From Kaistella flava (ex Peng et al. 2021) (GTDB lineage: Bacteria > Bacteroidota > Bacteroidia > Flavobacteriales > Weeksellaceae): 64,000 bases of DNA. Below the pieces are notes generated by a model. That model was not told where the DNA came from and made no database searches. It saw only the letters and a program-made list of their open reading frames with translations. This document shows positions 1-64,000 of the stretch, one piece after another (positions within the stretch are counted from its first letter, which is position 1; every line of letters begins with the position of its first letter). Position numbers and translations under genes: made by a program. The stretch covers positions 1,054,001 to 1,118,000 of the forward strand of contig NZ_CP040442.1 of the NCBI RefSeq assembly GCF_015191005.1, given 5' to 3'.

Positions 1-83
1 ATTGATCGAAAATTATGTATTTTAAGATTGCAAAGTTAAACACATATTGCACAAATATTTTCACAAATTACACTAGTGAAAAA

Positions 84-140
84 TTAACCATTAAGATAAA
101 GATTAAGAAGTTAAGTTTATTAAGATTTCCTTTGGAAATT
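84..140 (+). repeat. Dispersed intergenic repeat, copy A
   Basis: An AT-rich stretch that starts TTAACCATTAAGAT and ends in the small palindrome ATTTCCTTTGGAAAT. The same layout recurs inverted at 32295-32349 and directly at 34411-34465, always between genes. No ORF is present in 1-255. I see only this repeat and the hairpin at 203-219 in that 255-base stretch. Confidence 0.6.
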
Positions 141-202
141 AAAATGCACTCCACTTTTTAGATCTTTTGATTGGCTTAAATAAACATTTATCTTTTGTGA
201 AT

Positions 203-219
203 CCTGCCGGCAAGGCAGG
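203..219. repeat. Short GC-rich hairpin (CCTGCC/GGCAGG)
   Basis: A 6-bp perfect GC-rich stem with a 5-nt loop in otherwise AT-rich DNA, just downstream of truB (minus strand). It may act as a terminator or be a REP-like element. There is no clear T run after it on the minus strand. Confidence 0.45.
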
Positions 220-255
220 TTTGCGGTTTAAAAAATTCACAATTCAAATTTTTCT

Positions 256-960
256 TTATTTCTTGAAGTTTTCAAAACTGTATTCGTTTTCCAGATATTC
301 TGAACTTCCATTTTCTATATTATAATCTCCAATTTTTGTTCTGCGAAGATTGGTCAAATAAGCACCAACTCCTAATTCCTGACCGATATCGTGCGCTAAA
401 CTTCGGATATAAGTTCCTTTTGAACAACCGACGGTAAAGCGAACGAAGGGCAATTCGATCTCAATATCGCTGATATAATTAATAGTGGTTTTACGGGATT
501 TCATTTCGACCTCTTTTCCAGCTCTGGCTAAATCATACGCACGATTCCCCTCGATTTTAATGGCTGAAAAAATGGGCGGTTTCTGATCAATTTCACCGAG
601 GAATTTATCTAAAGTTTCTTTGATTTCTTCTTCAGTAATGTCTGAAATATCCTGTTGAAGAATCTCAGGTTTTTCAGTGTCATAAGATTCTGTTTGAACT
701 CCTATTTTTATTTCGGTGAAATATTCTTTTGGCGCATCCTGAATTTCAGGAATAATCTTGGTGAATTTTCCGGTGCAGACGATTAACAATCCTGTCGCGC
801 GTGGATCCAAAGTTCCCGCGTGACCAATTTTAAATTTCTTCGGAAGATTAAATTCTCTTTTGAGTTTATATTTCAATTTGTTCACCGCCTGAAAACTCGT
901 CCAATCCAAAGGTTTGTCGAGAAGTATTATTTGGCCTTCTAAGAAATCGGTATCGGTCAT
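256..960 (-). CDS. truB: tRNA pseudouridine(55) synthase TruB
   Basis: Makes pseudouridine at position 55 of the T-loop in tRNAs, in the cytoplasm. The 234-residue protein has the KPLDWTSF motif near residues 16-23 and the catalytic motif GHAGTLDPRATG, whose Asp is residue 52. The later KGTYIRSLAHDIG motif is also present. It is shorter than E. coli TruB (about 314 aa) because it lacks the C-terminal PUA domain, as short TruB forms do. It is the last gene of a minus-strand series ftsX, DUF3098, uppP, truB, but a 204-bp gap with a repeat element separates it from uppP, so it may have its own promoter. Confidence 0.95.
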   Translation of the reverse strand: MTDTDFLEGQIILLDKPLDWTSFQAVNKLKYKLKREFNLPKKFKIGHAGTLDPRATGLLIVCTGKFTKIIPEIQDAPKEYFTEIKIGVQTESYDTEKPEILQQDISDITEEEIKETLDKFLGEIDQKPPIFSAIKIEGNRAYDLARAGKEVEMKSRKTTINYISDIEIELPFVRFTVGCSKGTYIRSLAHDIGQELGVGAYLTNLRRTKIGDYNIENGSSEYLENEYSFENFKK

Positions 961-992
961 TTTTAAAAACTAAATTGGTGAAAAGTTCTGCG

Positions 993-1110
993 CTGCAGCC
1001 CGACCTGAGTGGAGCTCTTTAGTATTGTTGTCTGAGCGTAGTCGAAGACAATAATACAAAAAGCGGGAACCCTTCGACAAGCTCAGGATAAACTCAGGCG
1101 GAAATGTCTG
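993..1110 (-). repeat. Dispersed 120-bp element with internal hairpin, copy 1
   Basis: Matches, in inverted orientation, the element at 28143-28263. Both read (minus strand here) GACATTTCCGCCTGAGTTTA, then CCTGAGCTTGTCGAAGGGTT, then CCCGCT, a hairpin whose loop includes TTCGACT.CGCTCA, GAGCTC and GTCGGGCTGCAG. The stem sequences differ between copies but keep pairing. A 62-codon ORF over this element is most likely spurious. Confidence 0.75.
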
Positions 1111-1164
1111 CAATAAAAAAAATAGATAGACATTCGACCAAGTCAAATATCTGTCCAAATAAAA

Positions 1165-1983
1165 TTATTGAAACTGTGTAAAATAAATCAACAAAACAAT
1201 TCCCACGATAATTCGGTACCAACCCCAAGGTTTGAAACCGTATTTATTGAGCAATCCAATGAACGATTTAATCGCGATTAATGCAACGATAAACGCTATC
1301 ACATTCCCAACAACAAATGCGATCATAAAATCTGATGAAGATAGAATCATCTCGTATCCTTTCATCGGATTTGGTGTTGTTTTTCCCCAAGTTTTAACAA
1401 AAATTGAATAAACGGTAACTGCCAACATCGTTGGAACTGCCAAGAAAAATGAAAATTCTGCGGCGGCTTTTCGGGTTAAACCTTGTGACATTCCTCCAAT
1501 AATCGAAGCGGCACTTCTACTCGTTCCTGGCATCATTGCGAGACATTGCCAAAAACCAACGATAACGGCTTTCTTGATTGACATATCTTTTTCGTCATCG
1601 ATAGTTGGATTTTTAAACCAAGAATCTGCGAATAATAAAACGACTCCTCCCAAAACAAGCATTGCCGAAATTGCGACTTGATTCCCCAAAAGTGCTTCAA
1701 TTTTATCATCAAATAAAAACCCTAATCCTAATGCTGGCAGCACTGCGAACGCCAATTTATAATAAAATTTAAGGTTCTGAAAATCGAAAAACTTTTTCCA
1801 GTAAGCAGCGACCACTGCTAAAATTGCTCCGAACTGAATCGACACCTGAAACATTTTTAAGAATTCTGTTTCTTCCATTCCCATTAAGTTGGCGATAAAA
1901 CCCATGTGTGCGGTTGAAGAAATTGGAAGAAACTCGGTAAGTCCTTCGATGATTGCAATGATAATTGCTTTGAATAAATCCAT
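1165..1983 (-). CDS. uppP: Undecaprenyl-diphosphate phosphatase (UppP/BacA)
   Basis: Dephosphorylates undecaprenyl pyrophosphate to recycle the lipid carrier for peptidoglycan and other envelope polymers, in the inner membrane. The 272-residue protein is strongly hydrophobic with several membrane segments. Both signature motifs are present: EGLTEFLPISSTAH at residues 13-26 and PGTSRSAASIIGG beginning at residue 152, which holds the catalytic Ser/Arg region. Length is normal for the family. It follows DUF3098 and ftsX on the minus strand after a 111-bp gap that contains a hairpin. High confidence. Confidence 0.96.
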   Translation of the reverse strand: MDLFKAIIIAIIEGLTEFLPISSTAHMGFIANLMGMEETEFLKMFQVSIQFGAILAVVAAYWKKFFDFQNLKFYYKLAFAVLPALGLGFLFDDKIEALLGNQVAISAMLVLGGVVLLFADSWFKNPTIDDEKDMSIKKAVIVGFWQCLAMMPGTSRSAASIIGGMSQGLTRKAAAEFSFFLAVPTMLAVTVYSIFVKTWGKTTPNPMKGYEMILSSSDFMIAFVVGNVIAFIVALIAIKSFIGLLNKYGFKPWGWYRIIVGIVLLIYFTQFQ

Positions 1984-2042
1984 TTTTATCTTTGATATTA
2001 AAACTCTTCGACTTGCTCAGAGTGAGATGTGATTAAAAAAAA

Positions 2043-2072
2043 CTTTGTCAAAGTTGTAGAACTTTGACAAAG
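2043..2072. repeat. Hairpin repeat (CTTTGTCAAAGTT/AACTTTGACAAAG)
   Basis: A 13-bp perfect inverted repeat with a 4-nt spacer between DUF3098 and uppP. It resembles the hairpin at 4304-4330 in layout (CTTGTCAAGGTTC paired with GAACCTTGACAAG). It could attenuate transcription between the two genes. Confidence 0.6.
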
Positions 2073-2094
2073 TGATGTAATTTAGAAATCGTTA

Positions 2095-2397
2095 TTAATT
2101 CTTCTCTCTTTTCAAAATCGCGTAAACTTCCACGACGAATCCTGCAATCACTAACATGGGTGCAATTCGAATTCGGCGAATGGAGAAAATACCTTCGTTC
2201 CAAACGTTGGGATCGTATTTCCCATCAACGGTATTGGCATCAGCTCCCATCATTAAAAGGAATCCAGCGATAATTAAAGCCAAACCTATTAACATGAGTT
2301 TGTAATTTTCTTTACCGAAATAGAAAGGATTATTTTCTGAAACTTCTACCGATTTACCAATCGAGTCCGCAGAGAATTGTTTATTTTTTTTGCTCAT
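2095..2397 (-). CDS. DUF3098 family small membrane protein
   Basis: A 100-residue protein with a polar N-terminus (about 30 residues) and two predicted membrane helices, around residues 32-50 and 77-92. The motif NPFYFGKENYKLMLIGLALIIAGFLLM fits the DUF3098 family of Bacteroidetes, whose function is unknown. It starts 2 bp after the ftsX stop, so the two are surely co-transcribed. I infer a role linked to the FtsX membrane complex from context only. Confidence 0.85.
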   Translation of the reverse strand: MSKKNKQFSADSIGKSVEVSENNPFYFGKENYKLMLIGLALIIAGFLLMMGADANTVDGKYDPNVWNEGIFSIRRIRIAPMLVIAGFVVEVYAILKREKN

Positions 2398-2399
2398 TT

Positions 2400-3299
2400 T
2401 TAAGAATAATATAAATCATCAACATTGGATCTTAAGAATCTCCATGTTGCGAAAATGGTAGAGAAAACAGTGATGAAAACTCCCAGCAAGAAAATACCAA
2501 CGACTAAGATAATTAATTGATTATTGTCCTGTGCGAATGGCGTTCCGATTTGGGTAATGAAATAATACCAGGCTCCAAAAAGCACAAGTAAACCAATAAC
2601 AGCTCCAATTACTCCAAGAATAATTGCTTCTTTAATAAATGGTTTCAAGATGAAACGGCGTTTTGCACCAACCAACTGCATCGTTTTGATAATGAATCTT
2701 TTAGAGAATATCTTCAAACGTATTGAGTTGTTAATTAAGACAATTGCTAACACTAAAAACAGGACTGAAAATCCTAAGATCCATTTCAAAATATTGTTCA
2801 GGTTGTTGTACACTTCAACCATTAAAGTACTGTTGTTTTTCACATCAACAATTCCGGGCGTAGATTTAATCTGCTTAATCGCTTCATCGATTTTTGCCGG
2901 ATCTACGAATTCGGGTTTCAAGGCAACTTCAATAGAAGATGGGAAAATGTTTTCGTCGAAAAGCGCACTGCTTTCAATACCCATACTTTTCTTTGCCTCT
3001 TCAGCAGCCATTTCTCTGGAAATGTAAGTTGCTTTTTTTACGGGAGCCAAAACTTGGATTCTCTTAAAGGTTTCTGCCTCTAATTTTGCAATTTTCACAG
3101 AGTCTTTTGCCTCGTAATTTTCATCAAAATAAGCATTCACTACCAATTGCTCCTTGATATAATCTGAATATTTTTGAGCATTAATAAGGATAAGTCCCAT
3201 TAACCCTAATAAAAATAACACCAATGCAATACTTATCACTACGGTGATATTGCTGGAACGAAGTCGCCTTTTGTTAAAATCTTCAACTATCTTAGCCAT
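2400..3299 (-). CDS. ftsX: Cell division protein FtsX (permease-like)
   Basis: FtsX is the membrane partner of the FtsE ATPase and controls peptidoglycan hydrolases at the division site. The 299-residue protein has the usual layout: one membrane helix near residues 20-42, a large periplasmic loop (about 43-165) and three C-terminal helices (about 170-195, 222-250, 262-285). The motif RRFILKPFIKEAIILGVIGA marks the FtsX-type permease domain. ftsE is not adjacent. First gene of the cluster with DUF3098. A start at MAKIVEDFNKRRLRSS fits the expected cytoplasmic tail. Confidence 0.93.
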   Translation of the reverse strand: MAKIVEDFNKRRLRSSNITVVISIALVLFLLGLMGLILINAQKYSDYIKEQLVVNAYFDENYEAKDSVKIAKLEAETFKRIQVLAPVKKATYISREMAAEEAKKSMGIESSALFDENIFPSSIEVALKPEFVDPAKIDEAIKQIKSTPGIVDVKNNSTLMVEVYNNLNNILKWILGFSVLFLVLAIVLINNSIRLKIFSKRFIIKTMQLVGAKRRFILKPFIKEAIILGVIGAVIGLLVLFGAWYYFITQIGTPFAQDNNQLIILVVGIFLLGVFITVFSTIFATWRFLRSNVDDLYYS

Positions 3300-3454
3300 T
3301 AAATAAAAAATTTCTGCTAAAATAGAAAAAAACTTCCGTAATTTGCGGACAAACGCGGAAAATCGCTGTTAAAAAAAACTTAAAAGAAATAAAGCGAACC
3401 TTCGAAAAATGGGTTTTTGAGCTTTATTTTTAATAAATAAAATTATATTTCTGG

Positions 3455-4225
3455 ATGAGCGTAAGAGCCAAAAAACACCTCGGTCAACATTTTTTAATGG
3501 ATGAAAATATTGCCAAAAATATTGTCGATGGATTGAGTTACGAAAATAAAAATCAGGTTTTGGAAATCGGACCAGGAATGGGAGTGCTTACCAAATATCT
3601 TTTGGAAAAAGATGCCGAGATTTTCGTAGCAGAAATTGATACCGAATCGATTGCGTATTTAAAAAGTCATTATCCGAAGTTAGAAGAAAAACACTTCATC
3701 GGTGATTTTCTAAAATTAAATCTTGCGGAAACTTTTGAAGGCCAAGTCTCTATTATTGGAAATTTCCCGTATAATATTTCGTCACAGATTTTATTTAAAA
3801 TTATTGATTATTACGATCGAGTTCCAGAAATGGTGGGAATGTTTCAGAAAGAAGTTGCCGAAAGAACGGCGGCTGTTCCAAGAACGAAAGATTATGGAAT
3901 TCTATCAGTTCTCGTTCAGGCGTTGTATGATGTCAAGTATTTGTTTACTGTTCATGAAAACGTCTTTAATCCACCTCCTAAAGTAAAGTCAGGCGTTATT
4001 CGATTGACGAGAAATCCGAAAGAAGGTTTAGCTGGAAATGAAGTTTTGTTCAAGCGAATTGTAAAAGCAGGATTTGGACAACGACGTAAGAAATTATCTA
4101 ATTCATGGAAAGCATTGGATATTCCGGAAGCATTGAAAACGCATGAGTTTATGGATAAAAGAGCCGAGGAATTATCGGTAGAAGATTTTATTGCATTTAC
4201 CAAACTTTGGAAAGAGCATTCTTAA
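3455..4225 (+). CDS. rsmA: 16S rRNA (adenine(1518)-N(6)/adenine(1519)-N(6))-dimethyltransferase
   Basis: Dimethylates two adjacent adenines in the 3' hairpin of 16S rRNA using S-adenosylmethionine, late in small-subunit assembly. The 256-residue protein has the N-terminal KKHLGQHFL motif, the SAM-binding motif LEIGPGMGVLT at residues 36-46 and the catalytic NFPY at residues 103-106. The C-terminal four-helix region (KAGFGQRRKKLSN) is also present. Length matches KsgA/RsmA. Divergent from ftsX and followed by a strong terminator hairpin. Confidence 0.97.
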   Translation: MSVRAKKHLGQHFLMDENIAKNIVDGLSYENKNQVLEIGPGMGVLTKYLLEKDAEIFVAEIDTESIAYLKSHYPKLEEKHFIGDFLKLNLAETFEGQVSIIGNFPYNISSQILFKIIDYYDRVPEMVGMFQKEVAERTAAVPRTKDYGILSVLVQALYDVKYLFTVHENVFNPPPKVKSGVIRLTRNPKEGLAGNEVLFKRIVKAGFGQRRKKLSNSWKALDIPEALKTHEFMDKRAEELSVEDFIAFTKLWKEHS

Positions 4226-4232
4226 AAAAATA

Positions 4233-4263
4233 AAAACCATTTCATATTTGAAATGGTTTTTTT
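4233..4263. terminator. Bidirectional intrinsic terminator after rsmA
   Basis: Perfect stem AACCATTTCA/TGAAATGGTT with a short loop, followed by a T run on the plus strand and preceded by an A run, 8 bp after the rsmA stop. Confidence 0.85.
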
Positions 4264-4303
4264 GTATAATCTTTGAAAATTATTCAAAAGGGAAAAACTT
4301 AAA

Positions 4304-4336
4304 CTTGTCAAGGTTCAGAACCTTGACAAGGTTTTT
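4304..4336. terminator. Second hairpin with T run; terminator for the minus-strand gene or repeat
   Basis: A 13-bp perfect inverted repeat (CTTGTCAAGGTTC and its complement) followed by GTTTTTT. It belongs to the same hairpin family as 2043-2072. It sits between convergent rsmA and the minus-strand membrane protein gene. Confidence 0.6.
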
Positions 4337-4360
4337 TGAGAAAAATCAAGATTTATAAAC

Positions 4361-4912
4361 TTAGTTTTCCGGAGGAAGATTTTGCTTTTCTTCTTCACTT
4401 CTTAAATCCTCTAATCGTTTTTGAAGATTAGCAATTACTTCTCGCATTGCTTTGATATCATTTTTATTAGAAGAAACATTGCTTTTCAGCATCACATTTC
4501 TGGCGCGTTCGTTGTGATCTTCATCGTCTTCGTCTTCAGCGATATCTTCAATATCTTCCTGGATATCGTCGATGTCTTCGCTAATCTCTTCGATGTCTTC
4601 CTGAATATCTTCAATATCTTCCTGAATTTCGTTCACATCGTCTTTCAAATCTTCAATATGGACCTGACTTCTGTTCACTGACATCTGAATGAAAATGGCG
4701 AGATAAATTGCTTCTAAAGAAAGTACGGTTGTAAGAACTAAAAGCATTTTATCAAATGCTACGAATCCAAAAAGAGGAAGGGAAAATGCAGTGATGAAAA
4801 GAATTGAATGGACAATTAAAGACGGAATAGAACCAATCCACCACATAACACCATCGGTAATGCGAACAAGAAGCTCGATTTTTTCTTTGGTTTTTTCTTC
4901 TCTGTTTTTCAT
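4361..4912 (-). CDS. Membrane protein with acidic heptad-repeat coiled coil (DUF1003-like)
   Basis: A 183-residue protein with two membrane helices, around residues 27-50 and 52-76. The segment LSLEAIYLAIFIQMSVNR resembles the end of the DUF1003 domain. It is followed by a cytoplasmic segment (about 82-130) built from near-perfect seven-residue units of the type EDIEDIQ and EDIDDIQ. The pattern predicts a very acidic coiled coil. A second polar helical region ends the protein. Function unknown; the DUF1003 assignment is tentative. It stands alone on the minus strand. Confidence 0.75.
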   Translation of the reverse strand: MKNREEKTKEKIELLVRITDGVMWWIGSIPSLIVHSILFITAFSLPLFGFVAFDKMLLVLTTVLSLEAIYLAIFIQMSVNRSQVHIEDLKDDVNEIQEDIEDIQEDIEEISEDIDDIQEDIEDIAEDEDDEDHNERARNVMLKSNVSSNKNDIKAMREVIANLQKRLEDLRSEEEKQNLPPEN

Positions 4913-4952
4913 ACTTTTTACGTCAAATTAATAAATAATCATATCATCTTTT

Positions 4953-5106
4953 CAACCACAAAAGACACAAAAGTTTTATGGTGTGCAAATTACCTAAAAT
5001 TAAAAGTTCACAAAATAGAAAATCTACAGATTTTCAAAAACTTTGTTTTCTTTACTTACAAAGGCAATGACTTTTAGTGAATTTAACTTTTGTGACTTTG
5101 TGGTTT
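4953..5106. repeat. Imperfect long inverted repeat (AACCACAAAAGACACAAAAG type)
   Basis: The left arm AACCACAAAAGACACAAAAG pairs imperfectly with the right arm CTTTTGTGACTTTGTGGTT about 110 bp away. A related arrangement (AACCGCAAAAGAAACAAAAG with CTTTGCCTGTTTTGCGGTT) is found at 16516-16654. Both are purely intergenic. Confidence 0.55.
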
Positions 5107-5137
5107 ATAACTCCTAAATTTTTATGGTTTATAAGTC

Positions 5138-5947
5138 CTAAATCTCCTTAGCAATTCCTAAACCAAAAAGTGCAAAATCATACTTTGCGGGATCTTTATC
5201 ATCAAATTTTCTTAAAATCAAATCCATTTCTTCTACGGTTTTCCAGTCGTTTTGTTTTCTTTGAATAAGATTGAGTTTGCGGGAAATATTTCCGGTGTGA
5301 ACATCCAAAGGAACCGATAGATTTTTCTGATCGATATTTTTCCAGATACCAAAGTCGACTCCTTTTCGGTCTTGGCGAACCATCCAACGCAGAAACATGA
5401 TTAAGCGTTTTGCCGAAGAGTTTTTATAAGTTGAACTTACGTGTTTTGTACTTCGGTGAATTTGGTTTTCTTTAAAAAATTCTGTTCTGAAACGGTCGAG
5501 ACTGTGATAGAAATTGATTTCATCTTCTTTTACCAAAAAAAGATTTTCGAGCGAGTCATTTTCTTTGTACAGTCTGCTTAAGTTTCGGATGAAATAATTC
5601 AGATCTTCTTTATTAAAAGTTCGGTGAACTGAATTGTGGTTAAAGAAATCCATGTCGGTTTCTTTAAAATTCAAGACGAAATCATACGGAGAATTTCCCA
5701 TCCAGGACAAAATTTTCTCTGCATCGTTGATGATTGATTTTCTTATTCCCCAGGAAATTGTTGCGGTTAGAAATCCAGCGATTTCAATATCTTGTTTTAA
5801 AGAAAAACGGTGCGGAATCTGAATTGGATCATTTTCGATAAAGTCGATGTGATTATACAAATCGGCTTTTTCATTAAGGAAATCTTTTAGAAATTTAGGA
5901 TCTGGATATACGGTGGAATTATTCACTTCCTTACTATTTAATTTCAA
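5138..5947 (-). CDS. TIGR02757 family protein
   Basis: A 269-residue soluble protein with the features of the TIGR02757 family, found mainly in Bacteroidetes and some proteobacteria and of unknown function. Recognisable stretches are ISWGIRKSIINDAEKIL (about residue 64 on), the MFLRWMVRQDRKGVDFGIW segment and PLDVHTGNISRKLNL. The last two contain conserved Arg, Asp and His residues that could form an active site, which I infer only from conservation of their type. It overlaps the 3' end of rnz by 14 bp, so translation of the two is probably coupled. Confidence 0.85.
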   Translation of the reverse strand: MKLNSKEVNNSTVYPDPKFLKDFLNEKADLYNHIDFIENDPIQIPHRFSLKQDIEIAGFLTATISWGIRKSIINDAEKILSWMGNSPYDFVLNFKETDMDFFNHNSVHRTFNKEDLNYFIRNLSRLYKENDSLENLFLVKEDEINFYHSLDRFRTEFFKENQIHRSTKHVSSTYKNSSAKRLIMFLRWMVRQDRKGVDFGIWKNIDQKNLSVPLDVHTGNISRKLNLIQRKQNDWKTVEEMDLILRKFDDKDPAKYDFALFGLGIAKEI

Positions 5948-6851
5948 CTGGCACTAAAGCTTTCGGTAAATCCGTGTTTGGGAACACTTCGCGTGCTTCA
6001 TCTAAGAAAACGTTTAAATCATGGTAACGGTTGGAGAAATGTCCGACAATTAATTTCTTTACGTTGGCTTTACGGGCGATTCTGGCGGCTTCTAAAGCGG
6101 TTGTATGTCCTGTATAATCTGCCATTTCTTTTAAATCGTGTAAAAAGGTGGCTTCGTGGTAGAGTAAATCTACTTCATTGATGATGGGTAAAATACTTTC
6201 TGAATAACGGGTATCACTACAAAAAGCATAAGAAACTGATCGGTTTGGATCCGTTGTCAATATTTCGTTTTTCAAAACGTAGCCATCGCTTAGAACGAAA
6301 TCTTTTCCGTTTTTTATATTTTGATAATCGCAGGTTTCTATTTCGGGATATTTCGAAACTTCCTGCATGTTGAGATGTCTTTCTTTTGGTTTTTCACGGA
6401 ACAGATAACCATTGCAATAAATACGGTGATCTAAAGGAATGGTGAATACTTCTAATTTATGGTCTTCGTAAATTTTCTCTGATTTTTTACTTTGTAATTC
6501 GTGGTAAACGACTTCGAAACCTTTGTGCGTTTCTGTCAATTTGAAAATCGTTTCCAATAATTCTTTAATTCCTTTCGGGCCGTAAACATGCAAAGGAGTT
6601 TCTCGTCCTAACAAACGGAAAGATGCAATTAATCCTGGCAAACCAAAACAATGATCACCATGAAGATGTGAAATGAAAATATGGTTGATTTTTGAAAATC
6701 GTGCTTTTGCTTTTCTCAACTGAACTTGTGTTCCCTCGCCACAATCGATGAGGAAACAGCGCTCATCCATTTCCAAAAACTGTGATGTGGGAGACGAATT
6801 TACGGTAGGAATTGCTGAATTGAAGCCGAGAATAGTTAGGTGTGCGCTCAA
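5934..6851 (-). CDS. rnz: Ribonuclease Z
   Basis: Zinc phosphodiesterase that cuts the 3' trailer from tRNA precursors. The 305-residue protein has the metallo-beta-lactamase signature SHLHGDH at residues 61-67, the early NSAIPT and IDCGEGTQ motifs and the later FCSDT, HEATF and GHFSNRY motifs that supply metal ligands. Length is typical of the short RNase Z form. The best N-terminus (MSAHLTILGFNSAIPT) requires a TTG start at 6851-6849; no in-frame ATG with a better fit lies upstream. First gene of a pair with the TIGR02757 protein. Confidence 0.95.
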   Translation of the reverse strand: MSAHLTILGFNSAIPTVNSSPTSQFLEMDERCFLIDCGEGTQVQLRKAKARFSKINHIFISHLHGDHCFGLPGLIASFRLLGRETPLHVYGPKGIKELLETIFKLTETHKGFEVVYHELQSKKSEKIYEDHKLEVFTIPLDHRIYCNGYLFREKPKERHLNMQEVSKYPEIETCDYQNIKNGKDFVLSDGYVLKNEILTTDPNRSVSYAFCSDTRYSESILPIINEVDLLYHEATFLHDLKEMADYTGHTTALEAARIARKANVKKLIVGHFSNRYHDLNVFLDEAREVFPNTDLPKALVPVEIK

Positions 6852-6883
6852 AATGGTGTTAGATGTTAGGTGCTAGGTGTTGG

Positions 6884-6946
6884 GTGATGGATGATTGATG
6901 ATTGATGATTGATGATTGATGATTGTTGATGGATGATGGATGATTG
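6884..6946. repeat. Short tandem repeat, unit about 7 bp (GATTGAT)
   Basis: An array of GATTGAT/GATGGAT units just upstream of rnz, on the 5' side of that gene. Such arrays can change in copy number by slippage and could affect the rnz leader. No ORF crosses it. Confidence 0.7.
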
Positions 6947-7014
6947 CGTTTTTTAATTGAAACAAATTTAATGAATATTTTGAGGACTTTTAAAAGATAA
7001 AAACAATCTTGATT

Positions 7015-7120
7015 ATAGCCCCGATTGAACGGTCTGTTTGAGCTCTTTTTTGCGAATCCCTATCCTTTCTTTTCAACGGAATTTTTCGATCGCAAAAAAA
7101 GCGAGTAGTGAAAGCGGGAC
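7015..7120 (+). repeat. REP-like element starting TAGCCCCGATTGAA and ending GCGGGAC
   Basis: Begins ATAGCCCCGATTGAACGG and ends AAAGCGGGAC, with the internal arms GCTCTTTTTTGCGA and TCGCAAAAAAAGCG able to pair. From knowledge of flavobacterial genomes, this TAGCCCCGAT...GCGGGAC layout is a widespread intergenic repeat. Together with the tandem repeat it fills the 345-bp gap between ccsBA and rnz. Confidence 0.6.
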
Positions 7121-7160
7121 GTATGTTGTGAGAAGCGAAAATCTTGATGCTCCTAAAAAG

Positions 7161-7187
7161 AAATCCCGAAAATAGATTCCGGGATTT
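7161..7187 (-). terminator. Intrinsic terminator of ccsBA
   Basis: The 8-bp stem AAATCCCG/CGGGATTT is followed on the minus strand by a T-rich run. It lies 10 bp past the ccsBA stop. Confidence 0.7.
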
Positions 7188-7196
7188 AATATTTAA

Positions 7197-10100
7197 TTAT
7201 TTCGTATTTAATTTTTTGAATCTTATATAAGAAACGATTGCTAAAGTGAACATGAAAGCTATACCGAGGTATACCCAAATTGGTACAGGAACTGGATCTC
7301 CTGCTGCGTATGAATGCAGTCCGCTTAAGTAATAATTTACTCCGAAATAAGTCATCACAATAGTGCTGATTGCGAATAATGCAGCAACATGGAATGCCCA
7401 TCTTCCTCTTAATCCTGGCACCAATCTCATGTGTAAAACGAAGGCGTAAACCATTACTGAAATGAAGGCCCAAGTTTCTTTTGGATCCCAGCTCCAGTAT
7501 CTTCCCCAAGATTCATTGGCCCAAATTCCACCCATGAATGTTCCGACAGTTAAGGCGTATAAACCGATGGTTAGTGACATTTCTGAAACGATTGTTAATT
7601 CTTTAATCGTGGTATCATGGTGAATTTTATAGATTGCTTTATTAGAGAAAATATAAAAGAACAAGGTGATAATCGCAATCACCATCGAGAGTCCGAAGAA
7701 TCCGTAACTCGACGTGATAATCGCCACGTGAATAATTAACCAATATGATTTCAATACCGGAACAAGTGGTGTAATCTGCGGATCAAGTGCTGAACCTCCG
7801 TGTGCAAAGCCCATCATGATTACTGCGACCATAAATCCGGCTGCAGGAATTAAAGCGTTTGAATTTCGGTACAATAATAATCCGGCGGTAATACCAACCC
7901 ATGAGATAAAGATAATTGCTTCGTAACCGTTACTCCAAGGTGCGTGACCTGAAATATACCATCTTGCAACTAATCCTAAGAATTGGGCGAAATAGCCAAT
8001 TAAGCCAACAAGGATTAAACCTTTGATAATTTTATTTAAAATCTTATTTGGTTTGAATAATTCAATGAACCCTAAAAGTAATAATAAGCCACCTATTACG
8101 CTGTAGAATATCATCAAATGAAAGTTGATATTTACTTTATTCATGAATACTTCAAGGTTTACTTTTGCTTCAGTTGGAACAACGTTTTTTCCCCAAGTTT
8201 TTTGGTATTGTTCTAATTTCAATAATTCAGCATCTGCTTTGCTCCAGTTTCCTGATTTCTGTGCAGCTAATACTTCTGAGAAATAAGGTCCCATCACTTC
8301 TTGTGAAGCGGTATCTGGTTCGAAATTTTGATCTAACCAAGAATGCCAGGTATTATTTGGATCATTTTTCACGGGCACAATTCTCATAAACTGTCCGCTG
8401 AAGAATTCATTAAATGCCTGAACGCGGTCATTTACTTTAATTACTTCTTTATCATAATTAGTTTGTGCAGCTGGTTTTTTTCTAAATGCTTCCTGGTAAT
8501 CCTGTTCTAAAACATAGTGAAGCGCACCATTTTCGTCAGCAGGAAAAAGCGACATTAAGGTCGTATAACCTTCGTCATTTGCTTTTGTTTTTTTCTGCAA
8601 TTCGCCGCCACCTTTTGTTCCTATACTAATTAAAGGAACCATGGTCCAACTTGCAGTATCGGTATTGATTGATAAAAACCACTGATCTGCTGTTAAATAT
8701 TTTCCATCAGTTCCGCGGAAAGCATCTTTTTTGTATAATTTTCTAAGAACGTCTAATGCCTGAGTATTCATCGGGACAATACGACCTTCGTAGTTTTGTA
8801 CTAACAAATAACCGAACTTATCTGCGTGTTCTTTTGAAATTTTATTTCTTGCGATAATTTCGTCAGCGGTAATTGGCTTTGGAAATTTCAGCATTCCAAC
8901 AGCCTGTTCTTTTTTAGGAGCAGGTTCTGCAGTTAACAAATCTGCTGCACCGTGGCCATGACCATCATCTGCAGAATGAACATGTTCGCCAGCACCATCG
9001 TTTGTTCCGTGGGTTTCAATTTTCTGAGCATTAAAGTTTAAAGTCAGTAAAATTAATAATAGTGTTGCTGCTTTCTTTTTGCTTACGTTTTTCAACATTT
9101 GATTCAGTTTCCAAAAATGAGTTCCTTTCCAGAAGAAGATAACGAACATTCCTGTGAATAAGAAAAAGTAACCAATATAAGTTAGCAATGTTCCCCAGAA
9201 ATCGTGGTTCACAGAAAGAACAGTTCCTTTTCTATCCGGATCAAAACTTGACTGGAAGAATCGGTAACCTTCATGATTCAAAACGTGATTCATATAAATT
9301 TTATAAGGCGTTTGTTTTCCGTTTTCAATGATTTGAACGTGACTCTCGTAAGCACTTGGTGAAGAACTTCCCGGATAAGTTTCCATCACAAATTTTTCAA
9401 GCTTTATAGAAAACGGCGTTGTATACACTTTAGGTCCGAATCCAAGAATGATATTCATTCCGTCAACTGAGACTTGTTTAAAGGCATTTGGATTTCCTTT
9501 TTCAACTGGAAGATCAACAATCACTTTTGATTTTGGTCCCTGAACTTCTACTTTTAAATTATCAGAAACATTTGCATCTTTCTTACGGTCACCTTCATAA
9601 GCAATCAGTTTTCCCTTCATTAAACCTGCAGGAACAACCAACTTCAAATCGTTGATATTATAAAGACTTCTTAAAATCAAAGGTTCGTATTCATCTTTTT
9701 TCGTCGTCCCTTTTGCTTGGGTCGCCATGGTCATGTATTCAGATTCTACCGGAGTTTTGATGAGCATCGTTCCGTTGGTATTATTGAATTCTACTGCTCC
9801 ATCGATCGCTCTGTTGAATGAAACTAAAGTTCCGTTCACCAATTTAGAATCTCCTGGTTTGATGTAGATATTTTCTCGTCCAGATTGTCCTGTAGAAACT
9901 AGGTGAAGATATTCTGTCCCTGCTGGATCAACGACTAAGCTGTCTTTTTTACGCTGAATAAAATCAAGTGCTTTTACAGAAATATTTTTATCGTGATATT
10001 GATAACTTGCTTTAAAGTTTTTGTGAAGCGGCGACATTAGATAAGGAACGTCTTGGTAGTTCAAAACATCTCCTTTTTCTTCGATTTGAATTTTAAAGAA

Positions 10101-10460
10101 ATTTTTGTCGGTGATAATTTCGTTGGAAGTTTCTCCTTCACGAATATGCATAATTCCTTCAAAACTAATGTATCGCGTCACTGCTCCACCAAGGAAAATT
10201 AAAATAAAGGAAAGGTGAAAAACCAAAACCGGCCATTTTTCTCTTCGCCAAAGTCGGTATCTTGAAATGTTTCCGACGAAATTTAACATGAGTAAAAGCA
10301 TGACCAACTCAAACCATTTTGCTTCGTAAATCAGTGCTTTTGCAGTAGGAGTTCCGTAATCGTTTTCCAGAAAAGTAGCATAACCCATTGAGGCAGCGTA
10401 TACTAATAATAAAACCGCCATGGTTCTGGTCGAAATAAGAATATCTTGAATTTTTTTCAT
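7197..10460 (-). CDS. ccsA: Cytochrome c biogenesis protein CcsBA (ResB-CcsA fusion)
   Basis: Carries haem across the inner membrane and attaches it to CxxCH motifs of apocytochromes c in the periplasm (system II). The 1087-residue protein joins an N-terminal ResB/CcsB-like part (membrane helices near residues 10-30 and 52-100, then a large periplasmic region) to a C-terminal CcsA part with about eight helices. The haem-handling WWD motif, W-G-R-Y-W-S-W-D-P-K-E, lies near residue 985. A histidine-rich segment (GEHVHSADDGHGHG) lies near residues 490-505, right after the helix that ends the ResB part. Such fusions are normal in Bacteroidetes. A possible -7 element is at 10545-10552. Confidence 0.93.
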   Translation of the reverse strand: MKKIQDILISTRTMAVLLLVYAASMGYATFLENDYGTPTAKALIYEAKWFELVMLLLMLNFVGNISRYRLWRREKWPVLVFHLSFILIFLGGAVTRYISFEGIMHIREGETSNEIITDKNFFKIQIEEKGDVLNYQDVPYLMSPLHKNFKASYQYHDKNISVKALDFIQRKKDSLVVDPAGTEYLHLVSTGQSGRENIYIKPGDSKLVNGTLVSFNRAIDGAVEFNNTNGTMLIKTPVESEYMTMATQAKGTTKKDEYEPLILRSLYNINDLKLVVPAGLMKGKLIAYEGDRKKDANVSDNLKVEVQGPKSKVIVDLPVEKGNPNAFKQVSVDGMNIILGFGPKVYTTPFSIKLEKFVMETYPGSSSPSAYESHVQIIENGKQTPYKIYMNHVLNHEGYRFFQSSFDPDRKGTVLSVNHDFWGTLLTYIGYFFLFTGMFVIFFWKGTHFWKLNQMLKNVSKKKAATLLLILLTLNFNAQKIETHGTNDGAGEHVHSADDGHGHGAADLLTAEPAPKKEQAVGMLKFPKPITADEIIARNKISKEHADKFGYLLVQNYEGRIVPMNTQALDVLRKLYKKDAFRGTDGKYLTADQWFLSINTDTASWTMVPLISIGTKGGGELQKKTKANDEGYTTLMSLFPADENGALHYVLEQDYQEAFRKKPAAQTNYDKEVIKVNDRVQAFNEFFSGQFMRIVPVKNDPNNTWHSWLDQNFEPDTASQEVMGPYFSEVLAAQKSGNWSKADAELLKLEQYQKTWGKNVVPTEAKVNLEVFMNKVNINFHLMIFYSVIGGLLLLLGFIELFKPNKILNKIIKGLILVGLIGYFAQFLGLVARWYISGHAPWSNGYEAIIFISWVGITAGLLLYRNSNALIPAAGFMVAVIMMGFAHGGSALDPQITPLVPVLKSYWLIIHVAIITSSYGFFGLSMVIAIITLFFYIFSNKAIYKIHHDTTIKELTIVSEMSLTIGLYALTVGTFMGGIWANESWGRYWSWDPKETWAFISVMVYAFVLHMRLVPGLRGRWAFHVAALFAISTIVMTYFGVNYYLSGLHSYAAGDPVPVPIWVYLGIAFMFTLAIVSYIRFKKLNTK

Positions 10461-10663
10461 GAGAATCTAAAAATTTACTTTTTAACTGAAAAAAAGTTTA
10501 TTCTTGATTTCAGGTATTTTAATTTAGAATAAATTGAACGATTGCAAAAATACAATCTATAATCTGAATTAGCGAATTTGCAACTCTTTTTTTAAGTTAA
10601 TTAACATTGAAAAAACCGAATGAAACTATCTGATTCTTCGATGTAGAAGTAATAAAGGATATA

Positions 10664-11113
10664 TTAGTCTTTTTTAATAATGATTACAGGATTGATTTCC
10701 AATAATTTTTGAATAAATAATTCCTCATTTTTTGGAGTAATGTAAACATCATTCTTAAATTTTGAAGAAATGATCAAACCCTTTGTAGCCGTTCAGTGTT
10801 TGTGAAAACCAACCCACATAGTTTTACCAGTGATAATGGTCGTAATTGTTCTAATGTCAACTTTATAAATTGGATAAAAAAGATCAACGCATAAAAATTC
10901 ATCTTCAATCTTAATCTTCAAAAGGAAAAAAGTGGAGGCCATAAATAAAAAAGCCACAATACAGATTCCTGCCATAAAACCGAACATCGAAGAGTCAATG
11001 TTTGAAACATAAGTGACGATGGTCATCAATAAAATCATACAGAACATTAGGAGATACAAACCGAGAAAGCTTTTCCCAATTTTTGTTTTGAAAAGGAGTA
11101 TTTCTGTATTCAT
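10664..11113 (-). pseudogene. Small membrane protein with PH-like C-terminus, interrupted by an in-frame TGA
   Basis: The open frame from 11113 ends at a TGA at 10795-10793 after 106 codons. Reading on in the same frame gives 42 more sense codons (TATKGLIISSKFKNDVYITP, then KNEELFIQKLLEINP) up to a TAA at 10666-10664. That tail looks like the end of a bacterial PH-type domain, so the natural protein is probably about 149 aa: two membrane helices (about 15-35 and 42-65) plus a small cytoplasmic domain. The TGA could come from a single change in a GGA codon. Either this is a recent pseudogene, or a sequence error, or readthrough occurs. The ATG abuts the pcm stop directly, so it is the second gene of that operon. 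Confidence 0.75.
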
Positions 11114-11764
11114 TTAATGATTGGTATTATTCAACATCGGGACAAATTTATAGGCTCCAAATTCTTCTCTTTCAAATTCGCGTTCTGATTTTTTGGTAAA
11201 TCTCATTAAGATTTGCTCATCGGTTTTTCCTAAAGGAATGACCATTTTTCCACCTACTTTTAATTGATGCAGTAATTGGGTGGGTAGAACTTCAGCGCCA
11301 CAAGTCACGAGGATTTTATCAAAAGGAGCATACGTCGGCAATCCTAAAAAGCCATCGCCAAAACTTTGAAATTTCGGACGGAAATTCAATTCTCTCAATT
11401 TATTAAGTGAAAAGTCATGCAAACCTTTTTGACGTTCAATGGTATAAACCCAAGCATTCAAAGCAATTAAAACCGCTGTTTGATAACCGCATCCCGTTCC
11501 GATTTCCAATACCTTGTCTTTTTCTTTTATTTCTAAAAGAGCAGTTTGCTCAGCAACAGTTGATGGATGAGAAATAGTTTGTTTTGCCAAAATCGGAAAA
11601 GCCCGATCTTCATAAGCGAAATCTTCAAAAACACTTTCTAAAAAAAGATGACGGGGAACTTGGTTGATGGCAGCCAAAACTTTCTCGTCGGCAATTCCCA
11701 TTTTATCACGGAGATAATCAATCAAAATTTTCCTTTTCCCTTTATGTACGTACGAATCCTGCAT
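11114..11764 (-). CDS. pcm: Protein-L-isoaspartate(D-aspartate) O-methyltransferase
   Basis: Methylates isoaspartyl residues in aged proteins with SAM so that they can return to aspartate. The SAM-binding motif VLEIGTGCGYQTAVL and the upstream AYEDRAFPI and ISHPSTVAEQTALL segments are typical. The reading frame is open from 11797, but I prefer the internal ATG at 11764 (MQDSYVHKGKRK), which gives 216 residues and the usual N-terminus. The gene ends exactly where the downstream membrane protein starts. Confidence 0.92.
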   Translation of the reverse strand: MQDSYVHKGKRKILIDYLRDKMGIADEKVLAAINQVPRHLFLESVFEDFAYEDRAFPILAKQTISHPSTVAEQTALLEIKEKDKVLEIGTGCGYQTAVLIALNAWVYTIERQKGLHDFSLNKLRELNFRPKFQSFGDGFLGLPTYAPFDKILVTCGAEVLPTQLLHQLKVGGKMVIPLGKTDEQILMRFTKKSEREFEREEFGAYKFVPMLNNTNH

Positions 11765-11922
11765 TTCACAAAAATAGGAAATAGACTCGAGATTCAAAGA
11801 CTTGAGATTAGAGATTTTAAAATTTTCTATATTTCCATAATGATCTACGGTCTCTTAGTCTCGGGTCTCTTATTCTCATGTCTTTTCATCTATTTTATTA
11901 TCTTTACAAAAATTTATTTTCA

Positions 11923-12885
11923 ATGCTAAAAGCTGGTTTAGTTGGCGCAGGCCATTTAGGAAAAATCCATTTAATGTTACTTCAAAAATCAGAAAAGTAC
12001 GACTTAGTCGGCTTTCATGATGCAGATAAGGAAAACGGTAAAAAACTGGAAAGCGAATTCGGTTATAAATATTTTGAAAATTTCGATGATTTATTAAATG
12101 AAATCGAAATGCTGGATATCGTAACCCCGACTTTATATCACTACGATTACGCGATGAAAGCGATCGATAAAAAAATCCACTTTTTCATTGAAAAGCCAAT
12201 TACTCAAACTTTAGAACAAGCAGAAGAAATTCTCCACAGATGCCGTGAATTCGGAATAAAAGCGCAAGTTGGTCACGTTGAAAGATACAATCCTGCGTTT
12301 ATTGGTTCGAGAGATTTCATTAAAGATCCGATGTTTATTGAAATTCACCGTTTGGCAGAATTCAATCCGCGAGGAACAGATGTTTCTGTAGTTTTAGATT
12401 TAATGATTCACGATTTGGATATTTTGCTTTCTTTGGTAAAATCAAAAGTGAAAGCGATTCATGCAAGTGGCGTTTCTGTGGTTTCGAAATCTCCGGATAT
12501 TTGTAATGCCCGAATTGAATTTGAAAATGGTTGTGTTGCGAATTTAACGACGTCCAGAATTTCGATGAAAGCAATGCGTAAATCTCGTTTCTTCCAGAAA
12601 GACGCTTATATTTCTGTAGATTTCTTAGAGAAAAAAGCAGAAGTAATCCGCATGAAACCGGCTCCGGAACACCCAAGTGATTTCGATATGATTATTGAAA
12701 ATGCAGAAGGTGAAAAAAATCAGATCATTTTTGAATATCCAAACATTCAGCCGAATAATGCAATTTTGGATGAATTGGAAAGTTTTGCTGATGCCATTAC
12801 TGAAAATAAAAGTGTAGAAGTTTCTTTGGAAGATGGAACGGAAGCTTTGAAAGTGGCACTGGAAATTGTGAGGTTGATTTCATAA
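11923..12885 (+). CDS. Gfo/Idh/MocA family oxidoreductase
   Basis: NAD(P)-dependent sugar or sugar-derivative dehydrogenase of unknown substrate. From ATG 11923 it has 320 residues. The Rossmann motif GAGHLGKIHL is at residues 8-17, FIEKPIT supplies the conserved EKP signature, and GHVERYNPAF and HDLDILL follow in the second domain. The frame is open back to 11878, but that extension (MSFHLFYYLYK) is AT-rich and unlike the family start. Divergent from pcm. A near-match to the -7 element (TATCTTTA) lies just upstream of the chosen start. Confidence 0.9.
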   Translation: MLKAGLVGAGHLGKIHLMLLQKSEKYDLVGFHDADKENGKKLESEFGYKYFENFDDLLNEIEMLDIVTPTLYHYDYAMKAIDKKIHFFIEKPITQTLEQAEEILHRCREFGIKAQVGHVERYNPAFIGSRDFIKDPMFIEIHRLAEFNPRGTDVSVVLDLMIHDLDILLSLVKSKVKAIHASGVSVVSKSPDICNARIEFENGCVANLTTSRISMKAMRKSRFFQKDAYISVDFLEKKAEVIRMKPAPEHPSDFDMIIENAEGEKNQIIFEYPNIQPNNAILDELESFADAITENKSVEVSLEDGTEALKVALEIVRLIS

Positions 12886-12946
12886 TTAAAAATGTTAAGA
12901 ATATTCTGAATATTTAAAACGAAAATCTTAGAAAATCACTTTATCG

Positions 12947-13837
12947 ATGTTAAAAAAAATCACTGCATTATTTCTCTTTATTTCTCTTTTTAGTTTTGGG
13001 CAAAATAATGTTCTGAAGCATCAAATCAATGAAATTATAAAAGGTAAAAACGCAACCGTTGCTGTTTCTGTTTTAGATTTCGAAAATAACAAATCGATTG
13101 ACATTAACGGAAATAAAAAACTTCCGATGTTGAGTGTTTTCAAATTTCATATTGCGTTGGCTGTTTTGAATAAAGTTGATGAAGGGAAATTGAGTTTGGA
13201 TCAAAATATTTTCATTAAAAAATCAGAGCTTTTAGAAAATACCTGGAGTCCGATTCGTGAAAAATATCCGAATGGAAATATTGAAATGCCTTTGAGCGAA
13301 CTCATCAAATTTACTGTTGCACAAAGTGACAATAATGGTTGTGATCTATTGCTAAGATTAATTGGCGGAACAGAAACCGTTCAAAAATTCATTAATTCAA
13401 AAGGAATTAAAGCCTTTCAAATAAAAGCTGACGAGGAAAAAATGCATCAAGGTTATGAATTTATGTATTTGAATTGGACAACGACAAATGCTGCAAATTC
13501 GCTATTGAAAAAGTTTTATGACGGCAAAGTTCTTTCTAAAAGTTCCACAGATTTTTTAATGAAAACTATGCTCGAAACCAATACCGGAAAGAATAAAATC
13601 GTTTCTCACTTGCCAAAAGGAACTCCAGTTGCACACAAAACCGGATCTTCGGGAAAAGATAAAAAAGGAATGACCGTTGCGGAAAATGACATCGGGATTA
13701 TTACCCTTCCAGATGGAAAGCATTATGCGATAAGCGTTTTCGTTTCAGATTCTATGGAAAACGAAGAGACGAATACCAAAATAATTGCCGATATTTCTAA
13801 GATTTTTTTTGATTATTTTTGCAAAAATCACATTTAA
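12947..13837 (+). CDS. Class A beta-lactamase, subclass A2 (chromosomal, CGA/CIA/PER-like)
   Basis: Hydrolyses beta-lactams in the periplasm through an acyl-serine intermediate. The 296-residue protein begins with a signal peptide (about 1-18, ending FSFGQ). The active-site motif SVFK is at residues 63-66, SDN at 127-129 and KTG at 231-233. The omega loop reads EEKMHQGYEFMYLNWT. By analogy with PER-1, Glu163 should be the general base and the loop is longer than in classical class A, which is the mark of subclass A2. A 1-bp overlap (TAATG) joins it to the next gene. Spectrum cannot be told from sequence. Confidence 0.9.
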   Translation: MLKKITALFLFISLFSFGQNNVLKHQINEIIKGKNATVAVSVLDFENNKSIDINGNKKLPMLSVFKFHIALAVLNKVDEGKLSLDQNIFIKKSELLENTWSPIREKYPNGNIEMPLSELIKFTVAQSDNNGCDLLLRLIGGTETVQKFINSKGIKAFQIKADEEKMHQGYEFMYLNWTTTNAANSLLKKFYDGKVLSKSSTDFLMKTMLETNTGKNKIVSHLPKGTPVAHKTGSSGKDKKGMTVAENDIGIITLPDGKHYAISVFVSDSMENEETNTKIIADISKIFFDYFCKNHI

Positions 13838-14655
13838 TGAAAAAAATACTTTTACTTTTATTTCTATTTATTCAAACCTTTATATTCTCACAAGAGAAAT
13901 GGGATATTCAGTTTTATAATGAAGTTGTTAGTAACGAAGTTTTTATTTACGCAGATAATAGAGAAGAAATGCCAATATCTGCCCAGTTTGCCTTCAAATT
14001 ATCGAATTTAACCTGTACTCTTCCTAATGACGAAATAGTGGTAATACCACCAAAAGCTAAAAAATTTCTGATTGCAAAACTGGCTCCTATTAAAGCAAAT
14101 GAAGCCAATTCTTTTTCTTATACCAACTCGTATAATTTCGGAAATGCATTACAGGAAAGTTTTGATGAAAAATACATTTATTCTTTACCTTTCGCGAAAG
14201 GAAAAACGCAATCTATTTTCCAAGGTTATGATGGGATATTTTCTCATCAGAATGAATTCGCGTTAGACTTTGATTTAAAAACTGGAAGTGAAATTATGGC
14301 TGCCCGTGACGGAATTGTGGTTGTAGTGATTAACAATAACAGCCAGAGTTGTCCTGATATTTCCTGCGCAAAATACAATAACAAAATCGTCATCATGCAC
14401 AGCGACGGAACTTTTGCTGATTACTCTCACCTGGAATACTACGGCGCAATCGTTAAAAAAGGTGATTATGTAAAGAAAGACCAACTTATTGGTTATAGTG
14501 GAAGCACGGGTTTTGCAAGTGGGCCACATTTACATTTTGCAGTATTCATCAATAGAATAGACGGAAAAAGAACATTTATAAAAACGAAATTTAAAACCTC
14601 TGAAAGTAAAGCAACACTATTAGAAGAAGGTAAAAGTTATACTAAAAATTATTAA
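13837..14655 (+). CDS. M23 family metallopeptidase (LytM-like, exported)
   Basis: Probable periplasmic zinc endopeptidase acting on peptidoglycan cross-links or a regulator of such enzymes. From ATG 13837 it has 272 residues: signal peptide (about 1-18), an N-terminal beta-rich domain, then the M23 domain with first ligands in HQNEFALDF, a middle HSDGTFADYSHLE and the final HLHFAVF. All zinc ligands (H, D, HxH) are present, so it should be active. The start overlaps the beta-lactamase stop by one base, hence the two are co-transcribed; a link between cell-wall turnover and the beta-lactamase is an inference. Confidence 0.9.
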   Translation: MKKILLLLFLFIQTFIFSQEKWDIQFYNEVVSNEVFIYADNREEMPISAQFAFKLSNLTCTLPNDEIVVIPPKAKKFLIAKLAPIKANEANSFSYTNSYNFGNALQESFDEKYIYSLPFAKGKTQSIFQGYDGIFSHQNEFALDFDLKTGSEIMAARDGIVVVVINNNSQSCPDISCAKYNNKIVIMHSDGTFADYSHLEYYGAIVKKGDYVKKDQLIGYSGSTGFASGPHLHFAVFINRIDGKRTFIKTKFKTSESKATLLEEGKSYTKNY

Positions 14656-14666
14656 AGAATTTAAAA

Positions 14667-15560
14667 ATGAATAAGAACATTGTAGTTATCGGCGCAGGAA
14701 CCATGGGAAACGGTATTGCACACACTTTTGCACAAACCGGATTTACCGTTAATTTAGTTGATGTTTCGCAGGGAGCATTAGATAAAGGTATTGCAACGAT
14801 TACAAAAAATCTTGACCGAATTATCGCAAAAGGTAATATGACCGAAGAGCAAAAAGCAACTACTTTAAACAATATTTCGACCTTTACCAACTTAGGAGAT
14901 TGTGCAGCAAACGCTGATTTAATCGTTGAAGCTGCTACTGAAAACTTAGATTTGAAACTGAAAATTTTCAAACAAATGGATGAGTTAGCTCCGGAAAACT
15001 GTATTCTGGCAACCAATACCTCTTCGATTTCTATTACTAAAATTGCGTCGGTGACGAACCGTCCGGAAAAAGTGATTGGAATGCATTTTATGAATCCAGT
15101 TCCGATTATGAAATTGGTGGAAATCATCAAAGGCTACTCTACTTCGAAAGAAACTTTTGACGAGATTTATGAGATGAGTAAAACTTTAGGAAAAGTTCCA
15201 ACAGAAGTGAACGATTATCCAGGTTTTGTAGCGAACAGAATTTTGATGCCGATGATCAATGAAGCGATCGAAACTTTATACAACGGCGTTGCGGGAGTTG
15301 AAGAAATCGATACTGTAATGAAGTTGGGAATGGCTCATCCGATGGGACCTTTGCAATTGGCAGATTTCATTGGATTAGATGTTTGCTTAGCGATTTTAAA
15401 TGTAATGTACGACGGATTTAAAAATCCTAAATACGCACCCAATCCATTATTAGTAAATATGGTGATGGCAGGGAAACTTGGTATCAAATCAGGTGAAGGA
15501 TTCTACGATTATAGCGAAAGTAGAAAAGCGGAGAAAGTTGCGAAAATGTTTGCGAAATAG
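14667..15560 (+). CDS. 3-hydroxyacyl-CoA (3-hydroxybutyryl-CoA) dehydrogenase
   Basis: NAD(P)-dependent oxidation of (S)-3-hydroxyacyl-CoA in fatty acid, butyrate or phenylacetate pathways. The 297-residue protein has the GAGTMGNGIA nucleotide-binding motif at residues 9-18, Glu/Asn catalytic partners in EAATE and ATNTSS, the catalytic His140 in GMHFMNPVP, and the C-terminal domain GFVANRILMPMINEA. Length fits stand-alone Hbd/PaaH enzymes without a fused hydratase. It follows the M23 gene by 11 bp but shows no functional link. Confidence 0.93.
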   Translation: MNKNIVVIGAGTMGNGIAHTFAQTGFTVNLVDVSQGALDKGIATITKNLDRIIAKGNMTEEQKATTLNNISTFTNLGDCAANADLIVEAATENLDLKLKIFKQMDELAPENCILATNTSSISITKIASVTNRPEKVIGMHFMNPVPIMKLVEIIKGYSTSKETFDEIYEMSKTLGKVPTEVNDYPGFVANRILMPMINEAIETLYNGVAGVEEIDTVMKLGMAHPMGPLQLADFIGLDVCLAILNVMYDGFKNPKYAPNPLLVNMVMAGKLGIKSGEGFYDYSESRKAEKVAKMFAK

Positions 15561-15661
15561 TTTTATAAATTACGCTTACATTTAAGAAAACTATCATTTA
15601 GTTATCTCGAATATTCACGAAAAATTAAAATTGATAAGAATCAATTTCAATAAATAATTAT

Positions 15662-15669
15662 TATCTTTG
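15662..15669 (+). promoter_or_regulatory. -7 promoter element TATCTTTG
   Basis: Exact match to the Bacteroidetes -7 consensus TAnnTTTG, 24 bp upstream of the ATG of the 79-residue acidic protein. Confidence 0.5.
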
Positions 15670-15692
15670 ACCCAGTTATAAACATTAAGAAA

Positions 15693-15932
15693 ATGAAATT
15701 ACCAAAGTTTTTATTAGCAGACAATTCAGATTTTCCTGAAGATTTATTCGTAGTTCATACCGAATACCCAAGATTTGTTTTGAATGTTGAGGAAGAGGAA
15801 GTAGAATGGTTCGATGACCTGGAAGGAGATGACGAAGAAACAGTAGCAGATGAAGCTACTAAAGTAGTCGAAGCAGCTTTCAAATGGTGCGACGAAGAAC
15901 TCGCTAAATATGATGAAGAAGAAGAAGACTAA
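15693..15932 (+). CDS. Conserved small acidic protein of unknown function
   Basis: A 79-residue protein, very rich in Glu and Asp, ending CDEELAKYDEEEED. The first half (KLPKFLLADNSDFPEDLFVVHTEYPRF) is less biased and looks folded. I recognise this type as a conserved hypothetical of flavobacteria but no function is known to me. It is a single-gene transcript: its own -7 element lies upstream and a strong terminator follows the stop by 14 bp. That isolation and strong signals suggest steady expression. Confidence 0.85.
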   Translation: MKLPKFLLADNSDFPEDLFVVHTEYPRFVLNVEEEEVEWFDDLEGDDEETVADEATKVVEAAFKWCDEELAKYDEEEED

Positions 15933-15946
15933 ATAGCAAAAAAACA

Positions 15947-15977
15947 AAAAGGAACTCTAATTAGAGTTCCTTTTTTT
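15947..15977 (+). terminator. Intrinsic terminator
   Basis: Perfect 12-bp stem AAGGAACTCTAA/TTAGAGTTCCTT followed by seven T, after the 79-residue protein gene and between convergent genes. Confidence 0.9.
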
Positions 15978-16002
15978 ATGTCAATTTTTGTTGAATCAAA
16001 GT

Positions 16003-16440
16003 TTATAACTTGTTAAATTTCAACAACAAAAGTTTATCCTTATACAATTCCAAAGTAGTTCCGTTCACAACATATTTTGTTGCCGCACCAAGCATGCTGA
16101 AGTAGTTGGATTCTTCACTCATATTCGGACAGGCCATTTTAGTTGAACCAATATTCTTAGTGGAAAAATTCCCAACTGTACGGTCCAGCATTACATCGGC
16201 GAAATAACTATTGCAACCACCATTTCCGGTAATTTTCGCTGATTCAATAACCAATGTTGGTTTTTTACCTTTTACATTATCCGCTAAAGTCCATTGGGTA
16301 TTTGCGATATTCGGTTGTGGTGTTCCCACTTTTGATTTGGAGGTAGACATTGTTGAACAAGAAACAATCGTGGCAGCAGTAAAAATTGCTAAGGAAATAT
16401 TTCTGAAAATATTCTTCTGAGGGAAGTGAATTGCTTTCAT
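16003..16440 (-). CDS. META domain-containing lipoprotein
   Basis: A 145-residue exported lipoprotein. The signal peptide ends in a lipobox at TIVSC near residue 28. The META domain (HslJ-like) begins with NTQWTL and has the typical GNGGCNSYFAD motif, then the STKMACP segment and a C-terminal LELYKDKLLLLKF strand pair. Proteins of this kind are envelope-located and sometimes linked to heat or novobiocin resistance in other bacteria; the role here is unknown. Convergent with the 79-residue gene. Confidence 0.88.
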   Translation of the reverse strand: MKAIHFPQKNIFRNISLAIFTAATIVSCSTMSTSKSKVGTPQPNIANTQWTLADNVKGKKPTLVIESAKITGNGGCNSYFADVMLDRTVGNFSTKNIGSTKMACPNMSEESNYFSMLGAATKYVVNGTTLELYKDKLLLLKFNKL

Positions 16441-16515
16441 TTTTAAAATTTTAATACCGTAAATTTAATTAATTAAATTGAGTAACAATCTAAATACGGA
16501 TAATTTCACGCTTTT

Positions 16516-16654
16516 AACCGCAAAAGAAACAAAAGACCAATACTAATAAATAGAATCTCAAAAGATTACAAAATCGAAAAATCTTTGTTTTCTGAAATTT
16601 TTGCAAACTTTTGATTCATTTATTTTAAAGTAGAACTTTGCCTGTTTTGCGGTT
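16516..16654. repeat. Imperfect long inverted repeat (AACCGCAAAAGAAACAAAAG type)
   Basis: Second member of the family at 4953-5106, in the 312-bp gap between pheT and the META lipoprotein. The outer arms pair imperfectly and the middle is AT-rich and non-coding. Confidence 0.5.
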
Positions 16655-16702
16655 AAAAGAATTTAGACAATCTCTATCTTAAAGACTCTTCTCGTAAAAC
16701 AG

Positions 16703-16730
16703 AAAAGCATCTCTTTTCAGAAATGCTTTT
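16703..16730 (-). terminator. Likely terminator of pheT
   Basis: Stem AAAAGCAT/ATGCTTTT just past the pheT stop on the minus strand, with a T-rich side on that strand. Confidence 0.6.
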
Positions 16731-16752
16731 AATATTTATTCTAGCTTTTAAA

Positions 16753-19155
16753 TTAAGACCTTAACTCTGCAGAAAATTCTTTCTGGAAGGTTTTGATTAA
16801 AGAGTTCATTACTTCCGTAATGTCTTTGTCTTCTAAGGTTTTTTCTTCGTTTAATAATTCAAAACTCATGGCGTACGATTTCTTACCTTCCGGAAGATTC
16901 TTACCTTCATAAACATCAAATAAATTAATGTTTTTCAAATATTTGGAAGGATTGCTTCTGGCTGCTTTATAAAGCTCAGTGTAAGTCACATTTTTATCAA
17001 TCAATAAAGCCAAATCTTTTCTGGTTTTATTGAATTTTGGAATATCTTTAAATTTCAAATTCTCTTTAGTTCTGAAACTTTGCGCAACTTCTAACTCGAT
17101 TTCTGCGTAGAAACATTCTTGGTCGATATCCGCATCTTTCAATAATGAAGGAGCAACTTTACCCAATCTTGCAACGGTTTTTCCATTTACTGATAATTCA
17201 ATTGCATCTGAAAAACGTACATCTTCTAAAGATTTTTCTTCAATCGAAACTGGCAGTATATCCAAAAGAACTTTCACATAAGATTTCAGTTTGTAGAAAT
17301 CCGTAGTAGATTTTGGTTGCAACCAGTTTTCTGCTTCGTCTCTTCCGGTAACCAAAATCGCCAGTTGTTTTCTCTCTAAATACGTTCCTTTTTTATGGTA
17401 GATTTTACCCAGTTCAAAGAACTTAATATTTTGATTTTTTCTTTTGATATTATAATCTGCATTTTCCAAAAGGCCTTCTAATAAAGACTTTCTCATAAAC
17501 GCTAAATCTCCACTTAAAGGATTTAATAAACGAACAGCATCAGTTTCATCTTTCACAGAAGTTAAAGAATTGTTCATTACTTCATTGAAACCATTGCTTT
17601 GTAAAGTTCTCGCCCAAGCGTTTTCTAAAGCATCTTGATCATCAAAACTTAATTTTACCGGCGTAAAAGAAATTTTCTGTGGAGAATCAATTTTGTTATA
17701 ACCGTAGATTCTTAGAATCTCCTCGATTACATCGATTTCTCTGGTAACATCAGCTCTGTAAGCTGGAACAGAAATTTCTAAACCATTCTGAATTTCATTT
17801 AAAACAGTAATTTCAAGCGATTTTAAAATTTCTTTAATTTTCTCTTTATGAATTTTAGTTCCTAAGATTTGCTCTACTTTAGAGAAACGAAGAATGATAT
17901 AATGGTCTTCTATTTTTGTTGGATAATGCTCTAAAAGTTCACCAACCATTTTTCCACCCGCAATTTCTGCAATCATTGTAATTGCATGATTCAGTGTAGT
18001 TCTTGTCATATTTGGATCAACTCCACGTTCGAAACGGAAAGAAGCATCGGTATTTAAAGCATGATGTTTCGCTCCTTTTCTTACGCCAACCGGATTAAAA
18101 TAAGCACTTTCTAAAAAGATCGTTTTTGTATTTTCTGACACGCCAGAATTTTGTCCACCGAAAACTCCCGCAATACACATTGGGTTATTTTCGCCGTCTT
18201 TGATCATGATTTCAGTTCCGTTCAAAGTTCTTTCAACGCCATCTAAAGTGGTGAATTTTGTTCCTTTTTCATTCACTCCGATTTTCACTTTTTTACCTGA
18301 AATTTTATCAGCATCAAAAGCGTGAAGTGGCTGTCCAAGACCGTGAAGAATATAATTCGTAATATCAACAATATTATTAATCGGACTTAAACCAATCGCT
18401 TTTAAACGGTTTTTCAACCAATCTGGAGAAGTTTTTACTTCTACATTTTCGATCACTGCACCGATATATCTTGGACATAATTCTGAATCTTCAACTTCAA
18501 TTTGAAAATCAGTAGTTCCTTCAATAGTTAAAGGTTTTGAAACTATTTTTTCGAAATTAGAATTAATTTGATGCGTAGTTAAATAAGCATTTAAATCTCT
18601 GGCAACACCGTAATGAGACATGGCATCAGTTCTGTTTGGCGTTAAACCAATTTCATAAACCAAATCATTAGTCAGATCAAAATAATCTGCGAAATTTTTT
18701 CCAACTTCAAATTTAGTTTCATCCAAAATCATGATTCCGCCGTGATCATCGCTCAAGCCCATTTCGTCTTCAGCGCAAATCATTCCCTGAGAAACTTCAC
18801 CACGGATTTTGGCTTCTTTAATGTCAAAAGAACTTCCGTCTTTTCCATAAATTTTGGTACCAACTACGGCCACAGGAACAGTTTGTCCCGCTGCAACATT
18901 AGGAGCACCGCAAACGATATTTAGGATTTTTCCAGTTCCAACATCTACCGTTGTTACTTTTAATTTATCAGCATTTGAATGTTGTTCGCAAGTCAAAACT
19001 TTCCCAACAACGATTCCTTGCAAACTGCCTTTCACAGATTCAAACGGATCAATCCCTTCGACTTCAAGACCAATATCGGTCAGAATTTCGCCAATCTTTT
19101 CGGATTTTAAATCAGTGTTAATGTATTCTTTCAGCCAGTTGTTTGAGATTTTCAT
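16753..19155 (-). CDS. pheT: Phenylalanine--tRNA ligase beta subunit
   Basis: Beta chain of the alpha2-beta2 phenylalanyl-tRNA synthetase. The 800-residue protein matches the full-length family: an N-terminal tRNA-binding (EMAP-like) domain around residues 40-150 with LKVTTVDVG and CGAPNVAAGQ, the B3/B4 editing domain with TPNRTDAMSHYGVARDL and FDADKI, the B5 domain, the central catalytic-like core and a C-terminal ferredoxin-like anticodon-binding domain beginning KFNKTRKDLALLID. pheS is not adjacent, as is common in this group. Confidence 0.97.
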   Translation of the reverse strand: MKISNNWLKEYINTDLKSEKIGEILTDIGLEVEGIDPFESVKGSLQGIVVGKVLTCEQHSNADKLKVTTVDVGTGKILNIVCGAPNVAAGQTVPVAVVGTKIYGKDGSSFDIKEAKIRGEVSQGMICAEDEMGLSDDHGGIMILDETKFEVGKNFADYFDLTNDLVYEIGLTPNRTDAMSHYGVARDLNAYLTTHQINSNFEKIVSKPLTIEGTTDFQIEVEDSELCPRYIGAVIENVEVKTSPDWLKNRLKAIGLSPINNIVDITNYILHGLGQPLHAFDADKISGKKVKIGVNEKGTKFTTLDGVERTLNGTEIMIKDGENNPMCIAGVFGGQNSGVSENTKTIFLESAYFNPVGVRKGAKHHALNTDASFRFERGVDPNMTRTTLNHAITMIAEIAGGKMVGELLEHYPTKIEDHYIILRFSKVEQILGTKIHKEKIKEILKSLEITVLNEIQNGLEISVPAYRADVTREIDVIEEILRIYGYNKIDSPQKISFTPVKLSFDDQDALENAWARTLQSNGFNEVMNNSLTSVKDETDAVRLLNPLSGDLAFMRKSLLEGLLENADYNIKRKNQNIKFFELGKIYHKKGTYLERKQLAILVTGRDEAENWLQPKSTTDFYKLKSYVKVLLDILPVSIEEKSLEDVRFSDAIELSVNGKTVARLGKVAPSLLKDADIDQECFYAEIELEVAQSFRTKENLKFKDIPKFNKTRKDLALLIDKNVTYTELYKAARSNPSKYLKNINLFDVYEGKNLPEGKKSYAMSFELLNEEKTLEDKDITEVMNSLIKTFQKEFSAELRS

Positions 19156-19253
19156 TTCTGTCGTAAATTTCAGATGTTAGATTTCCGATTTCATAAATAG
19201 ATACATTCAAATCGGAAAGGTGCAAATATCGTGATTTTGAAGGTTAAAAAAAA

Positions 19254-19283
19254 ATTGAGATTCAAAAAATTTTGAATCTCAAT
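19254..19283 (-). terminator. Intrinsic terminator of dnaN
   Basis: Twelve-plus base stem ATTGAGATTCAA/TTGAATCTCAAT followed on the minus strand by a long T run, 36 bp past the dnaN stop. Confidence 0.85.
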
Positions 19284-19318
19284 TAATATATAGTACAATT
19301 ATTTAAAATTGCTTTTTA

Positions 19319-20449
19319 TTACATTCCAATAACTGGCATCGAAAGCATTAATAGTTTTTCCTGATCTTCTAAACCATCAACTGGTTCAATAATTCCCGGT
19401 CTGTTTGGTTGCGACATTTTCATTGTAATATCATCAGCAGAAAGTACTGATAACATTTCAGTTAAAAACTTAGAGCTGAAACCGATATTAATATCTTCAC
19501 CGTTGTAATCACAAGGAATCTGCATATCAGCTTTGTTGGCAAACTCAGTATCTTCTGCATGTAAATGAAGAATGTTTCCTGATAATTTGAAACGAACTTG
19601 GTTCGTCGATTTGTTAGACATAATCGAAGCTCTTCTAATTGAATTCAATAAAAGACTTCTGTTAATCGTCAATACATTTGGATTTTCTTTTGGAATAACC
19701 GCTGAATAATTTGGATATTTTCCATCGATCAAACGGCAGATCCAAATATTATTTCCAAAAGTGAACTTCGCCATATTTTCATTAAACTCAATAGAAACGT
19801 CTTCGTTTGAAGATGCTAAAATGCTTTTGAAAATTGCCAAAGGTTTTTTAGGCATAATGAATTCTACTGGTTCAGCATTCATTAAATCGGTTCTTTTATA
19901 AACCACTAAACGGTGCGAATCTGTAGAAACGAAATTGGTTTCATCTTCTTTGAACTGGAACAAAACTCCCGTCATTACTGGACGCAGAGAATCGTTACTT
20001 GTTGCAAATAAAGTATTATTTAATGCTTCAGATAAAATACCTGCAGAAATCGTTACGCTTTGAGCTGCATCAAATTCAGGGATTTCCGGATAATCTTCTG
20101 CGTGATCCAAGGCCACTGCGAAGTTATCTTTCTCATCCAAAATTTCGAGCAATTTACCGTTTCCATCTTCAGCATCTTTCACAGAAAGCGTTAAAGGTTG
20201 GTCACCGTAAGTTTTCACAAATTCTTGAAATATTTTTGCGGGAACTGCAATCTTACCTTCAACGTCAGACTTTACCTCCAGAGAAGTAATCAAAGTCGTC
20301 TCACCATCGGAAGCGGTAATTTTCAGTATTTCTTTTTCAATTTCAAACAAAAAGTTTTCCAAAATTGGCCTTGACTGTGAATTGGAAATAACTCCGCTCA
20401 CGGTTTGAAGGGCTTTCTGTAATTCGCTACTTGAAACAATAAATTTCAT
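19319..20449 (-). CDS. dnaN: DNA polymerase III subunit beta (sliding clamp)
   Basis: Ring-shaped processivity factor of the replicative polymerase. From ATG 20449 (MKFIVSSSELQKAL) it has 376 residues, the usual clamp length, in three similar domains. Conserved parts include ALQTVSGVISNSQSRPILENFL, FSMKA-like FQFKEDETNFVSTDSHRLVVYK and the C-terminal MPVIGM. The frame is open three codons further to 20458 but the MIF extension is not expected. It is not beside dnaA here. Confidence 0.97.
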   Translation of the reverse strand: MKFIVSSSELQKALQTVSGVISNSQSRPILENFLFEIEKEILKITASDGETTLITSLEVKSDVEGKIAVPAKIFQEFVKTYGDQPLTLSVKDAEDGNGKLLEILDEKDNFAVALDHAEDYPEIPEFDAAQSVTISAGILSEALNNTLFATSNDSLRPVMTGVLFQFKEDETNFVSTDSHRLVVYKRTDLMNAEPVEFIMPKKPLAIFKSILASSNEDVSIEFNENMAKFTFGNNIWICRLIDGKYPNYSAVIPKENPNVLTINRSLLLNSIRRASIMSNKSTNQVRFKLSGNILHLHAEDTEFANKADMQIPCDYNGEDINIGFSSKFLTEMLSVLSADDITMKMSQPNRPGIIEPVDGLEDQEKLLMLSMPVIGM

Positions 20450-20549
20450 AAAAATCAATTATTATTAATTTCACAAATATATAAATTAAACCCTAAAAAA
20501 TGCAATATTTTGGGTGATAAAAAAGGTTTCCGTTAAAAAGTTACCAACA

Positions 20550-21266
20550 TTAATCAGCTTTCGCTGTCTTAACTTTTCGTGATTTACTGCCATCCAGCTT
20601 AATTCCTAAAGCAAGATACAGATAATGCAGATTCTTATTCCCACTCAGCGCAAGATCTCTTTGCCATAGATAGCCCGCCGAAAGAGAAAAAATTTGATCA
20701 GCCTGATAGCTAAAACCGCCGAAAACACGGTTACGTGAAAAGAACGGTTGATCCGTTAAAAGGAAGTAAACTTCGTCATACACATTTGCAGATATTGTTC
20801 CCGGTTTCACTTCTGCTGAATTTAAAGGCACAGAAACATTAAGCCGATACAGAAAACGCATTCGACCTGAATGTTCATCTTTTTGAGGACTATAAAACCA
20901 GCTTTTCTCTAATTTCACCCGATTTTCAAATTCAAATTTCCCAGCATTTAACTTATAAGCATCTTGCAACCAAATACGAAATTCTTCTTTATCTACGGAG
21001 TGATCTTTGTAATTCATATACCTGCCAATCACAACCATAATTTTATGATTATTAGGAAGCTTGTATGCTAATCCACCTTTTATTTCGTAATGATCAGGAT
21101 ACGAAAAATCTGCAATACTTCGCAGCTGACCTTCCGCATAAATGGAAAACTTCTTGTTAATTGTATAATTTAGATTAATGGAATTATAACTGGATATATG
21201 CTCCTCCTGTGCTGAGAGATTCAGCATGGATAATAGAATTAAAAGTACATAAATCCGGTGTAACAT
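20550..21266 (-). CDS. DUF2490 domain-containing outer-membrane beta-barrel protein
   Basis: A 238-residue exported protein with a signal peptide (about 1-19, ending LNLSAQ) and alternating amphipathic strands, ending in basic residues. The pattern WLQDAYKLNAGKFEFENRVKLEKSW and YEVYFLLTDQPFFSRNRVFGGF-like segment fits DUF2490, a family of predicted barrels common in Bacteroidetes. No substrate is known. It stands alone between dnaN and the TonB-dependent receptor. Confidence 0.8.
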   Translation of the reverse strand: MLHRIYVLLILLSMLNLSAQEEHISSYNSINLNYTINKKFSIYAEGQLRSIADFSYPDHYEIKGGLAYKLPNNHKIMVVIGRYMNYKDHSVDKEEFRIWLQDAYKLNAGKFEFENRVKLEKSWFYSPQKDEHSGRMRFLYRLNVSVPLNSAEVKPGTISANVYDEVYFLLTDQPFFSRNRVFGGFSYQADQIFSLSAGYLWQRDLALSGNKNLHYLYLALGIKLDGSKSRKVKTAKAD

Positions 21267-21340
21267 TTTACAAAATTAAATTATTTAACTTTTTTTAAAC
21301 TATATTTTTTCCTAAATATTCTATAAATATTTAAAAAAAC

Positions 21341-21364
21341 TCCATCCTTATTGCTAAGGATGGA
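21341..21364 (-). terminator. Intrinsic terminator of the TonB-dependent receptor
   Basis: Perfect 10-bp stem TCCATCCTTA/TAAGGATGGA with TTGC loop, followed by a T run on the minus strand. Confidence 0.85.
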
Positions 21365-21448
21365 AAATTCAATCTTCAAAATCGTCAAAACTGTTTTTGG
21401 CTGGAAAAATAAATTTTTAAAAAGGTTAAATATCTTTATCGTCTTGAA

Positions 21449-23257
21449 TTAAAGTCCGATTTTATAAGTAAACCCAAGATGAAACCAACGTTTAGGCATT
21501 GGTACGCCAAAGGTTTCGGTATAATTCGTATTGGTGATATTATTCACTAAAACATATACATTCAAATCTTTAAAATCGTAACCTAATTTCTCATCGAGCA
21601 GTTGATAACTTCCGGTGGTTACTCTTTCATTACATCTATAAATCAATTGATTAGTAAAATTTTTAAAGAATTTATTTTCTAACTTTGCCACAAACTGATG
21701 TCTCAGATTTTCCATTACATACCTAGAAATTAAATTCAGCGGCTGTTTTGCTTTACTGTCTAAATAAGTATAACCCAAAGAATAAGATTTCACGAAAGAA
21801 TTGAAGCGCTGACCAACTTCAACCTCTACTCCATTGGTTTCGATTTTTCCAATGTTTTCTGCAGCCCAAATTCCATTTTGAGTTGATTTCACCCAATCAA
21901 TTGAATTCTCCGAAGTTCTGTTAAAAACGCTCACTTTTCCTAAGAAATTATTTTTTTGAAAACGATATCCTAATTCGGAAGAAATCGCATTTTCAGGTTT
22001 CAAATCAGGATTTCCAATTTCTGTTTTGCTTACATAATACAAATCGGTGAAGGTTGGAATCCTATTTACTTTGGCAATGTTTCCATAGATTTTATGGTTT
22101 TCATCAAAGTCAAATCCAATATCTAAACCGGGATAGAAAAAATCTCCGACACTATCATAATTTGCCCAGGAAATTCCCGGCGAAATCTGTAATTTATTTT
22201 GAAAAAGAGAAAAATTATGCTCAAAGAAAACCTGTGTTAAAAACCTTTCACGATGTCCTAAATTATTACTCGCCAAAAATTCTTTTCTGAACTCAACCCC
22301 TAATCCTGTCGTTCCTGAACTTGAAGAATAGGAACCATTAAGTTCGGCACCCACATTATTTCCGATGTGCATATTTCGATAAATTTCAGGCTTTTCTCTA
22401 TTGAACAAATACATGTCTTGGCCTCTTCTCCAGTAAATATTTGAATTTAAATTGAAGTGATTGAATTTTTGTTCATAACCCAAACTTACGATCGAAGCTT
22501 GTGTTTCTTCATATTGCTCAGTTGCTGTAGGAGAAGAATAAAAACCATTTGCCCCGAATTTCTTTTCCTGAATACCAGCTTGGAATTTCAACTGACCGTC
22601 GTTAATCTTAAACTGATTTTGATAAAAAAGATTATTGATTTTATAATCGGTATTGTGACGATATCCGTCAGAACTCGAAGAACTTGCCTGAATAAAATTA
22701 GAAAATTTTTCATTCCCGAAATTTGCTCCTAAACCTAAAGAATAAGTTTTATAATCGCCTCCACTTGCAGAAACAATCGCCTTTTCTTCAGAACTTGCTT
22801 TGGTAATAATATTCACAACTCCAGCGTAGGCATTTTGACCGAAACGTCTTGCAGCAGGACCTTTGATAATTTCTATTTTTTCTACAGAAGCCAGATCAAA
22901 AGGAAGACTCATCGAATTATGTCCCGTTTGAGAATCATTCATTCGAATGCCATTCACCAAAATTAACACCTGTTCGAAACTACTTCCCCGCAAAGAAATA
23001 TCTGCCTGTACGCCATTTCCTCCTCTTCGTTGAATATCAAATCCCGTGATTTCTGCCAAAAGTTCTTCTACACTTTTTGCTGGTGAATTTTTTATTTCCT
23101 CTCTAGAAACAACGGTAATATTTTCATTAACTTTCTTTATCGGAAGCTCCAGAAACCTTCCCTGAACTGTAACTTCTGGAATTGAACTTTCCTTTTCCTG
23201 TGCTGAAACCTGACAAACGATACCTAGAAGTAATATACTTACTACAATTCTTTTCAT
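21449..23257 (-). CDS. TonB-dependent receptor (BtuB-like)
   Basis: Outer-membrane active transporter driven by TonB. The 602-residue protein has a signal peptide (1-19), a plug domain (about 40-155) with VEELLAEITGFDIQRRGGNGVQADISLRG-type sequence and GPAARRFGQNAYAGVVNI, then a barrel of about 22 strands ending in an aromatic-rich last strand. It lacks the N-terminal carboxypeptidase-like domain of SusC receptors. The layout is like BtuB/FepA receptors, but the substrate is not known and no cobalamin riboswitch is visible upstream. A possible -7 element is at 23352-23359. Confidence 0.9.
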   Translation of the reverse strand: MKRIVVSILLLGIVCQVSAQEKESSIPEVTVQGRFLELPIKKVNENITVVSREEIKNSPAKSVEELLAEITGFDIQRRGGNGVQADISLRGSSFEQVLILVNGIRMNDSQTGHNSMSLPFDLASVEKIEIIKGPAARRFGQNAYAGVVNIITKASSEEKAIVSASGGDYKTYSLGLGANFGNEKFSNFIQASSSSSDGYRHNTDYKINNLFYQNQFKINDGQLKFQAGIQEKKFGANGFYSSPTATEQYEETQASIVSLGYEQKFNHFNLNSNIYWRRGQDMYLFNREKPEIYRNMHIGNNVGAELNGSYSSSSGTTGLGVEFRKEFLASNNLGHRERFLTQVFFEHNFSLFQNKLQISPGISWANYDSVGDFFYPGLDIGFDFDENHKIYGNIAKVNRIPTFTDLYYVSKTEIGNPDLKPENAISSELGYRFQKNNFLGKVSVFNRTSENSIDWVKSTQNGIWAAENIGKIETNGVEVEVGQRFNSFVKSYSLGYTYLDSKAKQPLNLISRYVMENLRHQFVAKLENKFFKNFTNQLIYRCNERVTTGSYQLLDEKLGYDFKDLNVYVLVNNITNTNYTETFGVPMPKRWFHLGFTYKIGL

Positions 23258-23351
23258 AAAAATACTTTTAACGTTTAAATTCTTCTGAATTGATAATCCT
23301 TAAATTTGGTCAATTACCTTTATTAATAATGATTATCGTGATTTAAAACGG

Positions 23352-23359
23352 CAAATATA
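23352..23359 (-). promoter_or_regulatory. -7 element TATATTTG upstream of the TonB-dependent receptor
   Basis: Exact TAnnTTTG match on the minus strand, about 95 bp upstream of the receptor ATG. The leader contains a partial palindrome (GATAATCATTATTAAT) that could bind a metal-responsive repressor, which is an inference only. The rest of the 376-bp gap 23258-23633 is AT-rich and non-coding, with one hairpin (AAAATGCAA/TTGCATTTT) near 23420-23450. Confidence 0.4.
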
Positions 23360-23608
23360 TTTAAGAAATTCGCAAAAAAGCAAATCTTATTTTAAGAAAT
23401 AAAATTGTATTAAATGCAAAAAATGCAACACCGAAGTATTGCATTTTCTTTAGAGGTTTAACTAAAAACTTATCTTTTTCTCATCAAATGTGTAATTAAA
23501 TCATTCAGAATTTTTCTCATGATATTACACTATTTTGTTTACAACAAATATTGTAAATTTTATCGAAATAAGCAAACAATTCTAAGAATTTTTCTCTTAA
23601 AAAATCCG

Positions 23609-23616
23609 TAATTTTG
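23609..23616 (+). promoter_or_regulatory. -7 element TAATTTTG of uvrA
   Basis: Exact TAnnTTTG match 18 bp upstream of the uvrA ATG, implying a very short leader. Confidence 0.45.
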
Positions 23617-23633
23617 TAGCCTTAAATTTTATA

Positions 23634-26420
23634 ATGATTACACCGACAGATATCGATATTAAGAAACAACTTTTCGTAAAAAATGCGCACCTTAATAATC
23701 TGAAACATATTGACGTTCTGATTCCTAAAAACAAACTCATCGTGATTACGGGAGTTTCGGGAAGTGGAAAATCCTCGCTCGCTTTTGACACGATTTATGC
23801 TGAAGGACAAAGGCGTTATGTCGAAAGTTTGAGTTCTTATGCACGACAATTTTTAGGAAAATTAGAAAAGCCAAAAGTTGATGATATTAAAGGTTTGGCT
23901 CCTTCGATTGCGATTCAGCAAAAAGTAATTTCTTCGAATCCACGATCTACAGTTGGAACTTCCACCGAAGTTTATGATTATTTAAAATTACTGTTTGCCA
24001 GAGTTGGACATACTTTTTCGCCCGTTTCAGGAAATGAAGTCAAAAAGGATTCGGTTACCGATGTTATTCAATTCATTGAAAAAAATGAAAACCAAACTTT
24101 CCTTTTGCGAACTCCTTTAAGTTTTGATGTTTCTAAATTTACTGAGCAAGCAAACACTTTAAAACTTTCGGGTTTTACGAGATTAGAAGTTAATGGAAAT
24201 GTGGCTGGAATTGAAGATTTAGAAAGCTTCGGTTTTATTCCTGAACCTGACATGGAAATTCAATTGGTGATTGACCGTTTTAGTTATGAAGAGGATGAAA
24301 GTTTCTTACAAAGATTAGCAGATTCTATTCAAATGGCTTTCTATGAAGGTCGTGGATATTGTTCTTTAAAAAATATTGAGACCGGAAAAATCACCGAATT
24401 CTCTAATAAGTTCGAACTCGATGGTATGGAATTCATGGAACCGAATGTTCATTTTTTCAGTTTTAATAATCCTTACGGCGCTTGTCCGGAATGTGAAGGT
24501 TACGGAAAAGTAATCGGTATTGATGAAGATTTAGTGATTCCAAATAAAAATTTATCGGTTTTCGAAGAAACCGTTGCGAGTTGGAAAGGCGACACTATGA
24601 GCGAATGGAAAAGAGATTTCATTAAAAAAGCCAAAGACTTCCCTATTCATAAACCTTATCATCAATTAACGAAAGAGCAGAAAAATTATTTGTGGAAAGG
24701 TGATGGCACAGCGACCTTCCCGTCCATTAATAATTTCTTCAAAATGCTGGAGGAAAATTTATACAAGATTCAATACCGAGTAATGCTTTCCAGATATCGC
24801 GGGAAAACACTTTGTCCAACTTGCGAAGGTTTGCGTTTGCGTGAAGAAACAAAATGGGTGAAAATCGACGGACATAATATTCAGTCGGTGATTGAATTGC
24901 CCTTAGATGAATTTTTACCTTTAATAAAATCTTTAAAACTTTCCAAACACGATGCTGAAATTGCAAAACGTTTATTGTACGAAATTACGACTCGTTTAGA
25001 ATTTTTAGATAAAGTTGGTTTAGGCTATTTAACGATTAACAGAACTTCAAACACGCTTTCAGGTGGGGAAAGTCAGCGTATTAATTTAGCAACTTCGCTC
25101 GGAAGTTCTTTGGTTGGATCGATTTATATTTTAGATGAACCATCGATTGGTTTGCATTCCCGCGACACCGAAAATTTAATCGAAGTTTTAAAAAGTCTTC
25201 GTGATTTAGGAAATACTGTAATCGTTGTAGAACACGATGAAGATGTAATGAAAGCCGCAGATTACATTATCGACATCGGTCCGGAAGCAGGATATCTGGG
25301 TGGCGAATTAGTTTTCGCCGGACACTTTGATGAGTTAGAAAATGCGGATACTTTAACTTCGAAATATCTGACCGGAAGATTAGAAATTAAAGTTCCGGAA
25401 ACCCGTAGAAAACCAAAAGAATGGATTCACATCAAAGGAGCGCGTCAGAATAATTTAAAAAACATCGACGTTGATATTCCATTGGAATGTTTGGTCGTAA
25501 TTTCAGGAGTTTCCGGAAGTGGAAAATCCACTTTAATGAAAGAAATCCTAACCAATGATATTCAGATTCAATTGGGAATGGGCGGAAAAAAAGGCGATTA
25601 CGATTCTGTAGATTTTCCAACGAAACTCATTAAAAACATTGAGCTTATTGACCAAAATCCGATTGGTAAATCTTCCCGTTCGAATCCAGTTACTTATTTA
25701 AAAGCATACGACGATATTCGGGATTTATTCTCGAAACAGAAACTGGCAAAAATGCAAGGTTTAATGCCGAAACATTTCTCTTTTAATGTAGATGGCGGAC
25801 GATGCGATGATTGCAAAGGTGAAGGTGTAATTACCGTATCAATGCAGTTTATGGCCGATATCGAATTGGAATGTGAAACTTGTCACGGCGCACGTTTTAA
25901 AAATGAAATCCTCGAAATTAAATTCGACGAAAAGAATATTTCAGATATCCTTCACATGACGGTTGATGAAGCTTTGGAATTCTTTAAAGATAACGACCAA
26001 GGCAAAATCGTAACCAAGCTGAAACCTCTGCAGGAAGTTGGTTTGGGTTATTTGCAGTTGGGACAAAGTTCCTCAACCCTTTCTGGAGGTGAAGCGCAAA
26101 GAGTGAAGTTAGCATCGTTTTTAGTAAAAGGTGCGACAACCGATAAATCATTATTTATTTTTGATGAACCTTCTACAGGATTACATTTCCATGATATTAA
26201 TAAATTATTGAAATCACTTCAAGCATTAATAGAACTTGGACATTCAGTAATTGTTATTGAACACCAACCCGACATTATTAAAACCGCAGATTACATTATC
26301 GACATCGGCCCAGAAGCTGGAAAATACGGTGGCGAAGTTGTTTTTGCAGGAACTCCGGAAGATTTGGTGAAGAATAAAAAATCGCATACTGGAAAATATT
26401 TAAAAGAGAAATTGAAATAG
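23634..26420 (+). CDS. uvrA: Excinuclease ABC subunit UvrA
   Basis: Damage-recognition ATPase of nucleotide excision repair. The 928-residue protein carries two ABC modules: Walker A GVSGSGKSSLAFDT at residues 40-53 and GVSGSGKSTLMKE near 629, signature LSGGESQRINLA and LSGGEAQRVKLA, and Walker B ILDEPSIGLH and IFDEPSTGLH. The zinc fingers appear as CPECEGYGK with CPTCEGLRL, and CDDCKGEG with CETCHGARF. Length is normal. A short membrane-protein gene follows after 3 bp. Confidence 0.98.
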   Translation: MITPTDIDIKKQLFVKNAHLNNLKHIDVLIPKNKLIVITGVSGSGKSSLAFDTIYAEGQRRYVESLSSYARQFLGKLEKPKVDDIKGLAPSIAIQQKVISSNPRSTVGTSTEVYDYLKLLFARVGHTFSPVSGNEVKKDSVTDVIQFIEKNENQTFLLRTPLSFDVSKFTEQANTLKLSGFTRLEVNGNVAGIEDLESFGFIPEPDMEIQLVIDRFSYEEDESFLQRLADSIQMAFYEGRGYCSLKNIETGKITEFSNKFELDGMEFMEPNVHFFSFNNPYGACPECEGYGKVIGIDEDLVIPNKNLSVFEETVASWKGDTMSEWKRDFIKKAKDFPIHKPYHQLTKEQKNYLWKGDGTATFPSINNFFKMLEENLYKIQYRVMLSRYRGKTLCPTCEGLRLREETKWVKIDGHNIQSVIELPLDEFLPLIKSLKLSKHDAEIAKRLLYEITTRLEFLDKVGLGYLTINRTSNTLSGGESQRINLATSLGSSLVGSIYILDEPSIGLHSRDTENLIEVLKSLRDLGNTVIVVEHDEDVMKAADYIIDIGPEAGYLGGELVFAGHFDELENADTLTSKYLTGRLEIKVPETRRKPKEWIHIKGARQNNLKNIDVDIPLECLVVISGVSGSGKSTLMKEILTNDIQIQLGMGGKKGDYDSVDFPTKLIKNIELIDQNPIGKSSRSNPVTYLKAYDDIRDLFSKQKLAKMQGLMPKHFSFNVDGGRCDDCKGEGVITVSMQFMADIELECETCHGARFKNEILEIKFDEKNISDILHMTVDEALEFFKDNDQGKIVTKLKPLQEVGLGYLQLGQSSSTLSGGEAQRVKLASFLVKGATTDKSLFIFDEPSTGLHFHDINKLLKSLQALIELGHSVIVIEHQPDIIKTADYIIDIGPEAGKYGGEVVFAGTPEDLVKNKKSHTGKYLKEKLK

Positions 26421-26423
26421 CAA

Positions 26424-26690
26424 ATGAAAGAAACAATGATGTTTTATTTTTATACATTATTAATCCCCATTTTGATTGCGATCATTTTGTGGATGATTGT
26501 GAAACCTAAAAAACATATCGATTTCACTATTTTATTATTACTGATTCTTTTTATTTATTCAGGAATCATCTACTTTTTAGAAATGGAACATATTATAACA
26601 GCAGGTTGGGTTTCATATTCTTTAATTTTCTTTCTGATCCCATTATTGACAATCACTTTATCAATAAAAGTTTACAAATTTTTTAAATAA
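26424..26690 (+). CDS. Small three-helix membrane protein of unknown function
   Basis: An 88-residue hydrophobic protein with three predicted membrane helices (about 5-24, 30-48 and 60-83). No catalytic motif is visible and I do not recognise a family. The ATG lies 3 bp after the uvrA stop, so it depends on the uvrA transcript, and a clear terminator follows. Whether it relates to repair is unknown. Confidence 0.7.
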   Translation: MKETMMFYFYTLLIPILIAIILWMIVKPKKHIDFTILLLLILFIYSGIIYFLEMEHIITAGWVSYSLIFFLIPLLTITLSIKVYKFFK

Positions 26691-26705
26691 TTTAAAATTA
26701 AATAT

Positions 26706-26735
26706 AAAAGCCAACTTTTCGGAGTTGGCTTTTTT
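26706..26735 (+). terminator. Intrinsic terminator of uvrA and its small partner
   Basis: Stem AAAAGCCAAC/GTTGGCTTTT with a T run, 16 bp after the stop of the 88-residue protein. Confidence 0.9.
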
Positions 26736-26743
26736 GATTAGTA

Positions 26744-26768
26744 CTGTTAGAGCTTCAAGCTCTAACAG
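26744..26768. repeat. Perfect 25-bp palindrome CTGTTAGAGCTT-C-AAGCTCTAACAG
   Basis: Twelve-bp arms around a single central base, directly after a terminator and upstream of tRNA-Arg. No T run follows, so it is more likely a repeat element of the same class as the hairpins at 2043 and 4304 than a terminator. Confidence 0.6.
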
Positions 26769-26817
26769 CGCTTTCAAATATTTAAAAAACCCATACCACA
26801 TTCTAAAGCAGAAACCT

Positions 26818-26825
26818 TAAATTTG
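26818..26825 (+). promoter_or_regulatory. -7 element TAAATTTG of tRNA-Arg
   Basis: Exact TAnnTTTG match that ends 11 bp before the first base of the tRNA, the right distance for its promoter. Confidence 0.6.
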
Positions 26826-26836
26826 ATTTCCTTTTC

Positions 26837-26908
26837 GGCTTCATAGTTCAACGGATAGAACAAAAGTTTCCTAAACTTTAGATCCGGGTTCGATTCCCGG
26901 TGAAGTCA
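26837..26908 (+). tRNA. tRNA-Arg (anticodon CCT)
   Basis: Folds as a full cloverleaf of 72 nt without encoded CCA. The acceptor GGCTTCA pairs with TGAAGTC (one G-T wobble), the D stem is GTTC/GAAC, the anticodon stem AAAGT/ACTTT encloses loop TTCCTAA with anticodon CCT, and the T arm is CCGGG-TTCGATT-CCCGG. The CCT anticodon reads AGG. Confidence 0.97.
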
Positions 26909-27008
26909 CATTCTAAGAGCCAAGTAAAAAGTAAAAAGAACCAAGGCTATACTTGATTCTTTTTAATATTCAGCTTTAAAATTTTTTACTTACTCTTTTA
27001 CCTTGGCT

Positions 27009-28019
27009 TTATTTTTTATCCACCACAATTCTATCCTTTCTATTCGCCAGTTCCCACGCAGTTGCGAATACCAATTGCGTTCGTTTTCTCAAGGAAACGT
27101 AATCAATTTTATCAGGCGTATCACTTGGCTTGTGATAATCTTCATGAATTCCATCAAAGTAAAAAATCACCGGAACCCCATTTTTCGCAAAGTTGTAATG
27201 ATCTGAACGATAGTATAATCGGTCCTTATCATTAGGATCATCATACTTATAATTCAGTTCTAAGTTGACCGTTTCCTTATTCGCCTGTTCATTAATTTTC
27301 TTTAACTCAGAACTCAACATTTCCGAACCGATGACGTACACATAGTCTTTTCCACAATTGCCTGCATCACATCTTCCAATCATATCGATATTCAAATCTA
27401 CTACCGTATTAGCCATTGGAAAAATCGGATGATCAGCGTAATATTTTGAACCTAAAAGTCCGTGTTCTTCACCGGTAACATGTAAAAATAGAATAGATCG
27501 TTTCGGTCCCTTTCCGGCTTTTTTCGCCATCTGAAAAGCTTTTGCAATTTCTAGAACTGCAACTGTTCCACTTCCATCATCATCGGCACCGTTATAAATT
27601 TCACCCTTCGAGATTCCGATATGGTCATAATGCGCAGAAATCACAATAACTTCGTCGGGTTTTTCTGAACCTTCAATAAAAGCTAAAATATTTTCTGATT
27701 CCGGTAAGTTTCCTCTTCTTCCATTTAATGCATCTTTCGGCACAATCTGATAATAAGAACTCATCGATTTTGGATGAGAAACACCCATTTTCTGATACTG
27801 CTCAATCAAATAGCGACCCGCCTTTTTCTGTCCTTCACTTCCCGTATCTCTACCTTCCATTTCATCGGAAGCGACGATATAGAGATGGGTTTTCAATTCG
27901 TCAGACGTAATTGATTCATACGATTTCTTAAATGGCGAACCCGAATAAGAAAGATTGGCGGCACAACTTTGCAAAAGCGCAAAAGCCAGAGGAAGTATAA
28001 AATACTTAGAGTTTTTCAT
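27009..28019 (-). CDS. M28 family zinc aminopeptidase, lipoprotein
   Basis: Exported metallopeptidase that probably trims peptides at the envelope. The 336-residue protein has a lipoprotein signal with lipobox ALLQSC (Cys near residue 19). The M28 zinc ligands are all visible: H in SAHYDHIG, D in GADDDGSG, catalytic and binding E in TGEEHGLLG, D in NIDMIGR and the last H in RSDHYNFA. Length fits a single-domain M28 peptidase. Single gene between tRNA-Arg and a repeat-rich gap. Confidence 0.92.
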   Translation of the reverse strand: MKNSKYFILPLAFALLQSCAANLSYSGSPFKKSYESITSDELKTHLYIVASDEMEGRDTGSEGQKKAGRYLIEQYQKMGVSHPKSMSSYYQIVPKDALNGRRGNLPESENILAFIEGSEKPDEVIVISAHYDHIGISKGEIYNGADDDGSGTVAVLEIAKAFQMAKKAGKGPKRSILFLHVTGEEHGLLGSKYYADHPIFPMANTVVDLNIDMIGRCDAGNCGKDYVYVIGSEMLSSELKKINEQANKETVNLELNYKYDDPNDKDRLYYRSDHYNFAKNGVPVIFYFDGIHEDYHKPSDTPDKIDYVSLRKRTQLVFATAWELANRKDRIVVDKK

Positions 28020-28142
28020 GCGTTTAATTTTTTTTGAAAGTTAAATATAGGTTTAATTTTTAAATCACCGTTTTCATTTTCGGTTCATGTGACTAAAATT
28101 TTTAATCTTTCGCCGAAGTTGTTAGTTTTTAATGATTATTTG

Positions 28143-28263
28143 GGCAGACATTTCCGCCTGAGTTTACCCTGAGCTTGTCGAAGGGTTCCCGCTATTTTTA
28201 TTGGTGGCTTCGACTCCGCTCAGCCACCAATAAAAATGAGCTCTACTCAAGTCGGGCTGCAGA
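28143..28263 (+). repeat. Dispersed 120-bp element with internal hairpin, copy 2
   Basis: Inverted relative to copy 1 at 993-1110. The internal stem is perfect over 14 bp (TTTTTATTGGTGGC with GCCACCAATAAAAA) around the loop TTCGACTCCGCTCA. The gap 28020-28533 contains only this element; 28264-28533 is AT-rich and I see no gene in it. Confidence 0.75.
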
Positions 28264-28533
28264 TGGGATATTAAAACTAATAATAGAATGTTTTAATTAT
28301 TGGAGAATTGTTCGAAAGGACGATTCTTTGATAGTGGATATGATTTATAAAAATCAGGATTCAAAAAACATAAATTATGTGAACAATTTTTCTGCAAATG
28401 AAAGTTTTTTTTCAGAGTGTCATCCAGATTGGTGTTTTCATTACATTACTATGTATTACTAAAAACGAAAATGATTTAAGACAATTTATTGGATCTAATG
28501 ATAATTTAGAAATACCATCACGCATCTTATATC

Positions 28534-28842
28534 TTAAAGCCATATTTTTTCATCTCTACAACGGTCCAAAATATATTTTTTTAAACTTAAAATCGCTTCC
28601 TGATAGTGCGGCACTTCATACCCGAAACGGTCATGTTCCATCTGTTCTTTTTCCAAGTCATTGCATCCTTTTATAACTTCCTGCAACATATCAATCATTG
28701 CTAATTCTTTGCTGTTCGATTTCTGAAATTTGAGTTCTATAATTTCGGTTTCCAGTTCCTCGCAATATTCCAAAAGTTCGATCACTTGTGGCTCTTGAAG
28801 TAAGGAAGGATTATTTTTGAAAATTTCCCGTGTAGATTTCAT
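28534..28842 (-). CDS. Hypothetical protein, helical
   Basis: A 102-residue, highly charged and probably all-helical protein (MKSTREIFKNNPSLLQEPQV at the start, then long Glu/Lys-rich helices). No known family recognised. Codon use and composition look like a real gene, and it lies 104 bp downstream of dnaE2 on the same strand, so it may be on the same transcript. Function unknown. Confidence 0.65.
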   Translation of the reverse strand: MKSTREIFKNNPSLLQEPQVIELLEYCEELETEIIELKFQKSNSKELAMIDMLQEVIKGCNDLEKEQMEHDRFGYEVPHYQEAILSLKKYILDRCRDEKIWL

Positions 28843-28946
28843 CGCATAAAAGTTTTAAACAAATTTAAAAATTATCCTCAAAGTGTTTATAAAACAATAA
28901 TATTCGTAGTCATTTCAAGAGGGAAAAAATTATTAAGATATTTTAT

Positions 28947-31900
28947 TTACTTCACCACCATTTTATTCCGCGGCAACCCAATCTCATGTTCCTGTGGATA
29001 AGGATTTCTCGTCGTCATACTCACATCTTCATTAATCTTTTTGTGAACTTCATAACTTTTCTGCTGATCTTCGGCATATCGTGGATCCGGAATAAAAGGC
29101 ATTTTCGCCATCTTGAAAATCGTAATCGTAGGGAAATGAAAATCTACTTCCACTTGTCCCAATAACAGATAACAACCACCACCCTGAAAAGGATATTTCT
29201 GTAAATTATCAGGAAAATGAGCCGTGTCGAAAAAGTTTCCTTCTGAATCAATCCAGGTTCCAAAAAACATAGTTCCTTTTTTAGTCGGAACGTGCTTTCG
29301 GGAAATTAAATAGGCCAACATTCTCACTTGTCGTTTATGATGTTGCGGTAAATGTCTGGCCATAATGATACCTCGGTAGTTCGTCTGCAATAAATCAAAC
29401 GGACTGCAAGACACGGCAAACCCCAGAATTTCTATTTCATCAAAAGCATCCTCAAACCGGTTTCTATTCAATACCGGAAGTTGATATTCCTGCACAGGCG
29501 TTTCAAAGAAAGTCGGTAACCGATATTCAGGTTTGAAATGAATCATGAGCAACCGCGCTTCAATCAAAAGTTCATTTTTGGGTTTTCCCGTAAACCGAAA
29601 AGCACCCACAAAAATCAAAGTCTGCAAAGTTTCAATCCCAACCGGAACTCGTTTAATAAAGTTTTCCAATGAAGTATATTCTCCATTCTTTTCTCTTTCT
29701 TCCGGAATAAAATTGGCGATTCTGCTTTCCAGTTTTTCAATATGCATGAAACCTAAAAAAACATCTTCTCCATAAACGGTAGTTTCAAACAAACTCCTAT
29801 TTACACACGGATTATGAATTTTTCCACCCGCCATTCTGCATTCATGAACATAGACTTCTGTGCGATAAAAACCACCACCATTATTAATGGCAGAAACCAT
29901 AAACTCAATCGGATAATACACCTTTAAATATAGACTTTGATAACTTTCTACCGCATACGACGCCGAATGCGCTTTACAAAAAGAATAACCCGCGAATGAT
30001 TCGATCTGTCGGTAAACTTCTTTTGATAACTGTTCTGGATGTCCTTGTCTGGCACAGGATTCGAAGAAATGTTCGCGAACTTCTTGCAATTTTTCTATCG
30101 ACCGACTTTTTCCGCTCATCGCTCTTCTCAAAACATCACCATCATCAGCAGAAACACCACCAAAATGCAAGGCAATTTTAATTACATCTTCCTGATAAAC
30201 CATAATTCCGTAGGTTTCGCCGAGTTGCTCTTTAAAAACATCATGAAAATATTCAAATTGATCCGGATTATTATGTCGGAAAATATATTCTTTCATCATG
30301 CCACTTTTCGCCACACCCGGACGAATGATTGAAGATGCGGCGACCAAGGTTTTATAATCTTCACATTTCAAACGACGCAATAATCCACGCATAGCGGGAC
30401 TTTCAATATAAAAACACCCAATCGTTTTTCCAATGCTTAAATAATCATTGCAGTTTTTATCATTTTTAAAAAGAGTCGTATTGTGAATATCAATATCAAT
30501 TCCCTGATTTTTCTTAACGAGATCCAAAGTATCTTTAATCGTTCCTAAGCCGCGCTGAGAAAGAATATCAAATTTTTCAAAACCGATATCTTCCGCCACA
30601 TTCATATCAAACTGTACAATCGGAAAACCTTTCGGCGGCATTTCCAAAGCGGTATAATTCGTAATCGGTTCCTGGGAAATAATAATTCCACAGGAATGCA
30701 TGCTTCGTTGATTTGGGAATTTCTCCAGTAACATTCCGTATTTCTGCACGAGTTTTACCACTTTATTAGTATCATGAGTGGCCATTGGATTTTTAGCCAG
30801 AACATCGAGTTCTTCTTTCGGCAAACCAAAGGCTTTCCCAACTTCCCGAAAAATAGAACGGTATTTAAATTCGACATTCGTTCCGCAGAAAGCGACATGT
30901 TCTTTTCCGTAACGTTCAAAAATATATTTCAAAATTTCATCGCGTTCCCGCCAACTCCAGTCAATATCAAAATCAGGCGGGTTATTTCGGTGTTTATTGA
31001 GAAAACGTTCAAAATAAAGATTCAGTTCAATGGGACAAATCTCTGTAATCCCCAGGCAATAACTGACGATACTGTTCGCGCCACTTCCACGACCGACATG
31101 CAGAAAACCACGACTCATGCTGTATTTTACAATATCCAAAGTGATGAGAAAATAACCTGCAAAGTTCATTTCGGTAACCACTTTCAGTTCTTTTTCAATA
31201 CGGTCGATGACGATTTGTGTTCTTTCCGGATATCGCTTATCTAAACCTTCGTAAGCGAGTTTTCTTAAGAGTGCATCGTCGTTTTCTTTATTTTCGGTAA
31301 AGTAGATTTTATTTTTTGGTGTTTTAAAATCAAAATTAAAGGAGCATTCATCCAAAATATATTGCGTGTTTTCTATAATTTTTGGATGGTTTTTAAATTG
31401 TTCTGCAATTATTTCTATCGGCTGAAAAACTTCATTTGGCGAACAACAATCAGTTTCCGACAGTTTTGAAATCAAAGTATTCTGATCGATCGCTCTTAGA
31501 ATTCGGTGCAGATTAAATTCTTTTTTTGTTTTAAAGGTAACCGGATGCAACACCACCATTTTATCCAAAAACTTTTTCCATTCCGGACGAATTAAAAGAT
31601 TGAGTTCTTCTGCCCTAACTCCGATAAATTCATTTTCCTTTAATTCCTCTGGAATATTTCCGAAAGGATAAATCACAAATACTTTCTGAAAATCCGGAGA
31701 AACTTGCGGCAGTTCTACTCCATCGCAATTATGATTCGTGAGCAAACGGTTGATCTCTGCAATTCCTGTTTCATCTTTGGCAATGGTAATGTAAAGGAGT
31801 TGGTTTTCTTTACGAATTTCCATTCCTACAATTGGTTTGATGCCGAAGTTTTCACATTCTTTTTTAAAATCATAAATCGCAGTGACGGTATTGATATCGG

Positions 31901-32006
31901 TCAGCACCAATTCTTTTGTACCGGAATCGGCGGCTTGCTTCACGAGTTCTTCAACTGATAAAGTGCCGTAGCGAAGGCTGTGAAAAGTGTGGGAATTGAG
32001 GAACAC
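28947..32006 (-). CDS. dnaE2: DNA polymerase III alpha subunit, DnaE2/ImuC-like (translesion)
   Basis: C-family DNA polymerase. At 1019 residues it is nearer to DnaE2/ImuC than to replicative DnaE (about 1160). An N-terminal PHP domain (MFLNSHTFHSLRYGTLSVEEL) is followed by palm motifs including GRGSGANSIVSYCLGI, the catalytic Asp pair in PDFDIDW near residues 342-348, the third acidic region in GFEKFDILSQRGL, the GETYGIMVYQED fingers motif and the SFAGYSFCKAHSASYA segment. It lies downstream of dinB in the same direction, with a 416-bp repeat-filled gap, and near an S24 repressor, which points to DNA-damage-induced mutagenic repair. Confidence 0.88.
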   Translation of the reverse strand: MFLNSHTFHSLRYGTLSVEELVKQAADSGTKELVLTDINTVTAIYDFKKECENFGIKPIVGMEIRKENQLLYITIAKDETGIAEINRLLTNHNCDGVELPQVSPDFQKVFVIYPFGNIPEELKENEFIGVRAEELNLLIRPEWKKFLDKMVVLHPVTFKTKKEFNLHRILRAIDQNTLISKLSETDCCSPNEVFQPIEIIAEQFKNHPKIIENTQYILDECSFNFDFKTPKNKIYFTENKENDDALLRKLAYEGLDKRYPERTQIVIDRIEKELKVVTEMNFAGYFLITLDIVKYSMSRGFLHVGRGSGANSIVSYCLGITEICPIELNLYFERFLNKHRNNPPDFDIDWSWRERDEILKYIFERYGKEHVAFCGTNVEFKYRSIFREVGKAFGLPKEELDVLAKNPMATHDTNKVVKLVQKYGMLLEKFPNQRSMHSCGIIISQEPITNYTALEMPPKGFPIVQFDMNVAEDIGFEKFDILSQRGLGTIKDTLDLVKKNQGIDIDIHNTTLFKNDKNCNDYLSIGKTIGCFYIESPAMRGLLRRLKCEDYKTLVAASSIIRPGVAKSGMMKEYIFRHNNPDQFEYFHDVFKEQLGETYGIMVYQEDVIKIALHFGGVSADDGDVLRRAMSGKSRSIEKLQEVREHFFESCARQGHPEQLSKEVYRQIESFAGYSFCKAHSASYAVESYQSLYLKVYYPIEFMVSAINNGGGFYRTEVYVHECRMAGGKIHNPCVNRSLFETTVYGEDVFLGFMHIEKLESRIANFIPEEREKNGEYTSLENFIKRVPVGIETLQTLIFVGAFRFTGKPKNELLIEARLLMIHFKPEYRLPTFFETPVQEYQLPVLNRNRFEDAFDEIEILGFAVSCSPFDLLQTNYRGIIMARHLPQHHKRQVRMLAYLISRKHVPTKKGTMFFGTWIDSEGNFFDTAHFPDNLQKYPFQGGGCYLLLGQVEVDFHFPTITIFKMAKMPFIPDPRYAEDQQKSYEVHKKINEDVSMTTRNPYPQEHEIGLPRNKMVVK

Positions 32007-32070
32007 GATAATTAATTTTGAATTATAAATTCTAGATTTTAGGTTTTAGGTTTTAAGGTTTAATATTTTT

Positions 32071-32154
32071 AACGCAAAGACGCAAAGTATTCTTTCCAAT
32101 TCGCGCGTTTTTCATGCACTTTTTAGGGCGCAAAGGCGTTTCACTTAGCAAAGG
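32071..32154 (+). repeat. Dispersed repeat (AACGCAAAG ... CGCAAAGGCGTTTCACTTAG), copy 1
   Basis: The start AACGCAAAGACGCAAAG and the end CGCAAAGGCGTTTCACTTAG recur in the same order and orientation at 36269-36352, while the middle differs. Lies in the non-coding gap between dnaE2 and dinB. Confidence 0.65.
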
Positions 32155-32294
32155 GAAATACCAATTTATCTTTTTTATTATTTTGAATAACTTTTAAGAT
32201 GAATGCTTTTATAAATTTTCAGATTTATTTTTTCTACATTAATCACATTAGTTTTTAGTCAAACGCACAGTTCACAGAAGTTTCAGCGCAGTTC

Positions 32295-32349
32295 AATTTC
32301 CGAAGGAAATCTTAATGAACTTAATTACTTCATTAATCTTAATGGTTAA
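32295..32349 (-). repeat. Dispersed intergenic repeat, copy B
   Basis: Read on the minus strand it begins TTAACCATTAAGATTAAT and ends ATTTCCTTCGGAAATT, matching copies at 84-140 and 34411-34465. Together with the previous repeat it accounts for most of the 416-bp gap. Confidence 0.6.
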
Positions 32350-32422
32350 ATTCAATAATTTTGTGAACTTTCAGAAGCACCATTTTCAGTTTAACAGTAA
32401 TAAAACTTTGTGACTTTTATGG

Positions 32423-33574
32423 TTAAATAGAAACCAATTCAAATCCAGACGCACGTCCCAAAGCATTTTTGCCGAAACGGTTTTTCATGCGATCCATGGC
32501 TTGGTAGAGATTCATGAGTTCTTCGCTGTCTTCAAATAAATTCATTTGATAGGTCCCATGAACTAGATTCGTAAATCGCAAACCGACCAAACGCAGCCGC
32601 ATTCTTCGCGTATAGAGTTTTTCAAATAAATCCAAGGCGACTCTGGCTAAAGTATGATCAATAGAAGTATAGGAGATTTTACACTGCTTGGTTTCTGTAT
32701 CAAAATTAGCATATCGTATTTTTAAAACGACCGTGGAAGTTAGCCACTTTTCTTTTCGGAGTTGATAGGCCAACGATTCTGCCATTCCTGAAATCAGCCT
32801 TTTCAATTCGAAAATATCCATCGTGTCATTGGTGAAAGTATGTTCGCTTGATAATGATTTTCTTTCAGAATACGGGACAACTGGAGTCAAATCAATTCCG
32901 TTGGCTTTTTTCCAAAGTTCGCTACCGTTTTTACCAATCATTTGCTGCAAAACCAAAATGGGCATTTCTGCTAAAGTCTGAATAGTTCTGATTCCGACAC
33001 GGGAAAGCAATTGAAAAGTAACATCGCCAACCATCGGAATTTTCCGTACAGATAAAGGATTGAGAAAAGGTTTTATATTTTGAGCCGGAATCTCTAATCT
33101 TCCGACGGGTTTCGATTCTCCGGTCCCAATTTTGGAAACGGTTTTGTTGGTAGACAACGCGAAACTGATCGGCAATCCTGTATTTTTCGTAACAGAATCT
33201 GCAATTTCCCTGGTCCATTGATAACAGCCAAAAAATTGATCCATGCCGGATAAATCCATATAAAATTCATCGATGCTGGCTTTTTCTAAAACGGGAACTT
33301 TCTCCTGAATAATTTCGGTGACTTCTTTGGAGAGTTTAGAATATCGTTCGTAGTCACCACGAATTACTTTTGCCTCGGGACATAACCTCATCGCCATTTT
33401 AATCGGCATGGCAGAACGAACGCCAAAATAACGCGCTTCATAAGAACAGGATGCTACTACTCCACGGTCGCCACCACCGATGATAACGGGAATTCCGTTG
33501 AGTTTCGATTCCTGTAATCTTTCACAGGACACAAAAAAAGTGTCCAAATCCATATGTGCAATTGCTCTTTCCAT
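32423..33574 (-). CDS. dinB: DNA polymerase IV (Y family)
   Basis: Translesion polymerase. The 383-residue protein keeps all catalytic acids: Asp9 in HMDLDTFF and Asp102-Glu103 in SIDEFYMD, so it is an active DinB and not the inactive ImuB type. The GVVASCSYEAR and YFGVRSAMP motifs, the helix-hairpin-helix region and the little-finger domain are present. Its promoter faces that of the S24 repressor, 61 bp away. It and dnaE2 form a likely damage-induced pair. Confidence 0.95.
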   Translation of the reverse strand: MERAIAHMDLDTFFVSCERLQESKLNGIPVIIGGGDRGVVASCSYEARYFGVRSAMPIKMAMRLCPEAKVIRGDYERYSKLSKEVTEIIQEKVPVLEKASIDEFYMDLSGMDQFFGCYQWTREIADSVTKNTGLPISFALSTNKTVSKIGTGESKPVGRLEIPAQNIKPFLNPLSVRKIPMVGDVTFQLLSRVGIRTIQTLAEMPILVLQQMIGKNGSELWKKANGIDLTPVVPYSERKSLSSEHTFTNDTMDIFELKRLISGMAESLAYQLRKEKWLTSTVVLKIRYANFDTETKQCKISYTSIDHTLARVALDLFEKLYTRRMRLRLVGLRFTNLVHGTYQMNLFEDSEELMNLYQAMDRMKNRFGKNALGRASGFELVSI

Positions 33575-33578
33575 GGTA

Positions 33579-33586
33579 CAAAATTA
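33579..33586 (-). promoter_or_regulatory. -7 element TAATTTTG of dinB
   Basis: Exact TAnnTTTG on the minus strand, 4 bp from the dinB ATG, implying an almost leaderless transcript. Confidence 0.4.
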
Positions 33587-33609
33587 GTACGATTTATATC
33601 AAATATTTG

Positions 33610-33617
33610 TATATTTG
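33610..33617 (+). promoter_or_regulatory. -7 element TATATTTG of the S24 repressor
   Basis: Exact TAnnTTTG match immediately before the 19-bp palindrome and 18 bp upstream of the ATG. Confidence 0.55.
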
Positions 33618-33636
33618 TTGCTATAATTTATAGCAA
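33618..33636. promoter_or_regulatory. 19-bp perfect palindrome, probable operator (TTGCTATAATTTATAGCAA)
   Basis: Nine-bp arms around a central T. It spans the expected transcription start and ends on the A of the repressor ATG, so binding would block the repressor promoter and lie near the divergent dinB promoter. A second short palindrome, CAAATATTTG, sits at 33600-33609. Likely binding site of the adjacent S24 protein. Confidence 0.65.
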
Positions 33637-34397
33637 TGTCAATTTTATCAGAAAACATGCGGTATCTGAGAGGTCAGCAAAAATACGCGCAACAGAAAAT
33701 CGCCGATAACCTTCTTATTACGCGCGGACGGTACGCCAAATATGAAGATGGTTCCAGTGAGCCGCCTATCGAAATCCTGATTCGTCTGTCGAAATATTAC
33801 CGAATAAGCATCGATTTATTGGTCGGTCTTGACTTGAGTAAATATTCATTAGAAAAGATGATGAAACTTCCTGATAACCGTACCATCCTTCCGATTATGG
33901 TGGATGAAAAAGGCGAAAACAAAATAGAAATTATTCCCGAAAAAGCCCAAATGGGTTATCTGCAAGGGTACAGCGATCCGGGATATATTGAAAGGTTACA
34001 AACCATTTCTTTACCGTTTTTGAGGAACGGGAAATTTCGGGCTTTTCCGGCGAGTGGAGATTCGATGCCGCCTTTTAAAGACGGAACTTTCATCGTGGGG
34101 AAATATGTGGAAAATGTGAGTGATTTGAAGAAAGACAAAACTTATATTTTCATTACTCAAAATGAAGGTGTGGTTTATAAAAGACTTGAAAAGAAAACTT
34201 CAAAAAGCATTACGGTGAGTTCAGATAATCCGTTATACAAACCTTATGACATTAAACTTTCGGACTTGGTGGAAATTTGGGAGTATTCCTGCAGTATTAA
34301 TACGGAAGAATTTGAGAACGAAACTTTGGATATGATGACGGTGAAGGAGATGTTTTTGAGTTTGAAGAAGGAGATTGATTTAATTAATAAAAGATAA
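33636..34397 (+). CDS. LexA-like XRE/S24 transcriptional repressor
   Basis: Two-domain regulator of 253 residues: an XRE-type helix-turn-helix at about residues 5-62 and an S24 peptidase-like domain at about 100-225. The catalytic Ser143 (GDSM) and Lys182 (VVYKRL) are both present, so self-cleavage is possible. The position where LexA has Ala-Gly reads QMGY (Met106-Gly107), so the cleavage bond differs from the classic one if that is the site. It is divergent from dinB and probably controls itself and the dinB/dnaE2 pair in response to DNA damage. Confidence 0.88.
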   Translation: MSILSENMRYLRGQQKYAQQKIADNLLITRGRYAKYEDGSSEPPIEILIRLSKYYRISIDLLVGLDLSKYSLEKMMKLPDNRTILPIMVDEKGENKIEIIPEKAQMGYLQGYSDPGYIERLQTISLPFLRNGKFRAFPASGDSMPPFKDGTFIVGKYVENVSDLKKDKTYIFITQNEGVVYKRLEKKTSKSITVSSDNPLYKPYDIKLSDLVEIWEYSCSINTEEFENETLDMMTVKEMFLSLKKEIDLINKR

Positions 34398-34410
34398 AGT
34401 ACCGTTTATT

Positions 34411-34465
34411 TTACCATTAAGATTTAGTTAAGACCTTAAGAGGATTAAGATTGCCTTCGGAAATT
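34411..34465 (+). repeat. Dispersed intergenic repeat, copy C
   Basis: Begins TTACCATTAAGATTTAGTTAAG and ends CCTTCGGAAATT, as in copies at 84-140 and 32295-32349. Lies between convergent genes. Confidence 0.55.
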
Positions 34466-34535
34466 GCAATTTCTTTTTAAACACTAACAGCACAAATTTT
34501 TAAGACTACTTTAGGACTTTTGGTGTGAAAATTTA

Positions 34536-34994
34536 TCAGTGTTTATCATTTCGGAAATATTCCGATTTTTCTTCCTGGTTTTTCGTCGCAGCATCGATAG
34601 AATGTGAAGCATGTAAATCTGCATCTTCCTGGGCTTCTTCAGCTAACTTTTCGTAGTATTTGTGAATTCGATCGAGTTCTTCTTCTGTTAGATCCTCGAT
34701 ATTTACAATCCGATTGCTGGTTGTTTTGTTGGCAGCAATTAACTCATTGAGTTTTATTTGAATGGCTTTAGAATCTTTATTCTGTGCTTTTTGAATCAAA
34801 AAAACCATTAGAAAAGTGATAATCGTGGTTCCCGTATTAATAACCAACTGCCAGGTTTCTGAATATTTAAAAACCGGTCCGCTCACCGCCCAAATAATGA
34901 CGATTGCCAAGGCGCCTAAAAATGCATAAGAACTTCCTGTAAAAGTTGTTGCAGCATTTGAAAATTTTTCGAAGAAATTATTTTTAGCAGCCAT
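34536..34994 (-). CDS. Low affinity iron permease family protein
   Basis: A 152-residue protein with two membrane helices (about 22-40 and 48-66). The stretch SGPVFKYSETWQLVINTGTT followed by ITFLMVFLIQKAQNKDSKAIQIKLNELI is diagnostic of PF04120. A polar, acidic C-terminal tail (about 95-152) follows. The family name comes from a fungal protein; direct iron transport by this short bacterial form is not shown. Single gene. Confidence 0.85.
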   Translation of the reverse strand: MAAKNNFFEKFSNAATTFTGSSYAFLGALAIVIIWAVSGPVFKYSETWQLVINTGTTIITFLMVFLIQKAQNKDSKAIQIKLNELIAANKTTSNRIVNIEDLTEEELDRIHKYYEKLAEEAQEDADLHASHSIDAATKNQEEKSEYFRNDKH

Positions 34995-35084
34995 AACTTT
35001 AGTTTTTAGTATCAGCTACACAGAAAAAAGTCTGCCAAAATGGATTAATTCTTCAACTTTATAAATGGTAAAATAGTGCTGAAA

Positions 35085-35357
35085 TTAGTTTTTATCACTC
35101 TTCTTTTTTCCAAAGATAAAATAGGAAATTAAAAGACAAACATTTACCAAAACTGCAAAAGCATTCGACAGAATAATGGGGAGTTCTTCTTTGATAAAGC
35201 CATACCAAACCCAGAGCGAAAGTCCGACAATCAGGAATAAAATCATCAATAAAGATAAATCTTCGACATCTTTATTTTTCAAAACTTTGATGAGTTGCGG
35301 CAACATCGCCACCGAGGTAATTCCACCAGCAACCAATCCCAGAATATTTTCGTCCAT
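35085..35357 (-). CDS. SemiSWEET-type sugar transporter
   Basis: A 90-residue membrane protein with three helices, the size of a bacterial SemiSWEET half-transporter that works as a dimer. The PQ motif in VAMLPQLIKVLKNKDVEDLS is the family signature, and the conserved WYG motif follows in VGLSLWVWYGFIKEELPI. Family members move disaccharides or glucose by facilitated diffusion; the substrate here is not known. It lies 165 bp downstream of the DJ-1-like gene on the same strand, beyond a terminator. Confidence 0.88.
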   Translation of the reverse strand: MDENILGLVAGGITSVAMLPQLIKVLKNKDVEDLSLLMILFLIVGLSLWVWYGFIKEELPIILSNAFAVLVNVCLLISYFIFGKKKSDKN

Positions 35358-35458
35358 CTTAATTTATTATCAAACGAATTTAGGAAAAAGTGGAGGAACT
35401 CTTTAGATAAATTAAAATCACCAATTGAAAAACTACGCTATCAAATTTCTATAAAACA

Positions 35459-35492
35459 AATGTTCCAAAGCGAAAACTCACTTTGGAACATT
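35459..35492 (-). terminator. Intrinsic terminator after the DJ-1/PfpI-like gene
   Basis: Perfect 12-bp stem AATGTTCCAAAG/CTTTGGAACATT, 30 bp past the stop of the minus-strand gene. Confidence 0.75.
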
Positions 35493-35521
35493 TTAGTTAA
35501 TTAATAGAACTTAAGTCTATT

Positions 35522-36202
35522 TTATTTTTGAAGTTTAGCCAATAACATTTCAGCTACTTTTTCTGAAGAAGCCGGGTTTTGACCCGTGATCAATAATCCA
35601 TCTTCAATCGCATATTCTTCAAAATCTCCTTTTTTACTATAGATTCCACCATTTTCTTTCAACATGTCTTCCACGAGAAATGGAACAACATCTGTCAATT
35701 GTACCAAAGCTTCTTCGGTATTGGTAAATCCGGTTACTTTTTTTCCTTTTACCAATGGTTCTCCATCCGTATTTTTCACATGTTTCAACGCTGCGGGAGC
35801 ATGACAAACGAAAGATACAGGTTTGTTGGAATTGTAAAAACTTTCGATCAGTTTTGCGGATGTTTCGCTTTCAGCCAAATCCCATAATGGTCCGTGACCG
35901 CCCGGATAAAATACGGCGTCGTAATCTTCAGATGAAACCTCAGAAAGTTTATGCGTTCTGCTTAATTTTTCCTGTAAATCTTTATCTGCTTTAAATCTGA
36001 TGGTTGATTCTGTTTGATTTTCAGGTTTATCGCTGGTTGGATCAATTGGTGGTTGACCGCCATTTGGAGAAGCTAAAATAACGTCAACTCCTTTATCTAC
36101 TAAATAGTAATAAGGACTTGCGAATTCTTCAATCCAAAATCCAGTTTTCTCGCCAGTATTACCTAATTGATCGTGTGATGTTAAGACAAATAATATTTTC
36201 AT
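35522..36202 (-). CDS. DJ-1/PfpI-type protein (Hsp31-like glutamine amidotransferase fold)
   Basis: A 226-residue cytoplasmic protein of the DJ-1/PfpI superfamily, probably a glyoxalase III, deglycase or chaperone acting on reactive aldehyde damage. The nucleophile elbow is VSFVCHAPAAL with Cys about residue 133, the FYPGGHGPLWDL motif supplies the neighbouring His and the N-terminal TSHDQLGNTGEKTGFWIEEFASPYY segment is typical of the Hsp31/YLR-type group. It lies downstream of the alcohol dehydrogenase on the same strand (193-bp gap with a repeat). Confidence 0.88.
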   Translation of the reverse strand: MKILFVLTSHDQLGNTGEKTGFWIEEFASPYYYLVDKGVDVILASPNGGQPPIDPTSDKPENQTESTIRFKADKDLQEKLSRTHKLSEVSSEDYDAVFYPGGHGPLWDLAESETSAKLIESFYNSNKPVSFVCHAPAALKHVKNTDGEPLVKGKKVTGFTNTEEALVQLTDVVPFLVEDMLKENGGIYSKKGDFEEYAIEDGLLITGQNPASSEKVAEMLLAKLQK

Positions 36203-36268
36203 ATCTATTTTTTTAGTGTTTTAATTTTTAATAATTTAATGATTATTCATATTGAACAATAAAATTTT

Positions 36269-36352
36269 AACGCAAAGCCTCGCAAAGTTTTTTTTTAAAA
36301 CATACTGTTTTACGTACCTCCTTAAGTTCGCAAAGGCGTTTCACTTAGCAAT
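36269..36352 (+). repeat. Dispersed repeat (AACGCAAAG ... CGCAAAGGCGTTTCACTTAG), copy 2
   Basis: Same ends and orientation as 32071-32154 and the same overall length of 84 bp, with a different middle. Lies between the alcohol dehydrogenase and DJ-1-like genes. Confidence 0.65.
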
Positions 36353-36395
36353 GCCCGCAATGAATTGTTAATACGAATTTTTATAATTCTGATTT

Positions 36396-37556
36396 TTAAT
36401 AACTCATTTCGATGATTTTCTGAGCGTCAGACGGTTTTAAAGATTTATGTTCTCCAAGTCCTTCCCAACCTCTTTCAGTAAAACGTTTCGCAACAGCAGT
36501 TCCGGTTCCTGAATAATCTTTGGTATACTCTGATAATTTAATATCAATTCCTAAAGATTTGAAAAACTCATCTGTTTTGTCAATTCCAGCGTGGGCTTTT
36601 TCTTCTAAAGTTCCGTCGGTAATATTCCAAACTCTTTCTGCGTATTGCGCTAATTTTTCTTTCTTGGTTTCGAAATTATAACGGTAATGATTTCCGGCTA
36701 AAATGGCTAAAGTTCTGGCGTGATCGATTCCGTACATCGCGGTCAATTCGTGACCCATGGAGTGAATTGCCCAATCTCCGGGAACTCCTTGCTGAATTAA
36801 TCCATTCAAAGCCATGGTACAACTCCACATAAAATTGGACGCCGCTTCATAATTGGTTGGATCTTTCATAATTTCCGGAGCCACTTCAACCAAAGTCTGC
36901 ATAATACTTTCTGCGAAACGATCCTGTAATTTTGCACCGATCGGATACGTCATATATTGTTCCATCACGTGCGTGAAAGCATCAGCAATTCCGTTTGCTA
37001 ACTGACGTTGTGGAATTGATTTGATCACTTCAGGATCAAGGATAGAAAATTGCGGGAACATTCCCGGTCCACCAAACGCTAATTTTTCTTTGGTCTCTGC
37101 TCTCGTAATTACAGAACCAGAATTCATTTCTGAACCCGTTGCAGGAAGTGTCAGAACTGTTGCGAAAGGCATTCCTTCCGTTACTGGTTTTTTATTCGTC
37201 AATAAATCCCAAGGAGTTTCGCCTTCATATAAAGCTGCGGCTGATAAAAATTTAGTTCCGTCAATGACTGAACCGCCACCAACTGCTAAAAGGTAAGTGA
37301 TGTTTTTTTCTTTGATTACTTTTAAAGCCTCCAATAAAACACTGTATTCTGGGTTTGCGGGAATTCCACCGAATTCTACGACTTCATATCCTGAAAGTGC
37401 TTTTTTCACTTGATCATAAACTCCATTTTTCATAATACTTCCTCCGCCGTAAAGCATCAGTATTTTTGAATTTGCTGGAATTTCTGTTGGAAGATTTTCA
37501 ATTTGTCCTTTACCAAACAATATTTTTGTTGGATTTCTGTATTTAAAATTGTTCAT
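36396..37556 (-). CDS. Iron-containing alcohol dehydrogenase (YqhD-like, NADPH-dependent)
   Basis: Reduces aldehydes, or oxidises alcohols, in the cytoplasm. The 386-residue protein has the GGGS nucleotide motif near residue 93, GSEMNSGSVIT in the middle and metal ligands Asp and His in ANGIADAFTHVMEQYMT, then the two further His in SMGHELTAMYGIDHARTLAI. This matches group III alcohol dehydrogenases of the YqhD/BdhA type. It starts 17 bp after the zinc-binding-type oxidoreductase stop, so they form an operon probably controlled by the TetR site at 38683. Confidence 0.93.
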   Translation of the reverse strand: MNNFKYRNPTKILFGKGQIENLPTEIPANSKILMLYGGGSIMKNGVYDQVKKALSGYEVVEFGGIPANPEYSVLLEALKVIKEKNITYLLAVGGGSVIDGTKFLSAAALYEGETPWDLLTNKKPVTEGMPFATVLTLPATGSEMNSGSVITRAETKEKLAFGGPGMFPQFSILDPEVIKSIPQRQLANGIADAFTHVMEQYMTYPIGAKLQDRFAESIMQTLVEVAPEIMKDPTNYEAASNFMWSCTMALNGLIQQGVPGDWAIHSMGHELTAMYGIDHARTLAILAGNHYRYNFETKKEKLAQYAERVWNITDGTLEEKAHAGIDKTDEFFKSLGIDIKLSEYTKDYSGTGTAVAKRFTERGWEGLGEHKSLKPSDAQKIIEMSY

Positions 37557-37573
37557 ATTATGTATTTTAATGT

Positions 37574-38569
37574 TTATATTTTTACGATCATTTTTCCTTT
37601 ATTCTTACCTTCGAAAAGGTCGATAAAAGCTTGTGGAATATTTTCAAAACCTTCCACGATGGTTTCTGAATAAGTGAGTTTTCCTTCGGATAGCCATTGC
37701 GATAAATGCTTCATTCCTTCCGGAAACTTCTCTGCATAATTCCCTACGATGAAACCTTGCATCAAAGCACTTTTTCGAATTAAAAAATGTTCAACTCTTG
37801 GTCCTTGCGGAACTGAAGTATCATTATAAGCGGAAATTGCTCCACACACGATAATTCTTCCTAATCTGTTGATGTTCGCATGAACACTGTCGGAAATGGT
37901 TCCACCAACATTGTCAAAATAAACATCGACTCCATCGGGACAAACTTCTGCAATGGCTGTGGTCATGTCACTCGTTGTTTTATAATTGATGGCTTCATCA
38001 AAACCGAATTTTGATTTCAGCATTTCTACTTTTTCATCCGTTCCAGCGATTCCGATAACGCGACAACCTAATATTTTTCCGATTTGACCAACGATGCTTC
38101 CGACTGCTCCGGCGGCTCCGGAAACAACAAGGGTTTCTCCTTTTTGCGGCTTTCCAATTTCTGTCAGTCCGAAATAAGCGGTTAATCCGGTCATTCCCAA
38201 AACACCGAGATAGTTAGAAAGTGGCGCTATTTGATCATCTATTTTTAAAAGGTTTTCTCCAGTTGAAGTTTGAAATTCTTTCCAGTTCAACATTCCTGAA
38301 ACAAAATCTCCAACTTTGAATTTTTCATTTTGAGATTCTGTCACTTCTGCAACAACTCCGGAACTTATTACTTTTTGTAGTTCAAAAGGCGGTACGTACG
38401 ATTTTGCATCACTCATTCTTCCTCTTAAATACGGATCTACGGACACGAATTTTGTTTTTAAAATAACTTCACCCTCTTTTAGGACAGGCATTTCTTCCTC
38501 AACAAATTTAAAATCTGAAAGTTGAGGTTTCCCAACTGGACGACTGTTTAGTGTGATTGTTTTATTCAT
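37574..38569 (-). CDS. MDR-family NADP-dependent oxidoreductase (CurA/PTGR-like)
   Basis: Zinc-free medium-chain dehydrogenase that likely reduces the double bond of alpha,beta-unsaturated carbonyls. The 331-residue protein has the FVSVDPYLRGRMSD motif near residue 48, the Rossmann motif VVSGAAGAVGSIVGQIGK near 152, and YFDNVGG and CGAISAYN, all typical of the curA/prostaglandin-reductase group. First gene of the operon with the alcohol dehydrogenase. A 14-bp TetR-type palindrome lies 114 bp upstream of its ATG. Confidence 0.92.
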   Translation of the reverse strand: MNKTITLNSRPVGKPQLSDFKFVEEEMPVLKEGEVILKTKFVSVDPYLRGRMSDAKSYVPPFELQKVISSGVVAEVTESQNEKFKVGDFVSGMLNWKEFQTSTGENLLKIDDQIAPLSNYLGVLGMTGLTAYFGLTEIGKPQKGETLVVSGAAGAVGSIVGQIGKILGCRVIGIAGTDEKVEMLKSKFGFDEAINYKTTSDMTTAIAEVCPDGVDVYFDNVGGTISDSVHANINRLGRIIVCGAISAYNDTSVPQGPRVEHFLIRKSALMQGFIVGNYAEKFPEGMKHLSQWLSEGKLTYSETIVEGFENIPQAFIDLFEGKNKGKMIVKI

Positions 38570-38682
38570 CTTTAAAGGTTTTTATTAAATTTAAATTACT
38601 CTTATCGCTAATGCTGGATTACTGAGGTTTATCATTTTTATTTAAAAAAGTATTCTGGAAAGCAACTTGCTTCGTTTTAATT

Positions 38683-38696
38683 AATGAACGTTCATT
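38683..38696. promoter_or_regulatory. TetR-type operator AATGAACGTTCATT, site 1
   Basis: Perfect 14-bp palindrome between tetR and the MDR oxidoreductase. An identical copy lies upstream of the doxX-tetR pair at 39736-39749. Identity of the two sites and the nearby tetR make it very likely the operator. Confidence 0.85.
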
Positions 38697-38718
38697 TTTT
38701 TAAAAGGTCAAAAAAGAG

Positions 38719-39297
38719 TTAAACTCTAATTGCATCCCAAGCCAACTGAAAAGTTTCGTTTTTTACTTTTTCATCTAAAGTGAAGATTTCTCTTTCCTGC
38801 ATTTCCAGTAAAAAAGACAAAGGATAAACAGTAAATGAATACAAAATATAGTCCGAAATCGGTTTTATAATTCCCTCTTTTTTTCCTCTTTCCCATAAAT
38901 CGAGTAATGGTTGCAGATTCTTTAAACCTTCAATTCTAATCGCTTCATCAATCATCGGACTGTTATCACATTGAGATAAAAAATTAGCTTCTTTGATTTG
39001 ATTTAATTTATAGTTGGCGATATTAAACCAAATAAGTTCAAAACCAGTTTTCACAGACATCTCTTCATGATACCCTTCAAAAGCGCAGGCACTAAATGAT
39101 TCCTTCACTTCTAAATAAAGGGTATTAATCAAATCCTGTTTATGTTCGAAATACAGATAAATCGTAGCCGGTGAAACGCCTGCCAGTTTTGCAATCTTAG
39201 ACATTGGCGCATTATGAAACCCGTGGTTATTCACCAAAGTAAGTGTAGCATTCAGTAACGCACTTTTTTTGTCTGATATTTTTTCTTTTTTAGCCAT
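38719..39297 (-). CDS. TetR/AcrR family transcriptional regulator
   Basis: A 192-residue repressor from ATG 39297 (MAKKEKISDKKSALL). The helix-turn-helix spans about residues 25-55 (MSKIAKLAGVSPATIYLYFEHK), and a helical ligand-binding domain follows. The frame stays open to 39351 but that part overlaps doxX and lacks family character. It sits 9 bp after doxX, so it is co-transcribed with it, and the two identical palindromes at 38683 and 39736 are its probable binding sites. Confidence 0.92.
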   Translation of the reverse strand: MAKKEKISDKKSALLNATLTLVNNHGFHNAPMSKIAKLAGVSPATIYLYFEHKQDLINTLYLEVKESFSACAFEGYHEEMSVKTGFELIWFNIANYKLNQIKEANFLSQCDNSPMIDEAIRIEGLKNLQPLLDLWERGKKEGIIKPISDYILYSFTVYPLSFLLEMQEREIFTLDEKVKNETFQLAWDAIRV

Positions 39298-39305
39298 TTC
39301 AAATT

Positions 39306-39692
39306 CTATTTTGCGAGCGAAGTAAATTTGTATGATTTCCAAGACAGCCAAATCAATACGAATTGAATCACCAATCTGAAATACGCCACCATATGACTTC
39401 CGATTACGGGCTGATCTTTCAAAGCATCTGCAATATGAAGTGGTAAGAAAATCACCATCAAACCAAAAATACCCAACATTCCATACTTGGTGTATTTTTG
39501 ATTTAAAAATAAAGTAACAATCCCCAAAAGCAATTCAACCATCCCCGACAAATAAACGATTGCCAATGGAAACGGTAAGAATGATGGAACAATCGGAACA
39601 TAGAATTCAGGGTTCCATAAATGATAAACACCGGCAACCATCATTACAACTGCTAAAAGGATACTTACGATCACCCAAAATATGACTCTCAT
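39306..39692 (-). CDS. DoxX family membrane protein
   Basis: A 128-residue protein with four membrane helices (about 5-25, 45-63, 72-90 and 103-120). The MVAGVYHLWNPEFYVPIVPSFLP segment and the later LPFPLAIVYLSGMVELLLGI fit the DoxX-like family. Relatives take part in redox and oxidative-stress complexes. First gene of the doxX-tetR operon, with a -7 element TATCTTTG at 39718-39725 and the operator just upstream of it. Confidence 0.87.
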   Translation of the reverse strand: MRVIFWVIVSILLAVVMMVAGVYHLWNPEFYVPIVPSFLPFPLAIVYLSGMVELLLGIVTLFLNQKYTKYGMLGIFGLMVIFLPLHIADALKDQPVIGSHMVAYFRLVIQFVLIWLSWKSYKFTSLAK

Positions 39693-39717
39693 TTTACTTG
39701 ACTTTTATTTTACTTTG

Positions 39718-39725
39718 CAAAGATA
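39718..39725 (-). promoter_or_regulatory. -7 element TATCTTTG of doxX-tetR
   Basis: Exact TAnnTTTG on the minus strand, 26 bp from the doxX ATG. The operator at 39736-39749 lies in the promoter spacer, so binding should block transcription. Confidence 0.65.
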
Positions 39726-39735
39726 TAAAAAAAAG

Positions 39736-39749
39736 AATGAACGTTCATT
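39736..39749. promoter_or_regulatory. TetR-type operator AATGAACGTTCATT, site 2
   Basis: Identical to site 1 and placed 10 bp upstream of the -7 element of doxX-tetR. Confidence 0.85.
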
Positions 39750-39981
39750 TTTTAATTTAAATTTAAAATAGAAAGTGAATTTTTAGATTGGAAAATGGTC
39801 ACATAGAAAATTCTCCTTCCCTATTCTACAGGTTGAAAGTTACATTATAAATATTTGTTGGAATTCAAAAGGGGAATATTTTAATAATGAAAATTATCCT
39901 AAGAGACCATTTTAAATAAAATATTAATTCTAAAATAAAGATAAAGAAAGTGAGAAACGTTTGAAAAAAATTCTAATTATC

Positions 39982-40428
39982 CTAATTTCTATATTTAAAA
40001 ACGCTACGTCTGGCGCGGACATAAACCCTCTTCATTTTAGCTTTTCTGGAAAGTAAATCCGAAATGCTAATTACGGTTAACAAAGAAATAAATGCCAAGG
40101 CTCCAAGAGCGCCGCCAAAACCTTCGAAGAAAAGACTTTTGTTACAGTAAATTGTACTGAATAAAGTTCCGGCAACTGCCAAACGGAAATAACTTCCATA
40201 TGACTTGGAGGAAACCATTCCAATAAAGGATGTTCCCATAAATACAAGAGGAATATTTTTAGTAAGATAAGAATTGAAAAGGTGCGGAAAACAGTAGAAA
40301 AACAAACCTACAGAAACCGAAAGTAAAGCTGAAGACCGAATCGGACCCAGTTTATAATGTTCGCTCACATAGAAAGTAAGCGTCGCACCAAGAATTCCTG
40401 AGACCGTAGTCATCATTAAATCATTCAT
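39982..40428 (-). CDS. Unknown multi-spanning membrane protein, partner B
   Basis: A 148-residue hydrophobic protein from ATG 40428, which overlaps the upstream stop as ATGA, so translation is coupled. About five membrane helices and a basic C-terminal tail (AKMKRVYVRARRSVFKYRN). The segments GTSFIGMVSS and EGFGGALGALAFISLL match GAFIGMSSVK and VGIGGKFGSIAFCSMV in partner A, in the same order and spacing, so the two proteins share ancestry. I do not recognise the family; a two-component transporter or channel is a possibility. Confidence 0.75.
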   Translation of the reverse strand: MNDLMMTTVSGILGATLTFYVSEHYKLGPIRSSALLSVSVGLFFYCFPHLFNSYLTKNIPLVFMGTSFIGMVSSKSYGSYFRLAVAGTLFSTIYCNKSLFFEGFGGALGALAFISLLTVISISDLLSRKAKMKRVYVRARRSVFKYRN

Positions 40429-40985
40429 AAAAACCAATTAATTAAAGAGATAATAACCATACTGCAAAATGCAATACTTCCGAATTTTCCGCCAATACCG
40501 ACAAATAGATTTTTTGCCAACATGAAAAAGAGACCGGCTAAAATTCCCGCAGCAATTACAAAACCAATCGATGGTGCAATTTTTACACTCGACATTCCGA
40601 TGAAAGCACCACAATAAATAGCGGCTGGTAACTTGTTAAAATAATCTGATTTTTTATCGATGGAAGGTAAAAAAGAGGCAACAGCGCCCGTAATTCCGAC
40701 TGATAAAACACTTCCTAAATCGGTAGAAGTATTCAATAAATAGCAAGTCACTGCTCCGATTGGCACCCAAATTACAACAGACATATTTTCGTAAACATAT
40801 TCTTCGTGATGTAAATCCAAATATTTATAGCCAAATATCAGCGTTAAGGTCACGAGCACTATTGAAATGATGGTAACAAAATTGTTGGATTCGTATTGCT
40901 CTTTAATAATCATTAATAAAAATATAACCTGAACAAATAGAACAGTTGATATCATCAAAAACCGAGCAGCTTTGTGTTTCTTCAT
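40425..40985 (-). CDS. Unknown multi-spanning membrane protein, partner A
   Basis: A 186-residue protein with about six membrane helices. The C-terminal half (from about residue 100) is related to partner B through GAFIGMSSVK and FVGIGGKFGSIAF. The N-terminal half has an additional two-helix unit and an acidic HHEEYVYEN loop. Function unknown. First gene of a two-gene operon with ATGA overlap. Confidence 0.75.
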   Translation of the reverse strand: MKKHKAARFLMISTVLFVQVIFLLMIIKEQYESNNFVTIISIVLVTLTLIFGYKYLDLHHEEYVYENMSVVIWVPIGAVTCYLLNTSTDLGSVLSVGITGAVASFLPSIDKKSDYFNKLPAAIYCGAFIGMSSVKIAPSIGFVIAAGILAGLFFMLAKNLFVGIGGKFGSIAFCSMVIISLINWFL

Positions 40986-41164
40986 GAAGTAAAATTCTTT
41001 CCTGGAAGTGTGGATTTAGGGATAGTAGTTGGGTGTTTTTTCAGCGTGCAAAAATAGTGAAAACCCGTAGAATCGAATTGCAGCACCGATTTTAAATAAA
41101 AATGATCGTCATAGACAGAGAAATAAATCTGGTGTAATTATTTTCATTAAAAAGTTTTAAAAAC

Positions 41165-41189
41165 AAAACCCCAGCTTGACCAGGGTTTT
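41165..41189 (-). terminator. Terminator-like hairpin downstream of the HIU hydrolase gene
   Basis: Stem AAAACCC/GGGTTTT with a loop of about 10 nt, 30 bp past the uraH-like stop on the minus strand. Confidence 0.55.
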
Positions 41190-41220
41190 GAAAACTATTT
41201 GTCTATTTCAATTCCAAATA

Positions 41221-41634
41221 TTAATTACCTCTATACGTGGAATATCCGTAAGCAGATAACGTAATCGGAACGTGGAAATGACTTTCTCCTTTGATTTCAA
41301 ATACAACCTCTATGAAAGGGTAAAAAGAATTTTGGTTTAACTTTTTAAAATAAGGTTCCACAAAATAGGTCAACTTATAAATACCTTGATTATCGACGCC
41401 TTTTGTTACCTTTAAAAAATCGGTAATACGACCGTTTTGGTCTGTGATTTTTTCATCAACAGCGATCCACTTTCCTGCTTTATCCTGTTTTGATAAACTA
41501 ATTTTTACCCCTGGAGCCGGTTCACCTTTCGTAATATCTAAGATGTGACTGGATAATTGGAACTTTGCTTCTTGTCCAAAGCTGAAACTTGCAAAGGCAA
41601 GCATGAGTACGATTAAAAAATTTCTTGATTTCAT
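41221..41634 (-). CDS. Exported 5-hydroxyisourate hydrolase (transthyretin-like)
   Basis: Hydrolyses 5-hydroxyisourate in urate breakdown. The 137-residue protein carries a signal peptide (about 1-20, FASFSFGQ), so it acts in the periplasm. Core motifs are SSHILDITKGEPAPGV, the YPFIEVVFEI strand, HFHVPITLSAYGYSTYRGN at the end; the final YRGN corresponds to the family's YRGS. The active-site His residues in SSHILD and HFHVP are present. Other urate genes are not nearby. It follows the HbpS-like gene by 6 bp. Confidence 0.9.
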   Translation of the reverse strand: MKSRNFLIVLMLAFASFSFGQEAKFQLSSHILDITKGEPAPGVKISLSKQDKAGKWIAVDEKITDQNGRITDFLKVTKGVDNQGIYKLTYFVEPYFKKLNQNSFYPFIEVVFEIKGESHFHVPITLSAYGYSTYRGN

Positions 41635-41640
41635 TTTTAT

Positions 41641-42138
41641 TTATTTATTGGTTTTAAATCCTAAGTTTTCTATTGCCTTCATCGCGATATTATTATCATT
41701 TTCTCCGCTTCCACCGCCGGAAACACCCAAACTTCCTATGAGTTCGCCATCTTTCCAAACTGGTGCGCCACCTCCTAATAAAAGTAATTCCGGAAGCGTG
41801 TTTAAGTTTTTAGCACTTTCGCTATTGGCTGCATTTTTCATCAAGTCTAAACTTGGAGTCTTTGTTGATAATGACGTGTACGCTTTTCGTCTGGACGCTT
41901 CTGTATTGTGCGGTCCAACGTTATCAGCTTTTAATAATAACAAGGTAACGCCGGAGGAATTGAGTACAGCAACCGATACTTTTTTATCTAATTTTTGAGC
42001 TTCAATTCCGGCCTGTTCTGCTAACTTCAATGCGCCTGCCTGATTCAGACTGTTTTCTTTTTGCACATATTGAGCTGATGCCATGCAAGACATGAACAAT
42101 AGAGCGGTTGTGATGATTATATTTTTTCCTGTTTTCAT
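41641..42138 (-). CDS. GlcG/HbpS family haem-binding-like protein, exported
   Basis: A 165-residue protein with a signal peptide (about 1-22, MASAQ). The GlcG/HbpS domain shows KKVSVAVLNSSGVTLLLLKADN, SRRKAYTSLS, and the conserved LGVSGGGSGENDNNIAMKAI motif. Family members bind haem or cobalamin or assist oxidation of small acids. It is upstream of the HIU hydrolase in the same operon, 97 bp below the Crp-type regulator gene, so all may be one transcript. Confidence 0.87.
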   Translation of the reverse strand: MKTGKNIIITTALLFMSCMASAQYVQKENSLNQAGALKLAEQAGIEAQKLDKKVSVAVLNSSGVTLLLLKADNVGPHNTEASRRKAYTSLSTKTPSLDLMKNAANSESAKNLNTLPELLLLGGGAPVWKDGELIGSLGVSGGGSGENDNNIAMKAIENLGFKTNK

Positions 42139-42235
42139 AATTGTGAAAATTTAATTTTAGAGTACAGTAGTTTACTGCATCTTAATTCTGAGTTGCTTTA
42201 TAAATTGTTAAAGATTATTGAATGCTAAAGGTTTG

Positions 42236-42823
42236 CTATTTATTTCGCAGAAGTCTTTTTTTCACTTTACTTAAGAATTCGTGGGAGATTCCTAAATAGG
42301 CGGCGATTTGATGCTGGGCAATTCTTTGATTAAGGGTCGGATATCTTTCTGTAAAATCTAAATATCTTCGCTCTGCAGTTTTGTGAAGCATACTGATCAT
42401 TCTTAAATGCATCGATGATAAAGACTTTTGATTCATGATCCGGAAGAGCTTTTCCACTTTCGGAATATCGATATACAACTGCTCTTTTTTCGCGCGGTCA
42501 ATCGTTAAAATAACAGAATCTTCTAATGCCTGAATATTTAATCTTGAGACTTTGCCAGACACAAAACTACCGATATCTAAAACCCACCAATCTTCGATGG
42601 CAAAATAGAGAATATGTTCTTTGAGATTTTCGTCCTGATAGAAAACTTTAAAACAACCTTCCAGCACATAGCTTTCAAATTCGCACACTTCGCCTTCCTT
42701 TAGAATAATCCTGTTCTTTTCTACGGTTTCAATTTGATAACAAGAGATGAACCTGGCTAATTCATCCTGTGATAAATCAACGTATTTTAGGATATTCTTT
42801 TCGAAGGAAGGGTACGCCCCCAT
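42236..42823 (-). CDS. Crp/Fnr family transcriptional regulator
   Basis: A 195-residue regulator with an N-terminal cyclic-nucleotide-binding-like domain (about 20-130) and a C-terminal winged helix with helix-turn-helix QHQIAAYLGISHEFLSKVKKRLL. The arginine of true cAMP pockets is not evident, so the ligand is unknown. It lies 6 bp after the cysteine hydrolase gene. The palindrome TTGAACTAGTTCAA upstream of that operon is a plausible binding site. Confidence 0.88.
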   Translation of the reverse strand: MGAYPSFEKNILKYVDLSQDELARFISCYQIETVEKNRIILKEGEVCEFESYVLEGCFKVFYQDENLKEHILYFAIEDWWVLDIGSFVSGKVSRLNIQALEDSVILTIDRAKKEQLYIDIPKVEKLFRIMNQKSLSSMHLRMISMLHKTAERRYLDFTERYPTLNQRIAQHQIAAYLGISHEFLSKVKKRLLRNK

Positions 42824-42829
42824 ATTGTT

Positions 42830-43405
42830 TTAGTGGTGTTTTATATAGCTTTCACTTGTTTCAAGTGTTGCATACAATCCGCCTAATGCATTTAATCCTG
42901 CCAAAAATGATTCTGTGATCTGTTCAGCTGGAATAATTTTTCCATTCAGTTCGCGATCTCTCGTGGTTACTGCATCTGCGATAATTGTATTGTGAAAACT
43001 GAAATCCATGGCAGCTCTGGTGGTAGAACTTACGCAAACGTCGGTCATCATGCCGCAAATTACTAAATTTGAAATAGATTTCTGCTTTAAATAATCTAAT
43101 AATTCAGTTTCTCTAAAACTGTTCGGAAAGTTTTTAGTGATCACCTTTTCCGTTTCTAAGGGAGCAACGCTTTGGTGAATTTCTGCACCTTTTGTCTCTG
43201 GCAAAAAGAAAGTCCCGCTTTCCTGAACCGCAATATGCTGGATGTGAATGACCGGCATATTATTATTTCTAAAATAAGAAAGTACCGTACTTGCCTTTTC
43301 TGCTGCTTCATTTGATCCTACCAATTCCATCGTTCCACCTGGAAAGTAGTCATTTTGGATGTCTATAATAAGTAATGCGGTCGTATTATTAAGGTATTGT
43401 TTCAT
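42830..43405 (-). CDS. Cysteine hydrolase, isochorismatase-like family
   Basis: A 191-residue cytoplasmic hydrolase with the catalytic triad Asp15 (LLIIDIQNDYF), Lys91 (VITKNFPNSF) and Cys124 (MMTDVCVSSTTRAA). The cis-peptide MMTDVCV region is intact, so it should be active on an amide or imide such as nicotinamide or a related compound; the substrate is unknown. First gene of an operon with the Crp-type regulator. Confidence 0.9.
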   Translation of the reverse strand: MKQYLNNTTALLIIDIQNDYFPGGTMELVGSNEAAEKASTVLSYFRNNNMPVIHIQHIAVQESGTFFLPETKGAEIHQSVAPLETEKVITKNFPNSFRETELLDYLKQKSISNLVICGMMTDVCVSSTTRAAMDFSFHNTIIADAVTTRDRELNGKIIPAEQITESFLAGLNALGGLYATLETSESYIKHH

Positions 43406-43497
43406 AATTTGTCTTTTCTAAAGTTTTAAAAGTTCATCTACCTATCTCGAAATACTTTACTATATCAAGAAAGTGATTCTCTTCAATTAATCTTGGA

Positions 43498-43505
43498 CAA
43501 AGGTA
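43498..43505 (-). promoter_or_regulatory. -7 element TACCTTTG of the hydrolase-regulator operon
   Basis: Exact TAnnTTTG match on the minus strand, about 93 bp upstream of the hydrolase ATG. Confidence 0.5.
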
Positions 43506-43528
43506 GTTTGGGCATAGAAAAGAACTTG

Positions 43529-43542
43529 TTGAACTAGTTCAA
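43529..43542. promoter_or_regulatory. Perfect 14-bp palindrome TTGAACTAGTTCAA, possible Crp-type site
   Basis: Lies 23 bp upstream of the -7 element, where an activator would bind. The rest of the gap up to 44008 is AT-rich; I see no supportable gene in it. Confidence 0.55.
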
Positions 43543-44008
43543 TAAATGATTCATTTAAATTTTATTGGAAAGGAACTTAATATGTAAACAATAAGAACTT
43601 CCGATTGAATAATTATTGATTCATTTTTAACAACCAATATATCAGCACCTTTAGTTAGAATTTTAAATAAAAAAAATACATCTTTAATAAGTATTTGAAT
43701 AAATAAATCCAATTTTAAAATATTAATTGCGCTCTTATTTAAGCTTATAAAGCTCATTATCTGCAAATTAGAAATCCGATTACTTCAGAGATTGAAAGAA
43801 TTGAAATATCCTCTTTGAAACTAAAAAAAATAAGCCGAGTTTTGCCGCTGAATAAATGGCTCGATAATGGATAAAAGCTATTTTGTTCACGATTCTAACA
43901 AAACGAAAGCGTTTCTATTAAAGTTTAGTTAAAACAACCACGTTATCTGTTCTGAAAATCATAAAACACCTCTTAAATCCGTTATAACTTTTGAAACTTA
44001 AAATCACA

Positions 44009-44449
44009 ATGGTCAAATCCTCAATCATTTTTTTTCTACTTCTTTGTCATTCTGTGATGGGTCAAACAAAGATGGAAGACATCCTGGGAAAATGGATGGC
44101 TACTGACAAAAGTGTGAGCGTACTGGTTTATAAAGAGGGAAAAGCAATCAGAGCGAAAGTCCTTTGGTTTGATGAAAAATTAGGAAATGGACAGCCAATA
44201 AATTCAAGAGTAGATACCCGAAATCCCGATCCTAAATTAAGAAATAGAAAATTGATTGGAATGGATATTTTAGAGAATTTATATTTCAATACCACCAAAC
44301 AACGTTGGGAAAACGGTAAAATTTATGATGCTTCCAGTGGAAGAACTTGGGATTCTTATGCCGAAATTAAAGATGATGGTCAACTTATTGTCCGTGGTTT
44401 CTGGAAATGGCAATGGATCGGGAAAACTCTATATTTCGATAAAATGTAG
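44009..44449 (+). CDS. DUF2147 domain-containing exported protein
   Basis: From ATG 44009 (MVKSSIIFFLLLCHSVMGQ) a 146-residue protein with a signal peptide. The mature part begins with MEDILGKWMATDKSVSVLVYKEG and continues through GMDILENLYF and WENGKIYDASSGRTWDSYAEIKDDGQLIVRGFWKW, a clear DUF2147 pattern of a small lipocalin-like beta fold. Function unknown. The frame is open from 43991 without a signal-peptide-like start, so the later ATG is preferred. Confidence 0.88.
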   Translation: MVKSSIIFFLLLCHSVMGQTKMEDILGKWMATDKSVSVLVYKEGKAIRAKVLWFDEKLGNGQPINSRVDTRNPDPKLRNRKLIGMDILENLYFNTTKQRWENGKIYDASSGRTWDSYAEIKDDGQLIVRGFWKWQWIGKTLYFDKM

Positions 44450-44472
44450 GTCGTTTTTTAATAAGTTTGATC

Positions 44473-45390
44473 TCAATAATTCTTCAGCATTTCTGATACT
44501 TCCTTTTTTAAATGAATTTTAAAACTTTCCGGAGAAATAATCTTCACGCGCTTGCCATGTGAAAGAACTTCACGTTCGAAATCGTAAGTCGGAAACAAAG
44601 TCAATTTAATCCTAAATTCTGTTTCATTATCAATTAAAATCTCCTGAGAATGATGAAGCGGAAGCGTTTTTATATAACTTCCCTGATCAGAATCAAACGA
44701 CAAAACAATCTCTTGCGCTTCTTCATTTAAAGTAGAAATAATTCCGAATGAGTTTTCAAAGGCTTTTTCGGTATCGTATTTTTTTGGTTTGAAAGAAGAT
44801 GGTGCAAAATCAAAATCTGAAATTCGGTCCAAAGCAAAGGTCTTAATAAAGAAATCGCGATCGTCTTTTTCGTTGGCCAACAAATACCATCTATTTCGAA
44901 ATTCCTTTAAAGCATAAGGTTCCAAAGTTTTTTTATACGCCACGCCTTCCCAGAATTTGGTGTACTGCAGCGTGATTATTTTGTGATGCGTAATGGCGTG
45001 AACCAATCCGTTAAGTAAATGTAAACCCCGGGATTTTCTTTGCTCAAAGAACATGACATTTTTTCGTCCTTTCACTTCCCGAAATGCTTCGACCAATAAT
45101 AAATTATCAAATACATCTTCCTGAATTTCATCGAGCTCATCAGATTCAATCGCGTAAGTATCTGTAGAACGGCGGTAAATAATATCGGTTCCCAACACTT
45201 TAGAAATCGCTTCTTTATCACGCAGGAAAGTTCTCTTTGTAAATTTTAATTTGTCCGCTTCAATATCTTTATCTTCAAATTTTTGACATAAATAATCAAA
45301 AATATCATCATAAGACGCTCCTTTATTTTTTCTGCTTCTCAAAAAATCTTCAATGAATTTAAGACGAAGGATTTGTTCAATTTTTGCCAT
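44473..45390 (-). CDS. WYL domain-containing transcriptional regulator (YafY-like)
   Basis: A 305-residue regulator from ATG 45390 (MAKIEQILRLKFIEDFL). An N-terminal winged helix (about 5-70) is followed by a WYL domain (about 125-200) with the segment RNRWYLLANEKDDRDF and a C-terminal WCX-like part. WYL regulators sense nucleic acid fragments or nucleotides and often control stress or defence genes, although no such gene is nearby. The frame is open to 45453 but the extra residues do not fit. Confidence 0.88.
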   Translation of the reverse strand: MAKIEQILRLKFIEDFLRSRKNKGASYDDIFDYLCQKFEDKDIEADKLKFTKRTFLRDKEAISKVLGTDIIYRRSTDTYAIESDELDEIQEDVFDNLLLVEAFREVKGRKNVMFFEQRKSRGLHLLNGLVHAITHHKIITLQYTKFWEGVAYKKTLEPYALKEFRNRWYLLANEKDDRDFFIKTFALDRISDFDFAPSSFKPKKYDTEKAFENSFGIISTLNEEAQEIVLSFDSDQGSYIKTLPLHHSQEILIDNETEFRIKLTLFPTYDFEREVLSHGKRVKIISPESFKIHLKKEVSEMLKNY

Positions 45391-45651
45391 TGGATGAAGT
45401 TTGAGTTTACGATTATTAAAAAGTAAATGTAGAAAACTTAAACGACAATACATGACGGTTTTAAAATAAAACTTGCTAAATAATTCAAACTTTGATTGAG
45501 TGAAAATTATACAGTTTCTTTAGATACAACTTATCTCTCACAAGTCCTAACCCACTCACCTTCAATTGAATTTACTGAATTTTTCGAATTTATTTTAGTT
45601 TCCTAAAAGAATAATTTCTAACTTAGATGTTCCATTAAAAACATAATTATC

Positions 45652-46155
45652 ATGAAAACTAACAAATTAAAATCCTTTGTATCCTTTTTGGGATTCTTAG
45701 GAATTATCGGAGTTATCATTACTTTAACTACCAATTCTACCAAAACTTATCGCCCGGTAAGTGAGATGCAGAGCGAATGGAAAAATCTTAAAATTTTGCC
45801 TCAGGACATTACAAAAGACAGTCTGATGTTTGTAATGCATACCTTTAACAACTCTTTAGGCGTAGATTGTTCTCATTGTCATACTCCGAAAAAAGATAAT
45901 CCTGACAAAATGGATTTCCCTTCTGACGCCAACAAAAACAAAGAAATCGCACGTGGTATGCTTAAAATGACCAATGACATTAATGCGAATTATTTTCTGC
46001 CGCACGCACCAGATCCAAAACCAAAACAAATAACCTCTGTTTATTGCATCACTTGCCACCGCGGAAATCCTAATCCAGAAAAGTATCTGCAAGGCGTGAG
46101 TAAAATGATTCCGGTTTTGATGCCGATTAAGAAAGAAGATATGAAAATGAAATAA
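45652..46155 (+). CDS. Diheme c-type cytochrome (photosynthetic-reaction-centre cytochrome-like)
   Basis: A 167-residue exported or membrane-anchored cytochrome with an N-terminal helix (about 8-28). Two haem sites are visible: CSHCH at residues 73-77 and CITCH at 132-136. The sequence LPQDITKDSLMFVMHTFNNSLGVDC fits the CytoC_RC-like family of Bacteroidetes, where the name reflects fold and not photosynthesis. Maturation would use the CcsBA fusion at 7197-10460. Single gene with a terminator after it. Confidence 0.9.
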   Translation: MKTNKLKSFVSFLGFLGIIGVIITLTTNSTKTYRPVSEMQSEWKNLKILPQDITKDSLMFVMHTFNNSLGVDCSHCHTPKKDNPDKMDFPSDANKNKEIARGMLKMTNDINANYFLPHAPDPKPKQITSVYCITCHRGNPNPEKYLQGVSKMIPVLMPIKKEDMKMK

Positions 46156-46182
46156 TAATTTGAGCTTTATAAAATTTTATAT

Positions 46183-46216
46183 AAACCTTGATTGATAATA
46201 CTTTCAAGGTTTTTTT
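46183..46216 (+). terminator. Intrinsic terminator after the cytochrome gene
   Basis: Stem AAACCTTG/CAAGGTTT followed by a T run, 28 bp past the stop. Confidence 0.8.
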
Positions 46217-46285
46217 GCGAATAGTTTTTATTTTTAATTAAACCCCAACTTTCACAGAAGCTGTTCATCACACATTAAAGAAAAT

Positions 46286-47947
46286 TTAAAACCCAATCTT
46301 CCCTTTCTCTTCCCCACTCCATTTTTCATTTTTGCATAAGTTTTTAATCTCTTCGAAAAGAAGTTTTTCACCAGTTAGAATTTCCTGCATCGCAGATTTT
46401 CGGGCAATATTTTCCATTTCACCACCGGAGAAATTGAAGGTTTCGGCTAAAACAATGCTTTCTTTGTCCGACAAAAAAGGAAATTTTTCACACCAGATTT
46501 TAGCAGCATTTTCTAAGGAAGGTTGCTCGAATTTTACTTTAAATAAGAAGCGGCGTTCAAAAGCAGCATCCATATTTTCGACGAGATTGGTGGTGGCGAA
46601 AAGGATTCCGTTGAACTTTTCCATTTCTTCCAGAATAATATTTTGAATAGCATTTTCGGTATCAGCGACATTAGAACTTCCGGCTGATTTGCGTTTTCCG
46701 ATAACGGCGTCTGCTTCATTGAAGAGCAAGATCGGACAAAGATCTTCGGTCAGTTTCATTTCATTATACTGAGTGAAAATTTTCTTGACCAATTTCTGAC
46801 TTTCGCCAAACCACATACTTTTGGTTGAAGAAATATCAACTTTATAAATTTTTCTGCCGGTTTGTTTTGCCAACTGATAAACACTCTCCGTTTTTCCTGT
46901 TCCAGGAACGCCGTGAAAAATCGCTGTAACCCCAATTGGCATTGATTTATCTTTCAAGCGCTGTTGCATTTCATTGAATTTATCCTCACTTAAAATGGCC
47001 GAAATCTGATTCAGCTGAGCAGTTTCATCGGTATTAAAAAAGAGCTTTTTCTCTGGGATATCTTCGGTCTTTATCAATTTTGAATACTCTTTCGAAACCT
47101 CATCAATGATTACATTTTCGTGCTCTCTTAGGAAATCAGTTACTTTTTTAGAAACCTTTGCATTGTGTTTACTGAAAAAATCTTCTTTAGAAATATCAAT
47201 CAAATCTAATTTCGAAAGTTTGGTTTCCTTGTTGGCTACTTTTTTAACATGCTTTAAAGCCTGACTTTTATGAGCAAAATAATCATCAACCGTCATGATT
47301 ACGTTGGTATTAAAATCATTATCGCCGTTTTTGATGGCATCCCAAATCGTATCTAAAAGGAAATAAGTTTCAAACACCTCGAGCTGATAATTTTTGATCT
47401 CACGAAACATCGGCATTTCTATATTTTCATCACAAATCGTAGAAACATATTCTCTAAAATCCAGATGGGAAATTAACTGATCACCGAGTTGATCACTCAT
47501 TTTATCAAACTCTTCCAGGATATCGACAAAATTTTTGGGTTCTGTAGACTCCGCTATTTTACTGTATTTTAGAACTTCATTTTTAGAAATACTGTTGATA
47601 AGATTTTGAGAAAGTTCATATGTAGAAATCTGTTTTTTACGGCTGTTTTTATTCATTAATAAATTTCGGCTGTAAAGCGTTTCTATCGACTCTCTGTATT
47701 TCAAAACCTGAAATTTGGTTAAGCCAAAATGGTCAAAAACATCAGAAAAATTACTGGTCTCAAACCACATCGCAAAAGCATTGGCAAACAAAACCGTTTC
47801 GATAGCGTTTAGTTTTAAATAGTCGGAAAGCAATTTCACCTCACTTTCTATTTCTATAAACAACGCATCCTTTAACTGGCTTTCTTTCGATGTATTGTAT
47901 ATCTTTTCAATACAATCCAATACTTTAAAATTAAATTTTGTTTCCAT
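46286..47947 (-). CDS. AAA+ ATPase with long N-terminal helical domain
   Basis: A 553-residue protein. The N-terminal 310 residues are helical and of unknown type. The AAA+ module follows, with Walker A GVPGTGKT near residue 346, Walker B ILLFNEAD near residue 402, an AATTN-like sensor 1 (FATTNLVENMD) and an arginine finger in AFERRFLFKVKF. In Walker B the usual Asp before Glu is replaced by Asn (FNEAD), a form I know from some phage and bacterial AAA proteins, so activity is still likely. No partner gene is adjacent. Role unknown; remodelling of a protein complex is likely. Confidence 0.82.
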   Translation of the reverse strand: METKFNFKVLDCIEKIYNTSKESQLKDALFIEIESEVKLLSDYLKLNAIETVLFANAFAMWFETSNFSDVFDHFGLTKFQVLKYRESIETLYSRNLLMNKNSRKKQISTYELSQNLINSISKNEVLKYSKIAESTEPKNFVDILEEFDKMSDQLGDQLISHLDFREYVSTICDENIEMPMFREIKNYQLEVFETYFLLDTIWDAIKNGDNDFNTNVIMTVDDYFAHKSQALKHVKKVANKETKLSKLDLIDISKEDFFSKHNAKVSKKVTDFLREHENVIIDEVSKEYSKLIKTEDIPEKKLFFNTDETAQLNQISAILSEDKFNEMQQRLKDKSMPIGVTAIFHGVPGTGKTESVYQLAKQTGRKIYKVDISSTKSMWFGESQKLVKKIFTQYNEMKLTEDLCPILLFNEADAVIGKRKSAGSSNVADTENAIQNIILEEMEKFNGILFATTNLVENMDAAFERRFLFKVKFEQPSLENAAKIWCEKFPFLSDKESIVLAETFNFSGGEMENIARKSAMQEILTGEKLLFEEIKNLCKNEKWSGEEKGKIGF

Positions 47948-48133
47948 GCTCTATATTTATTTTGACAAAGATCCTAAATCAAAGCGCCAAACTAAGTCAG
48001 TTTACTAAAGTTGATCAGTTATTTGAAGTAAATATCTTCTCTTTGGAATCAGTATTATTCAGAACATTCTAATTAATTTTATTTCTGAAATAAATTCTCT
48101 TTAAATTACATAAAACAACCCACCGTTAATGGC

Positions 48134-48141
48134 TATCTTTG
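48134..48141 (+). promoter_or_regulatory. -7 element TATCTTTG
   Basis: Exact TAnnTTTG match 31 bp upstream of the next ATG, in the divergent gap with the AAA+ gene. Confidence 0.55.
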
Positions 48142-48172
48142 CAAAATTCAAAACTTAACGAGCTATTTAATT

Positions 48173-49156
48173 ATGTCTTTATCCTTATTTAATCCTTTCA
48201 CAGATTTAATTTTCGACGAACAATTTTGCTTCCTAACTGGAGATTTAACCACTGAAAAAATGTCCGTTTATCCGGAATGGCTGATGGATCATTTTAAATT
48301 TGGGACCGACCGAATTGAGATGATGGATAAATCGAAGGCTTATACTTATGCAGATCTTCAATTGCCGTGTTCTCCGCGCGTAAAAAAAGCTTTTGAAGAC
48401 TTGGAAGAAAAAGTTCAGGAAGCCTACAAAAAAGGATTTGAAGGAATGAAAGCGCTCGACGAACAGTTGCTTTTCCTCTGGACAGGCAGAATGGTTTACG
48501 GAATGCTGTATCACGAAATGCGGTATGAAAGTTCACGCAAGCTCAGACTAAGAGAAAATTTTGATTTGTCTGCTACGCTGCGCGAACGTTTTGGAAACTT
48601 CCATCTCATGATGCAGTCTATCGTAGAACCGATTTCTTTTGTGGGACAAAAACCGTGGAGCATTGCCGTATTTCCGCTTAAATATTCGGCCGATATTTTC
48701 AGTTACCGCGACGATACTGTTAATTTATTGTTCCAGTTTGGAGTCAATGGTTTTGGATTTATCGCCTGTATGCAGGATAACGGAATTATAGGTGAAAAAC
48801 AAAAAGAGATTCTCGAAAAAATGGAAGGTCATGTTTTACACCCGCTCCAGTTTGAAGAACTGTTTGCCAGGTTTCATTACTCCGATTATATTTTACAGTA
48901 CAAACCAGAATTCAAAATTGAAAATACCGATACCGAAATTACGATCGAAGCAGTTCCTATTACCGCTAATGAAAACAGACCTATTTTCGGATTTTGGGAT
49001 GACGAGGTTTTTGCACAGTTGTTAACCAATTACTGGTCGGTTTATGGAATTCAAAGAGGCGATATTATTCAGTTTCAAAAACCTTTTTTAAGTTTTCTCG
49101 AGAATCCTTATACGAAGGATTTTGTGGTGCCGGAAGGGATTGATTTGCCGTTTTAG
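48173..49156 (+). CDS. Conserved hypothetical protein
   Basis: A 327-residue soluble protein with no signal peptide or membrane helix. It starts MSLSLFNPFTDLIFDEQFCFLTGD; the Cys in CFLTG resembles the first half of a small zinc motif but a partner Cys pair is not seen. The middle is helical and rich in aromatic residues (LLFLWTGRMVYGMLYHEMRYESSRKLR). I recognise it as a flavobacterial protein of unknown function only. Own promoter, single gene. Confidence 0.7.
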   Translation: MSLSLFNPFTDLIFDEQFCFLTGDLTTEKMSVYPEWLMDHFKFGTDRIEMMDKSKAYTYADLQLPCSPRVKKAFEDLEEKVQEAYKKGFEGMKALDEQLLFLWTGRMVYGMLYHEMRYESSRKLRLRENFDLSATLRERFGNFHLMMQSIVEPISFVGQKPWSIAVFPLKYSADIFSYRDDTVNLLFQFGVNGFGFIACMQDNGIIGEKQKEILEKMEGHVLHPLQFEELFARFHYSDYILQYKPEFKIENTDTEITIEAVPITANENRPIFGFWDDEVFAQLLTNYWSVYGIQRGDIIQFQKPFLSFLENPYTKDFVVPEGIDLPF

Positions 49157-49594
49157 GAATTGAAAAAATTATACATGGCTTTTTAAAGTACTAAAGTCAC
49201 AAAAGCTTTATAGTACTAAGTGATTCAAAAAGGAGGTTATAACTAAAGTTGCTTCAAATAATTGAATAAATTGTGCTTTTCAAAAAAAGTTCCGGCTAAA
49301 AAAGATCATTTCCTCTACGTTACTTGTTCATTTCCTCCATGAATCTCACTGTATTTCCTATCAAAAACACGGATCTGAAAAATTTAATTGTAAAAGAAAT
49401 GAGGAGAAAAAATATAAATCGTTGTTAGAAAATCAATAGATTTAAAATTTTCGAGCATATATTTATTTCATAAACTACTATAATCATGTAGTTTACGAAA
49501 ATAATACAATCCTTCATTCCTTTTTATGATTTCGATTAATTACAATTATTTTAGGAGTGGATAAAATTAAATTGATATTTTTTCCATTTTAAAA

Positions 49595-49623
49595 TTGTTT
49601 ATCAAGAAATTGTTGTACTTTTG
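49595..49623 (+). promoter_or_regulatory. Promoter of tRNA-fMet (TTG, 18-bp spacer, TACTTTTG)
   Basis: A -33 TTG at 49595-49597 and the -7 element TACTTTTG at 49616-49623 are separated by 18 bp, and the tRNA begins 12 bp later. This is a good example of the Bacteroidetes housekeeping promoter. The preceding gap 49157-49594 holds no gene that I can support. Confidence 0.75.
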
Positions 49624-49634
49624 CACCATAATAA

Positions 49635-49707
<73 letters not shown>

Positions 49708-49714
49708 CTAAGTA

Positions 49715-49745
49715 AAGAGAATCAAGAAATTGATTCTCTTTTTTT
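49715..49745 (+). terminator. Intrinsic terminator of tRNA-fMet
   Basis: Perfect 11-bp stem AAGAGAATCAA/TTGATTCTCTT, GAAA loop and a T run. Confidence 0.9.
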
Positions 49746-49898
49746 GTGGGGTTAAGTGAGGGTTTTGGAGATTCCCTATACTCTCTCCTATTATGATACT
49801 ATTCTAATAAATCTCAAATTATATAAAAGAAGACATACAATAAGGTAACGCATTTACTACTTTAGTGACCCATTCTAATTCTTAAAAAACCTACAAAA

Positions 49899-50160
49899 AT
49901 GAGAATCCTATTCTATATCAGAAGAAACAAAATCAATTCGAAAAATCTATACCCTTTAACCTTTAGAATTACTTTAGTTTCAAGGTAGGAAAGAATTTTC
50001 CACAGGTGTATTTATTAATCCTGATAATTAGAATAATATAAAAGTAGAAAAGATTTCCATGCACTACAGACCATAACTAAATCAATAACAACTAAGCCTG
50101 CTTAAACAATAAATTACCGAGGATTTTTTATTGCTACAGGTTCAGAAGATATTTAAATCT
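49899..50160 (+). pseudogene. Remnant of a tyrosine-type site-specific integrase (N-terminal part)
   Basis: ATG 49899 opens MRILFYIRRNKINSKNLYPL, then FRITLVSR, then a stop. A shift of frame gives RKEFSTGVFINPDN, a stop where family members have Trp, and later QLSLLKQ with stops on both sides and ITEDFLLLQVQKI. These are the arm-binding and SAM-like parts of Bacteroidetes mobile-element integrases. At least one frameshift and several stops are present, and the catalytic domain is missing. It lies 190 bp after tRNA-fMet, a usual place for an integrase. Confidence 0.75.
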
Positions 50161-50292
50161 TACAAAGAATTAAGACCACATGCCAGTTGTGATTATTTAA
50201 CCCCAATACAAGCACATCTAAAATCTGGAAAATTAAACAAGAGATGGAAGAATTATTATAAACGTTTTAACTTTGAAAATACAAGTGTATAG
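50161..50292 (+). pseudogene. Remnant of an IS3-family transposase (C-terminal end)
   Basis: Directly continuing the integrase remnant in frame is LRPHASCDYLTPIQAHLKSG, then KLNKRWKNYYKRFNFE and a stop. The RPHAS...LTPxQAH...KRWKNYY pattern is the end of IS150/IS3-type transposases (integrase catalytic core). The rest of the gene is absent, so a deletion joined the two mobile-element genes. Confidence 0.75.
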
Positions 50293-50335
50293 TTATGTCA
50301 GGATTTACCTATTAATCTGTATAGCTATTTCAGGA
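50286..50335 (+). repeat. Two 18-bp direct repeats (TGTATAGyTATkTCAGGA), likely IS end
   Basis: Copies at 50286-50303 and 50318-50335, 16 of 18 bases identical, spaced by 32 bp. They begin inside the stop codon of the transposase remnant, so they are probably the right end of the former insertion sequence. Confidence 0.6.
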
Positions 50336-50352
50336 CGGGTCCCCAAAATGAC

Positions 50353-50418
50353 GCTTCATACATACCTCATAGATACTTCATGGATAAAGCATGGATAGTT
50401 CATGACGAGTTCATGAAA
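50353..50418 (+). repeat. Six degenerate 11-bp tandem repeats (consensus AnTTCATGGAT)
   Basis: Six successive 11-nt units keep CAT at the same place: GCTTCATACAT, ACCTCATAGAT, ACTTCATGGAT, AAAGCATGGAT, AGTTCATGACG, AGTTCATGAAA. The period equals one helical turn, so a protein could bind along one face. The rest of 50419-50914 has no gene that I can support; a hairpin (AAATCCCT/AGGGATTT) lies at 50757-50788. Confidence 0.65.
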
Positions 50419-50911
50419 ACGAAATCACCATAAAAACAATTTTTCTCTAAAAAAAGAACTTCCAAAATTCCTTACAGAATACAAATTGGTTTTTGAGTTT
50501 CATTAATTCCTCCATTAAGCCTTAATGTTGAAAAAATATAGGTTCATTTTTTAGGATCAAAAACAAAACACGATCGAATTCTTCGGCAGAAATAAACTCA
50601 AAGTGTTCAACAATAAATCCTAATAGAAACAATTGAAGTAATTCAAAGCTATTGATCATTTAGCAAAAATAACATATCCATCATTTGTCCCTAAATTTTG
50701 TGACTGGTTCGTTTTAAAATCGATTCAAGAAGTACGGAAAGAAATTATAACAAAAAAAATCCCTAAAAGTATTAACTTATAGGGATTTGGGCGGAGAACT
50801 AGGTTTTCCTTATTAAAACTAATAGAAACCAATAAGCAAATACCGTATTGATTATCAATTATTTATAAACATTTATACTCAAGTAGAAGTTACCAAAAAC
50901 CAATGAACAAC

Positions 50912-50950
50912 TCCCAATTTAGTCCCTGTTTTTTAAGTAGGGACTAAATT
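50912..50950. repeat. Hairpin CCAATTTAGTCCCT/AGGGACTAAATTGG, left flank of abiE
   Basis: Perfect 14-bp stem around GTTTTTTAAGT. A degenerate second copy (TAGTCCCTGTTTTTTAATAG, then AGACTA) lies at 53100-53127, on the other side of the abiE pair. Confidence 0.7.
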
Positions 50951-51232
50951 GGAAGTTACTCCATTTTTATCAGTCAGTAATCCTTTTCATTTTAGAACAT
51001 TCACCGAATCTAGATTATTTTTCTCACAGAGAGAAATGAAGTTTGGTTTCAAAGCAAATAGAAATGAGAAATTTATAAAAATCAATCTTTTAAATGTAGA
51101 AAAATCAGAAACATCAACCCTGCGGATTTTCCTTCATTTTAACAGATGTCAGCAACAGCAATTCTATTTCTTTATATTAAACTGAAATATTGTATTTCCA
51201 ATTAGAAATTATTTAGTCCTCAACTCTATTTC

Positions 51233-51259
51233 GTCCCAAATTTTTATTATATTTGGGAC
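51233..51259. promoter_or_regulatory. Probable AbiEi operator (GTCCCAAAT/ATTTGGGAC) over the abiE promoter
   Basis: Perfect 9-bp inverted repeat with a 9-bp spacer. The -7 element TATATTTG at 51248-51255 overlaps the right arm, and the ATG is at 51264. AbiEi antitoxins are known to repress their own operon by binding inverted repeats, which fits. Confidence 0.75.
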
Positions 51260-51263
51260 TATT

Positions 51264-51869
51264 ATGAGACCAAAAGTTGAACAACATATTTCAGATCAAA
51301 TAGATACCCTAGAAAATGGAGCAATCTTTTTTGTGGATGATTTTTTAGATTTTGGAACCTCGGAAAGTGTAAAAAAAGCATTGCTCAGACTTGAAGAAAA
51401 ACAAAAAATCAAAAGACTATCTCACGGTATTTATTATAAGCCAAAACTCAGTAAAATTATTGGAGAACTTATTCCATCAATCGAAGATATTGCAAATGCT
51501 ATTGCAAGAAGAGATCACGCAAGAATAATCCCGACTGGTGCTTTTGCAGAAAACATATTGGGATTAACAACACAAGTTCCCATGAAGTTCACATTCCTCA
51601 CAGATGGTGCTGCGAGAATTATTAAAGTGGGCAACCGAACAATCAATTTCAAATCTACAGTTCCTAAAAATTTATCTACAAAAGGAAAAATTTCTACTTT
51701 GGTTATTCAAGCTTTGAAACAAATAAAAAAAGACAATGTAGATGAAATTACTCTGAATAAAATTTCTGAACAATTGAAAAATGAAGAAGAAAATAATATT
51801 CTTCACGATGCTAAACTTGCTCCAGCGTGGATCAGAGAAATCCTTTTAAAGTCCCTCAATAATGAATAA
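51264..51869 (+). CDS. abiEi: AbiEi-type antitoxin (DUF6088 family)
   Basis: Antitoxin and autorepressor of a type IV toxin-antitoxin system. The 201-residue protein has an N-terminal winged helix (about 10-58, FGTSESVKKALLRLEEKQKIKRLSHGIYYKP), the pattern common to AbiEi-like proteins, and a C-terminal domain of about 130 residues. It overlaps the toxin gene by 8 bp, so the two are translated together. The operator-promoter overlap upstream supports autoregulation. Confidence 0.87.
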   Translation: MRPKVEQHISDQIDTLENGAIFFVDDFLDFGTSESVKKALLRLEEKQKIKRLSHGIYYKPKLSKIIGELIPSIEDIANAIARRDHARIIPTGAFAENILGLTTQVPMKFTFLTDGAARIIKVGNRTINFKSTVPKNLSTKGKISTLVIQALKQIKKDNVDEITLNKISEQLKNEEENNILHDAKLAPAWIREILLKSLNNE

Positions 51870-52869
51870 TTGGTTTACATTAACAGAACAGCAACAATTC
51901 GAAATAATCAATGAGACTTCTGCTCAGCTTGGCTTTTCCGACGTGGTCATCGAAAAAGATTGGTGGGTTTGTATGGTTTTAAGAGCTGTATTTCAATCGA
52001 AATATAATACACACATCGTTTTCAAAGGAGGAACGTCATTAAGTAAAGCATATGCTGTTATTGAACGGTTTTCCGAAGATGTTGATTTAATTGTTGATTA
52101 TCATTTTCTTGGTTTTGATGATTTTAAATCGAAATCGCAAATAAAGAAACTTCGCAAAGCTTCAGGACATTTCGTTATTGGCGATTTCAGAGTAGAATTG
52201 ACTGAGCAACTTAAAACATTAGGAATTCCGGAAGAAATGTTCATCATAGAATTTGACCCAAAAATTGATGATACAAGTGACCCCAATACATTGGAATTAT
52301 CATATCAATCAGTGGTTCCAAGTGAAACCCACATTCAAAAGAAAGTGATTATTGAGATGGGCGCAAGAGCTCTATCAGAACCTTCTGAGAAAAGAAAAAT
52401 AAGTTCATACATCGATCAGAGTTTTAAAGGATATGAATTTGCTTTTCCTGAATTTGAGGTGGAAGTTACCATTCCAACAAAAACATTTCTGGAAAAAGTT
52501 TTTCTTCTGCATGAAGAATTTTCAAAACCCCTAGAGAAAATTAGACATCATAAATTGAGTCGTCATTTGTATGATTTAGATCGGCTCATGAATTCTGAAT
52601 ACGGTGAAAAAGCAATTACCGACAAAGATCTTTTCAATAAGATTGCTAAATTTAGAGAACTGATGAATAATGTGAGAGGGATTTCTTTTGAAAATCATAA
52701 AAGAGATCAACTCAACATCATTCCGCCAGCGGAAGTTATTGATCTTTGGGAAGCAGATTACAGACAAATGCAGGAAAATATGATTATAGGCGAAAGTTTA
52801 TCATTTTCAGATTTAATTGAAAAATTAAAATTAATACAAGAAAAATTCAAGGAAATACCAAACACCTAA
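51862..52869 (+). CDS. abiEii: AbiEii/AbiGii nucleotidyltransferase toxin
   Basis: A 335-residue toxin of the DNA polymerase beta-like nucleotidyltransferase fold, which by family knowledge modifies tRNA or other targets to stop growth, as in phage abortive infection. The signature FKGGTSLSK with the acidic pair in RFSEDVDLIV (about residues 52-77) is intact, and EKDWWV lies just before. The C-terminal helical domain is present, so it looks complete and active. Confidence 0.9.
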   Translation: MNNWFTLTEQQQFEIINETSAQLGFSDVVIEKDWWVCMVLRAVFQSKYNTHIVFKGGTSLSKAYAVIERFSEDVDLIVDYHFLGFDDFKSKSQIKKLRKASGHFVIGDFRVELTEQLKTLGIPEEMFIIEFDPKIDDTSDPNTLELSYQSVVPSETHIQKKVIIEMGARALSEPSEKRKISSYIDQSFKGYEFAFPEFEVEVTIPTKTFLEKVFLLHEEFSKPLEKIRHHKLSRHLYDLDRLMNSEYGEKAITDKDLFNKIAKFRELMNNVRGISFENHKRDQLNIIPPAEVIDLWEADYRQMQENMIIGESLSFSDLIEKLKLIQEKFKEIPNT

Positions 52870-53099
52870 TTACGACCATGTTTCAAAACCTGTAGTTAAA
52901 ATAGATGTTAATGCTTTCTGAATCACCAATTGAACATGTATTTTTGATTTGTGTTTTTTTATAAAAAAAATCAAAAAAGATAATATTAAAGAAGAAATGC
53001 AAAGTAGGAAATACGCTCGAATCAAAACTTGATAACCATTATGACACGAAAAACTTATAGAAAATATTTTTTACAGATAAAAACAAAAAAACAGAGATT

Positions 53100-53127
53100 A
53101 TAGTCCCTGTTTTTTAATAGAGACTAA
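53100..53127. repeat. Degenerate hairpin TAGTCCCTGTTTTTTAATAG..., right flank of abiE
   Basis: Shares the run TAGTCCCTGTTTTTTAA with 50919-50936 and the complementary arm with one change. Together the two copies bracket the toxin-antitoxin genes. Nothing else is recognised in the 320-bp gap 52870-53189. Confidence 0.65.
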
Positions 53128-53189
53128 ATCATAGTAAATTTATGAAATAATCTTCAAAAAAACCACATCATATCAGCAAGTTGACCATT

Positions 53190-53933
53190 TTAAACACTGG
53201 TTTCGTTATCTATATCAAAATTATTACTCCGCATACAATTTTCTAAATCTTTTAAATCTTTTATGGAATTCTGATACTCTTTCTGTTTGAGTTCATATTC
53301 TAAAACCACTTTTTGCTGTGAAAAGCGGTCTTTCAGTAAGGTAATTTTCAAATCCTTCAGTTCTTTGATGCTGATTGAATTGCCCATGTTTTGAGTCCAC
53401 CTTTTTTCGTTTATTTTTCTTTCGTAGTTTTCAGTAAGGTCTTTCCGGGTGTATAAGTCCAGCATCAAATGAAGATAGGTCATATCAATATCAAGAACAT
53501 TTACTCTGGGGCGCAAATAAATAAAATGATGGGTGGCAACATAGTTTTTATCGGCATCCATTAAAAACTTTTTTCCAGAGAATCCTCTGGGTTTACCTCG
53601 GGTGTAAATTAGAAAATCATTTTCCTGAATGACTTTACTTTCAGTTACTGTTTTAAGCTGAACATCTTTTGCTGTTTTCCTTTTTGCTTTTGTTCGGGAA
53701 ATTTCTTTAGGATTCTCAGATTGATGCTCCATCATTAATACCCCGTCTTCGGTAAAAGAATTTATTTTCACAAATTCGACCTTCTCTTGTTGATCTGTAG
53801 TTATTGCTGAATATTTATCTTCAACAATCCCAGCTTGTAGGTCAAACAGATCGCCGAATGAGTATTCTTTGGTTTCATCATTTTTATCTTTGAAATCGAT
53901 CATAAGTAGAAGCAGTAAAAAAACTCCAGTCAT
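53190..53933 (-). CDS. Orphan type I restriction S-subunit-like protein (single TRD)
   Basis: A 247-residue protein with one target-recognition domain (about 30-195): YSFGDLFDLQAGIV, TRGKPRGFSGKKF, YVATHHFIYLRP and a helix with WTQNMGNSISIKELKDLKITLL, the usual end of an HsdS TRD, then a coiled-coil spacer (about 195-235). Normal HsdS has two TRDs and over 380 residues, and no hsdM or hsdR is present. Two starts are possible, 53933 (hydrophobic first ten residues) or 53903 (MIDFKDKND), which I find as likely. It may be a DNA-binding protein in its own right. Confidence 0.75.
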   Translation of the reverse strand: MTGVFLLLLLMIDFKDKNDETKEYSFGDLFDLQAGIVEDKYSAITTDQQEKVEFVKINSFTEDGVLMMEHQSENPKEISRTKAKRKTAKDVQLKTVTESKVIQENDFLIYTRGKPRGFSGKKFLMDADKNYVATHHFIYLRPRVNVLDIDMTYLHLMLDLYTRKDLTENYERKINEKRWTQNMGNSISIKELKDLKITLLKDRFSQQKVVLEYELKQKEYQNSIKDLKDLENCMRSNNFDIDNETSV

Positions 53934-53950
53934 TGTAATTTAATTTGATG

Positions 53951-53958
53951 CAAATATA
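53951..53958 (-). promoter_or_regulatory. -7 element TATATTTG of the orphan S-like gene
   Basis: Exact TAnnTTTG match on the minus strand, 18 bp from the first possible ATG. Confidence 0.6.
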
Positions 53959-53984
53959 CACATTTTACACTGAAATAAAAACAA

Positions 53985-54001
53985 TTACACAATTTGTGTA
54001 A
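53985..54001. promoter_or_regulatory. 17-bp palindrome TTACACAATTTGTGTAA between divergent promoters
   Basis: Eight-bp perfect arms around one base, midway between the minus-strand -7 at 53951 and the plus-strand -7 at 54031. A half-site (TTTTACAC) recurs at 53963-53970. A dimeric regulator binding here could control both sides. Confidence 0.7.
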
Positions 54002-54030
54002 AAATAATACTTTATTTGTAAAAAATATAT

Positions 54031-54038
54031 TATGTTTG
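54031..54038 (+). promoter_or_regulatory. -7 element TATGTTTG of the accessory operon
   Basis: Exact TAnnTTTG match 55 bp upstream of the ATG at 54094. Confidence 0.6.
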
Positions 54039-54093
54039 CAGAACGATAATTGAAAATTCATTTCAATAACACTAAATCTTAAAATAATTAATC

Positions 54094-54537
54094 ATGGAAA
54101 ACACCGCAACAGCAACACACGAATTTGATTTTGATATCAACAAAATCGACATCATTGATTTAAAAAAATTGTACACTCATTTTGAGATAGAAAATTTTGG
54201 TGATGCTGATGCTGATAGTGATACGATTCTTGACCATCAATCATTCTTTAAACTTTATGAGGATACTGATGCTTTTTTACTGATCCGAATTGCAGCATTA
54301 TTTTCTTCTAATTCAGTAAAAATAATTGAAACAGAATATTATAAACGTGATTCGAAAACTGAAACTGTTTTTGTTGATGAAGTTCACGAAAATGCAAACC
54401 ACATCTTTGAACTTGATGCAGCTGATTATCATCACTTCGACGCAGCATTTTTCAACTTTGCAAACGTGTTGCAGATGTACGGAGTTGAAGAAGCCGCTCC
54501 TATTTTGGAAAAATATAGTTTTCTAAAAAAACTCTAG
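54094..54537 (+). CDS. Unknown acidic protein, first gene of the recDCB-associated run
   Basis: A 147-residue, strongly acidic soluble protein (FDFDINKIDIIDLKKLY, GDADADSDTILDHQ). No signal peptide, membrane helix or recognised domain. The C-terminal YGVEEAAPILEKYSFLKKL looks helical. It has a clear promoter and divides a divergent control region with the orphan S-like gene. Low pI and small size would suit a DNA-mimic or inhibitor, but this is speculation. Confidence 0.75.
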   Translation: MENTATATHEFDFDINKIDIIDLKKLYTHFEIENFGDADADSDTILDHQSFFKLYEDTDAFLLIRIAALFSSNSVKIIETEYYKRDSKTETVFVDEVHENANHIFELDAADYHHFDAAFFNFANVLQMYGVEEAAPILEKYSFLKKL

Positions 54538-54688
54538 TAAACCGTGTATTATTATATACGAAATCGCTCCCGGATCAAATCAAAGAATATTAATTACTAA
54601 ATATGTAATAAATCATTAATTTAAATCAAAATATTCCGTTAAAAGTTAAAAATTATTTGTATTTATGTAACCTAAAAAAAAATAAACT

Positions 54689-55606
54689 ATGAAAAAAGAT
54701 AATCTGTTAAAGAAAACCGAAGTATTGGCAAAAGCGATAGCAATGTTGGCTCCATTATACCATGATAAAAATTTAGATGAATCTCAAAGAGGTTTGCTTG
54801 AGACGCTTATAGGTGCAGGAATTTGGTATCTGCCAAACAGCAAAGTTTTATTCAGTGGAAAAATCAGTAAAGCTGCGTTGGAAGAAATAAAAATTGATTC
54901 TAAAGTTAAATTGGTGCAAGAGCATGGATTCCCAAGAAAGGTTGCCGGTAATAAATTGTTTAACGAGCATTTAATTCAAATCATCAAAGATACCGACGCG
55001 TTATGTAATCTATTTCTTGAAAAATTTGGTAGATATAATTTAGTTTTAAAAGAGGAGAATCTTCAATTAAAGAAATATCAGAAAACTGCGCTGTTTGTTT
55101 CTGAAGATGAAGCTTATAAATTGGCTGGAATTGAATTGGTAGATTTAGCAGATGAGCATTTTAATTTTCCTCAATTAAAAAAATATATGATTAAGGAGAT
55201 TGAAATTATTGAATCCGAGGAAATGGAAGATTTTGACACAAAGGAGGAACAAAAAACTACAACATTACCTAAGAAATCGTCCCTTCAGATGGATGAAAAT
55301 AAAGTCGAAAAGGTAATGGACAGAAAAATCTTTAATTTAAGCGAGAACGACAAAAACGCCGCTCAGCAATATAAAAGATTTATACAATTTGTCATCGATA
55401 ATTTTAGCCATCGGTTAGAAGAGAATGAAACTTTAAAAAAATATTTCACTCGTGATCAACTTGATGATGTTTTAGGAGCAGCAAGAAATTACGACCGAGT
55501 AAAATCACATGAGGATTATTTTTACAGTAACCATTTAGGCAAAAAAGAACAGCAGGTAAGAATAAAAAGAATTGCAAACGAATTACAAATAGAATTAGTT
55601 GCTTGA
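54689..55606 (+). CDS. Unknown 305-residue protein with EHGFPRK motif
   Basis: A soluble protein in two parts: residues 1-160 mixed alpha/beta, and 215-305 helical, joined by an acidic linker (about 170-210). The motif LVQEHGFPRKVAG (EH at 78-79, PR at 82-83) has the look of a small nuclease or nucleic-acid-binding motif, but there is no support beyond that. It lies 151 bp after the previous gene and 45 bp before the SEL1 gene on the same strand, so the three may be one transcript. Confidence 0.75.
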   Translation: MKKDNLLKKTEVLAKAIAMLAPLYHDKNLDESQRGLLETLIGAGIWYLPNSKVLFSGKISKAALEEIKIDSKVKLVQEHGFPRKVAGNKLFNEHLIQIIKDTDALCNLFLEKFGRYNLVLKEENLQLKKYQKTALFVSEDEAYKLAGIELVDLADEHFNFPQLKKYMIKEIEIIESEEMEDFDTKEEQKTTTLPKKSSLQMDENKVEKVMDRKIFNLSENDKNAAQQYKRFIQFVIDNFSHRLEENETLKKYFTRDQLDDVLGAARNYDRVKSHEDYFYSNHLGKKEQQVRIKRIANELQIELVA

Positions 55607-55651
55607 TAGAACCCAATTAAGAATCTTCAACCATTTAAAAAAATAACAATT

Positions 55652-57034
55652 ATGCCAGACAAAGAAGAAACACAAAACGAAACTGAAAAAAGAATAATTA
55701 ATCTAACAGACCTTGCTCTATATACTGATACTCCTTTTGAATCAGACATTACCGACTCCATGCTTGAACTTTCACATCTATACGAAAATGGTGTAGCTGG
55801 AGAATTGGAGGCTGATAAAGAAAAAGCACATTATTGGACTGAATTATATACTAAGAAAAAAGTAAATAATTTATCAGAAAGAGCATTAGAAAATGATAAT
55901 CTTCTTGCAATGTTAGAACTTGCAGAATTATATGATAATAAACTTGCAGGCGAGAAAGAAGAAGATGAAAAGGAGGATCAAGCCAATTACTGGAGGTCAC
56001 TGTACAATGAAAAAAATGGAGATTATCAATTAGGAAATAGGCGTGAACATGAAGCCACTTATGCGGAAAGATTTCCATTTCTTGCAAAAGATGCAATCAA
56101 GGGAAATACCGAATCAATGGTAAAACTTGGCTTAATGTATAGAGATAGCATAGTGGGTCAAATTAATTATTGGAATGCTTCCGATGTCGTTGAATTATTT
56201 GAAAAAACGATGGCAGGTGATGTTCAATCAATGCATTCATTGGGAGAAATGTACTTTTACGGTCAAAATGTAAAAGAAGATGAAGTAAAAGGATATCATT
56301 GGCTTAAGAAAGCGGCAGATTTAGATTACGTTCCATCTATATTACAATTAGCGGAACTACAGAACTCTGGAATTGAAATTGAAAAGGAAAATCATACTAT
56401 TAAAGAGTTATTTATTAAAGCTGCCCAATTAGGTTCTGATGAGGCGAAAAGATGTCTTGTCGTTATTTGCCACGAAGATAAAAACGAAGAAGAAAAAGAA
56501 AAATGGTTGCAGGAGATTTTGCAAACGACCGATTCAGAAGTTATGAAAGCAATCGGCTACTTCTATTACAACGGAGATATAGTAGAAAAAGACCACAATA
56601 AAGCCATACAATGGTTTGAAAAAGCCGCAGAAAACGGTAACTTCATGGTGATGAATACTTTAGCTAATATTTACAAGAACGGGAAAGGAAATATAAAAAA
56701 AGACGTAGAGAAAGGTGAATATTGGAATGACAGACATTGGGATTTTGAAATAGATTATAGCGAAATAAACAAATTTCATCTTCCTAAAGAAAATTTTAAT
56801 AAAGCAATGTATTGGTTTAAAAGAGCTGCAGCCGAAAATAATGTTGATGCAATCTTTAACGTTGGTTTGCTATATGATAATGCAGTGAATTGGGGAGGCG
56901 ATTTTATGTGTGATGAAAGCTGCATGTTCTTAGCCAGAAAGTGGTTTAAAAAAGCAATCAGTTTAGGACATGAAGAGGCAAAAGAAGGTTTGAAATACCT
57001 TATTTCGGATATGGAAGACTGCGAATTGATTTAA
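55652..57034 (+). CDS. SEL1-like repeat protein
   Basis: A 460-residue protein made of about eight SEL1-type (TPR-like) repeats. Typical units include MHSLGEMYFYGQNVKEDEVK and VMKAIGYFYYNGDIVEKDHN, with A-hWFEKAAENGN and MYWFKRAAAENN turns. No signal peptide, so it is cytoplasmic, unlike many exported SEL1 proteins. Such repeats bind partner proteins. Placed directly before recD (80-bp gap), it may be an adaptor for the complex. Confidence 0.88.
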   Translation: MPDKEETQNETEKRIINLTDLALYTDTPFESDITDSMLELSHLYENGVAGELEADKEKAHYWTELYTKKKVNNLSERALENDNLLAMLELAELYDNKLAGEKEEDEKEDQANYWRSLYNEKNGDYQLGNRREHEATYAERFPFLAKDAIKGNTESMVKLGLMYRDSIVGQINYWNASDVVELFEKTMAGDVQSMHSLGEMYFYGQNVKEDEVKGYHWLKKAADLDYVPSILQLAELQNSGIEIEKENHTIKELFIKAAQLGSDEAKRCLVVICHEDKNEEEKEKWLQEILQTTDSEVMKAIGYFYYNGDIVEKDHNKAIQWFEKAAENGNFMVMNTLANIYKNGKGNIKKDVEKGEYWNDRHWDFEIDYSEINKFHLPKENFNKAMYWFKRAAAENNVDAIFNVGLLYDNAVNWGGDFMCDESCMFLARKWFKKAISLGHEEAKEGLKYLISDMEDCELI

Positions 57035-57114
57035 AAAAACACAAACTACTGGTTTTTTAATCGTTTCATTAATAAAATCAAAAACCTACCTTATAATTAC
57101 AAATCTACCATTTC

Positions 57115-58938
57115 ATGGAAAACACACATAAGCTCCATCGTCATTTTGCCTCATACTTTAATGATCAACTTGTTGAACCTTTCGTTTACGTTTTGTCAAA
57201 ACGAATGGAGAATGGACATATCTGTATTCCAGTAAACAGCAGTATTGATGAAGAATTGAAAGAAGGTGGCTATTTAAAGCAACAATCTTTCAAAGATTCT
57301 TCTTTAGTAACTTCGAATGAAACAGATTTAAAACCCTTTGTTCTTTTTAATGATAAATTTTATCTGCAACGCTATTTTCAGTATGAAACTACTATTTTAA
57401 ACCGTTTAGAATCACTCGCTAAAAGTAAAGGTAAATTTACAGAAAGAAGTGAAGCATTGCGTTCACAAATCGATTTTATCCGTGAAGAGATTTCACCTGT
57501 TGAAGACCTTTCCAGTTATTCAGCTGAGGAAAAACCCGACTGGCAAGCTGTCGCTGCAATACAGGGGGTACTGAATAATTTAACGATTATCACGGGCGGA
57601 CCAGGAACGGGTAAAACTACCAGTGTTGCGAAAATCTTAGCACTTCTTAAAAAAACTGAAGGCGATCAATTGAAAATTGCTTTAGCTGCACCAACCGGTA
57701 AAGCTGCGGTGAGAATGAAGGAATCACTTTTGGCCAGCGTCATTCAATACAAAGGTTTGAATATTGAAGATGTGGTGAATAAAACCGAACCGAAAACACT
57801 TCACCGATTATTGGGAACCAATTTAAATTCTCCATTTTTCAAACATAACAGCACTAATCCACTACCCTATGATGTCGTAATTGTAGATGAATCTTCTATG
57901 ATCAGTGTTGCGATGTTTTCAAAATTGTTAGCGGCAATTGGTGAAAATACACGCATAATTATTCTCGGTGATTCAGAACAGTTGGCCTCAGTCGATGCCG
58001 GAAGTTTATTTGGAGATGTTTGTCTTTCTCAAAAAGAGACAGAAAATCAATTTGCTAATGAGAATCTAAAGTTGATTAATTCATTAATTCAACCTGATAG
58101 AGTTGTCTCATATGTTCTAGAAAAGCCTGATAATTTTCTGAATCAGCATTTGGTTCGATTGAAGAAAACGTATCGCTTTGATCAGAATTCTAAAATGGGA
58201 AGGTTTACGCAAGCCATTATTAAAGGAGAATCGGGGCAATTGGAATCGATCATCAATTCACCAGATGATGATTGCTTATTTGTTGATTACGATTATAAAA
58301 CAACTTTTTTTGAAAACTTTTTAAAGAAATACAAAGCCTATATTGAAGAAGTTAATATAGAACAGGCACTGATTAAATTAAATAACTGCAGAGTTTTATG
58401 TGCGAACAGAGAGTCAGAACAAGGTATTTATAAAGTAAATGAACGCATCCAAAGTTTTTTGAAAAGGGAGTTCGCCAATCAGATAGGGCTATTTAATCCT
58501 TCAGGCGAGTTATATCATAATCAGTTGATTATGGTTACAAAAAACCAACCCGATTTGAATTTGTTTAATGGAGATGTTGGCATTGTTCGGAGAGATGATA
58601 AAAATAAATTAAAAGTATATTTCCCACAGTTACAGTCTAATTCGGTTCAGGACGAAAATAAAAAGTATCATGTTGTTACGCCTGGATTTATTGAACAGTG
58701 GGAAACCGTTTTTGCAATGACCATTCATAAAAGCCAAGGTTCAGAATTCAAGGACGTTTTTGTGATGTTGCCAAAGAATCAGGATAATCGGATTTTAACG
58801 CGCGAACTACTATATACCGGTATTACAAGAGCAAAAGAGCGTGCCTATATACAAGGCACTTTAGAAGTCATAGTGGCGACCGCCGACCGTTTTGTAAATC
58901 GGGTGTCAGGAATTAAAGAACGTATTCAAAATAATTAA
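57115..58938 (+). CDS. recD: Exodeoxyribonuclease V alpha subunit RecD
   Basis: Fast 5'-3' SF1 helicase of RecBCD. The 607-residue length equals that of E. coli RecD. Walker A GGPGTGKT is at residues 161-168, Walker B VVIVDESSM at 255-262, then ILGDSEQLASVDAG (motif III), TYRF (motif IV), TIHKSQGSEF (motif V) and YTGITRAKE (motif VI). All helicase motifs are intact. The stop lies 4 bp before recC. Confidence 0.95.
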   Translation: MENTHKLHRHFASYFNDQLVEPFVYVLSKRMENGHICIPVNSSIDEELKEGGYLKQQSFKDSSLVTSNETDLKPFVLFNDKFYLQRYFQYETTILNRLESLAKSKGKFTERSEALRSQIDFIREEISPVEDLSSYSAEEKPDWQAVAAIQGVLNNLTIITGGPGTGKTTSVAKILALLKKTEGDQLKIALAAPTGKAAVRMKESLLASVIQYKGLNIEDVVNKTEPKTLHRLLGTNLNSPFFKHNSTNPLPYDVVIVDESSMISVAMFSKLLAAIGENTRIIILGDSEQLASVDAGSLFGDVCLSQKETENQFANENLKLINSLIQPDRVVSYVLEKPDNFLNQHLVRLKKTYRFDQNSKMGRFTQAIIKGESGQLESIINSPDDDCLFVDYDYKTTFFENFLKKYKAYIEEVNIEQALIKLNNCRVLCANRESEQGIYKVNERIQSFLKREFANQIGLFNPSGELYHNQLIMVTKNQPDLNLFNGDVGIVRRDDKNKLKVYFPQLQSNSVQDENKKYHVVTPGFIEQWETVFAMTIHKSQGSEFKDVFVMLPKNQDNRILTRELLYTGITRAKERAYIQGTLEVIVATADRFVNRVSGIKERIQNN

Positions 58939-58942
58939 CAGC

Positions 58943-61900
58943 ATGTCGATCATCCAGTATACTACCACAAACAATAACGACTTAGCTCAGCAATTTGCTG
59001 CAAGTATCAAAAAAGAAAATAGCATTTTTACCCCCATATTCGTAGGTATTTCAAATAATGAAACCAAAGAGTGGCTTGTAGAACAAGTGGCTGAATACAA
59101 CACCATTTCAGCCAATTTTGTTTTTAAAAAACCGCTGCAATGTGTTGAAATGATTCATCAGATTCTGGGACTGGGAAACTCCAGAAAAGAGCTTCTTCAA
59201 TCCAGTCAATTAAACTGGATTATTTTTTCTATTCTTAAAAAAGAACAATTTACAAGGCAGTTTCCAACGATAGCCAACTATTTTTCCGCAGATGATTTAA
59301 AGCGCTTTACTTTAGCCGAGAAAATAGCCAGTTTATTTTCTAAATACCAGGAGTTTGATCAAAATCTAATCAATAAATTAGAAGATGAAACAGGAGAAAA
59401 TAATGAAGAACATATTCGCTGGCAGTCTTTTATATGGAAACAGCTCAATCAAATTGCCAGCAATAACTTCAGCTCGCTCTCAAAAATGTATCAGGAGATT
59501 CTTGCTCATTTAAGTGGGAATTTAGACCATCAAAAAATCTTAACTCAAAAAATACCTTCACTTTATTTTTATGGAACTGTTCCTTATACCACCGATTTCG
59601 TCAATTTTTTAGTTGAGTTAGGGAAATATATTGATATTCAAATATTTAGATTAGATCATGATTCTGACACCTATTCCTGCAGACTCTACGAAACACTTTC
59701 CGGCTTTCAGAAGAAACAGGCTCCTTTATTCAATGGTATCATCACTGAAAAATTACCGGTATCAGTTTCACAGGCTGAAAACACTTTATTAAGTTCCGTT
59801 CAACAGGAATTAGTAGGTTCGAATACTGTTAATTATGCTTTTAACGAAACGGATGACTCTATTCAAATTACCAATAATTATTCGGTTTATAGAGAGGTTG
59901 AGGCTTTATGGAATTATTTGATTACTCAATTTGATGCCGATAAAAATCTACAGCAACGTGAAGTTTGTGTGATCATTCCTTCATTTGAAAAATATGCTCC
60001 TGCAATTAAAGCAATTTTTGGAAACGATCATCTGAAATTTGACTATTCTTTTTTCAACACCAGTTATAAAATCCAGGATTCTCCTTACAAGGCATTATTG
60101 GCGTTGTATGCTATGGATGAAAAAGAATTTACTTCTAAGCAGGTTTTTGGATTATTAGAATATAAGTATATTCGAGAGAAATTTGGTTTTGCAGAGGATT
60201 TAGAAACGATCAAACGTGCGATATATTTGGCTAATATCCGTCACGGAATAGATGGAGATATCGAATTAGAAACTGATATGGTCTCTTGGCGATATGGTTT
60301 AAAACGATTAGTTTATGGCGGTTGTATAGAGAACACTGATGAACTCCTCACTTTTGCCGATACCGAATTTTATCCTGTTTCTGAATTTGAAGACGGCGAC
60401 TTTTTTGAAATAATTCGGTTAAATCATTTTGTAGAAACACTCTATGACTGGGTAAAATTAAAAGAAGAAAAACGCAGTTTGTTTGACTGGATCAAACATT
60501 TAGAACGAACTATCGAAAACTTCATCAACATTGAGGAACAGGATCCAAATGTGTTTAACCGACAATTAGACGGATTGATGAAAGTAAGAGATTTGGTTAG
60601 TGAAGATGTCCCTTTCGCAGTTATACATTATCATTTGAAAAAACTTTTCGACAATTTAGAACAGTCTGAAAAGATAGGTTACGGTGGTATCCGTTTTATT
60701 TCTCCAAATCCAAATATTGCTGTACCTGCTAAAATCTACTGTTTCCTGGGAATGAATGGAAACGAATTTCCAAGATTAAGCCGCAAATTAAGTTTTGATT
60801 TACTTTCGGAGGAGAAAGAATTTAGTGCCTCAGGATTAGACAAAAATATGTTTTTGAACTTAATTCTTGGGGCTGAAGAAAAATTATACATCAGTTACAT
60901 CGGACAGAGTGTTACAGACAATTCTTCCATTCCGCCAAGTACCTTGATTGAGGAATTAACTGATGCTTTAAAAAAATGGGGAATTCCGAAAGATACTTTT
61001 ATCGCAAAACATCCTCTGCATTTGTTTAGCACAAAATACAATCAAAACGATCCGCGCTTGATTCGATTTTCAAATTCAACCAAAGAAGAAATTGAAAAAG
61101 CGGCAGTCTCCAATTTTGCAAATTTAGAATTAGAAAAAGATGCTGAAGGAAATAAAATTATTCCACTTCACAGTTTGATTCGATTTATTGAAGATCCAAT
61201 TCGTCATTATTACAATAGGGTTTTAGGTATATATTATTCAGATAGAACAATAGATCTGGAAGACTGTGAACCTTTTGCATTAAGTCACTTAGAGAACTGG
61301 AGTATTAAAGATGATTTATTAAAAAAACGATTGCAAATAAATCAAGATGATGAAACTTCTGTTCTGGAAAAAAAGCGTAGAGGAAAGCTTCCATTTAGAA
61401 ATTTTGGTATTGCTCCAATAAGTGAAAACATGAAAGAAGTTGATTCACTATTAGCTAAATTACCACATTGGTTTTCAGAAACAGTTAATAGATCAGTACC
61501 TATTAACTTTGTTTGTAATCAATACAGAATTATAGGGAACATTGATGGCGTTTATGATGATAAGTACCTTTTTGCTACGGTATCAACTGATAAATGGAAA
61601 TATAGAATCCGTTCACTAATCAATTTTATGGTGTTAACTCTTTTTGACACTAGTAAAACCCAGGGTTCTTATATCCATAAGAAAGACCAAAGTCCTTTAA
61701 ATAAAAAGGAAGATTTTGAAAATAACTTGATTCAGTTATGCGAACTATTTGAACGAGGGTCATCAGAATTAATTCATTTTACGAGTGATTTTATAAAGAT
61801 TACGGCAAAAAAAATGGATACTTATTTAAGTGCTACTGATCTCGAAGAATATTTTCACAGTCAATTAAACGCTCCTGAACCCTCAAAAGTATATGCCTCT

Positions 61901-62017
61901 GAATATTTTACAAGAGAATTAAAGAATGGTTTTTTAGATGAAGAACAGGCATTTGATCAATTTAAAACGACTTACATAGAAATAATAGGAATAGTTGAAT
62001 CTGGATTACAAGAATAA
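58943..62017 (+). CDS. recC: Exodeoxyribonuclease V gamma subunit RecC
   Basis: Scaffold and Chi-reading subunit with an inactive helicase-like fold. The 1024-residue protein has recognisable RecC segments: LQCVEMIHQILGL at the N-terminus, FYGTVPYTTDFVNFLVELG and DILQREVCVIIPSFEKYAPAI-like DKNLQQREVCVIIPSFEKYAPAIKA, YGGIRFISPNPNIAVPAKIYCFLGMNGNEFPR in the helicase-like part, and HLENWSIKDDLL in the C-terminal nuclease-like domain. It is about 100 residues shorter than E. coli RecC. 2 bp separate it from recB. Confidence 0.9.
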   Translation: MSIIQYTTTNNNDLAQQFAASIKKENSIFTPIFVGISNNETKEWLVEQVAEYNTISANFVFKKPLQCVEMIHQILGLGNSRKELLQSSQLNWIIFSILKKEQFTRQFPTIANYFSADDLKRFTLAEKIASLFSKYQEFDQNLINKLEDETGENNEEHIRWQSFIWKQLNQIASNNFSSLSKMYQEILAHLSGNLDHQKILTQKIPSLYFYGTVPYTTDFVNFLVELGKYIDIQIFRLDHDSDTYSCRLYETLSGFQKKQAPLFNGIITEKLPVSVSQAENTLLSSVQQELVGSNTVNYAFNETDDSIQITNNYSVYREVEALWNYLITQFDADKNLQQREVCVIIPSFEKYAPAIKAIFGNDHLKFDYSFFNTSYKIQDSPYKALLALYAMDEKEFTSKQVFGLLEYKYIREKFGFAEDLETIKRAIYLANIRHGIDGDIELETDMVSWRYGLKRLVYGGCIENTDELLTFADTEFYPVSEFEDGDFFEIIRLNHFVETLYDWVKLKEEKRSLFDWIKHLERTIENFINIEEQDPNVFNRQLDGLMKVRDLVSEDVPFAVIHYHLKKLFDNLEQSEKIGYGGIRFISPNPNIAVPAKIYCFLGMNGNEFPRLSRKLSFDLLSEEKEFSASGLDKNMFLNLILGAEEKLYISYIGQSVTDNSSIPPSTLIEELTDALKKWGIPKDTFIAKHPLHLFSTKYNQNDPRLIRFSNSTKEEIEKAAVSNFANLELEKDAEGNKIIPLHSLIRFIEDPIRHYYNRVLGIYYSDRTIDLEDCEPFALSHLENWSIKDDLLKKRLQINQDDETSVLEKKRRGKLPFRNFGIAPISENMKEVDSLLAKLPHWFSETVNRSVPINFVCNQYRIIGNIDGVYDDKYLFATVSTDKWKYRIRSLINFMVLTLFDTSKTQGSYIHKKDQSPLNKKEDFENNLIQLCELFERGSSELIHFTSDFIKITAKKMDTYLSATDLEEYFHSQLNAPEPSKVYASEYFTRELKNGFLDEEQAFDQFKTTYIEIIGIVESGLQE

Positions 62018-62019
62018 AC

Positions 62020-64000
62020 ATGGAAGAATTTAAAGTGGAATCAGTTGATCTTTCGGGAGCAAATATTATCGAAGCCAGTGCAGGAACCGGCAAAACATTT
62101 TCGATTGCAGTATTGGTAGTTCGATTATTGGTTGAGAAATGGATACCAATCGAAAAAATGTTGTTGGTTACTTTTACGGAATCAGCAGCTGCAGAATTAA
62201 AAGAACGTTCTATAAAATTCATAAGAGAAGCCCTGTTAGAAATAGAGAACTCTGGATCATCCGGAAATGAAATTATTAAGGGAGTGGTAGAAAATGCGCT
62301 TAACAATAATCAGACGAGTGCTGACATTGAAAATAGACTTCGCAAAGCCTTGTTGAACATTGATAATGCGATGATGTGTACAATTCATAGTTTTTGCCAG
62401 CAAACGCTGAATGAATTTGCTTTTGAAACCAATCAGATTTTTGGTAAGGAATTAAAATCGGATATTTCAGATATTGTGACGAAACATACGAATGGATTTA
62501 GACGCGCAGTTTTAAATATAATAAATCCTGAATTATTCGAAATAAGCGAATTAAGCAATGAGAAAATCTTAACTGGAATCATTAAAAATGCTTTAAGTGG
62601 ACAAAAACTTCACGGAGATCATGCTGAAGTTCATTCTCTTTTAGAGTACAATCAAGAGTTAGAAAAGATAAGAGATGCCACAATTGAATATTTGCAAAAC
62701 AGCAAAGATTCAATGACTAATACTATAAATAATTATGTAAAAAAGGGATACGGCAAAGCATCAGCTTTATCTAAAATTGAAGATAATAATAAACTATTAA
62801 TTTATTTTGAGCTAGATGCAGATAAAATAAAATTTGATTTTAACGATCTTTTCCCAATTGAAATTGCAGAGTGCAAAAAGAATAAACAGGAAAGAGACCT
62901 TTATTCCTGCTCGACTAAAAATGTTTTTTTTCAGCAAGCCATCGACTGGATCCTTCCAAAAGTTAAGCAAGAATTGAAGTCTAAAAACCATTTCACCTTT
63001 GATGATTTAATCGATCAATTACACGGATCGCGAGACAAGGATGCGCTAAAGCTATTAATGAGAGCGAAGTATGATGCTATTTTTCTTGATGAATTTCAGG
63101 ATACCGATAAAAAACAATATGCTATTTTCAAGGAAATTTTCCAACACGATCCTTCCAAAATAATTTTCTATATCGGTGATCCAAAACAATCTATATACGC
63201 CTGGAGAAAAGCGGATTTAAATACCTATTTCGAAGCACGAAACGCTATCGTCTCGGAAAAACGTTTTACGATGAAGACGAATTTCCGGTCCACAACAAAT
63301 TATATCGATGCTTTAAACAAGTTTTTCCTGCCCAACACTGATTTCGATACTTTCGAAAATGGTGCAGTAGAGGGTCACCAAAAAATAAAATACGAAGTTG
63401 TAAAAGCAAAACAACAAAATGCTGAAGGCCTCAATATAGATAACAAGTTGCTTTCCCCATTAACCATAATTGATGGATATAAGAGTGAGGAAGAGGTCAA
63501 CGCTATAGTACGAAAAACCATTCGACATTTATTAAAAGGAGACGTGACCTTAAATAAAAAACCTTTAAAACCTTCTAATATCACTATCTTAATCAGAACC
63601 AATCGTGAAGGAAAAACACTAAAAAGAATACTGGAAAGTGAAAATATCCCTTCCGTAATTTTGGATGACAGCAAAGTGGTTCAGTCAGCAGAAGCAAATG
63701 AATTATTGTTTATCCTGCAAGCGATTCTTAATCCAAAAAAAGCAGCCATTCAAAAGGCGTTTCTAACTTCTGTATTAGGGAAAAAAGTTATTGATCTAGA
63801 AGATATTGATTTCGATTATTGGGTTGAAAAATTTTCTACCTATCAAAAAAACTGGACAAAAGACGGTATTTTTGTAGCATTAAATCAGGTGATTAATGAT
63901 TTTAATTTGATAGCAAAAAACCAGTCAGATATCACGAAAGGACATCGAATCCTTTCGAACATCAGGCAATTATTAGAGTTGCTGCAGGAAAAAGAACAGA
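62020..64000 (+). CDS. recB: Exodeoxyribonuclease V beta subunit RecB (partial, runs off the window)
   Basis: Open from ATG 62020 to the window end: 660 codons. Walker A EASAGTGKTFS is at residues 18-28, VTFTESAAAELKERS follows, Walker B FLDEFQDTDKKQ is at residues 355-366, then IGDPKQSIYAWRKAD (motif III) and NFRSTTNYI (motif IV). No stop or frameshift seen. The remaining helicase motifs and the C-terminal nuclease domain lie beyond 64000, so nuclease activity cannot be judged here. Confidence 0.95.
   Translation, partial: MEEFKVESVDLSGANIIEASAGTGKTFSIAVLVVRLLVEKWIPIEKMLLVTFTESAAAELKERSIKFIREALLEIENSGSSGNEIIKGVVENALNNNQTSADIENRLRKALLNIDNAMMCTIHSFCQQTLNEFAFETNQIFGKELKSDISDIVTKHTNGFRRAVLNIINPELFEISELSNEKILTGIIKNALSGQKLHGDHAEVHSLLEYNQELEKIRDATIEYLQNSKDSMTNTINNYVKKGYGKASALSKIEDNNKLLIYFELDADKIKFDFNDLFPIEIAECKKNKQERDLYSCSTKNVFFQQAIDWILPKVKQELKSKNHFTFDDLIDQLHGSRDKDALKLLMRAKYDAIFLDEFQDTDKKQYAIFKEIFQHDPSKIIFYIGDPKQSIYAWRKADLNTYFEARNAIVSEKRFTMKTNFRSTTNYIDALNKFFLPNTDFDTFENGAVEGHQKIKYEVVKAKQQNAEGLNIDNKLLSPLTIIDGYKSEEEVNAIVRKTIRHLLKGDVTLNKKPLKPSNITILIRTNREGKTLKRILESENIPSVILDDSKVVQSAEANELLFILQAILNPKKAAIQKAFLTSVLGKKVIDLEDIDFDYWVEKFSTYQKNWTKDGIFVALNQVINDFNLIAKNQSDITKGHRILSNIRQLLELLQEKEQ

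Follow-up and report, generated by a model that had tools for sequence, protein, structure and literature searches.

A candidate S-plus-nuclease module beside an acquired RecBCD set and a BREX cluster in Kaistella flava

In the available part of one survey, only 16 of the genomes covered are reported to carry both RecBCD and AddAB (PMC6452273). For GmrD, the accessible portion of one study gives D113, H114, N169 and N178 as residues (PMC4619093), and type 1 BrxL can carry HKD nuclease C-termini, according to the available part of a large BREX survey (PMC12839542). Here we analysed a window of 64,000 nucleotides (C1:1054001-1118000) from the 3.72-Mb, single-contig genome of Kaistella flava, in which recD, recC and recB follow three small genes and face a divergent gene for an HsdS-like (S-like) protein. 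In the best reading of our data, a small S-plus-nuclease module has an acquired RecBCD and a BREX cluster as neighbours without being tied to them. The features of the locus are listed in window coordinates.

51264..52869, plus strand: AbiEi/AbiEii toxin-antitoxin pair, in the same island and outside the module (PADLOC AbiEi 4.5e-72, AbiEii 5.8e-99)
53190..53933, minus strand: S-like half-HsdS protein, 247 aa, one TRD and two long helices in the predicted model
53934..54093, no strand: divergent control region with a 17-bp palindrome and TAnnTTTG boxes
54094..54537, plus strand: 147-aa acidic protein, pI 4.48
54689..55606, plus strand: 305-aa protein, putative N-domain about 1-165 and C-domain about 208-305
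55652..57034, plus strand: Sel1-repeat protein, 460 aa (Pfam PF08238, E 1.1e-36)
57115..58938, plus strand: recD, 607 aa, above the TIGR01447 cut-off, with helicase motifs
58943..62017, plus strand: recC, 1024 aa, above the PF04257 and PF17946 cut-offs
62020..64000 in the window, plus strand: recB, 1121 aa in full, running on for 1385 bases to C1:1119385

All seven genes lie where the earlier note had placed them, those from 54094 to recB being co-directional with gaps of 151, 45, 80, 4 and 2 bp, the last two as given there for the rec genes, and its acidic and SEL1 assignments were borne out by the pI of 4.48 and by the repeats (Pfam E 1.1e-36). The window truncates the locus, since recB ends 1.4 kb past it and a complete BREX cluster comes after. 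Before the AbiE pair, a 1.5-kb stretch at 49709-51263 (GC 0.289) contains no ORF of at least 80 aa and is perhaps a degraded insertion. Similar inverted sequences, a terminator-like or boundary repeat, flank the AbiE pair at 50917-50951 and 53101-53129, around AGTCCCTG...AGACTAAA / GGGACTAAA.

RecD, RecC and RecB are all present and intact, the RecB nuclease motif included. RecD passed the NCBIfam model TIGR01447 with 430 bits at a cut-off of 310; RecC and the portion of RecB that the window covers matched the recC model TIGR01450 and the recB model below the curated cut-offs (397 versus 583 bits and 381 versus 696 bits, respectively), and between them exceeded the Pfam cut-offs for PF04257, PF17946, PF00580 and PF13361. 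The full RecB of 1121 aa showed an intact Walker A, DEFQDT and nuclease motif GLVD...DWKS.

Among 296 sampled genomes of the order, recC was found in the host alone. A family sample of 296 genomes gave RecD in the host and in G458 (45%), once G402, a weak match to another helicase in a frame of 1237 aa, had been dropped; the other same-genus genomes of the family sample, at least 20 in number, gave no RecD. G458 carries a full, standalone recDCB, which makes the set rare but not unique within the family, and of the unusual character claimed for it the rarity stood while uniqueness did not. At the level of the phylum, recC occurred in 129 of 395 genomes, of which only the host and G017 belong to the class of the host. 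In both G458 and G017, recDCB sits amid ordinary genes, and the other block proteins had no match around it in the stretches compared. A single-sequence RecC scan of genome contigs returned no relative; plasmids gave 39 RecC records, all below 60% identity, with the 20 listed ones at 27% or less. An AddA-like UvrD helicase-nuclease was found in 36 of 36 genomes of the genus, and an AddB-like PD-(D/E)XK protein is encoded elsewhere in the host genome. The AddA-like helicase of the host matches NF010485 and the addA models below their cut-offs, and the genes of the pair lie apart, so that the name AddAB is given by resemblance. The question whether the host also has addAB is answered by this AddAB-like pair, in which both the AddA-like and the AddB-like protein are present. 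Together with the same-genus genomes lacking a match and the order sample in which the host stood alone, the pair indicates that the genus does not use recDCB as its housekeeping nuclease. RecBCD is an acquired second enzyme in a host with an AddAB-like pair, and we infer horizontal acquisition of RecBCD as such.

The description of the divergent gene as single-TRD HsdS-like was confirmed by the fold of its predicted model, that of a half-size type I S subunit with a TRD fold, without a sequence-profile match: neither the S-like protein nor its scanned relatives rose above the cut-offs in Pfam (DuOB only, at 0.019), NCBIfam or PADLOC, and a PDB sequence search with the S-like query gave nothing convincing. 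Neither HsdM nor HsdR was found beside the gene among those scanned from window position 51264 to the BREX cluster, in which PglX shows weak type I methylase matches. Five close S-like proteins (alignment A5; window 53900-53933) open with a stretch rich in leucine, for example MTTVYLLLLLLLLKM, or the start codon may have been placed too early.

In the N-domain of the 305-aa protein, E/D78-H79, N117 and N124 are conserved, and of 87 homologues either 86 or all 87 keep each of the H/N/N residues. At least 87 members of this 305-family are catalogued, and alignment A6 combines the window protein with 30 of them. The predicted model of the N-domain has a strand-strand-helix order, and hhalign comparison with GmrD (21 of 24 rows, the three weakest omitted) aligned the (E/D)H...N...N signature in register, with a score above controls that was weak and subset-dependent. 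The N-domain had no Pfam match, and a fold search with the 305-aa model gave it no credible PDB match; the absence of HNH nucleases from the fold-search rows shown excludes nothing. Among viral fold models the best row for the 305-aa model was a 196-aa protein (E 0.054, prob 0.97), and PDB sequence searches with the 305-aa, C-domain and 147-aa queries found nothing convincing. Judged from its conserved residues and predicted model, the N-domain is likely an HNN His-Me-finger nuclease. The C-domain (about 208-305) is putatively SeqA-like, with no sequence match to SeqA. On one point the earlier note is supported, in that unassigned proteins of DNA-acting appearance are encoded upstream of recD.

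Downstream of recB lie a 178-aa gene, a WYL regulator, a DUF2130 gene and genes of 115, 208 and 395 aa, of which the 208-aa gene looks on visual inspection like one for a von Willebrand A protein. A type-1-like BREX cluster follows about 6 kb past recB on the minus strand (C1:1125047-1140402), ordered BrxA, BrxB, BrxC, PglX, a GmrSD-like gene with a PF07510 match, PglZ and BrxL, with PADLOC matches for all six type 1 components (BrxA, BrxB, BrxC, PglX, PglZ and BrxL). The BrxL at L008:8047-10146 has 699 aa, and beyond BREX, at L044:7475-11669, there are genes of 191, 219, 298, 301 and 177 aa, alike by eye. Collinearity with the related genome G504 (AddA 92% identical) stops at window position 49155, past which 190 kb gave only four scattered matches of at least 200 bases to 400 kb of G504. 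A tRNA-Met lies at 49635-49708, directly after the last syntenic gene; G504 carries an identical tRNA sequence about 69 kb beyond the point where synteny ends, as well as a further copy in another place, which makes this region a large hotspot of variation. The tRNA-Met end was rejected as an attachment site, as its 18-base pieces (starts 1 to 56) had no second copy in 240 kb of the host's own sequence.

The S-like and 147-aa genes diverge from a 160-bp region that the earlier note described as a shared, palindrome-bearing control region. The palindrome, TTACACAATTTGTGTAA, is present at 53985-54001 (17 bp), and the TAnnTTTG boxes at 54031 (plus) and 53958 (minus) are putative promoter elements by their consensus. 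Equally long palindromes arose in 181 of 2000 shuffles of the region, so its length is not clearly beyond chance and its use as proof of shared control was rejected; a search that tolerated up to three mismatches turned up no second copy in the window and none in L008. These findings bear on the alternative that survives best, unlikely as it is, by which the S-like protein and the 305-aa protein would not cut DNA but bind it as regulators, or act as anti-restriction factors, the one a decoy or repressor and the other a SeqA-like methylation reader, that set recDCB/BREX expression. The divergent promoter region with its palindrome, the WYL regulator downstream and the acidic 147-aa protein would suit such a role, given that SeqA is a binder and not a nuclease and that DNA mimics are acidic. 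Against it stand the chance-compatible length and the missing copies of the palindrome, and the near-invariance of H/N/N in the 87 homologues suits a catalytic site.

Two peptide patterns, run against 84,980 species genomes, revealed five other 305-family loci. The 305-family gene has an S-like gene nearby in three of the six loci (the host's own, L048 and L051), the S-like profile built without L051 scoring 1e-7 in L048 and 2e-18 in L051, and none was found near it in L047, L049 and L050. The two genes are separated by a DUF2779 gene in L048. At L049:9998-20425 (Mongoliitalea lutea) the 305-family gene is directly upstream of Druantia III DruH and DruE, and L050 has a DUF2130 gene resembling that of the host (54%). 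A 185-191-aa protein is encoded downstream of the 305-family gene at L051:6570-7127 and L050:11776-12351, with LVIHPEDVSTDFL / LIIHPEDPTTTFL near its start; the L050 copy has no Pfam match and neither copy a strong PADLOC match. In metagenomes, relatives of the S-like protein and of the 147- or 305-aa protein share four contig sizes (8500, 5424, 7835 and 27137 bp), relatives of all three small proteins occur on contigs of 8500 bp, and three of the six relatives of the 147-aa protein are on contigs equal in size to an S-like-bearing one; such equal-sized contigs suggest further S-like/305-family pairings. The 305-family was detected in 1 of 395 phylum genomes and in 3 of 295 class genomes, counting the host and one weak match (G924, 7e-6, inside a 1034-aa frame, dropped from comparisons), low counts that make it rare in genome collections. 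It was found in 1 of 17 genomes in the family of G818, whose locus is the same as L048. Plasmids and phages gave no 305-aa protein, and viral contigs scanned with alignments A2, A5, A4 and A6 gave no confirmed relative. The unit with comparative support is the S-like and 305-family pair, with the 147-aa protein in close relatives.

No relative of recB, recC or recD was found in the available DNA of any of the five other 305-family loci, of which L048, L050 and L051 end at contig ends. This result tells against the transferable module with recDCB that the earlier note had proposed, as does the occurrence of recDCB alone in G458 and G017. In its full form, with the S-like, 147-aa, 305-aa, Sel1 and RecDCB proteins as one operon-like transferable machine whose upstream members target, license or guard the nuclease, that proposal is unlikely. 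Its appeal lies in the shared direction and the spacing of the genes from 54094 to recB, in the rarity of recDCB among relatives and in the 8500-bp contigs bearing relatives of the three small proteins, with possible room for recD; the 151- and 80-bp gaps could in turn fit separate promoters.

We favour a composite island in which an acquired RecBCD, a BREX cluster and a small S-plus-nuclease module stand side by side, a reading with a function that we infer and to which we give somewhat less than an even chance. Computation gave it the genes themselves, showed how rarely recDCB occurs in relatives, that the S-like protein has the S fold, that the genes associate and that the HNN signature is conserved; the reading further presumes nuclease activity, methyl sensing and complex formation. 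Its parts would be a full RecBCD, gained horizontally by a host whose own AddAB-like pair is retained, a complete type-1-like BREX downstream with its own GmrSD-like gene, and the S-like half-HsdS with the 147-aa and 305-aa proteins. The S-like protein, probably dimeric, would read DNA sequence, the SeqA-like domain of the 305-aa protein would read the methylation state of the strands, its HNN domain would nick or cut DNA without the host mark, and RecBCD (and BREX) would then degrade or stall the opened DNA; ends might be handed to RecBCD, and the module might depend on methylation by the neighbouring PglX. Restriction free of a methyltransferase of its own, with the solitary half-HsdS guiding a two-domain nuclease that senses hemi- or unmethylated DNA by its SeqA-like domain and cuts what is unmarked, ends passing to a dedicated, co-acquired RecBCD and the BREX methylase marking self, seems improbable to us. 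Least probable is a set of bystanders, an orphan half-S that remains of a type I system now decayed, plus a recDCB that is redundant, without any functional link, which would fit the large variable region with its four scattered G504 matches in 190 kb past 49155 and the gene-poor 1.5 kb before AbiE, and which is opposed by the open frames, the intact Rec motifs checked, the recurrence of the S-like gene with 147-/305-aa genes on contigs of four sizes and its company with the 305-family at two named loci.

What appears to be new is the S-like/305-aa pairing and RecBCD as cargo beside BREX, and a literature search, with subscription papers mostly outside it, returned no account of the S-like/147-aa/305-aa/recDCB gene set. 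RecBCD can be a defence-island accessory where the host already has AddAB, and the type I specificity fold may act without its usual methylase and motor. A nameless family of at least 87 members with catalytic-looking residues stands beside BREX here and directly before Druantia III elsewhere; should the 305-aa protein prove to cut DNA according to its methylation, a new nuclease effector would have been found, one that might serve as a tool for reading methylation.

Compared with described systems, the island shares with BREX auxiliary nucleases, as far as the available part of their survey goes, nuclease genes adjoining the BREX core, HNH types included (PMC12839542). The accessible main text of that survey contains no word starting with RecB, and the S-like/305-type pair is absent from the portion of its auxiliary-nuclease account that was examined. 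With the GmrD/DUF1524 HNH nuclease of GmrSD and BrxU the 305-aa protein shares the (E/D)H...N...N signature, and it differs in an N-to-N spacing of 7 rather than 9 and in that no DUF262 half is seen. Unlike the SeqA DNA-binding domain, its putative C-domain is fused to a different N-domain. The S-like protein is 11-18% identical to type I half-HsdS and Esub1 (PDB 8vsq/8vsr) and, unlike a type I specificity subunit, adjoins no HsdM or HsdR and has a 305-family partner instead. RecBCD (exodeoxyribonuclease V) is matched in its three subunits, in the order recD-recC-recB and in intact helicase and nuclease motifs; what differs here is that the enzyme is an accessory within a defence island, and that its host has an AddAB-like pair as well.
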